The notes under the pieces: model-generated
Seen by the model: only the letters and a program-made list of their open reading frames with translations
The model's database searches: none
What the model was told of the DNA's origin: nothing
Assembly: GCA_028706315.1 (NCBI GenBank)
Contig: JAQWBP010000004.1
Coordinates: 76,846 to 117,304 of the forward strand
Direction: 5' to 3'
DNA: 40,459 nucleotides
DNA from: Syntrophomonadaceae bacterium
Lineage (GTDB): Bacteria; Bacillota; Syntrophomonadia; Syntrophomonadales; Syntrophomonadaceae
Part shown: positions 1 to 40,459 of the stretch, piece by piece
How positions within the stretch are numbered: position 1 is the stretch's first letter
Layout: the number at the start of each line of letters is the position of its first letter
Made by a program: the position numbers and the translations under genes

Positions 1-184
1 TAACAGGACAAATTCTTACTGACTCGCCAGGATGAACAATATCCAGGTCTAATTTAGCTAACCGTTCATCCTTGAGTTCTTCGAGAAGTTCTGCTTTGTT
101 TACATAGACTATCCCATCTTTAAATTCAGTTTTGGCACCGAATTTAACATCCTTGACATTAATATAGCCAAGTTCTAAACGCAT
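1..184 (-). CDS. grdE: Glycine reductase component B proprotein GrdE, 5' part only
   Basis: The 61 codons visible begin MRLELGYINVKDVKFG and run to a PGESVRICPV stretch, which matches the N-terminus of the glycine reductase protein B proprotein. In known systems this proprotein is cleaved to the alpha and beta subunits, with a pyruvoyl cofactor, and binds glycine for reductive deamination to acetyl phosphate. The ATG sits 6 bases after an AGGAGGG site. The gene runs off the left edge, so the cleavage site and the selenoprotein genes grdA and grdB that normally follow cannot be seen. It follows trxA by 18 bases and is clearly in the same operon. Identity rests on the N-terminus plus the grdX-trxB-trxA context. 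Confidence 0.9.
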   Translation of the reverse strand, partial: MRLELGYINVKDVKFGAKTEFKDGIVYVNKAELLEELKDERLAKLDLDIVHPGESVRICPV

Positions 185-202
185 AAATATCCCTCCTGCT
201 TT

Positions 203-529
203 CTATTTTTCCAAGTATTCTTTGATCTTTGCTTCTACGACGTCGGGACTAAGATCCTGGCCAGCACACTCGTCTATTTTTTCGCCATCTTTATAGAAGA
301 GCATAGCAGGCAAACCTAATACTTTCTGAGATATAGCTAGTCTTCTTTTTCCTGTGGTATCACATGAACAGAATTTAATGTTTTTACCAGCATACTTTTC
401 AGCTAATTCCTCTACATAAGGCATTAACTCCATGCAGCGTTCACATTTAGGACCCCAAAAATCAACAAATACAATACCTGAAGCTTTTAAGACTTCTTCT
501 TCAAAATTTTCTTTAGTAATTTCAATCAC
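203..529 (-). CDS. trxA: Glycine-reductase-linked thioredoxin with a C-E-R-C active site
   Basis: A 108-residue single thioredoxin domain. The active site reads FWGPKCERC (Cys29, Cys32) instead of the usual WCGPC, and the cis-proline loop GLPAM (Pro74) is intact. The segment RRLAISQKVLGLP resembles thioredoxins that sit in clostridial glycine reductase operons and reduce the selenoprotein complex. Additional cysteines (CSC near residue 54 and one near 88) are unusual for a thioredoxin. Start is GTG, with AGGAG about 11 bases upstream. It lies 25 bases after trxB and 18 bases before grdE, so it is almost certainly the electron donor for this reductase. Confidence 0.93.
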   Translation of the reverse strand: MIEITKENFEEEVLKASGIVFVDFWGPKCERCMELMPYVEELAEKYAGKNIKFCSCDTTGKRRLAISQKVLGLPAMLFYKDGEKIDECAGQDLSPDVVEAKIKEYLEK

Positions 530-554
530 TACTTATTCATCTCCTTTCCTGCAA

Positions 555-1763
555 TTAAAGCAAAGTTTTGAGGTTTTCCTCATTTATGTCTTTCAGGCTA
601 GTTTTAACCTGGCCATCAACAAATAATTGAACCATGGGAAGCTCATTACCAATGTTATAGCGTTTCTGAACTAGTTCGTTTCTGGTTGCATCAACTTTTA
701 CTAGTGATAATTTATCGCTATTAGCAGATACGAAACGGTCAACCATGCCAACTTTTTCGGTTCCTGCCATGTCCATTGGATTATAATAAGCAACTACTAC
801 AGGCTTAGTAGCATTTAGAACTTCACTATCCCATAATTCAGTTTCATGGACATATTTTTCTGCCGCTACTGCTGCAATCGCACCATCACTGGCAGCAGTA
901 ATTACTTGGCGAAGATATTTATCTCTTACATCGCCGGCTGCAAAGACACCCTCTACATTTGTGGCCATTTTTTCATCAGTTATAATGTAGCCGCGATTTG
1001 TAAGCTCTACTTGTCCTTTAAGCATTTCAGTAGTAGGGACACTTCCGATAAATACAAATACACCATTCGTGGGATATTCGGTCTCTTCACCAGTTTTAAT
1101 ATTCTTTAAAGTTATACTTTCTACTATTCCATCACCATTGACAGTTTGAACAGTAGAATTCCATATCCAATTTAGTTGGGGGTTTTTAAAGGCTCTTTCT
1201 GCCGATACCTGGTTAGCATCAACTTTGCCTTCTTCATGAATAACTATAACGGTAACATTCTCAGCGAATTTAGTAAGGTATTCTGCTTCTTCTATGGCTG
1301 CGTCACCACTGCCAACTACTACAACATCAAGTTCTTCAAAAAATTCTGCATCACATGTTGCACAATAGCTTACACCTTTACCACGCAGTTTACCTTCACC
1401 AGGAACGTTTAATCCTCTTGGTTGCGCACCTAAACCATAAATAACTGCTTTAGCAAGATATTCGCCCTTTTTGCCAACAATTTTTTTAGGATTAGATTCC
1501 AGGTCGAGCGAAACTACTATATCTTTTATGAATTCTGCACCCATAGACTCTGCATGCTCGGCCATTGCCTGGGTTAGACCCGGGCCTGAGGTACCCCGTC
1601 CAAAGCCAGGGTAATTTTCCAGTTCTGAGGTAGTTGCTGCCTGTCCACCCGGTTTGCCTTTTTCTATAATGGCAGTTTTCATTCTTGCTCTAGCTCCATA
1701 TACGCCTGCAGCTAATCCTGCCGGACCGCCGCCTATAACCAGGAGATCATATACATTTTCCAC
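555..1763 (-). CDS. trxB: Thioredoxin reductase with C-terminal thioredoxin-like extension
   Basis: Residues 1-310 are a standard low-molecular-weight thioredoxin reductase: an FAD-binding GGGPAG at 11-16, redox cysteines CATC (Cys134, Cys137), an NADPH-binding GSGDAAIEEAEYL, and a C-terminal FAD motif with AAGDVRD. The protein is 402 residues, about 90 more than usual. The extra C-terminal part (VVVAYYNPMDMAG to the end) looks like a thioredoxin fold in which both active-site cysteines are missing. The start is GTG. It lies 12 bases after grdX and is followed by trxA, so it probably feeds NADPH electrons through TrxA to glycine reductase. The extension could be a docking or structural domain; that is inference. 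Confidence 0.95.
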   Translation of the reverse strand: MENVYDLLVIGGGPAGLAAGVYGARARMKTAIIEKGKPGGQAATTSELENYPGFGRGTSGPGLTQAMAEHAESMGAEFIKDIVVSLDLESNPKKIVGKKGEYLAKAVIYGLGAQPRGLNVPGEGKLRGKGVSYCATCDAEFFEELDVVVVGSGDAAIEEAEYLTKFAENVTVIVIHEEGKVDANQVSAERAFKNPQLNWIWNSTVQTVNGDGIVESITLKNIKTGEETEYPTNGVFVFIGSVPTTEMLKGQVELTNRGYIITDEKMATNVEGVFAAGDVRDKYLRQVITAASDGAIAAVAAEKYVHETELWDSEVLNATKPVVVAYYNPMDMAGTEKVGMVDRFVSANSDKLSLVKVDATRNELVQKRYNIGNELPMVQLFVDGQVKTSLKDINEENLKTLL

Positions 1764-1775
1764 TACCTACTACAC

Positions 1776-2168
1776 CTACCTTTCGTTTAATAATGAAATG
1801 AGTCCATTGCCAATCAAATCCTTATCTACCAATTGCAGGTCTTCCCCCCAAAGGGCATCTAAATCTAGGGCGAATTTTTCATTTACCATTGCCTCAACTT
1901 TGTTAAGGCAATTTTGCAGTATTCTTAGACCCGCCATATCGGCTTCCTGCTTATTCGCTCCCACAAGAATAGATTTGTAAGGAGTTTGATTAGGTTTGAT
2001 ACTTCCCATCAAAGGATGAGATAATAACTTATGCCCTTCACCAACCATATTTAATGCTTTGTAAAGAACATTTTTACTGTGACCCTCCACAAAGCATATT
2101 TCCACATCATTGTCTATATCTTTAACCATTGGATTATTTGTTATGATTAAAATTTCATCACGAGTCAT
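1776..2168 (-). CDS. grdX: GrdX family protein
   Basis: About 130 residues beginning MTRDEILIITNNPMV, with LSHPLMGSIKPNQTPYKSI in the middle. This matches GrdX, a small protein of unknown function encoded in glycine, sarcosine and betaine reductase operons. An ATG 15 bases further upstream extends the frame, but it has no ribosome site and overlaps the GGGGG that serves the start chosen here. It is followed after 12 bases by trxB. Its function is not established; the location marks the operon as a glycine reductase locus. Confidence 0.85.
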   Translation of the reverse strand: MTRDEILIITNNPMVKDIDNDVEICFVEGHSKNVLYKALNMVGEGHKLLSHPLMGSIKPNQTPYKSILVGANKQEADMAGLRILQNCLNKVEAMVNEKFALDLDALWGEDLQLVDKDLIGNGLISLLNER

Positions 2169-2285
2169 TGTAATATCCCCCATTTAAGGTATTAGTTTAA
2201 GAAACACACCATGTTGCTACACATATAGTAAGTTTTTCGCCTTTTAGCGTATATTTTATCTTAAAAACATGTGAATAAATACCTG

Positions 2286-2912
2286 CTAACCAATTTGTTT
2301 ATTCATTTCACCGCAAGTATCATCTCGGTAATTTTGCCCTTGAACGGATAAAATTTCTATTTGTTTACTCATATTATCCTGGTATGTTTTATCTTTGATG
2401 TAGGGAAGATTTACTTTAACATTGATAATTGCGCTTTCCAATCCTCCATAAGCTTGTTGTGCTGCCACACCAATATCACTAATAAGGTTTTTATTAGCTT
2501 TATTCACTATTTCTTTGGCCAGGATAATTGTTTCTAAGCATGCTGATGCTATTTTTAAGGGTGATTCTGCAGCTTTCCGGAAAGCATTTTGCAACATAGT
2601 ATTCCGTATATTTTTTTGATCAGGGGTTTCTTTGGGCATTTTTAGAGTGTCCATTAGTGTGTTAAATGCGGTTATGTCTTCGTCAATCAAACTAGTAAGT
2701 GTCTTGCAAAGTTCATCACTTTTGTCCAAAGCTGTTTTTATTTCTTCTTCAACTGATTCATACCCTTTTTTGCCTAAAGTTAGACGACATACCATAGAAA
2801 TTAATGCGGCGCCCAAAGCCCCTGAAACTGCAGCTGCACTTCCACCACCAGGAGCAGGAGAGTTTGAAGCTAATTCTTCTAGGAATGCGTTAAGTGTCAT
2901 ATCTGCAATCAT
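2286..2912 (-). CDS. fchA: Formimino-THF cyclodeaminase / methenyl-THF cyclohydrolase family
   Basis: A 208-residue protein of the FTCD C-terminal family. The N-terminus carries the typical SPAPGGGSAAAVSGALGAAL loop, and the rest is helical. Family members convert 5-formimino-THF to methenyl-THF plus ammonia; some clostridial relatives are described as methenyl-THF cyclohydrolases. It starts 11 bases after ftcD, so the two steps that mammals keep in one fused protein are encoded by adjacent genes. Placement beside glycine reductase and behind a glycine riboswitch favours a role in formiminoglycine breakdown over histidine degradation, since no hut genes are visible. Cyclodeaminase versus cyclohydrolase cannot be settled from sequence. 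Confidence 0.88.
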   Translation of the reverse strand: MIADMTLNAFLEELASNSPAPGGGSAAAVSGALGAALISMVCRLTLGKKGYESVEEEIKTALDKSDELCKTLTSLIDEDITAFNTLMDTLKMPKETPDQKNIRNTMLQNAFRKAAESPLKIASACLETIILAKEIVNKANKNLISDIGVAAQQAYGGLESAIINVKVNLPYIKDKTYQDNMSKQIEILSVQGQNYRDDTCGEMNKQIG

Positions 2913-2923
2913 GTTACTTCTCC

Positions 2924-3826
2924 TTACAAATCAACTAAATGATTTTCTATTATTTGATCCCGGTTAAAATGTTCAAGTTTTAAGAAAAACTCGGCACAAC
3001 TTATAAGCGCTTCCTGAGGTAGTGTACCAATTATCTGAGTAGCTACTACTGATACACCATATCTTCCTGCTTCATTTTCAATCACTTTAAAAACTCTATG
3101 AATCGGTGTTTTGCCGATATCTAACATATTCATTGATACCGCAACCTGATTTTTTTCTTCAAAGAATAACCCTATTGCGCGAATAGTACTAAATCCGCCA
3201 CTGGGGCCTCGAACCATTCTCGCAATTGTCTTGGCAACATTAAGATCATTAGTTCCGAGCAACACATTTACAGCTACAAGCCCCGCTCCCCCCGCGCTAA
3301 CGATAGTCGCACCCGCAGTAGGATGTAAAGCTGCCGGGCCTATATCTGGAGCCCTTTCCGGTAAATGTGCTAGTTTCATTAAGCTTTCGAATTGCCCTTT
3401 ACGAATATAATCAAGACTTTCTCTTTTTTCATTACGTGCATTCTCGCCACTAAAATAGACTGGCACCTTATATCTTTTATATACTTCCTGTCCTATTTCC
3501 TCTGCCAGCTCTATACACTCTTCCAGAGTTACATTAGTAAGCGGAAATATAGGTATCGTATCTTGTGATCCTATGCGTGGATGGTTTCCTGATTGTTCCT
3601 CCATATTTATTAACTCAAAAGATTTTTCTGCCATATTTAGTAAAGCTTCTTTGAGTGGGGAAGGCTTTCCTATAATTTCTACGACAGTTCGATTAAAATC
3701 TGGGTCAGGATAATAGTCTATCAGCTTGACTCCTTCAATATTTCTAACCTGATCAACTATAGTCTCTATAACCTCTTTACGTCTGCCCTCACTAAAATTT
3801 GGAACTGCATGTATAAATTTATTCAC
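2924..3826 (-). CDS. ftcD: Formiminotransferase (FTCD N-terminal family)
   Basis: A 300-residue protein that transfers a formimino group to tetrahydrofolate. The N-terminal subdomain begins KFIHAVPNFSEGRR. The motif NHPRIGSQDTIPIFPL carries His82, at the same position as the catalytic histidine reported for the mammalian enzyme. The C-terminal subdomain follows (GPAALHPTAGATIVSAGG). The start is GTG. It is the first gene after the glycine riboswitch and terminator. The family usually uses formiminoglutamate, but in purine-fermenting clostridia the substrate is formiminoglycine. The glycine-sensing leader and the downstream grd genes point to formiminoglycine here, which is inference. Confidence 0.92.
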   Translation of the reverse strand: MNKFIHAVPNFSEGRRKEVIETIVDQVRNIEGVKLIDYYPDPDFNRTVVEIIGKPSPLKEALLNMAEKSFELINMEEQSGNHPRIGSQDTIPIFPLTNVTLEECIELAEEIGQEVYKRYKVPVYFSGENARNEKRESLDYIRKGQFESLMKLAHLPERAPDIGPAALHPTAGATIVSAGGAGLVAVNVLLGTNDLNVAKTIARMVRGPSGGFSTIRAIGLFFEEKNQVAVSMNMLDIGKTPIHRVFKVIENEAGRYGVSVVATQIIGTLPQEALISCAEFFLKLEHFNRDQIIENHLVDL

Positions 3827-4017
3827 TTCTCTTTATACCCCCCTTCCTAACTAGTACCAGGGATATTTTTATATATTTATGAGAAGCTGGATTCGCATTC
3901 TAATTATTTATGTATTTTCATAATAATTTTCTACAGCTTCAATATTAAATCATTTACTTTATTTTGTCTTTATTAGGCAATTTTATGCCCTATATGGTAA
4001 ACATTTGGGATTCGCAT

Positions 4018-4049
4018 AAAAAAGTGCACGAGGTATTACTACCCCGCGC
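4018..4049 (-). terminator. Intrinsic terminator of the glycine riboswitch expression platform
   Basis: Arms at 4026-4035 and 4040-4049 form a 10-bp hairpin with two G-U pairs and a 4-base loop, followed on the minus strand by six T residues (4018-4023). It lies directly after the P1 stem of the second aptamer and about 190 bases before ftcD. A riboswitch-controlled read-through decision is the simplest reading. Confidence 0.8.
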
Positions 4050-4217
4050 TCTGTATAGTTTACCTGAGAGTTTCACCTAAAGGTTTGCTCCTTCGGCGTC
4101 TTGCGACTTTCCAGAGTTGCGTCTAGACACGGTCCTTGGCACCTGAGAGTTTCATTATTATCCGGGAGGATAACAATTTTCTCCTTCGGTATGAGTTTTA
4201 TCTCATTCTCCCGTATC
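4049..4217 (-). promoter_or_regulatory. Tandem glycine riboswitch (two aptamers)
   Basis: Two copies of the glycine-aptamer core are visible on the minus strand. Aptamer 1 (4217-4127) has ACCGAAGGAG, then TGAAACTCTCAGGTGCCAAGGAC, with a P1 helix pairing ATACGG with CCGTGT. Aptamer 2 (about 4117-4049) has GCCGAAGGAGCAAACC and GGTGAAACTCTCAGGTAAA, with P1 pairing CTCTG with CAGAG. This is the classical cooperative tandem arrangement. The downstream terminator suggests that glycine binding permits transcription of ftcD, fchA and the grd genes. Confidence 0.93.
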
Positions 4218-4526
4218 CTTCATTCGCTACACTTTCACTTTTTCACGAAGCTTGAATAATCAATCAAAAAATTATTATATTGTATTGTAATTTGTCGTTT
4301 CTGTTGCCTTTATTGCCGTAGTAACCTCGTATTAGTTTAAGTGTAATCGGCGTTTTTAGTATTTATCTAATACAGTTTTATGTAATATTTATAATTTGTC
4401 TTTTTTAAATTTAGCTATATTGTCGTTTACTTGTGAATCATGTCGCTTTCTACATGGATAATATACCGCTTTGGTCTCTAGATGTCAACAGTTGATATGT
4501 TATCATTTCTATTATATTAATACAAT
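4218..4526. other. Intergenic leader between spmB and the glycine riboswitch
   Basis: AT-rich, with no convincing open frame on either strand. The recognisable element is the promoter at 4460-4488. That leaves about 220 bases of untranslated leader before the first aptamer, in which I see no further structure. I find no clear terminator for spmB here. Confidence 0.6.
4460..4488 (-). promoter_or_regulatory. Sigma-A-type promoter for the riboswitch/ftcD operon
   Basis: On the minus strand a perfect TTGACA (4488-4483) and TATATT (4465-4460) are separated by exactly 17 bases. It points at the glycine riboswitch and is the best vegetative promoter match I found in the window. Confidence 0.7.
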
Positions 4527-5063
4527 TCATCTAAACAATAAGTTGCATATATAAAGTGAAGCGAGGAAACCTGTTAAATCTGCACTTAGTCCTGTAATTA
4601 TTGAGTATTTATACTTTTTTACTCCAATGGAGCCAAAATAAACCGTTAAAACAAAAAATGTTGTATCTGTAGTTCCCTGCATGATTGACGCCAGCCTACC
4701 GATAAATGAATCAGGGCCATAAGTTCTCATTATTTCTGTAGCCAAACCTAGTACACCGCTTCCTGATAATGGACGCATAAGAGCTAAAGGTAAAATTTCC
4801 GATGGAGCACCTATGCGTGATGTTAAGGGATTCAGTATCTCCCCAAGATATTCCATTGCGCCCGAAGCTCGAAAAACAGAAATAGCTACCATCATACCTA
4901 CCAGGAACGGAATTATTTTAACTGCTGTTGTAAACCCTTCTTCAGCACCTTCAACAAAGCTCTCGTAAACTGGTACTTTTTTGAAACATCCGTAAACTGG
5001 TATTACTAGCAGGAGAAATGGAATAGCCCATGTTGATACTATGGTTAGCAGAGATAAGAGCAT
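4527..5063 (-). CDS. spmB: Spore maturation protein B
   Basis: A 178-residue polytopic membrane protein of the nucleoside-recognition (Gate) family with the SpmB signature region FLVGMMVAISVFRASGAMEYL and MRPLSGSGVLG. In Bacillus subtilis, SpmA and SpmB are needed for normal spore-core dehydration. The ATG follows the spmA stop codon directly, and the GGGGGAGG ribosome site lies inside the end of spmA, so the two are translationally coupled. Length matches the B. subtilis protein. Confidence 0.94.
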   Translation of the reverse strand: MLLSLLTIVSTWAIPFLLLVIPVYGCFKKVPVYESFVEGAEEGFTTAVKIIPFLVGMMVAISVFRASGAMEYLGEILNPLTSRIGAPSEILPLALMRPLSGSGVLGLATEIMRTYGPDSFIGRLASIMQGTTDTTFFVLTVYFGSIGVKKYKYSIITGLSADLTGFLASLYICNLLFR

Positions 5064-5657
5064 TTATAATTTCCTCCCCCGATTAGCTTGTTTCCTAAAC
5101 CAGTAATCTAGTGATACGGCAATTATCATCGCTATCCCAGTTGCAAATATGCAAGGGCCAACAATTTCTGTCGAGTTGGAGGAACCAAATGACAATCTAA
5201 CGCCAATAATTGTAGCTGGAATTAACGTGATACACGAAGTATTTAAAGCCAAAAAAGTACACATAGCCTCGGAAGCTTCATCGGAGCCTGGATTTAATTT
5301 TTGCAATTCCTTCATTGCTTTCATGCCAAATGGAGTTGCCGCATTTCCTAACCCTAACATATTGGCACTTAGATTTAGAATTATCGCACCCATCGCCGGA
5401 TGATCAGATGGAACACTAGGAAAAAGCTTGATCATCACGGGTTTCATCAAACGGGCTAGTCCTCTTACCATGCCCCCATGCTCAGCAATTCTCATAATAC
5501 CAAGCCAAAGGGCCATAACTCCTATTAAATCAAAGCAAACTTCCACCGCCCCTTTTGCGGCTCCCAGAGCTGCTTCAGTCACTACTTCAATATTTCCCGT
5601 AAAAGCAGCTACAATGACACCTGACGCTAACAAAAAAAGCCATACAAAATTAAGCAA
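5064..5657 (-). CDS. spmA: Spore maturation protein A (TTG start)
   Basis: A membrane protein of the nucleoside-recognition family, 197 residues from the start chosen. It begins LLNFVWLFLLASGVIVAAFTG and contains ILNLSANMLGLGNAATPFGMKAM, both typical of SpmA. The frame stays open for 42 codons further upstream to an ATG at 5783, but that part includes an inverted repeat and does not resemble SpmA. A TTG at 5657 has GGGGAG seven bases before it and gives the family's usual length. It works with SpmB in the forespore membrane. Confidence 0.92.
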   Translation of the reverse strand: MLNFVWLFLLASGVIVAAFTGNIEVVTEAALGAAKGAVEVCFDLIGVMALWLGIMRIAEHGGMVRGLARLMKPVMIKLFPSVPSDHPAMGAIILNLSANMLGLGNAATPFGMKAMKELQKLNPGSDEASEAMCTFLALNTSCITLIPATIIGVRLSFGSSNSTEIVGPCIFATGIAMIIAVSLDYWFRKQANRGRKL

Positions 5658-5715
5658 ATGACCACTCCCCGATTTTGCCATCTTTTTTGAAGCGTATGTG
5701 TCTCTAAATAAAATT

Positions 5716-5744
5716 AGAACAGTTCCCTGAAAAAGAACTGTTCC
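5716..5744 (-). terminator. Hairpin between ytfJ and spmA
   Basis: A 9-bp perfect inverted repeat (5717-5725 with 5735-5743), followed on the minus strand by the T-rich stretch TAATTTTATTT. It could attenuate transcription from ytfJ into spmA, or simply punctuate the operon. The T-run is interrupted, so termination is tentative. Confidence 0.45.
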
Positions 5745-5819
5745 TAAAAGGATAGGGTACCGCCCTTCGGGCACCACTGACATTCGCTGCCGCTTTTTTG
5801 GTAAGTAATGGTCTGATAG

Positions 5820-6227
5820 CTATAAAATATCGGTACGGGTGTTTTTCTGTCTTATCAAGCTTTCCAACTTATCTACCATTTGTGGCATTAGATCTACTAT
5901 TCTCTCCGCGAGTTGATTACCTGTTGTCGAAATCAATCTGACATCATTCATTCTCACTACCAGAAAACCTACGGGTTTAACTGAAACTCCAGCACCACTA
6001 CCACCCGCAAACGGTTTTTCCTTATCCTGGGCATTAACCAGTTCATATTCACCTCCGCCTGCAGCAAAACCACAGGCAACCTGGGAAATAGGGATAATAA
6101 CTGTCCCGTCATTTGTTTCTACGGCATCGCCGACAACCGTATTGACATCAACCATTTCTTTAATACTTTGCATAGCAGTCTTCATTAAACCTTCAATGGG
6201 ATGGCTCTGCTTTTCTTGCGTGTCCAC
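5820..6227 (-). CDS. ytfJ: Sporulation protein YtfJ (GerW family)
   Basis: A 135-residue soluble protein with the GerW/YtfJ pattern: an N-terminal helix (IEGLMKTAMQSIKEMVDVNTVVG), then VIIPISQVACGFAAGGGE and SGAGVSVKPVGFLVV. YtfJ is a sporulation protein conserved in spore formers and annotated as required for normal germination in Bacillus. GTG start with GGGGG seven bases upstream. Its first 35 bases overlap the end of the DUF2953 gene, the usual pairing in Firmicutes (ytfI-ytfJ). Confidence 0.93.
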   Translation of the reverse strand: MDTQEKQSHPIEGLMKTAMQSIKEMVDVNTVVGDAVETNDGTVIIPISQVACGFAAGGGEYELVNAQDKEKPFAGGSGAGVSVKPVGFLVVRMNDVRLISTTGNQLAERIVDLMPQMVDKLESLIRQKNTRTDIL

Positions 6228-6744
6228 TTAAATACCCCCTGACTTTTAAGATAAAATAATAAGCTATTATTAAGATAATATGTACCACTCTCATCTTTAA
6301 TATGCAATATAGCCTGCTCCACTGTGTATTACCATTAAAATCCGGTTTTATATTAATGCTTACTTTTTTAAGATGGCTGACACGACTGATTATTGATATT
6401 AAGCTTCCTTTAATAGCCCAGAGACTACCAGAAAAAATTGCGGTATGCATGGCATTATTAACTCCTATAATAGTTTCCCAATCTATTTCTTCAATAATAA
6501 GATATTTAAGTGATAATCTACCTATTCTATTGTAATCTAGTGGTAGATTTACGGGTGACACTACTTCACTAAAAGTACCTACGCTTTTGTATAATTTTTT
6601 TAAAAAAATTATAATTTCAACTTCTAAAGTAGGCCTGGATTTATCAAGCTGGAACTGAATGATAAATCTTACTTTTATATAAAAAAGCGATACTGCTAGC
6701 AGAGCTAGCAGTATTAAAACTTCAATATAGTATGTAGCAAACAT
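6193..6744 (-). CDS. DUF2953 membrane-associated protein (YtfI-like)
   Basis: A 183-residue protein with an N-terminal transmembrane segment (residues 5-25) and a second hydrophobic stretch (about 150-168). The middle contains a short conserved NIKPDFNG segment typical of DUF2953. It overlaps ytfJ by 35 bases and sits in the scpA-scpB-DUF1992-DUF2953-ytfJ-spmAB order seen in many clostridia. The biochemical role is unknown; gene order suggests it belongs with sporulation. Confidence 0.8.
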   Translation of the reverse strand: MFATYYIEVLILLALLAVSLFYIKVRFIIQFQLDKSRPTLEVEIIIFLKKLYKSVGTFSEVVSPVNLPLDYNRIGRLSLKYLIIEEIDWETIIGVNNAMHTAIFSGSLWAIKGSLISIISRVSHLKKVSINIKPDFNGNTQWSRLYCILKMRVVHIILIIAYYFILKVRGYLSGHARKAEPSH

Positions 6745-6802
6745 TTAGATTTTCTCCCTGTTTTACCGTATTATCCCCCGGAAATAAAATCCTTATGCAT
6801 TT

Positions 6803-7354
6803 TTATTTTAATTCTTCCTCAATTGCTTTCTCAATAGTTGTAATAACCTTATACATCTCATTATCTATATCCAGATTAGTCCGTAAACACTTGAAAACCG
6901 GGCAGTGCAAATTATAGTCCGTAATTTTCTTATCGATTTTATCCAGAGTTAACCTGCTTTCAAAGTAGAAATGGGCTTTTTTTTGATCATACCTTTTTAT
7001 AGCTAATGACTTATGTTTTTCCCTGTAAAATATAGCAGTGTATTTTTTAAAGTGTTCTACTTCTTCCCATAATTTTTGGAAATCCGCTTCTATTTCTTTT
7101 CCTAATTCAATCCAATAAGGCGCAAAATCGTTATCTTTAAGAATCTTAAATGCCATCCGTAACTCAGGAGGTTCATACGGGTTCTCGTAAAGATTAATCG
7201 GTTTACCTGCCCCTTCCAGGTTATCAAAAGCACCTTCCCTCTGAGCTTTAAGTATTTGCTCTTCGACAAGATCTTCCGTACTGCTCATGTATTTAGCAAG
7301 TTTTTTGGCCTGCTGGGCTTTTATTTTTATTTCTTCTTCCAGTGATTTTTCCGC
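6803..7354 (-). CDS. DUF1992 (DnaJ homologue subfamily C member 28-like) protein
   Basis: A 183-residue hydrophilic protein with the DUF1992 core: VEEQILKAQREGAFDNLEGAGKPI, followed by NPYEPPELRMAFKILKDNDFAPYWIELG. The rest is charged and helical. Despite the DNAJC28 name, it carries no J-domain. The frame is open 18 codons upstream, but the ATG at 7354 lies just after the scpB stop with GGAAGGTGAG at a suitable distance, so I use it. Function unknown; location in the scp/spm operon is conserved. Confidence 0.85.
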   Translation of the reverse strand, partial: AEKSLEEEIKIKAQQAKKLAKYMSSTEDLVEEQILKAQREGAFDNLEGAGKPINLYENPYEPPELRMAFKILKDNDFAPYWIELGKEIEADFQKLWEEVEHFKKYTAIFYREKHKSLAIKRYDQKKAHFYFESRLTLDKIDKKITDYNLHCPVFKCLRTNLDIDNEMYKVITTIEKAIEEELK

Positions 7355-7361
7355 CATCCTA

Positions 7362-7874
7362 TTACTCACCTTCCAGAACGGGTAACTCCCCGAGGCTCGG
7401 TAGTCCAAAAACTTTCAAAAATTCATTAGTAGTAGTATAAAGTACTGGTTTGCCTGGAACTGCTTTATGCCCCGCCTCAACAATAAGTCCTTTTTCCAGC
7501 AGGGAGTAAATTATTCGGTCCGATTTTACCCCCCGAATTTGTTCTATTTCCACCCTGGTAACTGGCTGCTTGTAAGCGATTATCGCCAGAGCTTCCATGG
7601 CTGCCTGTGAAAGCTTTCTCTTAACTGGTTTTTCCATTCGTACCAGGATATTGGAGTATTCCGGATTAGTCCCCATCATGTAGCCGCTGGCGGTATAAAT
7701 AATCTGTATTCCCCTTTTACTCCTATTATATTCAATAATCATTTCTTCTAAAGTAAGCTTAAGGTCAGCTACTGGTGTTTCGAGAATATGGGCTAGCTCC
7801 TCCAGGCTGATCGGTTCGGATCGCATAAAAAGAATAGCTTCTATTGAGCCTTTTAGTTCATCCCACATCAGCAT
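7362..7874 (-). CDS. scpB: Segregation and condensation protein B
   Basis: A 170-residue winged-helix kleisin-interacting protein. It shows SIEAILFMRSEPISLEELA at the start and the hallmark AMEALAIIAYKQPVTRVEIEQIRGV in the second winged helix. ScpB dimers bind ScpA and the SMC heads to form bacterial condensin. The ATG overlaps the scpA stop codon (TAATG), which implies coupled translation; a second in-frame ATG lies two codons later. Confidence 0.96.
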   Translation of the reverse strand: MLMWDELKGSIEAILFMRSEPISLEELAHILETPVADLKLTLEEMIIEYNRSKRGIQIIYTASGYMMGTNPEYSNILVRMEKPVKRKLSQAAMEALAIIAYKQPVTRVEIEQIRGVKSDRIIYSLLEKGLIVEAGHKAVPGKPVLYTTTNEFLKVFGLPSLGELPVLEGE

Positions 7875-8602
7875 TATTCATCGCCTTCCCGCAGCCGTAT
7901 TATAATATCAGAAAAAATACCATCCTGAACAGCTATCACCTTTTGCAATCTTATTAGTTCTAGTAACGCCAGGAAAAAGGCCAAAGCTTCTCTTCTATTA
8001 TGTGCTCTGCTAAATAAAACCTGAAAAATTATCCCCTGGCTTTTTGACCTTAAGTAAGTAATTAATTCCTCCATCTTATCCGCAATGTTAATATCTTCTC
8101 TAGGTAAATGATAATTATCGCTCTGTTCATCCGGAAGTGAATTTAATAATTTACTGTATGCATTTAGTAGGACTTTAATGTCCGCAACAATTTGTTCTTC
8201 AGGTTCAGCAAGGTTACCGTGCTCCCGATAATAAATCCGGTTGTGATCACCATCCTGCAAAGCCAGTAGATCTTGAGCTGCTTGCTTGAATTTCTTATAA
8301 TCTAGCAATTTTTGCACCAGTTCATCGCGGGGGTCGGTCAATTCATCTTCTTCATTTTCATTATCAAAAGGGTTCCGGGGAAGCAACATTCTGGACTTCA
8401 AGTTTAGCAAATATGAGGCCATGAGGATGAAATCTCCCATTCTTTCCAGATCAAAATCCCCCGTAGATTGCAAGTGTTCTATATATTGGTCAGTAATAAC
8501 CGCAACTGGGATATCATAAATATCCAGCTCGTTTTTCTCCACCAGGTAAAGTAGTAGATCCAGCGGACCATGGAATGCATCCAAGTCTACTACATAACTC
8601 AT
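7874..8602 (-). CDS. scpA: Segregation and condensation protein A
   Basis: A 242-residue kleisin of the SMC-ScpAB condensin. The N-terminal SMC-neck-binding part (FHGPLDLLLYLVEKNELDIYDIPVAVIT) and the C-terminal winged helix that binds the SMC cap (VLFSRAHNRREALAFFLALLELIRL) are both present. An acidic linker with NENEEDE is in between. It begins 36 bases after the M50 protease gene. Confidence 0.96.
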   Translation of the reverse strand: MSYVVDLDAFHGPLDLLLYLVEKNELDIYDIPVAVITDQYIEHLQSTGDFDLERMGDFILMASYLLNLKSRMLLPRNPFDNENEEDELTDPRDELVQKLLDYKKFKQAAQDLLALQDGDHNRIYYREHGNLAEPEEQIVADIKVLLNAYSKLLNSLPDEQSDNYHLPREDINIADKMEELITYLRSKSQGIIFQVLFSRAHNRREALAFFLALLELIRLQKVIAVQDGIFSDIIIRLREGDE

Positions 8603-8638
8603 CCTTTTCCCTCCGTCTTTTTAAAATGTAAGAATCCT

Positions 8639-9259
8639 TTAGAAAACTATTGAGTATAAAATACCCGCCATGAAATTAGCCAGAGGTATAAATACTTTTC
8701 CTGCAAAACCGGTTACGATTATTAATAACAGTAAAATTGGTCCATATTGTTCTAAAGAATAGATTACTTGCGCCCCGGAATCTGGCAGCAGTCCTGCCAG
8801 AATCTTGGAACCATCCAGCGGCGGAATCGGAATAAGGTTAAAGGCAGCTAAAATTAAATTTATCTGTATTAATGGTTGTACCAAATTAATAGCTATATTC
8901 CCCCATTCTACGTACGAATAAGGAATGAGGAATTTTAATAGTAGCATACCAATAAATGCAAGTAACAAATTCATCCCAGGTCCGGCTAGTGATACTAACA
9001 TCATACCAGTTTTAAAATTAGTATTTTTGAAGTTTAAAGGGTTAACCTGAACTGGTTTGGCCCAGCCAAATTTGAAAAAAAGGAGCATGAAGAAACCAAT
9101 CCAGTCAATATGAGGTAATGGATTTAATGTAAGCCTGCCCTGGGAAGAAGGCGTATTATCTCCAAGTAAATCCGCCACTTTACCATGAGCATATTCATGA
9201 AAAGTTAAAGCAATGATAATTGCGGGTAGGTATATGAGCATGGCTGTAATTGATTGCAT
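8639..9259 (-). CDS. Site-2 protease family (M50) membrane metalloprotease
   Basis: A 206-residue protein with five to six membrane segments. The zinc-binding HEYAH is at residues 21-25 and the second motif NLIPIPPLDGSKIL near 150, as in the small rhomboid-like site-2 proteases commonly found upstream of scpA in Firmicutes. Natural substrates are unknown for this subfamily. I chose the ATG at 9259, which overlaps the stop of the preceding gene and follows GGAGGG by nine bases. The ATG eight codons upstream lacks a ribosome site. Confidence 0.92.
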   Translation of the reverse strand: MQSITAMLIYLPAIIIALTFHEYAHGKVADLLGDNTPSSQGRLTLNPLPHIDWIGFFMLLFFKFGWAKPVQVNPLNFKNTNFKTGMMLVSLAGPGMNLLLAFIGMLLLKFLIPYSYVEWGNIAINLVQPLIQINLILAAFNLIPIPPLDGSKILAGLLPDSGAQVIYSLEQYGPILLLLIIVTGFAGKVFIPLANFMAGILYSIVF

Positions 9260-11877
9260 TAAAATTTTCCCTCCTGTATCCATTGTTGTACCATATGGAG
9301 TTCATCTTTTCGATTGTGGATTTGCCCATTTAGCTTAAGTCTGTATAACTCGTCGAATATTAAACTAAAGACAGGTCCTGCCTTTAAGCCCAATTTCTTT
9401 ACGTCGTTGCCATTAATATCAATCTTTATTTCTTCTTTTAAATCTAAATATTGTACGAAGTTTTCCCAGGCTGGTTCATCTTTTAAGCATAATAAAAGAT
9501 ATATAATACTCTCTCTATTCCAATTTCGCACCAGCTTATCAATTTCACCTGGTTCCAGCCTTTCCCTGATCAGGCGTTCAGCAATACTCGGTACCATAAA
9601 TGATTCTGCAATGGCTTTCTGAGAATATTTATCCATGGGCAGCTGTTCCATTGCCGCTGCTATTTTCTCCTGATTGAGGCGGGATAAAAATAGAAGTATG
9701 TAGACCAGCCACAACCTGACATTAGTTTTATGATACCTTTCCTCCCACCAGGCAACTACTACTGGAACTCTTTTTAAAGTAGCACTATCCAATTGGCTCG
9801 GATCAACCTGGGGTAATATATATTCCCAAACTCCAATTTCACGCATACGGTTTAAGGCACGCAGCGGATCTTTTTCATTCAATATAAGTACCAATTCATT
9901 CATTATCCGCCCATAAGAGAGTTTTCTAACTATCCTGCGTTCTATGGCATCTTTAGCAAATCGCAATGTATCTGGTTCTATGGTAAATCCATAACGCTGT
10001 TCGAAACGTATAGCTCTTAAGATCCTGGTGGGGTCTTCAACAAAACTCATATTGTATAAAATACGAATATTACCCTTAGTAATGTCTCTGCGCCCACCAA
10101 AATAATCAATTAAATCTCCAAATTTATCGGGATTGAGGCAAAGTGCCAGGGTATTTATAGTAAAATCGCGTCTGTACATATCCTCTTTGATTGAAGCCCT
10201 TTCAACCCGGGGAAGTGCTGCGGGAAATTCATAGTACTCGGTGCGTGCAGTTGCAACATCAATTTTTGTTCCATCAGGTAATGCTACGACTGCCGTTTTA
10301 AAGCGCTTATGGACCTTACATTTTCCACCCAGATGCTCGGCCAGCTCACAGGCAAAAGTTTCTCCATCGCCTTCTACTACCAGGTCAACATCAAAGTTAG
10401 GTTCTTTCAGAAAAAGGTCCCGGACAAAACCTCCCACACAGTAAACGTTACTTCCCATACCATCGGCCACTTCGCCCGCTAGTCGCAGAATTGCATTTAG
10501 TCTAGAAGGAAGCCTCTCCTGCATTAATTCGAAACAGTTTTCAGCTTCATCTCCTGTAAACGCAAATAATACTTCATGATCTTCCGGATAATCCCCACCA
10601 TGTAAAGTACGTAAAATATCTGTGCGCGATACTATCCCGACTAGTTTACCATTATCCATCACGGGTAACCTGCCAATATCATGCTCAACCATTTCCCTTT
10701 GAATTTCTGCCACGGGAGTCCGGGGAGATACTGATAAAACCTTGGAAGTCATAAACCCTTTTACCGGTGCATGTCCCAGATTATGTATCCTGGCTTTATC
10801 GACGTCTCTTCGGGATAGAACCCCTACCATTCTATCACCCTCAATTACGGGCATACCGGTATGTCCGTATCGGAGCATTACCTTGCCGGCTTCTTCCATG
10901 CTAAAGTCTATCGGAATAGTCTTTACCGGTGTTGACATAATACTACAAGCAAGCAAAGCAGGGCTCACGTTTTCTTGGAGCTGCTCTAATATTATTTTTA
11001 CGACTTCTTCGGTTCCTTTGCCCTTTACAACAACTGAAGCCGCCTTGGGATGTCCTCTACCACCAAATATTTTTAGTATTTCATTAATTTTTACATTATT
11101 AGTTCTACTCCGTCCCACAACATTTACTTTATTCTGCATCATAGCTACAGCAAAGGCCACATCACTATTTTCAACTTCTAGTAAACGGTAAGTCACCATA
11201 TCAAGTCCAGGAATAAACTCTTTTGTATTTGATTCAGCAATAACTATATCAACATTTTTTACTTTGTGACGCCGGGCAGTATTAAGCAGACTCTGTAGCA
11301 GCTGTCTTTGCTCACTGGAAAAAGGCTGTTCGATAAAATTAGCCACCACTGACAGGTTAGCACCTGATTCTAGTAAAAAGGCTGCTGCCGCCAGATCCCG
11401 GGAAGTAGTGGAAGTAAATAAAAGACTGCCGGTATCCTCATAAATCCCCAGGGCCAAAATCGTAGCATTAAAAGAGCTGATGCTTAGATTTTGTTCTTTT
11501 ATCCTTTCTACCAGTAAGGTCGTAGCTGCACCTACCAGACTAATTTCTCCCTCATCAGCCCTTAAATCATCTGGAGATGAAGGGTGGTGATCATAAATAT
11601 GAAATTTCATCCCCTTACGATGGGCAACTTCTTTAAGACCTCCCAGTCGATTCGCATTGGCAGTATCTACTACAATCATTTGCGATACTCGATTTAGCGC
11701 TACTTCAGATGGTTGTTTAATCATCAGCAAATCTTTATACAGAGCCATGAATTTTTTAACATTTTTGGAGAGCGTACCCGAAAAAACTTTGATTGCTGAA
11801 GGATAAATCTGTTGTGCCGCAACCATGGAAGCTAGTCCATCAAAATCTAGTGCATTATGTGAAGTAATTAAATCCAC
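9259..11877 (-). CDS. DHH-CBS-CBS-polyA-polymerase-like tRNA nucleotidyltransferase
   Basis: An 872-residue fusion. In order it has a DHH phosphoesterase domain (DFDGLAS, then DTAN and DHHPSS), a DHHA1 domain with GGRGHPKAAS, two CBS domains (about 310-430), then the class II nucleotidyltransferase head with GGFVRDLFL and DVDLVVEGDG, and the RNA-binding neck and body. This architecture is known from organisms with split CCA addition, where it acts as the A-adding enzyme; the partner CC-adding enzyme is not in the window. Start GTG at 11877 follows AGAGAGGG by eight bases. The 18 upstream codons to an ATG carry a TATAAT, more like a promoter. lysA ends at a terminator before it. Confidence 0.9.
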   Translation of the reverse strand: MDLITSHNALDFDGLASMVAAQQIYPSAIKVFSGTLSKNVKKFMALYKDLLMIKQPSEVALNRVSQMIVVDTANANRLGGLKEVAHRKGMKFHIYDHHPSSPDDLRADEGEISLVGAATTLLVERIKEQNLSISSFNATILALGIYEDTGSLLFTSTTSRDLAAAAFLLESGANLSVVANFIEQPFSSEQRQLLQSLLNTARRHKVKNVDIVIAESNTKEFIPGLDMVTYRLLEVENSDVAFAVAMMQNKVNVVGRSRTNNVKINEILKIFGGRGHPKAASVVVKGKGTEEVVKIILEQLQENVSPALLACSIMSTPVKTIPIDFSMEEAGKVMLRYGHTGMPVIEGDRMVGVLSRRDVDKARIHNLGHAPVKGFMTSKVLSVSPRTPVAEIQREMVEHDIGRLPVMDNGKLVGIVSRTDILRTLHGGDYPEDHEVLFAFTGDEAENCFELMQERLPSRLNAILRLAGEVADGMGSNVYCVGGFVRDLFLKEPNFDVDLVVEGDGETFACELAEHLGGKCKVHKRFKTAVVALPDGTKIDVATARTEYYEFPAALPRVERASIKEDMYRRDFTINTLALCLNPDKFGDLIDYFGGRRDITKGNIRILYNMSFVEDPTRILRAIRFEQRYGFTIEPDTLRFAKDAIERRIVRKLSYGRIMNELVLILNEKDPLRALNRMREIGVWEYILPQVDPSQLDSATLKRVPVVVAWWEERYHKTNVRLWLVYILLFLSRLNQEKIAAAMEQLPMDKYSQKAIAESFMVPSIAERLIRERLEPGEIDKLVRNWNRESIIYLLLCLKDEPAWENFVQYLDLKEEIKIDINGNDVKKLGLKAGPVFSLIFDELYRLKLNGQIHNRKDELHMVQQWIQEGKF

Positions 11878-11965
11878 ACCTATAACCCTCTCTATCAAAG
11901 ATAAATGAATTATATCATAACTGCCTAGCATATGGTACTAACTGGATACAACCCAATTTATATGG

Positions 11966-11992
11966 AAAAAGCCGGGAAAATGTTTCCCGGCT
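11966..11992 (-). terminator. Intrinsic terminator after lysA
   Basis: AGCCGGGAAA pairs with TTTTCCCGGCT across a short loop, and five T residues follow on the minus strand. It separates lysA from the nucleotidyltransferase gene. Confidence 0.85.
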
Positions 11993-12010
11993 CCAATTAT
12001 TCTCCATGGT

Positions 12011-13312
12011 TTATTCTGGTATTAAATCATTTCTCAGTAGATCTTCGTAGGTCTCCCGGCGCACTATTACATCAGCTTTTCCCTGCTTAACAAGGACCAT
12101 GGCCGGACGGGGTAAGCGGTTATAATTTCCTGACATTGCATACGTATAAGCACCAGTTGCAAAAACAGCGAGAATATCACCAGGTTCTGCTGGCGGAAGT
12201 TTTGCATCCCGAATAAGCATGTCTCCCGATTCACAGCACTTACCGGCTATAGTTACTTTTTCTATGCCTGGCTGGTCTGCCTTATTAGCCAGAAGGCAAG
12301 TATATTCAGCTCCGTAGAGGGCTGGTCTGGGGTTATCTGCCATGCCCCCGTCAACTGATACATATTTTCTTAGTCCGAGGATTTTCTTCCACGAACCAAT
12401 AGTATAAAGGGTGATGCCTGCCGGTCCTGATATAGCACGACCCGGTTCTATGATCACCCGGGGTACTTTTAGCCCTGACTCATCAGCCTTTTCCCGTACC
12501 GTCAACATAACAGATTCAGCCCATTCCCGGGGATCACACGGCTCATCCCCAGTTTTATAAAATATTCCGAAACCTCCACCGATGTCTAATACCTTCATTT
12601 CATAGCCAATTTGTTCTTTAATTTCTACCATAAAATTCATCATTAATGCAGTAGAATAGCGAAATGATTCCATCTCAAATATCTGGGAACCTATATGGCA
12701 GTGTAGGCCGATAAGATTAAGATTAGTGGTGTTGACTGCAGTTAAAACTGCCTGCATAGCCTGCCCATCGGGAAGCGTAAAACCAAATTTGGAATCTATC
12801 TGACCAGTCTGAATATATTCATGGGTATGAGCCTCAACCCCAGGGGTAATTCTTAACATAATATCCTGGGTTAAACCCTCCTGCCCGCAGATCTTATTAA
12901 GAAGCTCTAATTCATAAAAATTATCAACTACAATACACCCTACACCATACCTGACCGCCATAGTCAATTCCTCAATACTTTTGTTGTTACCGTGAAAATA
13001 TATTTTTTGAGCAGGAAAACCTGCCTTTATAGCAGTATAAAGTTCGCCACCTGAGACTATATCGAGTCCTAAACCCTCTTCTTTGACGATCCTGCAGATG
13101 GCTAACGAACATAGTGATTTACTGGCATAAGCTACCAAGGAATCACCCAGGGAATGAAAAGCATTACTAAAACTACGGCAGTTTTGCCGAAAACCTTCTT
13201 CATCTATTATCCATAAAGGGGTTCCAAATTTCTTAACCAGGTCGGTGGTATCAATACCCCCAATTTCAAGGTGTCCGCTGCTATTAATCCGCATAGTACC
13301 CGCTAAATGCAA
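12011..13312 (-). CDS. lysA: Diaminopimelate decarboxylase
   Basis: A 433-residue fold-type III PLP enzyme that makes L-lysine from meso-diaminopimelate. Visible are the PLP-lysine region VAYASKSL, HCHIGSQ, the glycine-rich phosphate loop LDIGGGFGI, EPGRAISG, and CCESGD with the catalytic cysteine. The C-terminal barrel has GAYTYAMSGNYN. The frame begins at a TTG with GAGGAG about ten bases upstream. An ATG six codons in (13294) is an equally plausible start. The gene stands alone, with a terminator behind it. No lysine riboswitch is visible upstream. Confidence 0.95.
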   Translation of the reverse strand: MHLAGTMRINSSGHLEIGGIDTTDLVKKFGTPLWIIDEEGFRQNCRSFSNAFHSLGDSLVAYASKSLCSLAICRIVKEEGLGLDIVSGGELYTAIKAGFPAQKIYFHGNNKSIEELTMAVRYGVGCIVVDNFYELELLNKICGQEGLTQDIMLRITPGVEAHTHEYIQTGQIDSKFGFTLPDGQAMQAVLTAVNTTNLNLIGLHCHIGSQIFEMESFRYSTALMMNFMVEIKEQIGYEMKVLDIGGGFGIFYKTGDEPCDPREWAESVMLTVREKADESGLKVPRVIIEPGRAISGPAGITLYTIGSWKKILGLRKYVSVDGGMADNPRPALYGAEYTCLLANKADQPGIEKVTIAGKCCESGDMLIRDAKLPPAEPGDILAVFATGAYTYAMSGNYNRLPRPAMVLVKQGKADVIVRRETYEDLLRNDLIPE

Positions 13313-13507
13313 TCTCTACTCACTCCTCAGATTGTCGTAAATTGTGGTTCATTTTAACATTATAAATAGTAGGTGGTCAATCTTCTGTTAAGTAATATAC
13401 TTTATACATCTTCGCCATGTTACCACTTTTTTATCATTTTTAAGCCCTATTGAAACGCTTAAGATAAGAATATTATTATGAAACATTGATTCCCGTAAGC
13501 AAACCCC

Positions 13508-13545
13508 TAAAAAATATCCCGTATCACTTTAAAGTAATACGGGAT
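13508..13545 (-). terminator. Intrinsic terminator after lapA
   Basis: The 30-base palindrome at 13516-13545 (ATCCCGTAT...ATACGGGAT with an ACTTTAAAGT centre) is followed on the minus strand by a run of T (13514-13509). Confidence 0.85.
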
Positions 13546-13605
13546 TACTCGTTTTTATAAACATTTTGCCAATGTAGTGGAAGAGGAATTATTTTACATA
13601 GACTT

Positions 13606-13628
13606 TTGGAACAGCCTCGGCGTTCCAA
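13606..13628 (-). other. Hairpin abutting the lapA stop codon
   Basis: TTGGAAC pairs with GTTCCAA, with an inner GCC/GGC stem. It begins next to the lapA stop. There is no T-run, so it may be a 3'-end stabiliser rather than a terminator. Confidence 0.4.
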
Positions 13629-13964
13629 TTAATTCTTTTCGGAATTGTCTTCAGAGTGATTATTCTCTGATGTGGTTTTATTTTTGTTAATTTTTTCAGG
13701 TTTAAGTTTATTAATCTCATTCTGTAATTTACGATTTTCCGCGATGATTTCCCGCGTTTGCCTGGCGATTTTGAAAGAACGGAAAGTGTTCACCAGAAAC
13801 GTAATTATCGCTCCTGTACATGCTGCCATTAAAACAACTACTGCCAGCGATATATCTGGTGACACCCAGTTTAAAAATTTCACCGTAACAACAGCCGTGT
13901 TCTGAAATACAAAAATAGCAATAGCCAGTAAAAATAGTAATGCACTAATCAAGTAAATCTGCAT
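13629..13964 (-). CDS. LapA-domain (DUF1049) membrane protein
   Basis: A 111-residue protein with two transmembrane helices (about 3-22 and 38-62), the FVFQNTAVVTVKFLNW pattern of the LapA domain between them, and a cytosolic coiled-coil tail (ARQTREIIAENRKLQNEINKL) ending in an Asn/Glu/Lys-rich stretch. The relative LapA of gamma-proteobacteria acts in lipopolysaccharide assembly, which cannot apply to a Firmicute; the role here is unknown. It is a monocistronic unit with its own terminator. Confidence 0.8.
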   Translation of the reverse strand: MQIYLISALLFLLAIAIFVFQNTAVVTVKFLNWVSPDISLAVVVLMAACTGAIITFLVNTFRSFKIARQTREIIAENRKLQNEINKLKPEKINKNKTTSENNHSEDNSEKN

Positions 13965-14055
13965 ATAATTACCTCACTTTACCAGAATGACCTGCAACCA
14001 GAAATATGTCTTTAGAACTATAATTCTATATTCTTAAAGAGATTCCTTTTTTCCT

Positions 14056-14934
14056 TTAATCAGTTTGCACGTCAACTGTAGCAGGTTCAACATGGATCAA
14101 AACATGGGCATATGGCACCTTACGCTCAATATCCTGTTCAAGTAGGTCACAGATTTCATGCCCCTGTTTGATACTAATATCAGGCTGAAGAACGAGATGC
14201 AGATCAATATATGACTCGCGGCCTGCTTTTCTGGTGCGTAAATCATGATATTCAATAAACTTACTGTCATACTTGCTCAGGATCGACTCAATAAAATCGA
14301 TCATTTCATCGTCCAAAGACGTATCCATTAAAGGCGTAAAAGCCTTTTTAGTTAAATCATAAGCAGCTTTTACTATCAAAATAGCTACCATGATAGCAGC
14401 AATGGGGTCAATAAGCTGATACCCGGTAAGTTTTATCAAGATTAAGCCAATAAAAACACCGAGCGAAGTATAAACATCTGTTCTCAGGTGCATACCATCA
14501 GCTTCAAGCGCTATCGAATCAGTTTCCTTGCCTACTTTTAAAAGATAGTTAGACACCAGAAAATTAAGTAATGCTGCCGATCCCATTACAGCAATTCCCC
14601 ACCCAGTATCGAGGACTTCACCACCCTGCATAATTTTAGCCACAGCTTCTTTTACAATCAGGGCTGCTGCAATAAATATTAGCAAGGCTTCTATAGTACC
14701 AGAAACATTTTCAATCTTGCCATGTCCATAGGGGTGCTCTTTGTCAGGTGGCTTGGATGAGTTCTTCACCGCAAACAGAGCTATAAAAGAGGCAAGTAAA
14801 TCGTTTGCTGAATGAATTGCTTCCGAAATAACACTAATGGAACCTATTAAGATTCCTACCACGAGTTTAGCAATTGTCAGGAATGTATTACTAAAAACTG
14901 AAATCCAGGCTGCCTTAGTCCTAACGTCCATCAT
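14056..14934 (-). CDS. Cation diffusion facilitator metal exporter
   Basis: A 292-residue CDF transporter with six membrane helices and a C-terminal cytoplasmic domain. Metal-site residues are visible in helix 2 (HSANDLLAS) and helix 5 (ADGMHLRTD), and a HPYGHGKIE loop lies between helices 2 and 3. CDF proteins exchange Zn, Fe, Mn, Co or Ni ions for protons. The start follows GGAGGG by six bases. A NiCo/czcD-type riboswitch lies immediately upstream, so expression is probably induced by a transition metal, and the exported ion is likely the one that binds the aptamer. Confidence 0.93.
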   Translation of the reverse strand: MMDVRTKAAWISVFSNTFLTIAKLVVGILIGSISVISEAIHSANDLLASFIALFAVKNSSKPPDKEHPYGHGKIENVSGTIEALLIFIAAALIVKEAVAKIMQGGEVLDTGWGIAVMGSAALLNFLVSNYLLKVGKETDSIALEADGMHLRTDVYTSLGVFIGLILIKLTGYQLIDPIAAIMVAILIVKAAYDLTKKAFTPLMDTSLDDEMIDFIESILSKYDSKFIEYHDLRTRKAGRESYIDLHLVLQPDISIKQGHEICDLLEQDIERKVPYAHVLIHVEPATVDVQTD

Positions 14935-14955
14935 TTAATCCCTCCATAAATAATG

Positions 14956-14990
14956 AAAAAGGGACTTCATATAAAAATACATGAAGTCCC
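14956..14990 (-). terminator. Terminator of the NiCo-type riboswitch
   Basis: A perfect 10-bp stem (GGGACTTCAT with ATGAAGTCCC) closes a 10-base AT loop, and TTTTT follows. The 5' arm contains the GGGAC that also belongs to the aptamer core, so aptamer and terminator are mutually exclusive. Confidence 0.88.
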
Positions 14991-15048
14991 ACGGATAGTC
15001 CGCTGCTCGATACGAGCCCGGCAACAATGCCTGACGAATATTTTTCTT
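14981..15048 (-). promoter_or_regulatory. NiCo (czcD-type) metal-sensing riboswitch
   Basis: The minus strand reads CAGGCA, then GCCGGGC with a short stem-loop, GCAGCGGA-CTA-TCCG and GTGGGACTT. Order and spacing agree with the four-way-junction core of NiCo riboswitches as I remember it (CAGGCA, GCCGGGC, hairpin, GUGGGACAG). Ligands reported for the class are Ni2+ and Co2+, and also Fe2+. It lies just before a CDF exporter and overlaps a terminator. Confidence 0.82.
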
Positions 15049-15082
15049 ATTTTAACAAATCTTACGTCCTCTGGCAATCCTT

Positions 15083-15922
15083 TTATGCTCGATTTTTTAT
15101 CTCATACCAGACTGGGCTGGCAATACAGATAGAAGAATAAGCTCCTGAAACAAAGCCTATCAGCATTGCCAGTACGAAGATTTTTATAGTTGCGCCTCCG
15201 AATATTAGAAGCGCTATCAGTGCAAAAGCCGAAGTTAAAACTGTATTAATTGACCGGTTAAGCGTTTGCATAATACTTCGGTTTAACAGGTCAGTGTTTT
15301 CTTCTTTTTTCTTCGCACGCAGGTTTTCCCGGACGCGGTCAAATATAACAATAGTATCATTTATTGAGTAACCGACCACGGTTAGTATAGCTGCAATAAA
15401 GGCACTGGTGACTTCCCACTGGAATATCGAAAAAGCCCCCAGGACGATTAGCACATTATGGATTATGGCAACAATTGCCGCCACACCAAACGACCATTCA
15501 AAACGTACGGAAATATAAATCAACATTAAAACTGTAGCAAGTAAAACAGATAAAATTGCATTTCTAGTTAATTCACTTCCTATAGTTGCGCCAACACTTT
15601 CCGCACTTAAGAATTCTACATTACCGAATTTTTCTTGCAAAGAAGCGAGCAATTCCTTATTCTCTTCCTGACTTAATTCCTCAGTACGAATATAAAATTG
15701 ATTGTCGCTTTTTTGTACATCAACTTTGTCAAACTCCAGGTCTTTCATAGTAGATCTAATCTCAGCTGATGTAACAGCTGATTCCATTTTTACATGCAAA
15801 ATAGATCCACCTTTAAAATCTATCCCCAGATTAAGTCCCTGCATAAACAGTGAAATTAGGCCAGGAATTATTATTATTAATGATATGATATAAAAAATTT
15901 TCCTTTTCTGTATAATTTGCAT
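15083..15922 (-). CDS. secF: Protein translocase subunit SecF
   Basis: A 279-residue RND-type membrane protein. Helix 1 (IIIIPGLISLFMQGLNLGIDFKGGS) carries the D-x-x-G-G motif, followed by a periplasmic-type domain and five more helices with VGYSINDTIVIFDRVREN. SecF with SecD uses the proton motive force to help release exported proteins. It starts 12 bases after secD with an AAGGAGGG ribosome site. Downstream is the metal-exporter transcription unit. Confidence 0.97.
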   Translation of the reverse strand: MQIIQKRKIFYIISLIIIIPGLISLFMQGLNLGIDFKGGSILHVKMESAVTSAEIRSTMKDLEFDKVDVQKSDNQFYIRTEELSQEENKELLASLQEKFGNVEFLSAESVGATIGSELTRNAILSVLLATVLMLIYISVRFEWSFGVAAIVAIIHNVLIVLGAFSIFQWEVTSAFIAAILTVVGYSINDTIVIFDRVRENLRAKKKEENTDLLNRSIMQTLNRSINTVLTSAFALIALLIFGGATIKIFVLAMLIGFVSGAYSSICIASPVWYEIKNRA

Positions 15923-15934
15923 TTGCTACCCTCC

Positions 15935-17140
15935 TTAAACCCCGTATAGTTTCCTGTTTTTAGTAATATTTGAGAACAGGACCAGCAGATAACGGGTAAA
16001 AGTAAGTGCTACCAACATGCTGGCAATGATACCTATAGAAAGGGTAACTGCAAATCCCTTAATTGGCCCGGTTCCAAAATACATAAGCACTACTGCTGTA
16101 ATCAGTGTAGTAATATTGGCATCAAATATAGTCCAGAAGGCTCGTTTAAAGCCTGAATCTATAGACGCCTGTAATGTTTTGCCCAAACGCATTTCTTCTT
16201 TTACTCTTTCGTAAATTATAATATTAGCATCGACTGCCATTCCTATTGATAGGGCAAAACCAGCAATACCTGGCAAGGTTAAGACCGAGCCCAAAAATGA
16301 CATGGTCCCCAGAACCAGGATGGCATATAAAACCAAAGATATATCCGCAACCAACCCGGGCAGCCTGTAATAACCTAACATAAAAAGCAGAATAGTTATA
16401 AGGCCAATAATACCCGCTTTTACACTCTTGTCCAGAGAATCAGACCCCAGAGTTGGGCCAACTGATCTTTTCTCCATTAATTCCATACTTACCGGCAATG
16501 CTCCGGAGCGCAGCAGTACAGACAGATCTTGCGCCTCCTTAGCAGTAAAGTTACCGGTAATTCTGGCGCTACCATCAGTTATGGGCTCGTCTACCCTGGG
16601 AGAGCTTATGGGTTTTCCATCAAGAACTATGTGTAAAGGTTTTCCCACATTTGCCGAAGTGGCCTCGGCAAATTTCCGGGCACCATCTTTGTCAAATTCA
16701 AGTAGGACTTCTGCACCTTGACCACCCTGTGATACCCTAGCCTGGGAATCTTTCAGGTTTTTCCCGGTTAACAGAACATTTCCTTTTTCATCCCAAAATT
16801 CTAACTGGGCAGTATTCTTTAGAATATCAACTGCTCTTTCCGGGTCTTTTTCTCCGGCAATCTCAACGACAACTCTATCTTTACCCTGAGGATAGACGGC
16901 TGTCTCTTTGACTCCCAGTTTGTCAACCCGGTCTCTTAATATACCTACCGCTTTTTCGATAGTATCAGGGGTAACTGCCTGCCCCTTTTTTTCTTGCGCT
17001 TGCAGTACTACCCGTAGTCCACCCCTTAAGTCTAGTCCCAGATTAATGTTTTTAAATATGGGGCCATTCATGAAGTACACTAGTAGACCAAGTACTAGCA
17101 CAATGGTAGTCAATACTACCATACTGGAATTTTTTCGCAC
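15935..17140 (-). CDS. secD: Protein translocase subunit SecD
   Basis: A 401-residue protein with an N-terminal helix, the LGLDLRGGLRVVLQ motif, a P1 domain (AVGILRDRVDKLGV), and a C-terminal six-helix bundle with IGMAVDANIIIYERVKEE. The frame is open to a TTG at 17164, but those codons include the GGAGG itself. The GTG at 17140, about ten bases after it, is the likely start. It is coupled with secF and preceded by yajC and the HD-domain gene, in an export cluster common in clostridia. Confidence 0.96.
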   Translation of the reverse strand: MRKNSSMVVLTTIVLVLGLLVYFMNGPIFKNINLGLDLRGGLRVVLQAQEKKGQAVTPDTIEKAVGILRDRVDKLGVKETAVYPQGKDRVVVEIAGEKDPERAVDILKNTAQLEFWDEKGNVLLTGKNLKDSQARVSQGGQGAEVLLEFDKDGARKFAEATSANVGKPLHIVLDGKPISSPRVDEPITDGSARITGNFTAKEAQDLSVLLRSGALPVSMELMEKRSVGPTLGSDSLDKSVKAGIIGLITILLFMLGYYRLPGLVADISLVLYAILVLGTMSFLGSVLTLPGIAGFALSIGMAVDANIIIYERVKEEMRLGKTLQASIDSGFKRAFWTIFDANITTLITAVVLMYFGTGPIKGFAVTLSIGIIASMLVALTFTRYLLVLFSNITKNRKLYGV

Positions 17141-17166
17141 TACTGTTTGTCCTCCTTCCAACAACT

Positions 17167-17826
17167 TTATAAGAGTTGAGCACCATTGATTATTAATTCA
17201 AATTCACAGCCCAGATACGTAGCCGCTCTACGGCACATAATCATGCGGCTTAAAAATATTTCAAAATATTCCATAACCGGACAGATATTTGTATCAATAG
17301 CCAATTCCATTGTAATCACTTTTTTCTCTTCGTCAATATTTAAAATAGAATGCTCAACTGCATAATTTACCCTATCATGGATATCAAAGGTGGCAACATC
17401 CTGATTACGAACCCGGTTCCTGTGGACATGTGATTTATCAGCTAAAATAAGTGCAGCTGCGACTGAATTAATTGGGTGGCCGCTGCCTTCATCGTGATTA
17501 CCGATGGCTGCACATATAATGGCTACTTCCTCCGGATCCATTTTCATTCTGGTTAATATTTCAAAAGCCAGGAGTGCTCCGCTCTGGCTGTGACCGTTAC
17601 GATTAATTACGTTGCCAATATCATGCATATACCCTGCTATTCCTGAAAGTTCAGCCAGGCGGTTTTCATAACCTAGTTTAGTCATTATTTCCCGGCATAA
17701 CGCACAGACTAATGATATATGCAGTTCACCATGGTCGGTAAAACCCATTTCTCCAAGATGAATATTTCCTGTTTTTATAAAAGTTTTTACAAGAGGGTTA
17801 TCTTTCACATCCTGCAATTGAATCAT
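17167..17826 (-). CDS. HD-domain phosphohydrolase
   Basis: A 219-residue protein with the HD metal motif: an upstream His in TDHGELH, the doublet HDIGN, NRNGHSQSG, and a later NHDEGSGHP followed by ALILADKSH. These are features of metal-dependent phosphohydrolases acting on nucleotides or cyclic nucleotides. The substrate is unknown. It overlaps the yajC stop by 4 bases (ATGA) and precedes secD, a conserved position in clostridia, so it is cotranscribed with the export genes. Confidence 0.88.
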   Translation of the reverse strand: MIQLQDVKDNPLVKTFIKTGNIHLGEMGFTDHGELHISLVCALCREIMTKLGYENRLAELSGIAGYMHDIGNVINRNGHSQSGALLAFEILTRMKMDPEEVAIICAAIGNHDEGSGHPINSVAAALILADKSHVHRNRVRNQDVATFDIHDRVNYAVEHSILNIDEEKKVITMELAIDTNICPVMEYFEIFLSRMIMCRRAATYLGCEFELIINGAQLL

Positions 17827-18107
17827 TTCTTTTCCTCGTCCGCCTTATAAGCAATTGCTCTTTTTAAGAATTCCATTTCGGTGGTCTCACTCACTTTGAG
17901 CATTATTGAATCTTCTTTGACACGAGTAACTACACCACGGATTCCACCGATTGTTACAATTTTTTCCCCTTTTCTTAGGCTCTCAGTTAGCTCCTTGAGT
18001 TTCTTTTCCTGCTTTTTTCTGGGCATAATAATGAATAGATAGAAAATTAGAATGAATATCCCAAAATAAGCTACTAATGATATTATTCCTGCATTATCCA
18101 TGTTCAT
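17823..18107 (-). CDS. yajC: Preprotein translocase accessory subunit YajC
   Basis: A 94-residue protein with one N-terminal transmembrane helix (about 6-27), the PRKKQEKKLKELTESLRKGEKIVTIGGI motif, and a small beta-rich domain. YajC associates with SecDF. The ATG follows AGGAG closely; a second ATG two codons later is better spaced. It lies 50 bases after tgt, as in most bacteria. Confidence 0.95.
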   Translation of the reverse strand: MNMDNAGIISLVAYFGIFILIFYLFIIMPRKKQEKKLKELTESLRKGEKIVTIGGIRGVVTRVKEDSIMLKVSETTEMEFLKRAIAYKADEEKK

Positions 18108-18157
18108 ACCACTCCTTAAAATTTTTTATTTCGCCGAATGCTAGTAGATTCCTCTTG

Positions 18158-19354
<1,197 letters not shown>

Positions 19355-19397
19355 TTACTTGGCAAAGCTTTTTGGCCCTGGTTGTCGCTATAAGAAG

Positions 19398-20471
19398 TTA
19401 CTTGATTAACATGGCATCTCCGTAGCTAAAAAATCTATACCGGTTATTGACCGCATAATTATAAGCAGCCATTGTGTTGTCAAGACCTGCAAATGCTGCC
19501 ACCAGCATAATTAATGAAGAACCGGGAAGATGGAAATTAGTCACCAGTTCATCTATAGCCTTAAGTTTATAGCCGGGATATATGAATTTATTAGTTTTTC
19601 CTTCACTAGCTTTAAAACCACAATCAACATTATATACTGTTTCCAGAGTTCTTACCACAGTAGTACCTACTGCTATAATATTTTTGCCTGCACTACGAGT
19701 CTGGTTTAGTAGAGTTGCAGTATTACTATCCATTTTATAATATTCATAATGCATATTATGCTGGCGGATATCCTGACTGCTTACTGGCCTGAAGGTTCCC
19801 AGCCCAACATGCAATAGTACTGTGGCAACATTTATACCCTTTTCCTGTAACTTATTCAGCAATTCCTTAGTAAAATGCAGCCCTGCAGTCGGAGCAGCAG
19901 CTGACCCGGTTTCCCTGGCGTAAACAGTCTGATAACTGCTAATGTCTTCTTTTTCATCTGCACGGTTAATATAAGGTGGCAAAGGCATATGGCCTACCCG
20001 AAATATCAGTTCTTCTTCATCCGGGCAATTGATGAATTTCACCAAACGACCACCAGCAAAATCTAGTTCCTCACCTATCTCAATTTCTACATTAGTATCC
20101 TCAACTAATCTTATTATCGTACCAGGCTTTAATCTCCGGGCAGGTCGAACTAGTGCTTCCCATTTTCCATCATTAATCCTTTTCAGCAATAATATTTCGA
20201 CCTGGCCTCCTGTAGTTTTACAGGCATAAATACGGGCAGGTATAACTCTAGTATCATTTAAAACTAGAGTATCTCCCCGTTCAAAGTAGTCAATAATATC
20301 GCTAAACACCCGGTCCTCTCGGGTTTCATTTCTGCGGCTAAGTACTAATAAACGTGCACTATCTCTTGGTTCTACCGGATACTGAGCAATAAGTTCCTGG
20401 GGCAAATCAAATTTGTAAGTATCAATATTAAAGATCCTGGCATCACTACTAGTGTTGATCAACAAATTCAT
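19398..20471 (-). CDS. queA: tRNA preQ1(34) S-adenosylmethionine ribosyltransferase-isomerase
   Basis: A roughly 350-residue QueA that transfers the ribosyl moiety of SAM to preQ1 in tRNA to make epoxyqueuosine. Visible are the typical start FDLPQELIAQYPVEPRDSARLLV, then AAPTAGLHFT and NFHLPGSSLIMLVAAFAG. AGGAG directly abuts the ATG at 20471, which is too close. TTG codons two or three triplets later (20465, 20462) are better spaced and would shorten the N-terminus slightly. tgt follows after 133 bases. Confidence 0.96.
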   Translation of the reverse strand: MNLLINTSSDARIFNIDTYKFDLPQELIAQYPVEPRDSARLLVLSRRNETREDRVFSDIIDYFERGDTLVLNDTRVIPARIYACKTTGGQVEILLLKRINDGKWEALVRPARRLKPGTIIRLVEDTNVEIEIGEELDFAGGRLVKFINCPDEEELIFRVGHMPLPPYINRADEKEDISSYQTVYARETGSAAAPTAGLHFTKELLNKLQEKGINVATVLLHVGLGTFRPVSSQDIRQHNMHYEYYKMDSNTATLLNQTRSAGKNIIAVGTTVVRTLETVYNVDCGFKASEGKTNKFIYPGYKLKAIDELVTNFHLPGSSLIMLVAAFAGLDNTMAAYNYAVNNRYRFFSYGDAMLIK

Positions 20472-20524
20472 CTCCTGCTAAAAAATACTACATGTCCTGG
20501 TTACTTTTTTAATCTGCCCGATAG

Positions 20525-20761
20525 TTATTTTCTGCCCAGAACATTAAAAATCAAAGTTAGAATAATGCTTATAATAAGGCAGGTCACCAGCGGGAAATAA
20601 AAAGTAAAATTGCCCTTCCTTATATATATATCCCCCGGTAGTTTTAGGCCGGTAAGACCTATCCGAGAAAATAGATAAAATATTACTCCACTAATGAGTA
20701 TAATTATACCCATTATCATTAAGAATTTTGCAACATTTTCCATACTATTCATATTATTCAC
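20525..20761 (-). CDS. DUF2905 family small membrane protein
   Basis: A 78-residue protein with two transmembrane helices flanking the conserved GLTGLKLPGDIYIRKGNFTFYFPL segment of DUF2905. Function unknown. It overlaps the queH stop by 4 bases and precedes queA, and is often found beside ruv/queA genes in Firmicutes. Three ATG codons lie within the first seven positions; which is used is unclear. Confidence 0.87.
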   Translation of the reverse strand: MNNMNSMENVAKFLMIMGIIILISGVIFYLFSRIGLTGLKLPGDIYIRKGNFTFYFPLVTCLIISIILTLIFNVLGRK

Positions 20762-21330
20762 TCCAGGGTTGTACTCTTAAAAATCTCTTTCCGCAGTTCC
20801 CGGGGGGCGTAGCGTTCTATTTCGCTGTAAAGGCAGCCGCAATACTGTTGACGGTACAAACCCATCTGTCGAGAAATTTCTCCGGTCTGTTTAAAACCTT
20901 CTCTAAAATCTTGATATAAAAAAGGTACCCCGTACTTATCTCCTATAGCTTCCCCTACCTCGCGAATCAGTTGGTGTTTCTGGTACTTACTGACCAGCAA
21001 TGTGGTAGTAAAAAAATCGAACTTTCCTTTTTTGGCTATATGTGCCGCCTGCTCTAAGCGCATCTGGTAACAGATCAAACATCGTCTGCTTTCACGGTAG
21101 GAAATGTTTTGAAAGTATTCTACTGGATTATATTTTTTATCAAAAATTACTTTTAAATCTACTCTTTCCGCATAGTCCTCCAGAGCTTCTTTTCTTTTTA
21201 TATATTCAGTATAAGGGTGAATATTAGGATTATAAAAATACCCCATTACTTCATACCCCTGCTCCCGTAGCCATGGCACCGGATAAGTGGCGCAGGGACC
21301 ACAACATATATGCAATAATACCTTTTTCAT
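20758..21330 (-). CDS. queH: Epoxyqueuosine reductase QueH
   Basis: A 190-residue member of the former DUF208 family. The cysteine motifs are complete: HICCGPCATYP near the N-terminus, RRCLICYQMRL in the middle and YCGCLYSEIERY near the C-terminus. These residues hold a [4Fe-4S] cluster and adjacent metal in known QueH. It reduces epoxyqueuosine to queuosine, the last step after QueA, and replaces the cobalamin enzyme QueG. It leads the DUF2905-queA-tgt run. Confidence 0.94.
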   Translation of the reverse strand: MKKVLLHICCGPCATYPVPWLREQGYEVMGYFYNPNIHPYTEYIKRKEALEDYAERVDLKVIFDKKYNPVEYFQNISYRESRRCLICYQMRLEQAAHIAKKGKFDFFTTTLLVSKYQKHQLIREVGEAIGDKYGVPFLYQDFREGFKQTGEISRQMGLYRQQYCGCLYSEIERYAPRELRKEIFKSTTLE

Positions 21331-21354
21331 CTAAATCACCACTATCTATTGAGA

Positions 21355-21530
21355 ATGTAATAGACTAATAGACGCTGATTTTCGCTGATTATTATGATTG
21401 CCGCTGATTTTTTCCATATATTAATAATAAAAAAGATCTGCGTAAATCATATTAAATCTGCGGTAATCTGCGTCTAATAATGTTCAGCGTATAATCATAA
21501 AAATCAGCGTCAATCTGCGTCAAAATCGTT
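21355..21530. repeat. Palindromic repeat built from CGCTGATT / ATCTGCGT units
   Basis: Between ruvB and queH are reiterated short words: GACGCTGATTTTCGCTGATT, then GCCGCTGATTTTTT, then ATCTGCGTAAATC, AATCTGCGGTAATCTGCGTC and AATCAGCGTCAATCTGCGTC. The left arm (about 21363-21410) is a diverged inverted copy of the right arm (about 21430-21478), so the transcript could fold into a long imperfect hairpin. Similar CGCTGATT/ATCTGCGT repeats are known between genes in other bacteria. No coding capacity. Confidence 0.7.
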
Positions 21531-21531
21531 T

Positions 21532-22560
21532 CTAATCAAATAATCCTGTTTCTTTTTCCTGCTCTGCTGTCTGGTATCCCAGGTGACGGTAGGCATGTGC
21601 TGTTGCAATTCTACCTCGCGGAGTCTTCTGAATCAAGCCTAGTTTGAGCAGGTAGGGTTCATATACATCAGTTAGAGTATCAGTCTCTTCGGAAACAGCT
21701 GCAGCAAGTGTTTCCAGCCCTACAGGGCCACCACCAAATTTTTTAATGATAGCATTTAATATCATTCTATCCACTGTATCCAGCCCGCATGCATCTATTT
21801 CCAACATTTGCAGGGCTAGTGCAGATATCTCGCGAGTTATAACACCTTCACCTTTGACTAGTGCATAGTCACTAACCCGCCTTAACAGCCGATTAGCTAC
21901 CCTGGGGGTCCCCCGCGCACGTCGGGCTATTTCAAAAGCACCTTCTGCATCAATCTGCAAGTTTAAGATGGTTGCAGCTCTTTCTATAATATGGGATAAG
22001 TCATCTTCATTATAAAAGTCGAGCCGACATGTTATGCCAAACCTATCGCGCAAAGGTGAGCTTAAGAGCCCCGGCCTGGTAGTTGCTCCTACCAGAGTAA
22101 ATGGCGGCAGATCCAGCCTTAGAGTACGTGCTGCCGGCCCTTTTCCTATAATAATATCGATGCAATAATCCTCCATCGCTGGGTACATAATCTCTTCTAC
22201 ACTACGGTTCAACCGATGGATTTCATCAATAAATAATATTTCTCCCGGTTCCAAATTCGTTAAAATAGCGGCCAGATCACCTGGCCTTTCAATCGCCGGC
22301 CCGGAAGTCTTTCTTATGGGCTGGCCAATTTCATTAGCGATAATACTGGCTAGAGTAGTTTTACCCAGACCAGGAGGCCCACTTAAAAGTACATGGTCAA
22401 GACTTTGTTCCCTTTCCCGGGCAGCAGAAATAAATATCTGTATATTTTCCTTTACTTTATCTTGTCCTATATAATCATTTAGCCGTAAAGGCCTAATCGA
22501 CAATTCAGAAATATCATCATCCACAAGAACCTGAGACGATATCAGTCTGTTATCATCCAA
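21532..22560 (-). CDS. ruvB: Holliday junction branch migration helicase RuvB
   Basis: A 342-residue AAA+ ATPase. Walker A is [10 protein letters not shown], Walker [10 protein letters not shown], sensor 1 [19 protein letters not shown], and the C-terminal winged helix includes [16 protein letters not shown]. It forms hexameric rings that drive branch migration with RuvA. The start is TTG, with GGAGGG six bases upstream. It follows ruvA by 28 bases. Confidence 0.98.
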
Positions 22561-22588
22561 GTCTAACCCTCCATAAAAAACTATTATA

Positions 22589-23185
22589 CTACTTTTTTAA
22601 CTGAGCAGATTTGTATTGTAGTACTTTTTTTAAGTTGTCTTCGATATTTTCGCTTAATTTTCCCTGCTCGTTAAGTTTCATCACCAGCGGAAAAACTTCA
22701 CTACGATTATAACCCAGTGTTTCCAGAGCTTCGATAACATCATTAATCCCATCAGCCTGACTGTCTGATGCTGTTATCATGGTATCTGCTATGCGATCTT
22801 TCAGTTCGAAAATTAATCGCTGGGCAGTTTTCTTCCCCACACCAGGAATTTTGGTAAGCAACTTTTCATCTTTACTGGTAATCGCCCGGTAAAATACTTC
22901 CGGTTCCATAAATGCTAATATATTAAGTGCACCTTTAGCACCAATCCCCGAAACTTGTAGCAAAGTATGAAACAATCTGAGTTCTTTCCTGTCTAAAAAA
23001 CCATACAGCTTGAATTCATTTTCCAGTACCTGCAGGTGAGTGAAAATGCAAATTTCTCCCCCTGGTTCTGCCAAACGTGCAAATGCACGCTGATGAATCA
23101 TTACTTCATAACCGACACCATTTACATCAATTATGACAGAGTCTTCCGTACATTCAAAAACAATTCCCCTTAAGAAGGATATCAT
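22589..23185 (-). CDS. ruvA: Holliday junction DNA helicase subunit RuvA
   Basis: A 198-residue protein with the N-terminal OB-fold ([28 protein letters not shown]), two helix-hairpin-helix motifs ([16 protein letters not shown] and [19 protein letters not shown]), and the C-terminal RuvB-binding domain ([16 protein letters not shown]). RuvA tetramers hold the four-way junction. It lies 18 bases after ruvC. Confidence 0.97.
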
Positions 23186-23203
23186 ATAATTCTTCCACCT
23201 TTT

Positions 23204-23692
23204 TTATTTATATAAAGCTCCCAAGCGATAAGAGTGAATATGGCATATAGCTATAGCCAGGGCATCTGCAGCATCGTCAGGCCGCGGTATTTGTTGCATT
23301 GATAGAATTTTCTGCACCATTATCTGTACCTGCTTTTTTCCCGCATTACCATACCCTACTACCGCCTGTTTAACCTGAAGAGGGGTGTATTCAGCTACTT
23401 CGACCCCGGCACTGGCAGCAGTCATAAGTACTACACCCCGTGACTGGGCTACCGTTATTACTGTTTTAGCGTTCTTATGATAAAATATTTCCTCAACTGC
23501 AACTGCATCAGGCTTATATTCTGCAATAAGCCTATCTATTTCTTGATTAATTATACAAAGCCTTAAATGCATCTTCATTCCGGCTGGCGTAGTTATAGTC
23601 CCATAAGTTATGAGCTTTTCCTTACCTGACTTGTGATCCACCAGTCCATATCCAGTAATGGCTGTGCCAGGGTCGATTCCTAATACCAACAT
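23204..23692 (-). CDS. ruvC: Holliday junction resolvase RuvC
   Basis: A 162-residue RNase-H-fold endonuclease. Acidic catalytic residues appear in LGIDPGTAITGYG, VAVEEIFYHKNAKT and RPDDAADALAIAICH. It cuts Holliday junctions symmetrically. It starts the ruvCAB operon, with a strong terminator-like hairpin separating it from the upstream bofC-like gene. Confidence 0.97.
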   Translation of the reverse strand: MLVLGIDPGTAITGYGLVDHKSGKEKLITYGTITTPAGMKMHLRLCIINQEIDRLIAEYKPDAVAVEEIFYHKNAKTVITVAQSRGVVLMTAASAGVEVAEYTPLQVKQAVVGYGNAGKKQVQIMVQKILSMQQIPRPDDAADALAIAICHIHSYRLGALYK

Positions 23693-23768
23693 AACAATTC
23701 CTACCTTTTTTACGTATTATACTAATCTTACTGTAAAAACCAGGCAGGCGCCATTATTAAGATGGCAG

Positions 23769-23810
23769 AAAAAGATAAGGATAAAGCATTTACCATGCTT
23801 TATCCTTATC
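23769..23810 (-). terminator. Intrinsic terminator between the bofC-like gene and ruvC
   Basis: A perfect 16-bp inverted repeat (GATAAGGATAAAGCAT with ATGCTTTATCCTTATC) around a 5-base loop at 23774-23810, followed on the minus strand by TTTTT. Confidence 0.85.
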
Positions 23811-23875
23811 AAACTATTGTTCGTATTAAATTTAAAAAATATTTTTTATTCTATTACAAAAGTCATCTGGCGTTA

Positions 23876-23906
23876 GTTTGAATGTACCCGCAGGGCACAT
23901 TCAAAC
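23876..23906 (-). other. Long perfect hairpin without T-run
   Basis: GTTTGAATGT pairs with ACATTCAAAC, and the stem continues through GCCC/GGGT to a 3-base loop. It lies 36 bases after the bofC-like gene and about 65 bases before the terminator. No poly-T follows on either strand. It may be an RNA 3'-end structure or a protein-binding palindrome. Confidence 0.5.
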
Positions 23907-23941
23907 AGCTAGTTTAGGGTTTTTCGTAGGAAACCAATTTT

Positions 23942-24508
23942 CTATAAAAATTCGTCCAGGTTTTCAAGAGCGTCATTCAGTACCTGTTCATTCTCAAATT
24001 CGTAGGCGCCATTTTTTATTTTTTCTTGTATGGATGCCGGAAGAATTTCGATTCTAATTCCCGTCACTTTGACCAGAACGTCATTTTTAGCATCTGGCCC
24101 TTTGTATACAGCAACTCGCCCCTGGTATTCTTTCAACCGACATTTTTCTTTATCATGGGGGCACCAGTCCTCAACTACCTGGTGAAATGTTAGCGTACCA
24201 TCTAGAAGTGATACTGAATATCCATTCTCGGGCTTATATATTTTGCGTAAGTCCTGCAGGTCCTTTCCCACCAGTTTTTCCTTATCGGGAAAATCTTCTA
24301 TAATAACATGGCGGCAAAGTTTATATTCTTTTTCATATATAACCGGAGTGTTATCCCTGATAATTTCTCTTTTTTGTTCTATTCCTACTACCGGCTTTTT
24401 TTCTTCGCTACTTTTCCCATCAGCATAAAAACTGGCCCATATATAGCCTAGCCCGAACCCGGCAGTCAAAGCTAAAGCAATTAAAGATGCACCTATCCTT
24501 CTGCTCAT
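23942..24508 (-). CDS. BofC-like forespore protein
   Basis: A 188-residue protein with an N-terminal membrane anchor or signal (RRIGASLIALALTAGFGLGYIWA), a charged linker, and a C-terminal domain of the BofC type: DWCPHDKEKCRLKEYQGRVAVYKGPDAKNDVLVKVTGIRIEILP. In B. subtilis BofC inhibits the SpoIVB protease that triggers pro-sigma-K processing. The ATG at 24508 has GAGGTGAT just upstream; the ten codons before it do not look like a signal peptide. Its position between yebC and ruvC is conserved in clostridia. The N-terminal BofC domain is poorly recognisable. Confidence 0.72.
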   Translation of the reverse strand: MSRRIGASLIALALTAGFGLGYIWASFYADGKSSEEKKPVVGIEQKREIIRDNTPVIYEKEYKLCRHVIIEDFPDKEKLVGKDLQDLRKIYKPENGYSVSLLDGTLTFHQVVEDWCPHDKEKCRLKEYQGRVAVYKGPDAKNDVLVKVTGIRIEILPASIQEKIKNGAYEFENEQVLNDALENLDEFL

Positions 24509-24654
24509 ACTATCACCTCTACTTGATATTTTTACCAATTATCTTGTTTTGTATACTATTTATACATAAAATGATTCTTATTGCCTAATTGTCTGGTAAA
24601 TCAAGCTATTAATAATTTAATAAATTAAGTAAAGGTTAGCAGTGGACATAAGGA

Positions 24655-24684
24655 ATCCCGTACCATTTTTGAATGATACGGGAT
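24655..24684 (-). terminator. Hairpin between yebC and the bofC-like gene
   Basis: The arms ATCCCGTA-CCATT and AATG-ATACGGGAT form a long stem with one mismatch. Only a weak T-rich tail (TCCTTAT) follows on the minus strand. The outer stem is the same as that of the terminator at 13516-13545. Confidence 0.5.
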
Positions 24685-24717
24685 ACGTTTGAGTCAGTTT
24701 CTTTTTAGCGGAGAATA

Positions 24718-25476
24718 TCAGGAAAGTTTTTCTACTATTTCATCAGGTATAGACATGTTCGTGTAAACATTTTGCACATCATCGTGGTCTTCCAAAAGGT
24801 CAATAAGCTTTATTATTTTGGCTGCCGTGTCTTCTTCGTTTATTTCTACTGTGTTCTCGGGCAGCATAACTATATCCGCATCTTCGATAGGAATGTTATC
24901 TTTTTCAATAGCTTCTTTTACTTCCATAAAAATATCCGGGGAAGTAATGATATCAAAAACATCATCTTCATCTCTAACATCATCGGCTCCCAATTCTAAT
25001 GCCTTGAGCATAAGCTCTTCTTCATCCATATTCAATTCTTCTTTATTTATACTGATTACCCCGGAGCGGCTAAACATCCAGGATACACAACCAGTTTCAC
25101 CTAGGTTACCATTATGTTTAGAGAAAAGATGTCTTACTTCTGACGCGGTACGGTTACGATTGTCAGTTGCTATCTCCAGCATAACTGCAATACCTGCAGG
25201 TGCATAGCCCTCATAGAGTATTTCCTCTATCATGTCACTGCCTGCATCACCAGTACCTTTTTTTATCGCCCGGCTTATATTATCGTTGGGCATATTTATC
25301 GCTTTGGCTTTCTGGACGGCCAATTTTAGCTTAGAATTGGCTTCCGGGTCTCCTCCCCCACCAGTTCTAACCGCGATAGTTATTTCTTTGGCTATCTTTG
25401 TAAATTCTTTGCCTTTTTTTTCATCTGAACGGGCTTTTTTATGTTTAATATTGGCCCATTTTGAATGTCCGGACAT
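24718..25476 (-). CDS. yebC: YebC/PmpR family regulatory protein
   Basis: A 252-residue protein with the invariant start SGHSKWANIKHKKARSDEKKGKEFTKIAKEI, the MPNDNISRAIKKG motif, and the acidic C-terminal domain. YebC proteins are annotated as DNA-binding regulators; recent work links relatives to translation through proline stretches. The ATG follows AGGGAGG. It begins 25 bases after the methyltransferase-like gene and may be cotranscribed with it. Confidence 0.96.
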   Translation of the reverse strand: MSGHSKWANIKHKKARSDEKKGKEFTKIAKEITIAVRTGGGGDPEANSKLKLAVQKAKAINMPNDNISRAIKKGTGDAGSDMIEEILYEGYAPAGIAVMLEIATDNRNRTASEVRHLFSKHNGNLGETGCVSWMFSRSGVISINKEELNMDEEELMLKALELGADDVRDEDDVFDIITSPDIFMEVKEAIEKDNIPIEDADIVMLPENTVEINEEDTAAKIIKLIDLLEDHDDVQNVYTNMSIPDEIVEKLS

Positions 25477-25501
25477 ATTTTTTCCTCCCTGTACTAGATT
25501 A

Positions 25502-26173
25502 TTACCATATTCCTGGAATCATTTTCTTGGTATGTTGCATATATTCCCTGTATTCCTCACCAAAATGGCGAAGCAGGAATTCTTCTTCTATTTTAATCCT
25601 GTAGCCAAGAGCTGGCACTGTAGCAATCACTATAATCAACAATGCTCCCCAGGAATTAAAAACAATAGGTATAGAAATGAAATTTAAGAGTGAGCCCAGA
25701 TATAATGGATGTCTAATGCTTTTATATGCTCCCCTGGTTATTAACTGGTGGTCTTCATAGACAGACACCCGGGGATTAAAAAACTTGCCGATAGATTTAA
25801 ATCCCCACCAGCGAATTACGCAGGAAAGTATAAATATTATAAACCCAATAATGGTTATTACTGGCTCTAGCTCATAAATACGAGTGTAGTGCAGTTCTAC
25901 AAAATCTATAGTAGCATAGAGTAGTGCTATAAAGAAAGAAAACTGCAGATAAAGATACGATTTTTTATCATCATCATCAATAACATAAGTATCTGGGTCT
26001 GTATAAAGCATGGTTTCCGATAATACTACCCATCCGAAATAAATTATAAAAAACCCTATCATAACTGTAAAATCATAAGTTGGCAGTTGCTGCCAAGCTA
26101 GATTACCGATATATATAAAGACTGCTACAGCAAGTATAACACGTATTAATACATTACGTTTCCGTGAATTCAA
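25502..26173 (-). CDS. Isoprenylcysteine carboxyl methyltransferase family membrane protein
   Basis: A 223-residue protein with five to six membrane helices. The C-terminal region has the ICMT/PEMT pattern GAYKSIRHPLYLGSLL followed by RIKIEEEFLLRHFGEEYREYM, which binds SAM in characterised relatives. Bacterial members have diverse or unknown substrates; prenylated proteins are not expected here. The start is TTG behind a GGGGGGG run. It follows nadE by 45 bases. Confidence 0.83.
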   Translation of the reverse strand: MNSRKRNVLIRVILAVAVFIYIGNLAWQQLPTYDFTVMIGFFIIYFGWVVLSETMLYTDPDTYVIDDDDKKSYLYLQFSFFIALLYATIDFVELHYTRIYELEPVITIIGFIIFILSCVIRWWGFKSIGKFFNPRVSVYEDHQLITRGAYKSIRHPLYLGSLLNFISIPIVFNSWGALLIIVIATVPALGYRIKIEEEFLLRHFGEEYREYMQHTKKMIPGIW

Positions 26174-26218
26174 GATTATTCCCCCCCGTTCACAAGGTTA
26201 AACTCTACCCGTAAGATC

Positions 26219-26965
26219 TTACTTCAGCTGGTCAGGTATTAGTGCAATTGGCGGTATTTTCCGCTTATGTTCACTTCTTTTTATCATATTTTCAATCTTT
26301 ATACTGGCAGCTGGATCTATTTCGTTGTCACTCAAATAACCATCCAGGTCTTGATAAGTGATACCCATTTCGTCTTCATCTGTTTGTCCGGGCCAAAGTC
26401 CTCCTGATGGTGGTTTGTCAATTATTATCTCCGGAACCTGCAGGTAATGGGCGAGTTCATATACTTCTTTCTTCAAAAGATCACCCAATAGCTGCAAATC
26501 GACCCCGATATCGCCATGTTTCGTCGAATAGCCTGTATTGATTTCACTCCGGTTACTAGTACCAATAACTAGGTTATTACGTGCCTGGGCAGAGTAATAG
26601 AGGGCTATCATGCGCAGACGCGGTTTAATATTGGCCAGCAGCAGCTTACCCTTCTTACCATCCAATTTCAAATAGGATTGGAACTGAGCAGCAAGGATAT
26701 GAAAAGCATTATCCAGTTCTACTACCTGGAAGGGAATATTAAACTTTTCCACCAGGAGCCTGCTATGCATCATGTCAGTAATATGGCTCTCACAGGGCAA
26801 GTATAAAGCCATACAATTATCTGGAAAGGCTTTTTTGGCTATAACTGCAGCAACAGCCGAATCAATGCCTCCACTAACACCCAGGACTACACCGGAAGCA
26901 CCAGCTTCTGTAACCCTTTGCCTCAACCAGTCTGTTAGGTACTGAACAACAGTTTCACAATTCAT
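26219..26965 (-). CDS. nadE: NAD+ synthetase, ammonia-dependent type
   Basis: A 248-residue N-type ATP pyrophosphatase with the P-loop LGVSGGIDSAVAAV, the NIKPRLRMIALYYSAQ helix, GTSNRSEINTGYSTKHGDIGVDLQLLGDL and the C-terminal PPSGGLWPGQTDEDEMG. It amidates deamido-NAD with ammonia. There is no glutaminase domain, so it must take free ammonia or a separate donor. It starts 18 bases after cysK in the sulfur-assimilation operon, an unusual neighbour. Confidence 0.95.
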   Translation of the reverse strand: MNCETVVQYLTDWLRQRVTEAGASGVVLGVSGGIDSAVAAVIAKKAFPDNCMALYLPCESHITDMMHSRLLVEKFNIPFQVVELDNAFHILAAQFQSYLKLDGKKGKLLLANIKPRLRMIALYYSAQARNNLVIGTSNRSEINTGYSTKHGDIGVDLQLLGDLLKKEVYELAHYLQVPEIIIDKPPSGGLWPGQTDEDEMGITYQDLDGYLSDNEIDPAASIKIENMIKRSEHKRKIPPIALIPDQLK

Positions 26966-26983
26966 TTTAAGGAAACTCCTCCT

Positions 26984-27901
26984 CTATTTAAATAGCTCAG
27001 TCGACATATATTTTTCGGCTCCATCAGGCGCAATGGCGAGTATTTTTTTATCTTTTCCGATTTGTCTGGCTATAGTAAGAGCAGCAAATATAGCCGCCCC
27101 TGAAGAAATGCCTAGAAGTAGTGCCTCTTTACTAGCCATCGCGCGGCAGGTATTAATGGCCTCATCATCTTTTACCGGAATTATCTCGTCAATTAATTCA
27201 GAATTCAACACGGAAGGAATAAATCCTGCACCAATTCCTTGAAGTTTATGTGTACCAGCTGGTTTGCCACTTAGTACTGCTGAATTAAAAGGCTCCACCG
27301 CCACAATTTTAATACCTGGTATAGTTGCCTTTAAAACCTTGGCTATTCCTGTTATAGTTCCGCCGGTGCCAACACCGCAAACTAGCACATCAAGATTACT
27401 ACCCATTTGTTCTAAGATCTCCCGGGCGGTTGATACTTCATGGCTTTCGGCATTATCATGGTTTTCAAACTGTTTTATCATGTAATATCTGGGATCTGAT
27501 GCAGCCATACTCTGGGCTTTTTCCACCGCACCCGACATTCCTTGGTCAGCAGGAGTAAGTATCAGCTCAGCTCCATACGCCCGTAATATTTTTTTCCGCT
27601 CATCACTCATATTTTCTGGCATTACAATAATAAGGGGATAACCTTTCAATGAAGCCGCTATCGCCAGGCCGATTCCCATGTTGCCACTCGTAGCCTCCAG
27701 TATAATTGAGCCGGGTTTTAGTTTTCCTTCTTTTTCAGCCTTTTCTATCAAATAGAGGCCAGGGCGATCTTTTATGCTGCCACCAGGATTAAAACCCTCA
27801 AGTTTGACATAAACTTCTGCGTCATTTTCTGCGGTCATTTTTTGTAACTTTAATACCGGAGTCTGTCCAATAAGTTCTAGTACACTATTGACTACTTTCA
27901 T
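26984..27901 (-). CDS. cysK: Cysteine synthase (O-acetylserine sulfhydrylase)
   Basis: A 305-residue PLP enzyme. The lysine is in GGSIKDRPGLYLIEKAE, the substrate loop is EATSGNMGIGLA, the phosphate loop is GVGTGGTITGIAK, and LLGISSGAA lies near the C-terminus. It makes cysteine from O-acetylserine and sulfide. The start overlaps the end of the COG2122 gene by 17 bases, with AGGAGG eight bases upstream. No serine acetyltransferase is present in the window. Confidence 0.95.
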   Translation of the reverse strand: MKVVNSVLELIGQTPVLKLQKMTAENDAEVYVKLEGFNPGGSIKDRPGLYLIEKAEKEGKLKPGSIILEATSGNMGIGLAIAASLKGYPLIIVMPENMSDERKKILRAYGAELILTPADQGMSGAVEKAQSMAASDPRYYMIKQFENHDNAESHEVSTAREILEQMGSNLDVLVCGVGTGGTITGIAKVLKATIPGIKIVAVEPFNSAVLSGKPAGTHKLQGIGAGFIPSVLNSELIDEIIPVKDDEAINTCRAMASKEALLLGISSGAAIFAALTIARQIGKDKKILAIAPDGAEKYMSTELFK

Positions 27902-28676
27902 TTGTATTCCTCCTTGCTACCGGCGTAATTTCGATCTCTCCCCAGGCAGCGATATTGTCATCTTTGATAACTAAAATGCCAGAAACACCTGGGATAGCTT
28001 TTGCATAATCAATTGCCTTTATTAAGTCAGCTTTACTCTTTACTAGATTTCCAGCCATGGTTGCCACCGCATCAGCCAGAGCTGCAGGACGTCCTTTTAT
28101 TACGGCTGCGTCAGCTTTACCAAAACTAAGGCTGTGACCAACTGTCCCTGAAGAAGTACAAATGCTTAAGGGGCATTCTCGGGGCTTGACTTGTATAGCA
28201 ATTTTGTTACTGAAACTTGAATTCCCGGCAAAAACTGCAATTTTTCGGTCCCGGGAAGAATTAATATAGATATCGCCACCATTCTCAATTATAACTTCCC
28301 GAGTATAATTGTTAAGCTTTTTACCTATATATTCAGCTACCGCACCTGCGACTGCAGCCATAGGCCCCACTCCAGCCTGCCTGGCTGCTTTAGCCATTTC
28401 AACACCTATTGCAGGCGCACCCGGGAGCAGTTCGCTTGGCACCAGGGAACTTTTGAATTCTGGGTGTAAAGATATATAGCTTTCAATATCGCCCCTGACC
28501 TTGAACAATTCTTTTTCACAGAAAGCTACCAGGCTATCAGAGTAGCTTTCTGTATCTACCCCAATTGCCAGGTCACTTTCCTTTACTTTTATATTAAAAT
28601 AACATAAATCACTCGCCGTGTGCAGCAAACGGTAATCGCGTTTTACATATTTCGACGTATTTTTATTATCCGCCAT
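27885..28676 (-). CDS. UPF0280 / COG2122 protein of homocysteine biosynthesis
   Basis: A 263-residue member of UPF0280, distantly related to ApbE flavin transferases. Visible are GPMAAVAGAVAEYIGKKL, VIIENGGDIYIN, SICTSSGTVGHSLSFGKADAAVI and the DAVATMAGN-like helix. In Methanosarcina the COG2122 protein promotes sulfide assimilation into homocysteine alongside COG1900 and a NIL-ferredoxin. Here it follows the NIL-ferredoxin gene by 5 bases, so all three partners are adjacent. Its chemistry is not established. Confidence 0.87.
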   Translation of the reverse strand: MADNKNTSKYVKRDYRLLHTASDLCYFNIKVKESDLAIGVDTESYSDSLVAFCEKELFKVRGDIESYISLHPEFKSSLVPSELLPGAPAIGVEMAKAARQAGVGPMAAVAGAVAEYIGKKLNNYTREVIIENGGDIYINSSRDRKIAVFAGNSSFSNKIAIQVKPRECPLSICTSSGTVGHSLSFGKADAAVIKGRPAALADAVATMAGNLVKSKADLIKAIDYAKAIPGVSGILVIKDDNIAAWGEIEITPVARRNTNESSQ

Positions 28677-28681
28677 GCAGG

Positions 28682-29104
28682 TTATACCAGCCCTCGTATA
28701 TCAAAATGTAGTGTAATAGCACGTGTAGGACAACAGTCAAGACACATACCACATACTACACATTTGGAGTTATTAAATGATATTTCCATAGTCTCACGGT
28801 TTATTTCCAGGGCTTCAGTGGGGCAAAATGAGGCACATGCTCCACACTGAATACAGACATCCTCCTGCCAGACAACTGTTTCGCTAAGGGATTCAACAAT
28901 AACACCCAGCCCTTTTAAGAAACTTATACCTTCCTGGTATTTATCTTTTTCCCCTTCCATTTCCACGACCAGATAGCCCTGTTTTTGCGGATTTATATCA
29001 GCCTTTAGTATATTTACAACTAAATCATAATTCTTAACCAGGCGATAGATAATCGGCTGTTCTGATTGTGCAGCAGAAAAATATAAAACTACTTTATTTT
29101 TCAT
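28682..29104 (-). CDS. NIL-domain ferredoxin, homocysteine biosynthesis partner
   Basis: A 140-residue protein with an N-terminal NIL domain (VVLYFSAAQSEQPIIYRLVKNYDLVVNI), then two 4Fe-4S motifs, CIQCGACASFCPTEAL and CVVCGMCLDCCPTRAI. This matches the NIL-Fer protein that, with COG1900, converts aspartate semialdehyde and sulfide to homocysteine in anaerobes. It is placed 2 bases after the COG1900 gene and 5 bases before COG2122. The clusters probably supply electrons for the reductive sulfur insertion. Confidence 0.92.
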   Translation of the reverse strand: MKNKVVLYFSAAQSEQPIIYRLVKNYDLVVNILKADINPQKQGYLVVEMEGEKDKYQEGISFLKGLGVIVESLSETVVWQEDVCIQCGACASFCPTEALEINRETMEISFNNSKCVVCGMCLDCCPTRAITLHFDIRGLV

Positions 29105-29106
29105 AC

Positions 29107-30342
29107 TTAATCCCTCCCATTACCATTCAAGAAAAAACCTTCAACACTACGTTCCGGTATTGACTTGAACTCAATATCAGCCTCGGCAGAAGGAATTGGG
29201 GCTACAGGCCTGATTAATTCAAATGTACCGTCTTGAATCCACTGTTTTAGTGTAGCAGCAATTATTCTTGCCCGTGGATAACTAGACTGTGATGTCGTTT
29301 TTATTTCTTTACCATTGATAATAATTTTACCACTCTTTAGCGCTTTAAAATTGGCCAGACCGAGATCTATAGGTTTGGAGTAGGGATATCCTTCATTATA
29401 ATCAACTATGGGACAGTAGATATCTTCATCTTTTACTGCAGTATAGCGTAGTATTTCTTCATCGAGAATGGGGATTGGTATCCCTATTCCTACTGCCATG
29501 GTAGCTCCGTAGCCTATGTAGCTTAGCCCTACCAGCCAATTAGGATCCATTTGTTTGAGATCACCGATTACTGACAAGGTTCCGGCAGTAGCCATTGGTA
29601 CTCCGTTTTCACCCCTTAAAACGTTAGGATGGTGCTGAGTCCCGTTCCATGCCACATACCCAATGCCCCCGCCCAGGAATATTCTGGTGCCAATTCCAAG
29701 CGTCTTATAATAAGGATCATTTAGTAAAGGACTTAATTGTCCCGCTGTTGCATAACTGGCATTACCCAGGTGTGGCTTGAGTATACCCATATAAGTATAA
29801 AGAGTTCTATCACCAAGGTTAACCGCACAATTATAATTCTGATAAGCGTTACGAGGGTTAAAAATAAAAGCTTCATTAACATCATTAAGGGTAATAATAG
29901 TATCAACCTTTTTATTAGGATAACAATCGGTGCCATAAGCTGTGGCCTCTAACCTGATTTCTTTACCAGCTACTAGATCATGAATAACATGACCTCCTCC
30001 ATAGCTAAAGCGGCCAGGATAAACCTTATTCTCTGGATCAGTATCTGGCAACTGGGCAGCTCCGAGATAGGCATCAACCGCAGCTATGCCGGCATAAGCC
30101 TCCACCCCATTTAACCAGACTTTTTTCATTTTAATCCTTGGATTTGAATGGCCAAAATTAATAAAGGCTCCTGAGGAACACATGGGGCCAAAAGTTCCCG
30201 TAGTCACAACATCAATTTCTTTGGCTGCCCTTTCATAGCCTTTTTCCTCAACAATCCCAATAACTTCTTCAGCTGTAACTACCACAGCTTCACCCTGCCT
30301 GATTTTTTCATTAATTTCCTCGTAGGTCTTTTTGCAAGTCAT
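29107..30342 (-). CDS. Homocysteine biosynthesis protein (COG1900, DUF39)
   Basis: A 411-residue DUF39 (HcyBio) protein. The family's conserved cysteines are visible in TTGTFGPMCSSGAFINFGHS (Cys55) and YGTDCYPNKK (Cys140). Archaeal members may carry C-terminal CBS domains; this one does not. Genetic work in Methanosarcina shows that the family, with the NIL-ferredoxin, makes homocysteine from aspartate semialdehyde, bypassing O-acetylhomoserine. The ATG overlaps the metH stop (TAATG), so the product is made beside its consumer. Confidence 0.92.
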   Translation of the reverse strand: MTCKKTYEEINEKIRQGEAVVVTAEEVIGIVEEKGYERAAKEIDVVTTGTFGPMCSSGAFINFGHSNPRIKMKKVWLNGVEAYAGIAAVDAYLGAAQLPDTDPENKVYPGRFSYGGGHVIHDLVAGKEIRLEATAYGTDCYPNKKVDTIITLNDVNEAFIFNPRNAYQNYNCAVNLGDRTLYTYMGILKPHLGNASYATAGQLSPLLNDPYYKTLGIGTRIFLGGGIGYVAWNGTQHHPNVLRGENGVPMATAGTLSVIGDLKQMDPNWLVGLSYIGYGATMAVGIGIPIPILDEEILRYTAVKDEDIYCPIVDYNEGYPYSKPIDLGLANFKALKSGKIIINGKEIKTTSQSSYPRARIIAATLKQWIQDGTFELIRPVAPIPSAEADIEFKSIPERSVEGFFLNGNGRD

Positions 30343-32867
30343 TAATCTCCCCCCTGGTTTAATAATTTTTGCGCAGCAAGAACTGCCTGCCGGGCATCTT
30401 CAGCATAGGTATCTGCACCAATACTATCAGCATATTCCTGAGTCAGGACTGCTCCGCCTACCATCACCTTACAATTTAGTCCCCGAGCTTTTACCCCGGT
30501 AATTACTTCCTTCATACGCGGCATAGTTGTTGTCATAAGAGCACTTAATCCAATTAAGTCTGCCCCTTCTTGCTCAGCTGTATCAAGTATTAGCTCCGAT
30601 TTTACGTCCTTACCAAGATCAATAATTTTAAATCCGTAATTTTCGAGCATTACACTGACAATATTTTTGCCAATATCATGTATATCACCTTCTACAGTAG
30701 CCATAATAATAACTCCCCTTGAGTCCCCGGTTTCTTCCGACATATGTTGTTTTACCTGGTTAAAGGCCACCTTCATTGTTTCCGCTGCCATCATTAACTG
30801 AGGCAGAAAATATTTTTTTTCATCATACAACTGACCCGCTTTTTCAATTCCCGGAATTAAAGCCTGATTTACTATTTCCACCGGAATCATTCCATCGTTA
30901 AGTGCTCCCGCAATTAAGCTCTCTATTACATCCCGGTTTCCCTCCAGTACTGCCTGGCTTATCTGCTCTTTGATGGATCCGGTGGCATCAGATGTAAGTT
31001 TAATCTCTCCTTTGCTCTGGGGAGCTACAGTTGTTTCAGCCTTTTGACCACCTTTATTTAAAATCAAATCAGGTATGTTACAAGTTTGACAAATAGCATG
31101 CCGAACTTTTCCACCAGTGCTCTCTCCTGGCTTCATATCCCGGTATTTTTCAATAAAATCCTGGCTGTTTATATCTCTGTTCAGCAGAACAGCAGCAGCA
31201 CGGGTAGCATCCATCATCCGTTCATCAAAGGGATTGATTATGGGTAAATCTAGTCCAGCGAACCAGGCCATGGCCAGATACGAAGAGTTTAATATACTGC
31301 GTGCCGGTAACCCGTGGGATACATTACTAACTCCCAGGACTGTCCCTACACCTAGCTCTTCTTTTACTGTTTGTACCCCTTTTAGGGTTTCCATAACTTG
31401 TGACTGCTCGGCGCTGGCAGTCTTTACCAGGCAGTCTATATATATATCTTCATCCCGCAGGCCATATTCTTTCGCACGTCTATATATTTTCCTGGCCACT
31501 TCCATGCGATCTTCGGCCCGCTCAGGTATACCTTTTTCATCAAGGCACAAGCCTAGTACAGCCGCACCGTATTTTTTGGCTAGGGGAAGAATGATGTCCA
31601 GGTTTTTATCTTCACCAGTAGTAGAATTTATGAGAGGCCTGCCAACAAAGTTTTTTAGACCTGACTCAATAGCTGCGGCATTAGATGAATCAATCGAGAT
31701 TGGTATATCTACTGCTGCCTGAATATTAGTTACTGCCTGTTCCATGGCTCCTGGCTCATCTATCCCTGGAACCCCCATATTTACATCCAGCATCGGAGCT
31801 CCACCTGCTATCTGTTTTCTAGCTTCATCTACAACTATGTGCATTTGACCATCTTTTATATCCTGGGCTAATTTTTTTCGAGCGGTAGGATTTATCCGTT
31901 CCCCTATAAAAGCCAGCGGATGTTCATTACCTATTAGAATATGTTTAGTACGCGATGCAAAAGCCAGCAGTTTCTTCCGGGTTCTGGTTACTGGCGGAAG
32001 ATCTCTCACGACACCTGCTATAGCCCGAATATGTTCAGGAGTAGTACCACAACATCCGCCTATAATGTTGGCACCAGCATCTCGTAATATTAGAGCATAC
32101 TCTGCCATTTCGTCTGGAGAATCAGGAAAAATAGTTTCTGTGCCCACCAATTGTGGTAACCCAGCATTCGGCTCCACTGAAAGAAATACACTGGCGTATC
32201 TGTTCATGGTCTCAATAACCGGGAGTAATTCTCTGGCACCTCCTGAACAGTTAGCACCAATAGCAAGTGGCTGCAGAGCCTCCAGTATAATAAGAGCTGT
32301 AACTGGATCAGTCCCCATCATGGTTCTTCCATCTTCTTCAAAACTCATATGAGCAATAACCGGGAGCCGGGTATTATGGCGGGCAGCTATAAGGGCAATG
32401 CGCATCTCACCAATATCTGTCATGGTCTCAATTGACAATAAATCAGCACCTGCCCTTTCACAAGCAATAACTTGCTCGCTAAATGCCTGGTATAGTGTAT
32501 CAAAATCAGTATCGCCAATAGGTTGTAGCATTTTACCCGTGGGGCCAATGGAGGCTGCCACCAGTGTTTTGCCCCTGGCACTTCGCCTGGCTATATTTAC
32601 AGCCTCGGCATTAATTTCCTCCACTTTATCTTCCAGGCTATATTCGGCTAGCTTAATCCGGTTAGCTCCAAAAGTATTAGTCTGGATAATATCGGCACCA
32701 GCTTCAGCATAATCCTCATGAATTTTACCTAGAATTCTCGGATTATTTATACCAAATAATTCCGGGCATTCCCCGGGTTGAATCCCGTTTTTCTGCAACA
32801 TAGTACCCATGGCCCCATCTAGCACCAGAATTCTACTTTTTAATAAAGATTCAATATCTGCAGACAT
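30342..32867 (-). CDS. metH: Cobalamin-dependent methionine synthase without reactivation domain
   Basis: An 841-residue protein. Residues 1-290 are the homocysteine S-methyltransferase barrel with the zinc cysteines (GANCSGG and GGCCGTTPEH). About 320-590 is the pterin-binding domain (FIGERINPTARKKL, SIDSSNAAAIE). About 640-720 is the B12 cap, and the cobalamin domain carries GDIHDIG with the lower-ligand His near 730. The C-terminal SAM-binding reactivation domain of E. coli MetH is absent, as in several anaerobes. The methyl donor is presumably methyl-THF. A SAM-I riboswitch precedes the gene, so its operon is repressed when SAM is plentiful. Confidence 0.95.
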   Translation of the reverse strand: MSADIESLLKSRILVLDGAMGTMLQKNGIQPGECPELFGINNPRILGKIHEDYAEAGADIIQTNTFGANRIKLAEYSLEDKVEEINAEAVNIARRSARGKTLVAASIGPTGKMLQPIGDTDFDTLYQAFSEQVIACERAGADLLSIETMTDIGEMRIALIAARHNTRLPVIAHMSFEEDGRTMMGTDPVTALIILEALQPLAIGANCSGGARELLPVIETMNRYASVFLSVEPNAGLPQLVGTETIFPDSPDEMAEYALILRDAGANIIGGCCGTTPEHIRAIAGVVRDLPPVTRTRKKLLAFASRTKHILIGNEHPLAFIGERINPTARKKLAQDIKDGQMHIVVDEARKQIAGGAPMLDVNMGVPGIDEPGAMEQAVTNIQAAVDIPISIDSSNAAAIESGLKNFVGRPLINSTTGEDKNLDIILPLAKKYGAAVLGLCLDEKGIPERAEDRMEVARKIYRRAKEYGLRDEDIYIDCLVKTASAEQSQVMETLKGVQTVKEELGVGTVLGVSNVSHGLPARSILNSSYLAMAWFAGLDLPIINPFDERMMDATRAAAVLLNRDINSQDFIEKYRDMKPGESTGGKVRHAICQTCNIPDLILNKGGQKAETTVAPQSKGEIKLTSDATGSIKEQISQAVLEGNRDVIESLIAGALNDGMIPVEIVNQALIPGIEKAGQLYDEKKYFLPQLMMAAETMKVAFNQVKQHMSEETGDSRGVIIMATVEGDIHDIGKNIVSVMLENYGFKIIDLGKDVKSELILDTAEQEGADLIGLSALMTTTMPRMKEVITGVKARGLNCKVMVGGAVLTQEYADSIGADTYAEDARQAVLAAQKLLNQGGD

Positions 32868-32974
32868 TATAAATACTCCCCCTTTGTTACTATATATTTT
32901 ATAATTGCTTCCCGGGGGAAATACCTTTTAGGTTATTAATCCCAGGTCGCAGACTTTTTACTATAAATTGGTAT

Positions 32975-33005
32975 GAAAAAACCCTCTTAATATATTAAGA
33001 GGGTT
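32975..33005 (-). terminator. Terminator of the SAM riboswitch
   Basis: AACCCTCTTAATATATTAAGAGGGTT is a near-perfect palindrome followed by T residues on the minus strand. It lies just after the SAM-I aptamer and 108 bases before metH. Confidence 0.92.
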
Positions 33006-33019
33006 AAACGGTTTTCTCC

Positions 33020-33124
33020 CTCTTATCTTTCAGGATTAGTCCTGCAGGATTTGGCACCATACCTTAATAGGTAGGCGGTTGCCGGGCTTCATCGGGCCAG
33101 TCCCTCCACCTCTCTCGATAAGAG
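33020..33124 (-). promoter_or_regulatory. SAM-I (S-box) riboswitch
   Basis: On the minus strand P1 pairs CTCTTATC with GATAAGAG. Inside are the signature AGAGGTGGAGGGA, then CTGGCCCGATGAAGCCCGGCAACC, then GGTGCCAAATCC, and a CCTGCAGGACTAATCCTGAAAGA end. All the SAM-contacting segments are present. The aptamer begins only 23 bases after the tatA stop, so either a promoter lies within tatA or transcription reads through from tatA. Confidence 0.96.
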
Positions 33125-33147
33125 AATTTATTAATTTATCAAAATTA

Positions 33148-33441
33148 TTACAGGTCTTCTTTCCCTGTATCATCGTCTGTCTTTTTAGCAGCTGTATCAG
33201 ATTGTACGCTGTCAGACTTATCTGCTGTCTTCTGGATATTTGCACGTACAGGTTCTTCATCAAAGCTAATAGTTTCTTTAAATTCTTCTTTTATACCTGA
33301 TGTAGCCTTTTTAAAATCCCTAGTAGCTTTACCAAGGGATTTTGCCACTTCAGGTAATTTACCTGGACCAACCACAATTAAGGCTATAGCTAAAATAAAT
33401 ATCAGTTCCCAGGGTCCGATATTGCCAATAAATCCAACCAT
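33148..33441 (-). CDS. tatA: Twin-arginine translocase subunit TatA
   Basis: A 97-residue protein with the TatA pattern: short N-terminus, membrane helix (GPWELIFILAIALIVVGPGKLPE), an amphipathic helix (AKSLGKATRDFKKAT) and a charged tail rich in Asp and Lys. The ATG at 33441 has AGG eight bases before it; the frame is open to a TTG at 33462 that lacks a ribosome site. No tatC is present in the window. The end of the IS607-type element lies about 20-30 bases upstream and may have cut it from its original promoter. Confidence 0.9.
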   Translation of the reverse strand: MVGFIGNIGPWELIFILAIALIVVGPGKLPEVAKSLGKATRDFKKATSGIKEEFKETISFDEEPVRANIQKTADKSDSVQSDTAAKKTDDDTGKEDL

Positions 33442-33484
33442 AGTTGTTACCTGGTTTCCCAAACTATATATTTCTATATAACCT

Positions 33485-33670
33485 GGCGTTCTATCGACTA
33501 TAGAACGGGTAGCTCACAGGATTCGCTACCTTGGAGTGTTTGGCTACAAACCCTATTGCCAGTAAAAAACTTAAGTCTCTTACCGTACTGCAGGGCTACG
33601 GGAGTTACCCGTCTCCTTTAGTACCCTGCCAGTGCCTTTCCTTCCAGGTGGCTCCATCTGGCAGTTGTCC
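33485..33670 (-). ncRNA. Possible TnpB guide RNA (omega/HEARO-type) at the element end
   Basis: After the tnpB stop the minus strand has successive hairpins. CTGCCAG pairs with CTGGCAG (33658-33664 with 33626-33632), ACGGG with CCCGT (33598-33612), GGTAGC with GCTACC (33508-33530) and GTTCTAT with ATAGAAC (33488-33506). A GC-rich structured stretch at the 3' side of tnpB is where IS200/IS605 and IS607 elements encode their guide RNA. I have not matched it to a covariance model. Confidence 0.4.
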
Positions 33671-35085
33671 TACGCTACCAGAAACGCAGGTTTTTCACCT
33701 GCCTTTCTTAATTTGTTGATAGTTTTATTGGCCACATGCCATTGTGACCAATGGTGTTTGTTTTTTTCTCTAATTTCTTGGGGAAGAATACCTCTTATTG
33801 CTTGCGGCAGTTTTTCCGGGTAACTATATCCTCTACGGCCTATTACCAAAGCTGCTGACTGGTGAGCGGATAAACCATATTGTTTTTGGTATTTACACCT
33901 GCCAATGATGGTGGTATAAGCCGGGTTGACTTTGATTACTTCTATGCCTTGTCTTATGGCTTCTCGTTCTATTCCTTGTAATAAACGGGTGTAAGTAAAT
34001 TGGTGTGTTTTTCGGGATACTTTGGGTTTTAGATCACGATTGTCTTTGAATTTCAGGTTTTCTATTGCGATAGCAACGTTTTCATTTTGTGCTATTTTTA
34101 TAGCAGCTTTCACTGTTTCTCCAATTAGGTTTCTTCGTCGTTTGGTACGACTGTTGATTAGTTCACCGTTTCCCAGCCACCAGGATTTTTTGAAGTTACC
34201 ATCGCTGGTTATTAGGGTTAAAGCTAAACCATCTGGGTTTGTATCTATTCCGATTATTCCCTGGTTGGATGTTATAGCTTTAAATGGTTCGGTTTCTTCC
34301 AACGTTATCCGGCAATAATAATGCCCGTTTTTTCGGATTAGTTCTATTTGGTAAGGTTGACCTGTTGTTAGGTAATCCAATACCATCTGACGATAGTTAC
34401 GTCCATTAACAGCTCCAGTTTTTTTAGAAGGCTTCCAAGGTAGGTAGACTTTAGTTTTGAGTTGGATGTATCTTTTTACTTTTCCTCTGGTTTCGTACTG
34501 CTCGGTATTAATGATTAAATATACTTTTTCGCCTTCTGTGACTAATCGGGTGTTGGGATTACCTTTCTTGGTTATGTCGCCTCTGGAAAGTAAGCGATTA
34601 TCTCGGTTGGCCCGATATTCGTCCTGACTTATTTGGCCTTTGCATCTTTTCATGAATTGTTTGCGACCACCAAAGATAATTTTGGGCAAGGTGTTTTGGT
34701 TTTTAAATTTTTGCCAGTAGGCTAATTTTCTTTTCCGTTTAGTAAGTTTGGCTTGTAGACCTATATCTTTTTCGGATTGGTTATTTTTAGCTATCTGTTG
34801 TTCTACCCGCTTGACTTTGGTCTGCCAGTTTTCTATTTGCAGGTTAAGTAATTTTTCTTGAGATTGTTTAAGTTGACGGGCTTGCTCAATGGCATCGCTG
34901 GCATACCGGGAATTAAGACCATATTGGTTTTGAATTAGTTTCTGTATGTCTTTTTTCTTGTTGCCCTGCAGTAGGCGGTGGTAAGCAAATCGGGTAGCTG
35001 ACGAAAATAGGGTTTGGAGATGGTTAATTATGTTTTCTTGTTCAGGAGTTAGATTGATTAGGACCGCATTTATGGTTGTTTTTAT
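33670..35085 (-). pseudogene. tnpB: TnpB-related protein, start codon lost (ATG to ATA)
   Basis: Read from an ATA at 35085 the frame gives 471 residues: N-terminus KTTINAVLINLTPEQENII, a helical arginine- and lysine-rich middle, then a RuvC-like domain with GIIGIDTNPDG (Asp at full-length 281) and AIAIENLKF (Glu 342). A GGGG site lies eight bases before the ATA, as expected for a former ATG. The next possible start is a TTG at 34689, which leaves only 339 residues. Where TnpB normally has a zinc finger and the RuvC-III Asp, this protein has IGRCKYQKQYGLSAHQSAALVIGRRG, with His at the aligned position. It overlaps tnpA by 44 bases. Confidence 0.8.
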
Positions 35086-35562
35086 TTAAACCACCCCTTT
35101 CCCTCTCTAATTCTGTTAAACATTGTTTTACTTTGCGACCGCCCCTGGCTCCGTATAGTCGTGCGGACAAAGAGGTTATAATGGCGATTAAATCTTCTAC
35201 CATTTCTTGATCCGGTTCTTTTTGTTTGTTTTCCTCAACAGCTTCAATCTGGACTCCCATCTGCTGGCAGTACATTTTTAAATAGTTATAACCAAATCGG
35301 GCTAAGCGGTCTGGATATTCAATGATTATTTTTTATACCTCAGACAATTGTTTCATCATATGGGTAAGTTCTTACGGTTCGCATTGATACCACTAGCGGT
35401 TTCTGAAAAGACTTCCACTACTTGATAACCTTTGTCAAAACAATAGCTTAACCCGGTGTTCTAACTGGATGAATTTGTCCTTTTTGTTCCCATGTGCCAG
35501 TAAGGCCATACGAGTCACATTTAACTCTTTTCCATAACTTCTTTCATAGTATATAGTTTCAT
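35042..35562 (-). pseudogene. tnpA: IS607 serine recombinase TnpA, frameshifted and deleted
   Basis: Pieces in different frames reconstruct an IS607 TnpA: MKLYTMKEV, then GKELNVTRMALL (MerR-like HTH), then EQKGQIHPVRTPG and a stop, then KGYQVVEVFSETASGINANRKNLP, then a TAA after QLSEV, then EYPDRLARFGYNYLKMYCQQ through VEDLIAIITSLSARLYGARGG. At least two frameshifts and several stops interrupt it. The stretch that should hold the catalytic serine (the YARVS region) is missing. The last 77 codons remain open (35042-35275). It cannot encode an active recombinase. Confidence 0.8.
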
Positions 35563-35586
35563 AACCTCCATCTTAAACTATATATT

Positions 35587-36009
35587 ATAATCATTTTGTA
35601 TTATATATGGTAGCTTCTTCTACCTCCTATAGTCCTGACCGAAACAGTTTTTAATTATTCGTTGGTTATGGTTAATTGTACTTTTCTTTGTTTAGATTAG
35701 CAATCATTTTCACTAATAAGTAATTAAGGTAGTTTATTGAAGATTCTATATACAAGTTATAAATTCCTGCACAAATATAAGTGTCAACTAAAATACTTCG
35801 CTTAAACCCCAATAAAAATTCCGTACAAAATTACTTATTATATAAACATATTAAAATGGCAAAAGCTTTTATAAAAAAAGAGAAAAAAGGACATTCTCTG
35901 TCATTTTATTATGACAGAATGCCCTTTCCGAAAACAAATATAAGATTTTACCATAACGTTAATTTATCCAAAATTACATTTCATTTTCCCGTCTTTAGTT
36001 GTTTATTAA
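35587..36009. other. AT-rich intergenic region upstream of the IS element
   Basis: No gene is supported on either strand. It contains the terminator of the PF04020-type gene at 35883-35927. The rest is AT-rich and presumably includes the original leader or promoter region of tatA, now separated from it by the insertion. Confidence 0.5.
35883..35927 (-). terminator. Intrinsic terminator after the PF04020-type gene
   Basis: AAAGGGCATTCTGTCAT pairs with ATGACAGAGAATGTCCTTT (one bulge) around a short AT loop, followed by T residues on the minus strand. Confidence 0.8.
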
Positions 36010-36339
36010 TTATCTAAGCTCTGTAGGAACAAAAGCATCAACTAGTCCGATAACGAAAGCTGCCAGCAAACTGCCCAGTAAAGATACCGATAAATAACTC
36101 GGGATTATGAACTGGGCGACATAAATCACAACTGCAGCAGTTACAAATCCAACTATTCCTCTAGAACGTGGTGATACCTTGTCACCGAGAATAGTTTCCA
36201 CTATATAACCCAGAATTGCTATAACAATAGCAGCAATCAATGCACCGGTAAAACCAGAAACACTGATTCCAGGTAATAGGAACCCAACAAGCATTAAAAC
36301 CAGGGCCGATACAACAAAACGGATAATGGTCCCTATCAT
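36010..36339 (-). CDS. Four-helix small membrane protein of the PF04020 (YvlD/'phage holin IV') family
   Basis: A 109-residue protein with four hydrophobic helices, a GFLLPGISVSGFTGALIAAIVIAILG segment and a conserved VSPRSRGIVGFVTAAVVIYVAQFIIPSY. This matches the PF04020 family, often labelled phage holin superfamily IV. Nothing phage-like surrounds it. Bacillus relatives (YvlD) are chromosomal envelope proteins, so lysis is unlikely. It is a single gene with its own terminator, transcribed away from the gerA operon. Confidence 0.8.
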   Translation of the reverse strand: MIGTIIRFVVSALVLMLVGFLLPGISVSGFTGALIAAIVIAILGYIVETILGDKVSPRSRGIVGFVTAAVVIYVAQFIIPSYLSVSLLGSLLAAFVIGLVDAFVPTELR

Positions 36340-36863
36340 TAAGCTAACCTCCCTTCAATTTCAAGTGACTTATTTGCCTAGATATACATTCTTATGTTTC
36401 CTGAAAAAAGTGGATACTATACAAACCTAATTTAATTTATCCCCGAATATACATCGTAGCTTTTCAAAATTTCTTCTCCCGGTAGCAATTTAATTAACCA
36501 TAAATTTATTATATGTGTTCCCTGCTCAAAAATACGCTACTTGTATTTTTTATTATTTTGCATTACAAAACACTAAAACTCTGGTTATTATTAGCTTTAT
36601 ATAACACATATTAGGCTTTTAGCTTTTAGCAAATCTTTCTGCACTCATACATATTTTTTGCTATTTGGTGAAAATTACTTAGTAGGTTAAGAATAGCTAT
36701 TTTATTAATTGTGAACGATAGTGAACACCGTTGTACCTGCAGGGTATATATCCACCGTCATTCAAAATTCTAACAGCATCTTTTGATCATGTATTCATTA
36801 GCTTGCTAGGTAATAGGGGGTTCGCAGGCAGGGGAATCGTAATTATTTATATGAGGTATGTTT
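36340..36863. other. Divergent intergenic region before gerA
   Basis: About 520 AT-rich bases between the PF04020-type gene and gerA. I see no gene, no strong hairpin and no convincing vegetative promoter. A forespore (sigma-G) promoter for gerA is expected here, but I could not identify one with an acceptable match. Confidence 0.5.
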
Positions 36864-38459
36864 ATGATAAAGTATTTATCCAAAAAGATGAAATTGGCGC
36901 AGTTACTAAAGGACGATAACAAGAAAGATAAAACAAAAGTAGAGGAAAAATCCCGTCCGGCAACCCTTAGTACTGATTTAAAAACTAATCTGGATCTATT
37001 TAGTGGTATTATGGGCAACAGCCCGGATTTTATTGTGCGCCACTTTACCTTCGGGAAAAATCGGGCTGTAAAAGCAGCCCTGCTTTTTATGGATGGTCTG
37101 GCAGATAAGAAGATTATTAATGAAAGTATAATCAAACCCCTTATGTATGACATTCACCTGTTTGATAAAAATCAACTTGAAATGCGTACTATGGAGGATA
37201 TTGAAAATATCCTTTTGTCAGTTGGAGATGTTCAGCATGAAGCAGCAGTAGATACTATGATTTCCCGCCTTTTATATGGTGATACTATTATGCTGGTTGA
37301 TGGATACCAGGAAGTACTTATTATTGATACTAAAGGTTGGCAGTCCCGCAGCATTCAGGAACCACCTAATGAACGGGTAGTTCGAGGTCCGCGGGAAGGC
37401 TTTACTGAAACTATCCGTTTTAATACGGCCATGCTGCGCCGCAAAATAAACAACCCTGATTTAACTGTTGAGCAGGTGATTGTAGGGCAAAAAACGCATA
37501 CTTATGTTGCTCTAGTTTATCTTAAAGGGATAGTTAACCCCAAACTCGTCGAGGAAGTAAAACAACGTCTAAAACGAATTAAAACTGATGCTATACTGGA
37601 GTCCGGTTATATCGAGCAATTTATTGAAGATAGCCCGCTATCGCTTTTTACAACAGTTGGTAACACTGAAAAGCCTGATGTTGCTGCTGCCAAAATCCTG
37701 GAAGGCCGTGTTGCTATACTTATCGATGGTTCTCCTATGGTGCTTACTGTCCCCATGCTTTTTGTCGAAGGGTTTCAATCTGCAGAAGATTACTACTCAC
37801 GCCCTTATACAGCTAGCCTTCTTCGCATGCTTAGATTCGCTTCGTTTTTTATTACATTATTATCACCCGCCCTGTACGTAGCCATGACTACTTATCATCA
37901 GGAATTCATTCCTACTCCTCTGCTTATAACTATGAAAGCAGCATCTGAAGGTACACCTTTTCCGGCCGTTTTCGAGATATTATTAATGGGATTAGTTTTC
38001 GAGATTTTAAGAGAAGGCGGTATACGTTTGCCCAGCCCTGTCGGCCAGGCCCTCAGCATAGTAGGAGCTCTGATTATAGGAGACGCAGCTGTATCGGCCG
38101 GCTTAATCGGCGCACCTCTGGTTATTGTAATAGCTCTTACAGCAGTTTCCTCTTTTTTAGTCAATCCTCATCAGGATGCCCTCATACTGTTGAGATTTGT
38201 ATTTATTATTCTGGCGGGCATTTTAGGGGCTGTTGGCATAGTAATAGGGCTTTTATTCATTTTAGTACACCTTTGTTCCATCCGTTCTTTTGGAACACCT
38301 TATTTATCACCCCTGGCACCATTCACTTTCCAGGATATGAAAGATACTTTTATTCGAGCACCCATCTGGACTATGCTAACCCGTCCGCAACTAATTAGTA
38401 AATTAAACAAGAAGCGAGAAGTAAGCGGATTAGAGCCCGGGCCGGAGCAGAATAGTTAA
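36864..38459 (+). CDS. Spore germination protein, GerA/GerKA family
   Basis: A 531-residue A-subunit of an inner-membrane germinant receptor. A hydrophilic N-terminal domain contains SVGDVQHEAAVDTMISRLLYGDTIMLVDG and the family motif EPPNERVVRGPREGFTETIRFN. A membrane domain of about five helices (about 320-500) includes SPALYVAMTTYHQEF and GGIRLPSPVGQALSIVGALIIGDAAV, which are hallmarks. The chosen ATG follows GAGG by seven bases; the ATG two codons upstream is too close to it. It is the first gene of gerA-gerC-gerB and is followed by gerC after 33 bases. Confidence 0.96.
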   Translation: MIKYLSKKMKLAQLLKDDNKKDKTKVEEKSRPATLSTDLKTNLDLFSGIMGNSPDFIVRHFTFGKNRAVKAALLFMDGLADKKIINESIIKPLMYDIHLFDKNQLEMRTMEDIENILLSVGDVQHEAAVDTMISRLLYGDTIMLVDGYQEVLIIDTKGWQSRSIQEPPNERVVRGPREGFTETIRFNTAMLRRKINNPDLTVEQVIVGQKTHTYVALVYLKGIVNPKLVEEVKQRLKRIKTDAILESGYIEQFIEDSPLSLFTTVGNTEKPDVAAAKILEGRVAILIDGSPMVLTVPMLFVEGFQSAEDYYSRPYTASLLRMLRFASFFITLLSPALYVAMTTYHQEFIPTPLLITMKAASEGTPFPAVFEILLMGLVFEILREGGIRLPSPVGQALSIVGALIIGDAAVSAGLIGAPLVIVIALTAVSSFLVNPHQDALILLRFVFIILAGILGAVGIVIGLLFILVHLCSIRSFGTPYLSPLAPFTFQDMKDTFIRAPIWTMLTRPQLISKLNKKREVSGLEPGPEQNS

Positions 38460-38492
38460 ATATTAAAGAATAACTAATTTGAGGTGTAATTA

Positions 38493-39680
38493 TTGCTGTA
38501 TAAAATTGCTAAATATAAAAAGCTTCTATCTCTACTGATAATCATATTTCTTGGTGTCACCTTAACCGGTTGCTGGGATCATCGTGAGTTGGATCAGCTT
38601 GCTATAGTAGCAGGATTAGCTTTTGATAAACACCCGGAGAATAAGGTATGGTTAACTACCCAGATTATTAACCCCGGGGCCGCTGGTTCATCTGCTTCAG
38701 ATGGTGGAGGCGGGGGCGAAATACCCTACTGGAATCTCAGCAGCATAGGAGAAAACGTTTTTGATGCAGTCAGAAATGCGAATCACGATTCACCTCGCCG
38801 CTTATTCTTTGCCCATAACTATACGGTAATTATGAGTGAAGAACTGGCCCGTTCTGGAATCCAAAACTATTTTGACTGGTACATGCGTGACGCTGAAACC
38901 AGATCTACGGTATGGGTTTTAATCTCAGAAAAAAATGCCCGGGATGTCTTAAGTACACAACCTAAACTAGCTAAAATACCCGGTTTGTATATTAACGAAC
39001 TATTTACTAACACAGCCGCTGTCTCTATGTCACCCAAGGTTAATATGAAAGATTTTGTACAACGAGTACTTAGTGACACTACTGCCCCTATAGCCCCGCT
39101 CGTTCACGTAATGAAACATGGCCAGGAAAAAAGTCCCGGTCTAATTGGAACTGCGGTTTTTAATAAAGAACTTAAAATGGTGGGAAAACTAAATGGTATA
39201 GAAACCCGGGGAATGCTCTGGGTTCTGGGTGAGGTTAAATCAGGTATTATCACAGTTAAAGCACCCAACTTTAAAGAAAATGCCGCCCTGGAAATTTTAA
39301 ATGCTAAAAGCTCTATTAAACCGCTAATTGAAGGGAACAATATCAAGATTATTATAAAAGTTAGGGTAGAAAGTAACCTAGGAGAAATTAACAGTCCAGT
39401 TGATTTAATGCTGCCCCAGACCTGGGACACATTATCTAATTACCAGGCGGCTGCCATCCGTAAGGAGATTCAGCTGGCCCTTAAAAAATCACATGAACTG
39501 AATGCCGATATTTTTGGTTTCGGGGACATGATATATAAGAAATATCCCCGTGAATGGAAAGAGATGAAAGACAGATGGGAAGACATCTATCCCGGACTGG
39601 AAGTAGAAATAATAGTAGAAAGCAAACTAAGAAGACCAGGATTGTTACAGGATACTATTAAGGCTATTAAAGCTAAATGA
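38493..39680 (+). CDS. Spore germination lipoprotein, GerC family
   Basis: A 395-residue protein with a lipoprotein signal peptide; the lipobox LTGC places the lipidated Cys at residue 27. Immediately after it is the GerC start signature WDHRELDQLAIVAGLAFDK. GPREGF-like motifs are absent, as expected for the C-subunit. The C-terminal half carries the family's long beta sheet and the ADIFGFGDMIYKKYPREWK segment. GerC sits on the inner spore membrane and is needed for receptor function. The start is TTG with GAGGTG six bases upstream. Confidence 0.96.
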   Translation: MLYKIAKYKKLLSLLIIIFLGVTLTGCWDHRELDQLAIVAGLAFDKHPENKVWLTTQIINPGAAGSSASDGGGGGEIPYWNLSSIGENVFDAVRNANHDSPRRLFFAHNYTVIMSEELARSGIQNYFDWYMRDAETRSTVWVLISEKNARDVLSTQPKLAKIPGLYINELFTNTAAVSMSPKVNMKDFVQRVLSDTTAPIAPLVHVMKHGQEKSPGLIGTAVFNKELKMVGKLNGIETRGMLWVLGEVKSGIITVKAPNFKENAALEILNAKSSIKPLIEGNNIKIIIKVRVESNLGEINSPVDLMLPQTWDTLSNYQAAAIRKEIQLALKKSHELNADIFGFGDMIYKKYPREWKEMKDRWEDIYPGLEVEIIVESKLRRPGLLQDTIKAIKAK

Positions 39681-39694
39681 TGAGGAATAAAGTG

Positions 39695-40459
39695 ATGCAA
39701 CTGGAAAGAAGTAAAATTTCATCAGCAGAGTTAATTGCATTAGCCACTGCTTTTTATCTGGGAACTTCCTTTGTAACCACACCTGGAACTGGTGCCGAAA
39801 ACAATGCCTGGTTGGCAGTTTTGTTAGGCTTCTTAGAAGGCCTGTTATTTTTGTTGGTATTATTTGCCATTATAAAAAAATATCCGGATAAAACCTTGAT
39901 TCAGATAAATGATATAGTTTTTGGTCCTCTGTTGGGAAAACTAATTTCTATCTTGTATTTACTTTTTTTTCTCAATGTAGCTACCCTGGTCATGCGAATC
40001 TTTGCCGAATATTTCGCCATTAGTATGACTCAAACCCCACTAGCTGTTTTTCTGGCCGGTTTTATACTAGTTCCGGCTCTGGCCGTCCGCAATGGTATCG
40101 AAGTAATCGGTCGGACCAGCCTTATAATATTTCCTTTAATTATTTTCGCTGCTATACTGGACACCTTATTGCTTATACCAGAGATGAATTTGTCTAATCT
40201 ATTTCCTTTTATGGATATACCGTTAAAAAACCTAGCGTTAGCGGCCCAAGAAACTAATTCACTTACTGTCGGCGAGTCCTTAGTTTTCTTAATGATTTTA
40301 GTATCGCTAAATAAGCCCCCGGAGGCAAAAAACTCAATATTAAAAGCAGTATTATTAGCAGGAATCATCCTCCTGATAATCACTATCCGTAACATCTTAG
40401 TGCTGGGAGAATTACTTACTATTGTTATCTATCCATCGTTTTCCGCCATCAGGCTTATC
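39695..40459 (+). CDS. Spore germination protein, GerB family, 5' part
   Basis: The first 255 codons of a polytopic APC-superfamily B-subunit are visible. It begins MQLERSKISSAELIALATAFYLGTSFV, and further helices include FEGLLFLL-like and LAVFLAGFILVPALAVRNGIEVIGR segments, the typical GerB pattern after helix 4. The B-subunit is the proposed germinant-binding channel. Start ATG at 39695 follows GAGG by nine bases; a GTG one codon earlier is also possible. The gene runs off the right edge. Confidence 0.95.
   Translation, partial: MQLERSKISSAELIALATAFYLGTSFVTTPGTGAENNAWLAVLLGFLEGLLFLLVLFAIIKKYPDKTLIQINDIVFGPLLGKLISILYLLFFLNVATLVMRIFAEYFAISMTQTPLAVFLAGFILVPALAVRNGIEVIGRTSLIIFPLIIFAAILDTLLLIPEMNLSNLFPFMDIPLKNLALAAQETNSLTVGESLVFLMILVSLNKPPEAKNSILKAVLLAGIILLIITIRNILVLGELLTIVIYPSFSAIRLI

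Follow-up and report, generated by a model that had tools for sequence, protein, structure and literature searches.

A glycine fermentation operon headed by a putative glycine formimidoyltransferase in a Syntrophomonadaceae bacterium

What is a formimidoyltransferase gene doing at the head of a glycine reductase operon? The question is raised by a 40,459-nucleotide stretch of DNA (hereafter, the window) from a Syntrophomonadaceae bacterium [contig JAQWBP010000004.1, positions 76,846–117,304], in which a tandem glycine riboswitch and a terminator precede the genes ftcD-fchA-grdX-trxB-trxA-grdE, all on the minus strand. Gene order, aptamers and terminator had been proposed in a sequence-only reading of this DNA and were confirmed here. 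The riboswitch (4049–4223) is composed of two aptamers, 4223–4120 [RF00504, 58.7 bits] and 4116–4049 [37.6 bits; Rfam gathering threshold 32], with a linker and an expression platform, the latter an intrinsic terminator of 10 pairs, a 4-nt loop and a T tail (4026–4049). Scored against shuffles, the leader folds with z = −3.5. A promoter-like site, TTGACA(N17)TATATT (4460–4488, minus strand), matches the consensus at 11 of 12 positions, but such sites are no more numerous in the region than in shuffles. Within the run itself no further promoter or terminator is conspicuous. In Clostridioides difficile a glycine riboswitch lies upstream of grd, which is induced by glycine (PMC11477304, PMC10880999), and by analogy with that system (PMC11477304) the leader is presumably under glycine-dependent ON control. 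Two other glycine riboswitches in the genome are each located upstream of a gcvPA copy; pairwise riboswitch identities of 0.60–0.70 do not distinguish the ancestor copy of the one in the window.

The distal genes are those of glycine reductase and its thioredoxin system. They include grdX (1776–2183) [NF038093, 97.6 bits, cut-off 40], trxB (555–1763), specifying a thioredoxin reductase [TIGR01292, 354 bits] with a C-terminal thioredoxin-like domain [PF00085, residues 306–398], and trxA (203–529), which encodes a clostridial-type thioredoxin [NF047697, 147 bits, cut-off 140]. Only the first 61 codons of grdE (1–184), recognized from its translation in the window and from the adjoining locus L007, precede base 1, which is an assembly edge followed by approximately 100 N; the contig ends overlap. 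Past this scaffold gap the run continues in L007 with grdE, grdA, grdB, grdC, grdD and fhs, so that the grd genes which had been sought beyond base 1 are present. There is an in-frame TGA in grdA (ECFV(TGA)TAAG) and another in grdB; of these two genes only grdB has a detected SECIS [SECIS_4, 57.4 bits]. The genome encodes SelB [385 bits, cut-off 242], and together with grdC, grdD, grdE and trxAB these features are those of a selenium-dependent glycine reductase operon. Like the C. difficile operon (PMC11477304, PMC10880999) it possesses the riboswitch, grdX, trxB, trxA, grdE, grdA, grdB, grdC, grdD, selenocysteine codons and SECIS. Unlike that operon, it has ftcD and fchA between riboswitch and grdX, fhs after grdD, and an extra thioredoxin-like domain in trxB. 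The arrangement is new; its parts were already known.

The product of ftcD (2924–3826) [TIGR02024, 337.5 bits, cut-off 221] is, from its clade and residue signature, a Xau-type formimidoyltransferase and probably a glycine formimidoyltransferase. A profile (A1) of this type, run against 398 genomes of the phylum, gave at least 427 bits for window-type FtcDs and at most 357 for all others. The window type forms a clade with 100/100 support and a stem length of 0.77, in which the window FtcD groups with FtcDs from xanthine-degradation loci, separate from those of histidine utilization (Hut). When 28 FtcDs of the window type are compared with 19 others, fixed differences occur at positions 44 (F/H), 78 (Q/H), 90 (T/V) and 129 (N/A), while R180, N189, Q229, Y126, C7 and T50, invariant in the 19, are replaced in nearly all of the 28. 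The pig and rat enzymes, read by eye off a HMMER alignment, have the Hut-side letters at C7, T50, H78, Y126, A129, R180 and Q229. Where the pig enzyme agrees with the bacterial Hut enzymes (R180, Q229, Y126, H78 and others), the window FtcD has other residues, and on this comparison of sequences its type is distinct from the histidine-pathway enzyme. Because of its separate clade and its orthologues in xanthine-degradation loci, twice with a purine riboswitch, there is good support, as far as the type of enzyme goes, for the earlier proposal of formiminoglycine, and we infer it as the substrate itself. The AlphaFold model of FtcD is weak [mean pLDDT 73.8; poor loops at 132–156 and 208–213] and therefore no argument was drawn from its pocket. 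A scan of viral contigs with FtcD gave no match, and seven plasmid records had homologs of about 45% identity or less; the one examined, from the glycine fermenter Peptoclostridium acidaminophilum, carries a hut operon.

The adjacent gene (2286–2912) specifies an FTCD_C, or FchA-like, protein [PF04961, 230 bits], either a formimino-THF cyclodeaminase or a methenyl-THF cyclohydrolase. Against the FchA equivalog model NF045657 it scored 224 bits, below the cut-off of 275; it could be a plain one-carbon cyclohydrolase of glycine oxidation.

In relatives, the neighbors of window-type ftcD include genes for xanthinase, UbiX/UbiD, xanthine dehydrogenase, and adenine-deaminase-like and Cyclase-family hydrolases, and two such loci are located directly behind a purine riboswitch. 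In L135 the orthologue is found with xanthinase-like, isochorismatase-type, UbiX, UbiD and BMC genes and a purine riboswitch [78.5 bits]; in L136/L055 with Cyclase, amidohydrolase and a purine riboswitch [55.1 bits]; and in L141–L143 with xanthine dehydrogenase, purine permease, deaminases and Cyclase. Within the same family as the window organism, genome G043 has the order spmB, glycine riboswitch, adenine-deaminase-like gene, Cyclase, the riboswitch occupying the same position after spmB as in the window, and G044 has Cyclase-ftcD-fchA, a glycine riboswitch, grd and fhs. Both encode a xanthinase-like protein (70% identity), xanthine dehydrogenase, and UbiD beside the xanthinase. That both halves of the pathway stand behind one sensor, as originally suggested, is true of the window; in G044, however, a glycine riboswitch separates fchA from grdX. 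No remnant of such a riboswitch was seen in the window between these genes, a gap of only 102 bases. Three further genomes (G003, G004 and G018) have window-type ftcD beside fhs; their fetched loci contain no grd genes, and the purine genes tested are lacking in G003 and G018. Named genomes were scanned with two peptide patterns, which purinolytic clostridia of divergent sequence may have escaped.

These loci recall the Xau (xanthinase) pathway, in which a formimidoyltransferase, XauG, was predicted in 2019 to convert formiminoglycine to glycine as the last step (PMC6620236); the cluster of genes for xanthinase was identified later (Tong et al. 2023, as reported in PMC12507026). The window FtcD belongs to the clade of the xanthinase/UbiD/xanthine dehydrogenase loci. 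Unlike the Xau genes, ftcD in the window belongs to a glycine reductase operon, and the riboswitch ahead of it is of the glycine class instead of the purine class. Genes for xanthinase, UbiD, deaminase or imidazolonase accompany window-type ftcD in L135, in L141–L143 and, taken as genomes, in G043 and G044. In the window genome, an assembly rated 99.9% complete, no orthologues of xanthine dehydrogenase, xanthinase, the adenine-deaminase-like protein or Cyclase were detectable, and a dedicated purine-derived pathway in this organism is not supported.

With a probability of roughly 0.55, we favor the view that this is a glycine fermentation operon whose first genes encode the final enzymes of anaerobic purine breakdown. 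The tandem riboswitch would bind glycine and, by analogy with the C. difficile grd riboswitch, this would prevent termination and switch on the operon. FtcD would release glycine from formiminoglycine by passing the formimino group on to tetrahydrofolate; FTCD_C would then split off ammonia to leave methenyl-THF, and Fhs, presumably operating in reverse, would yield formate and ATP. The glycine would be converted to acetyl phosphate by glycine reductase and the thioredoxin system encoded with it. An arrangement like the Thermosyntropha-type one, assembled here from the two genomes G043 and G044, is the probable ancestor of the locus; in it, a probable 4-aminoimidazole deaminase (adenine-deaminase-like) and a probable imidazolonase (Cyclase-family) lie between the glycine riboswitch and ftcD. 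These two genes were presumably lost from the window lineage rather than never gained. With neither detectable there, formiminoglycine would need to be supplied from outside or by an unrecognized route.

Going by its database name [TIGR02024], FtcD might instead be a conventional glutamate formimidoyltransferase acting in histidine degradation, the other hut genes lying elsewhere in the genome, and the Hut operon (hutH-hutU-ftcD-hutI-FTCD_C) does share with the window the enzyme superfamily and the pairing of FtcD with FTCD_C. However, hutH has no match [PF00221] in the genome, all hutI matches fall under the cut-off, and the Hut-type enzyme in hut operons of the same family is a separate protein, 40% identical to the window FtcD and with other fixed residues. 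We rejected this role as highly improbable; with no complete hut pathway and the other grd genes in place, the sequence-only reading survives on both counts. It is possible, though in our opinion unlikely, that FtcD serves in folate repair, clearing 5-formyl-THF by formyl transfer to an amino acid and so protecting one-carbon flow. Serine hydroxymethyltransferase in glycine-rich cells would make 5-formyl-THF, an inhibitor of glycine cleavage, and FchA and Fhs would simply serve the usual one-carbon steps when glycine is oxidized. Formiminotransferases, linked there too to glycine metabolism, can substitute for 5-formyl-THF cycloligase, and E. coli without cycloligase cannot use glycine as a nitrogen source (PMC3223725). 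The gcvPA copies behind the other two glycine riboswitches agree with such a role, as does the strong purifying selection on ftcD (dN/dS 0.03–0.05) in relatives keeping it beside fhs without grd there, in which purine genes are lacking as well. Replacement was seen, however, where the cycloligase is missing (PMC3223725), whereas the cycloligase gene [PF01812] is present in the window genome and in every relative examined, those with ftcD-fhs only included, which weakens replacement as the main role; other members of the clade, moreover, are located in purine loci. Since relatives keep ftcD by fhs in fetched loci that contain no grd genes, and since all genomes examined have the cycloligase gene, FtcD is of some use apart from the energy pathway proposed.

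Also to be weighed, though we consider it unlikely, is that the organism opens no purines but imports what purine fermenters leak, formiminoglycine or a related formimino-amino acid, and ferments it via the operon. The upstream purine genes are undetected in its genome, and in Desulfobacteraceae, Synergistota and one Bacillota genome (L051, L052, L060–L062, L139) window-type ftcD is accompanied by genes for TRAP transporters; in some of these loci FTCD_C lies nearby, and the loci as fetched contain none of the purine genes sought. Against this, no TRAP genes adjoin the window operon, no formiminoglycine transporter was identified in the window genome, and the only transporter near the operon is an amino-acid permease in L007 to which no substrate is assigned. 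Nor did we find documentation in the literature of free formiminoglycine in such habitats.

The activity of glycine formimidoyltransferase was already known in purine fermenters, and the protein was only later predicted as XauG (PMC6620236); in the genome of Clostridium acidurici no gene for it was detected (PMC3519856). The FtcD clade, with its fixed residues, purine-riboswitch neighbors and glycine reductase operons, is a defined protein group for assay and offers a route to re-annotate “glutamate formimidoyltransferase” genes of anaerobes. We might tentatively suggest that anaerobic communities share formiminoglycine, or some similar formimino-amino acid, as a food: users without purine-opening enzymes, such as the window organism and the TRAP-linked Desulfobacteraceae and Synergistota, would import and ferment it, FtcD, FTCD_C, Fhs and glycine reductase together yielding acetate, formate and ammonia, with glycine as the ON signal. 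Within a single family there is a series from a purine-to-acetate set, through ftcD-fchA-grd-fhs, to ftcD-fhs alone. It presents the tail of a pathway retained under selection without its head, and makes it directly testable how syntrophic communities use formimino compounds.

The operon and its control elements lie on the minus strand of a stretch (C26:76846-117304) from a 2.52-Mb genome, rated 99.9% complete, whose family relatives are named Syntrophomonas and Thermosyntropha. Downstream of spmAB-type genes, a promoter-like site at 4488-4460 is followed by a pair of glycine aptamers (4223-4049) and a terminator (4049-4026), and then by ftcD, an FTCD_C gene, grdX, trxB, trxA and grdE. The run from promoter to grdE is as the sequence-only reading had described. 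The remaining grd genes, which that reading left to be sought past base 1, are present. Base 1 is an assembly edge (approximately 100 N, overlapping ends), beyond which grdE resumes and is followed codirectionally by grdA (in-frame TGA), grdB (TGA and SECIS_4), grdC, grdD and fhs (formate-THF ligase); SelB was also found in this genome. The scaffold gap of ~100 N falls inside grdE and is flanked on either side by the same roughly 120 bases (window 1-122 and about 19125-19348 of L007, the continuing sequence), that is, overlapping contig ends were joined as if separate. A SAM riboswitch (98 bits) occurs at 33020-33124.

Four genomes of the same family encode Hut-type (histidine pathway) FtcDs with ~40% identity to that of the window. 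Two of these loci, read gene by gene with names assigned from their sequences, have the operon order hutH-hutU-ftcD-hutI-FTCD_C; a search of the window's genome revealed no hutH, and nothing over the cut-off for hutI. In two same-family loci (L033, L034) the hut operon adjoins cyanophycin-synthetase-like, peptidase S51 (cyanophycinase-like) and further amidohydrolase-like genes. Across 398 phylum genomes a window-type profile gave a clear gap, scoring at least 427 bits for window-type FtcDs and at most 357 for all others, and in a tree of 47 FtcDs the 28 window-type proteins formed one long-stemmed clade with 100/100 support. Fixed residues separate the two types, several of the Hut-type ones being carried by pig and rat FTCD. 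Arginine 180, invariant among Hut-side proteins, is lost in the window type, which would fit a substrate without a glutamate side chain.

In Moorella, Desulfobacteraceae, Dethiosulfatarculus and others, window-type ftcD is accompanied by genes for adenine-deaminase-like and, in most cases, Cyclase-family proteins. Locus L135 groups it with a xanthinase-like amidohydrolase and an isochorismatase-type hydrolase, with UbiX and UbiD, and with microcompartment shell proteins. A purine riboswitch is present in L135, and a second one precedes ftcD in L136 (same contig as L055). Loci L141-L143 contain xanthine dehydrogenase in split form together with a purine permease, deaminases, serine dehydratase and a Cyclase-family hydrolase. 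These purine loci represent the predicted Xau pathway, the last enzyme of which is a formimidoyltransferase acting on formiminoglycine (PMC6620236); its gene cluster has since been identified, according to the citation of Tong et al. 2023 in PMC12507026. From reaction order we assign the adenine-deaminase-like protein as 4-aminoimidazole deaminase and the Cyclase-family protein as imidazolonase. Several purine loci (L142 5230-7510, L146 14304-16552, L171 7048-9369) encode the xanthine dehydrogenase molybdenum subunit in two pieces, as separate genes of ~420 and ~330 codons. On a Paracoccus plasmid (L151 4494-8696), genes for a Rid protein, an M20 peptidase, an adenine-deaminase-like protein and a Cyclase-family protein follow one another with no FtcD among them, and may encode a related, folate-independent route. 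In L139 (3476-9506) an arginase-family hydrolase gene lies upstream of ftcD, with TRAP transporter and FTCD_C genes downstream.

Among relatives the locus varies. In genome G043 spmB and a glycine riboswitch precede adenine-deaminase-like and Cyclase genes at a contig end, while G044 (Thermosyntropha) has Cyclase-ftcD-fchA, a glycine riboswitch, grdX to grdD and fhs. Both possess a xanthinase-like protein (70% identity), adjoined by an isochorismatase-type hydrolase and UbiD, and xanthine dehydrogenase, a nearly complete purine-to-acetate set. The window shows spmB-riboswitch-ftcD-fchA-grd-fhs; G034 shows ftcD-fchA-grd-fhs without riboswitch, G002 ftcD-trxBA-grd-fhs, and G003, G004 and G018 ftcD(-fchA)-fhs without grd at the locus. 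On a simple reading the purine half was lost first and the glycine reductase half next, the reverse direction also being possible.

The proposal of a dedicated formiminoglycine/glycine energy pathway stands in part: the Xau-type clade and its purine loci favor it, but the purine-degradation genes sought in the window's genome were not detected. Searches there found nothing of the xanthine dehydrogenase family of molybdenum hydroxylases and neither an adenine-deaminase-like nor a Cyclase orthologue; the xanthinase matches were amidohydrolases at only 31-34% identity. In close relatives without these genes, some without grd at the locus, FtcD dN/dS is 0.03-0.05, similar to Fhs, counting only the closest pairs since many synonymous distances are saturated; the gene is therefore in use. 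It may serve a formimino-amino acid supplied from outside the cell, and several members of the clade sit with TRAP transporters. It may otherwise clear 5-formyl-THF formed at high glycine (PMC3223725), a use made less likely by the cycloligase genes that all genomes examined carry.

Most likely, glycine would switch the operon on, as riboswitch behavior in C. difficile suggests (PMC11477304, PMC10880999); FtcD and FTCD_C would bring the formimino carbon to the level of methenyl-THF and set ammonia free, a cyclohydrolase and Fhs would yield formate and ATP, and glycine reductase acetyl phosphate. The genes and control elements of this scheme are seen in the sequence, while the FtcD substrate, the direction of flux and the switching-on by glycine are inferred. 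Two further tandem glycine riboswitches lie at contig ends (L009 1-787, L010 1-561) upstream of near-identical gcvPA starts; with the copy in L007 there are probably three gcvPA copies. The glycine signal thus spans glycine cleavage and glycine reduction. Our literature search found no paper pairing "glycine riboswitch" with "formiminotransferase". Each part of the operon is of a known kind; what is new is that a purine-type formimidoyltransferase shares an operon with glycine reductase downstream of a glycine riboswitch, and that it persists without purine genes.

What the first reader, a model, noticed from the sequence alone, without database searches (positions are those of the whole stretch)
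33670..34690. TnpB lineage lacking the zinc finger and the third RuvC acid
The first two RuvC acids (GIDTNPDG and AIENL) are present. The C-terminal segment reads YGLSAHQSAALVIGRRG, where canonical TnpB has a four-cysteine finger followed by ADxNAA. The His replaces the catalytic Asp by simple alignment. Such proteins may be nuclease-dead RNA-guided DNA binders, or may use a different active site. I recall similar GLS-x-H sequences in other clostridial TnpB-related proteins, so this would be a family trait.
Basis: partly seen in the sequence, partly recalled or inferred. Interest (0 to 1): 0.55.

Follow-up and report, generated by a model that had tools for sequence, protein, structure and literature searches.

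The report
His-type TnpB docked on ribosome-binding sites
The window holds a decayed jumping gene whose RNA-guided DNA-cutting protein belongs to a widespread branch in which a histidine replaces one of the three cutting residues; its relatives tend to sit on the ribosome-binding sites of host genes, and whether they still cut DNA can be tested directly.

Summary
The protein is a TnpB relative without C4 zinc finger and with His408 at the RuvC-III Asp position. This is a family trait: of 107 readable rows (window included), 89 have Asp-Glu-His, 16 Asp-Glu-Asp, 1 His-Glu-His, 1 Asp-Glu-Ala. Asp281 (106 of 107) and Glu342 (107 of 107) are retained, and 17 copy pairs show purifying selection (dN/dS 0.08-0.36). 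Counting from structural-alignment ends, His408 falls on ISDra2 TnpB residue 361, E. coli RuvC 138 and D. radiodurans RuvC His139, a natural His in an active, Mn-preferring nuclease. 'Nuclease-dead' is therefore not shown; a Mn-leaning Asp-Glu-His nuclease is at least as likely. The element (about 35622-33450) is IS607-type with broken TnpA. Its right end is a structured omegaRNA-like region ending AACCAGG, 8 nt before the tatA start codon. In the family, 51 of 68 right ends lie 4-12 nt before a start codon opening 60 or more codons (control 10.7%), and left ends start at GGAGG in 17 of 19 rows: these elements dock on Shine-Dalgarno sites. The window copy itself is probably defective.

The parts
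35623..35628 (-). AGGAGG at the inferred left junction: inferred original Shine-Dalgarno of tatA and inferred target-adjacent motif
   Evidence: sequence; in relatives the left border lies at GGAGG in 17 of 19 rows printed. The window lacks the A(A/G)CAG that follows GGAGG in 8 of 11 loci looked at, so this border is less certain
33450..35622 (-). whole IS607-type element (left end inferred; right end set by comparison with the G020 copy)
35042..35582 (-). remnant of tnpA (IS607 serine recombinase): pieces in three frames, an in-frame stop, and about 51-58 residues missing between two pieces
   Evidence: NF033518 47.3 bits (cut-off 110) on the 77-aa fragment; tblastn with relatives' TnpA; frames
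33670..35085 (-). tnpB-like frame, 471 codons without stop, first codon ATA; D281 codon at 34245-34243, E342 at 34062-34060, H408 at 33864-33862
33450..33720 (-). right-end omegaRNA-like region; stem-loop GGTAGC..GCTACC whose loop AATCCTGT complements the terminal CAGG
   Evidence: fold z -6.5 for 33449-33720; covarying stem in 11 rows
33425..33449 (-). inferred guide segment, starting at the element border and covering the tatA start codon
   Evidence: inference from the border and known TnpB biology; no RNA data
33148..33441 (-). tatA; its ATG (33441-33439) starts 8 nt after the element's end
   Evidence: 7 of 15 relatives' tatA genes shown have aggagg within 30 nt before the start

Best explanation
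The ORF is the TnpB of a decayed IS607-type element and belongs to a large lineage without zinc finger and with an Asp-Glu-His RuvC site. Shown: the lineage, its retained Asp and Glu, purifying selection, a structured right end with a conserved 3' terminus, and a strong excess of insertions just upstream of start codons. Inferred: the protein binds the right-end RNA, whose guide begins at the element border and reads into the host gene's start. The complex recognises the element-free allele through the Shine-Dalgarno AGGAGG as target-adjacent motif plus the start-codon sequence. It cleaves there with Asp281 and Glu342 and with His408 as a metal ligand, probably favouring Mn2+, and cleavage favours copy-back of the element. 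The window copy has lost TnpA and a normal start codon and is probably inactive or weakly expressed.
For: Triad counts DEH 89, DED 16, HEH 1, DEA 1 of 107 rows, with D281 in 106 and E342 in 107. dN/dS 0.08-0.36 in 17 of 17 pairs. AlphaFold2 model pLDDT 87.3, pTM 0.75, H408 at the start of helix 407-419. VIA-align range ends put H408 on ISDra2 TnpB 361 (8exa, 8h1j), DrRuvC 139 (7xhj, 7w8d) and EcRuvC 138 (1hjr). DrRuvC H139 is natural and that enzyme prefers Mn2+; EcRuvC D138H keeps weak Mn2+ activity (PMC9601230 passages). One DED genus shares both ends..ACCAGG right, GGAGG left, in 4 rows. Right-end RNA: z -6.5 and a covarying stem. Start-codon docking 51 of 68 against 10.7%, P 2e-35. IS607 TnpB motifs measured as AGGAG (18 of 22 strains) or GAGGG (4 of 22) (PMC11061315 passages).
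Against: No cleavage, RNA or binding data exist for this lineage here. RuvC has a further acid three residues on; here that position is Ala (A411, 97%). Cas12m proteins with H-D-D, N-D-D and even D-E-D sites bind without cutting dsDNA (PMC11013384 passages). The mapping counts back from range ends and assumes no gap in the last helix: it gives 370 for ISFba1 (published D371) and values from 382 to 402 for AsCas12f rows. Profile comparison with RuvC did not align the third motif. The tree has no outgroup, so the direction of the Asp/His change is not shown. The window copy has an ATA start and a broken TnpA.
Confidence: 0.48

Rival explanations
1. RNA-guided binder without cleavage: Asp281, Glu342 and His408 hold one metal ion that grips the non-target strand, as in Cas12m2, so the complex blocks transcription of the element-free allele at its start codon.
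For: In Cas12m2 the H-D-D site binds one Mg2+ and the non-target strand and does not cut (PMC10442227, section read). Three Cas12m triad types bind without cutting. TldRs show repeated TnpB inactivation (PMC13418256 passages). A guide over start codons would suit repression.
Against: [quoted passage not shown] here both are kept. Several genomes hold multiple copies, and one DED genus has the same ends, which fits a nuclease that helps the element persist.
Confidence: 0.34
2. Ordinary decay: the window copy is a relic and nothing in it is functional.
For: tnpA is broken, the first TnpB codon is ATA, the genome holds a single copy, and the nearest copy, in G020, is itself deleted.
Against: True of this copy at most: pairs of copies elsewhere in the family are under purifying selection. 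The 471-codon frame stays open although tnpA carries several lesions (chance that 5 lesions all fall in tnpA 0.0015; the lesion count of 4-5 is by eye).
Confidence: 0.14
3. The triad is completed by another acid, not by His408.
For: E424 is 98% conserved.
Against: E424 lies beyond the end of helix 407-419 and is 98% conserved in the whole 107-row set too, which includes the DED rows, so it does not trade with the Asp/His difference. Distances were not measured: no coordinates were available.
Confidence: 0.04

Closest known systems
IS607-family TnpB (ISFba1, RAGATH-18-guided)
   Same: IS607 TnpA partner in part of the family, structured right end, AG-rich motif at the left end, TnpB fold (8iaz Z 12.8, 4.1 A over 297 residues)
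   Different: Those use D194/E290/D371 and RAGATH-18 RNA; here His in place of the third Asp, no C4 finger, and no RAGATH-18 hit in the 16 sources searched
NCBIfam TIGR01765 / TIGR01766 (IS200/IS605 family accessory protein TnpB-related protein)
   Same: All 7 members scanned match TIGR01766, 6 of 7 above its cut-off; many plasmid relatives are annotated with this name
   Different: The name carries no mechanism; guided_TnpB NF040570 is below its cut-off in 7 of 7
Cas12f
   Same: Best structural match (9i8y Z 19.2, 3.6 A over 321 residues)
   Different: CRISPR effector; here only chance two-copy repeats in 32900-36100, and no zinc finger
Cas12m (type V-M)
   Same: Non-canonical RuvC triad with a His
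   Different: His at the first position (H317-D485-D579), zinc finger present, CRISPR-guided
Deinococcus/Thermus RuvC resolvase
   Same: Natural His at the same helix position by counting; active
   Different: A Holliday-junction resolvase with a fourth catalytic acid; not RNA-guided
TldR
   Same: TnpB homologue with a changed RuvC site
   Different: TldRs are inactivated and often tied to partner genes; here two acids are kept and insertion sites vary

Membership tests
TnpB RNA-guided endonuclease | TnpB/Cas12f fold with split RuvC | tested here: met
   Z 15.9, 4.2 A over 287 residues to ISDra2 TnpB; Z 19.2 to Cas12f
TnpB RNA-guided endonuclease | NCBIfam guided_TnpB cut-off | tested here: not met
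   74.1 against 100 bits
TnpB RNA-guided endonuclease | RuvC-I Asp and RuvC-II Glu | tested here: met
   present in the window; D281 in 106 and E342 in 107 of 107 rows
TnpB RNA-guided endonuclease | RuvC-III Asp | tested here: not met
   His408
TnpB RNA-guided endonuclease | C4 zinc finger | tested here: not met
   absent in the window protein; the stretch is equally short in the relatives aligned; PF07282 below cut-off
TnpB RNA-guided endonuclease | structured right-end RNA with guide at the border | tested here: inconclusive
   z -6.5, covarying stem, sharp border; no RNA data
TnpB RNA-guided endonuclease | RNA-guided cleavage | not testable with these tools
   needs an assay
IS607 element | serine-recombinase TnpA | tested here: inconclusive
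   fragment only, 47.3 against 110 bits; of 89 DEH rows 25 have a TnpA ORF of 180 aa or more just upstream, 9 a fragment, 44 none found, 11 too little sequence
IS607 element | GG at both ends, no duplication | tested here: inconclusive
   right end ..CCAGG set by comparison; left ..AGGAGG inferred
TldR | inactivated RuvC site, with a partner gene | tested here: not met
   two acids kept; varied downstream flanks; TldR description from passages
Cas12m | CRISPR array and zinc finger; His or Asn at the first RuvC position in the atypical members | tested here: not met
   D281, no finger, only chance two-copy repeats in 32900-36100

The most novel reading that the evidence does not exclude
A widespread lineage of RNA-guided nucleases uses an Asp-Glu-His, Mn2+-leaning RuvC site and reads the host's Shine-Dalgarno sequence as its target-adjacent motif. 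Its elements live in ribosome-binding sites, supply a replacement (AACCAGG) to the host gene, and carry guides that cover that gene's start codon.
Probability: 0.4. Interest if true: 0.78.

Novelty: new variant of a known kind. Interest (0 to 1): 0.62.

Why it matters
It would show that the TnpB/Cas12 catalytic centre tolerates an Asp/His exchange at the third acid over long evolution, in parallel with RuvC resolvases, and that Mg2+-only screens may miss such enzymes. It also offers a reason for the AG-rich motifs of IS607 TnpBs: the motif is the ribosome-binding site, so insertion can spare the host gene. The DEH rows and the DED clade make a natural test of cleavage against binding.

Tried and rejected
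RAGATH-18 or another Rfam guide RNA: none at the gathering threshold in the 16 sources given. A plain protein query of genome contigs found no relative; the alignment query gave 195 confirmed relatives, of which the best 80 were kept. Profile comparison with 11 RuvC sequences aligned motifs I and II but not III (probability 0.4%) and so does not support the His mapping. An earlier count said that the right end is more conserved than the coding part; one search does not bear this out (206 of 221 noncoding columns, 93%, against 113 of 123 and 66 of 71 coding bases, 92-93%). The pseudoknot CCUG:CAGG never varies in 11 rows, so covariation says nothing for or against it; for the stem, the count of pairs with a change on both sides (5) is reached by 72 of 500 shuffles, while cells changed on both sides (19) are reached by none.

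Limits of the samples: relatives were found partly by the pattern A[AS][LF]VI[AG]RR, which biases towards this motif though not towards His. Of the 112 ORFs (chosen by a profile at E <= 1e-10), 5 lack letters at one or more triad columns and were dropped. In one search, 44 of 112 rows gave no counted site (no motif, too little sequence, or a flank already counted); 67 of the 68 sites are DEH and 1 DED; L018, L033 and L089 are probably false right ends and count among the 17 misses, several of which do have an ATG at the right spacing but a short ORF. In one search, 8 of 11 loci show the left-end motif; L058, L059 and L062 show none within 900 bases. In one search the DED rows of one genus show both ends; in the Anaerolineae rows only the right end (..GACCAGG) is clear; the Thermus rows did not resolve. 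The confidence of the best explanation was lowered from 0.50 to 0.48 and the novel case from 0.42 to 0.40 after this narrowing.

Literature: ten searches. Those joining TnpB and IS607 with Shine-Dalgarno, ribosome binding site or start codon are; with histidine and Mn2+. Nothing describing an Asp-Glu-His TnpB lineage or Shine-Dalgarno docking was seen in these listings or in the passages read. One TnpB classification paper and the original TldR paper are not held, so a description there is possible.

Full report
WHAT IS THERE. The reported motifs are present on the minus strand, but the frame is longer than reported. The listed ORF (33670-34689, first TTG) is part of a frame open from 35085 to 33670, 471 codons without a stop. 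The first codon is ATA, right after a stop; several relatives have Met there (listing), and the ORF list gives no ATG, GTG or TTG in frame before 34689. NCBIfam gives TIGR01766 above its cut-off (49.3 against 32 bits) but guided_TnpB below it (74.1 against 100). Upstream, 35042-35275 matches the C-terminal part of the IS607 transposase (47.3 bits, cut-off 110). Relatives' TnpA proteins match this region only as pieces in three frames, with about 51-58 residues missing between two pieces and a stop inside. The genome holds one copy.

A FAMILY TRAIT. In a sample of 398 genomes of the same phylum, 44 (the window's own included, partial matches counted) hold a match at E <= 1e-20. With 195 confirmed relatives in genome contigs (80 kept) plus some of the plasmid and phage records, I aligned 112 distinct ORFs of 300 aa or more. 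Of 107 with letters at all three columns, the window included, 89 are Asp-Glu-His, 16 Asp-Glu-Asp, 1 His-Glu-His and 1 Asp-Glu-Ala. The zinc finger is missing in both the His and the Asp rows. In a quick tree of 102 rows the 16 Asp rows form one group (SH-aLRT 100); it lies among His rows, the root is only a midpoint, and no outgroup was used, so the direction of the change is not shown. The His rows span Bacillota, three archaeal groups, Schekmaniibacteriota and Armatimonadota, several of them metagenome bins. E342 is in all 107 rows and D281 in 106. Seventeen of 17 pairs of related copies have dN/dS between 0.08 and 0.36. The lineage is therefore under selection as a protein, and its first two acids are kept.

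WHERE THE HISTIDINE SITS. An AlphaFold2 model on 40 sequences has pLDDT 87.3 and pTM 0.75; His408 is at the start of helix 407-419, and Asp281 and Glu342 lie on strands. VIA-align puts the protein nearest Cas12f (Z 19.2) and TnpB (Z 15.9), and its RuvC part near RuvC resolvases (Z 13-14). Counting back from the aligned range ends, which assumes no gap in the last helix, His408 corresponds to residue 361 of ISDra2 TnpB (the third catalytic Asp, recalled), 139 of D. radiodurans RuvC and 138 of E. coli RuvC. For ISFba1 TnpB the count gives 370 against a published D371, and for AsCas12f rows it gives 382 to 402, so it is not exact everywhere. In passages of PMC9601230, DrRuvC H139 is a natural replacement of this Asp, the enzyme prefers Mn2+, and EcRuvC D138H loses Mg2+ activity but keeps weak Mn2+ activity. 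In Cas12m2 the first Asp and second Glu are replaced (H317, D485), metal B is lost, and DNA is bound but not cut (PMC10442227, section read). So His at the third position does not show a dead enzyme, and a Mn2+-leaning D-E-H nuclease is a fair reading. Against it, position 411, three residues on, is Ala in 97% where RuvC has a further acid, and even D-E-D Cas12m proteins do not cut dsDNA (PMC11013384 passages).

THE ELEMENT AND ITS RNA. A deleted copy in genome G020 matches the window up to ..GGGAAACCAGG(T) and not beyond, which sets the right border at 33450. The right end, 33449-33720 as folded, has a z-score of -6.5 with 0 of 200 shuffles as stable. In 11 rows of the window's clade (G020 and three Halanaerobacter copies among them) a five-pair stem around the loop AATCCTGT is formed in all cells; all five pairs change on both sides, and 19 cells do so against 5.3 in shuffles. 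The loop's CCTG complements the terminal CAGG; these four pairs never vary. In 29 more distant members CCTGGT and ACCAGG pair in all rows, and 7 of the 19 predicted pairs have changes on both sides. In the multi-copy groups compared, similarity stops sharply after this end. This is what a guide RNA reading into the flank would look like; no RNA was measured.

DOCKING ON RIBOSOME-BINDING SITES. After the conserved end, 51 of 68 distinct right flanks have a start codon 4-12 nt later opening at least 60 codons, most often at 7 nt; random positions give 1459 of 13600 (10.7%), P 2e-35 (flanks may not be fully independent). In multi-copy groups the left border lies at GGAGG in 17 of 19 rows printed, of 21 loci given. 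Among 11 further or overlapping loci, 8 show GGAGG followed by A(A/G)CAG and 3 show none within 900 bases. One DED genus (4 rows) has both ends of this kind. In the window the inferred left junction is TAGGAGG (AGGAGG at 35628-35623), without the following CAG, and the right flank is TAACAACT then the ATG of tatA; the two flanks together read as a normal ribosome-binding site. Of 15 relatives' tatA genes, 7 have aggagg within 30 nt before the start. Measured IS607 TnpB motifs are AGGAG or GAGGG, and that paper's main text does not use the words Shine-Dalgarno, ribosome binding or start codon (PMC11061315, word search). IS607 is known to insert at GG (PMC6188088 passages). I infer that the motif is the host's Shine-Dalgarno and that the guide covers its start codon.

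THE WINDOW COPY. A broken tnpA, an ATA start and a single copy suggest a relic, though the 471-codon frame has stayed open while tnpA collected lesions. The interest lies in the lineage rather than in this copy.

VERDICT. Observation confirmed; interpretation partly supported. A new variant of a known kind (TnpB of IS607-type elements), with cleavage or binding as the open, testable point.

Noticed in passing
L156 4669-5129, L173 3669-4038, L021 4681-4770 (Thermus phages Lalka8, Lalka27b, Lalka27a): The finger-less TnpB of these phages (DED in Lalka27a, the one aligned) is followed directly by a CRISPR-like array (8, 7 and 2 repeats of 29 nt by motif count; spacers mostly 32-33 nt and different between phages; annotated CRISPR by the depositors). 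It could be an emerging phage-borne Cas12-like system. The Lalka8 array searched against the phage collection hit only these three phages.
   Followed up: partly
L019 1505-4380 (Ammonifex degensii pADEG01): An iscB gene ends 14 bases before a DEH-type tnpB: two OMEGA-type genes side by side.
   Followed up: no
L018 (NZ_CP061967.1, labelled Klebsiella pneumoniae plasmid): Its TnpB groups with a Desulfofundulus copy and G306 on very short branches; the record may be contaminated or mislabelled.
   Followed up: no
L006 1360-1860 (genome G020): A copy without the 5' part and with a 469-base internal gap in tnpB relative to the window, but an intact right-end RNA region.
   Followed up: partly
window 33020-33124 and 4049-4223, minus strand: A SAM riboswitch just upstream of 30342-32867 (methionine-synthase-like by my reading) and a tandem glycine riboswitch.
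   Followed up: no
L114 2187-3743 (Hodarchaeota MAG): The only one of 107 rows in which the first RuvC Asp is also His (HEH).
   Followed up: no
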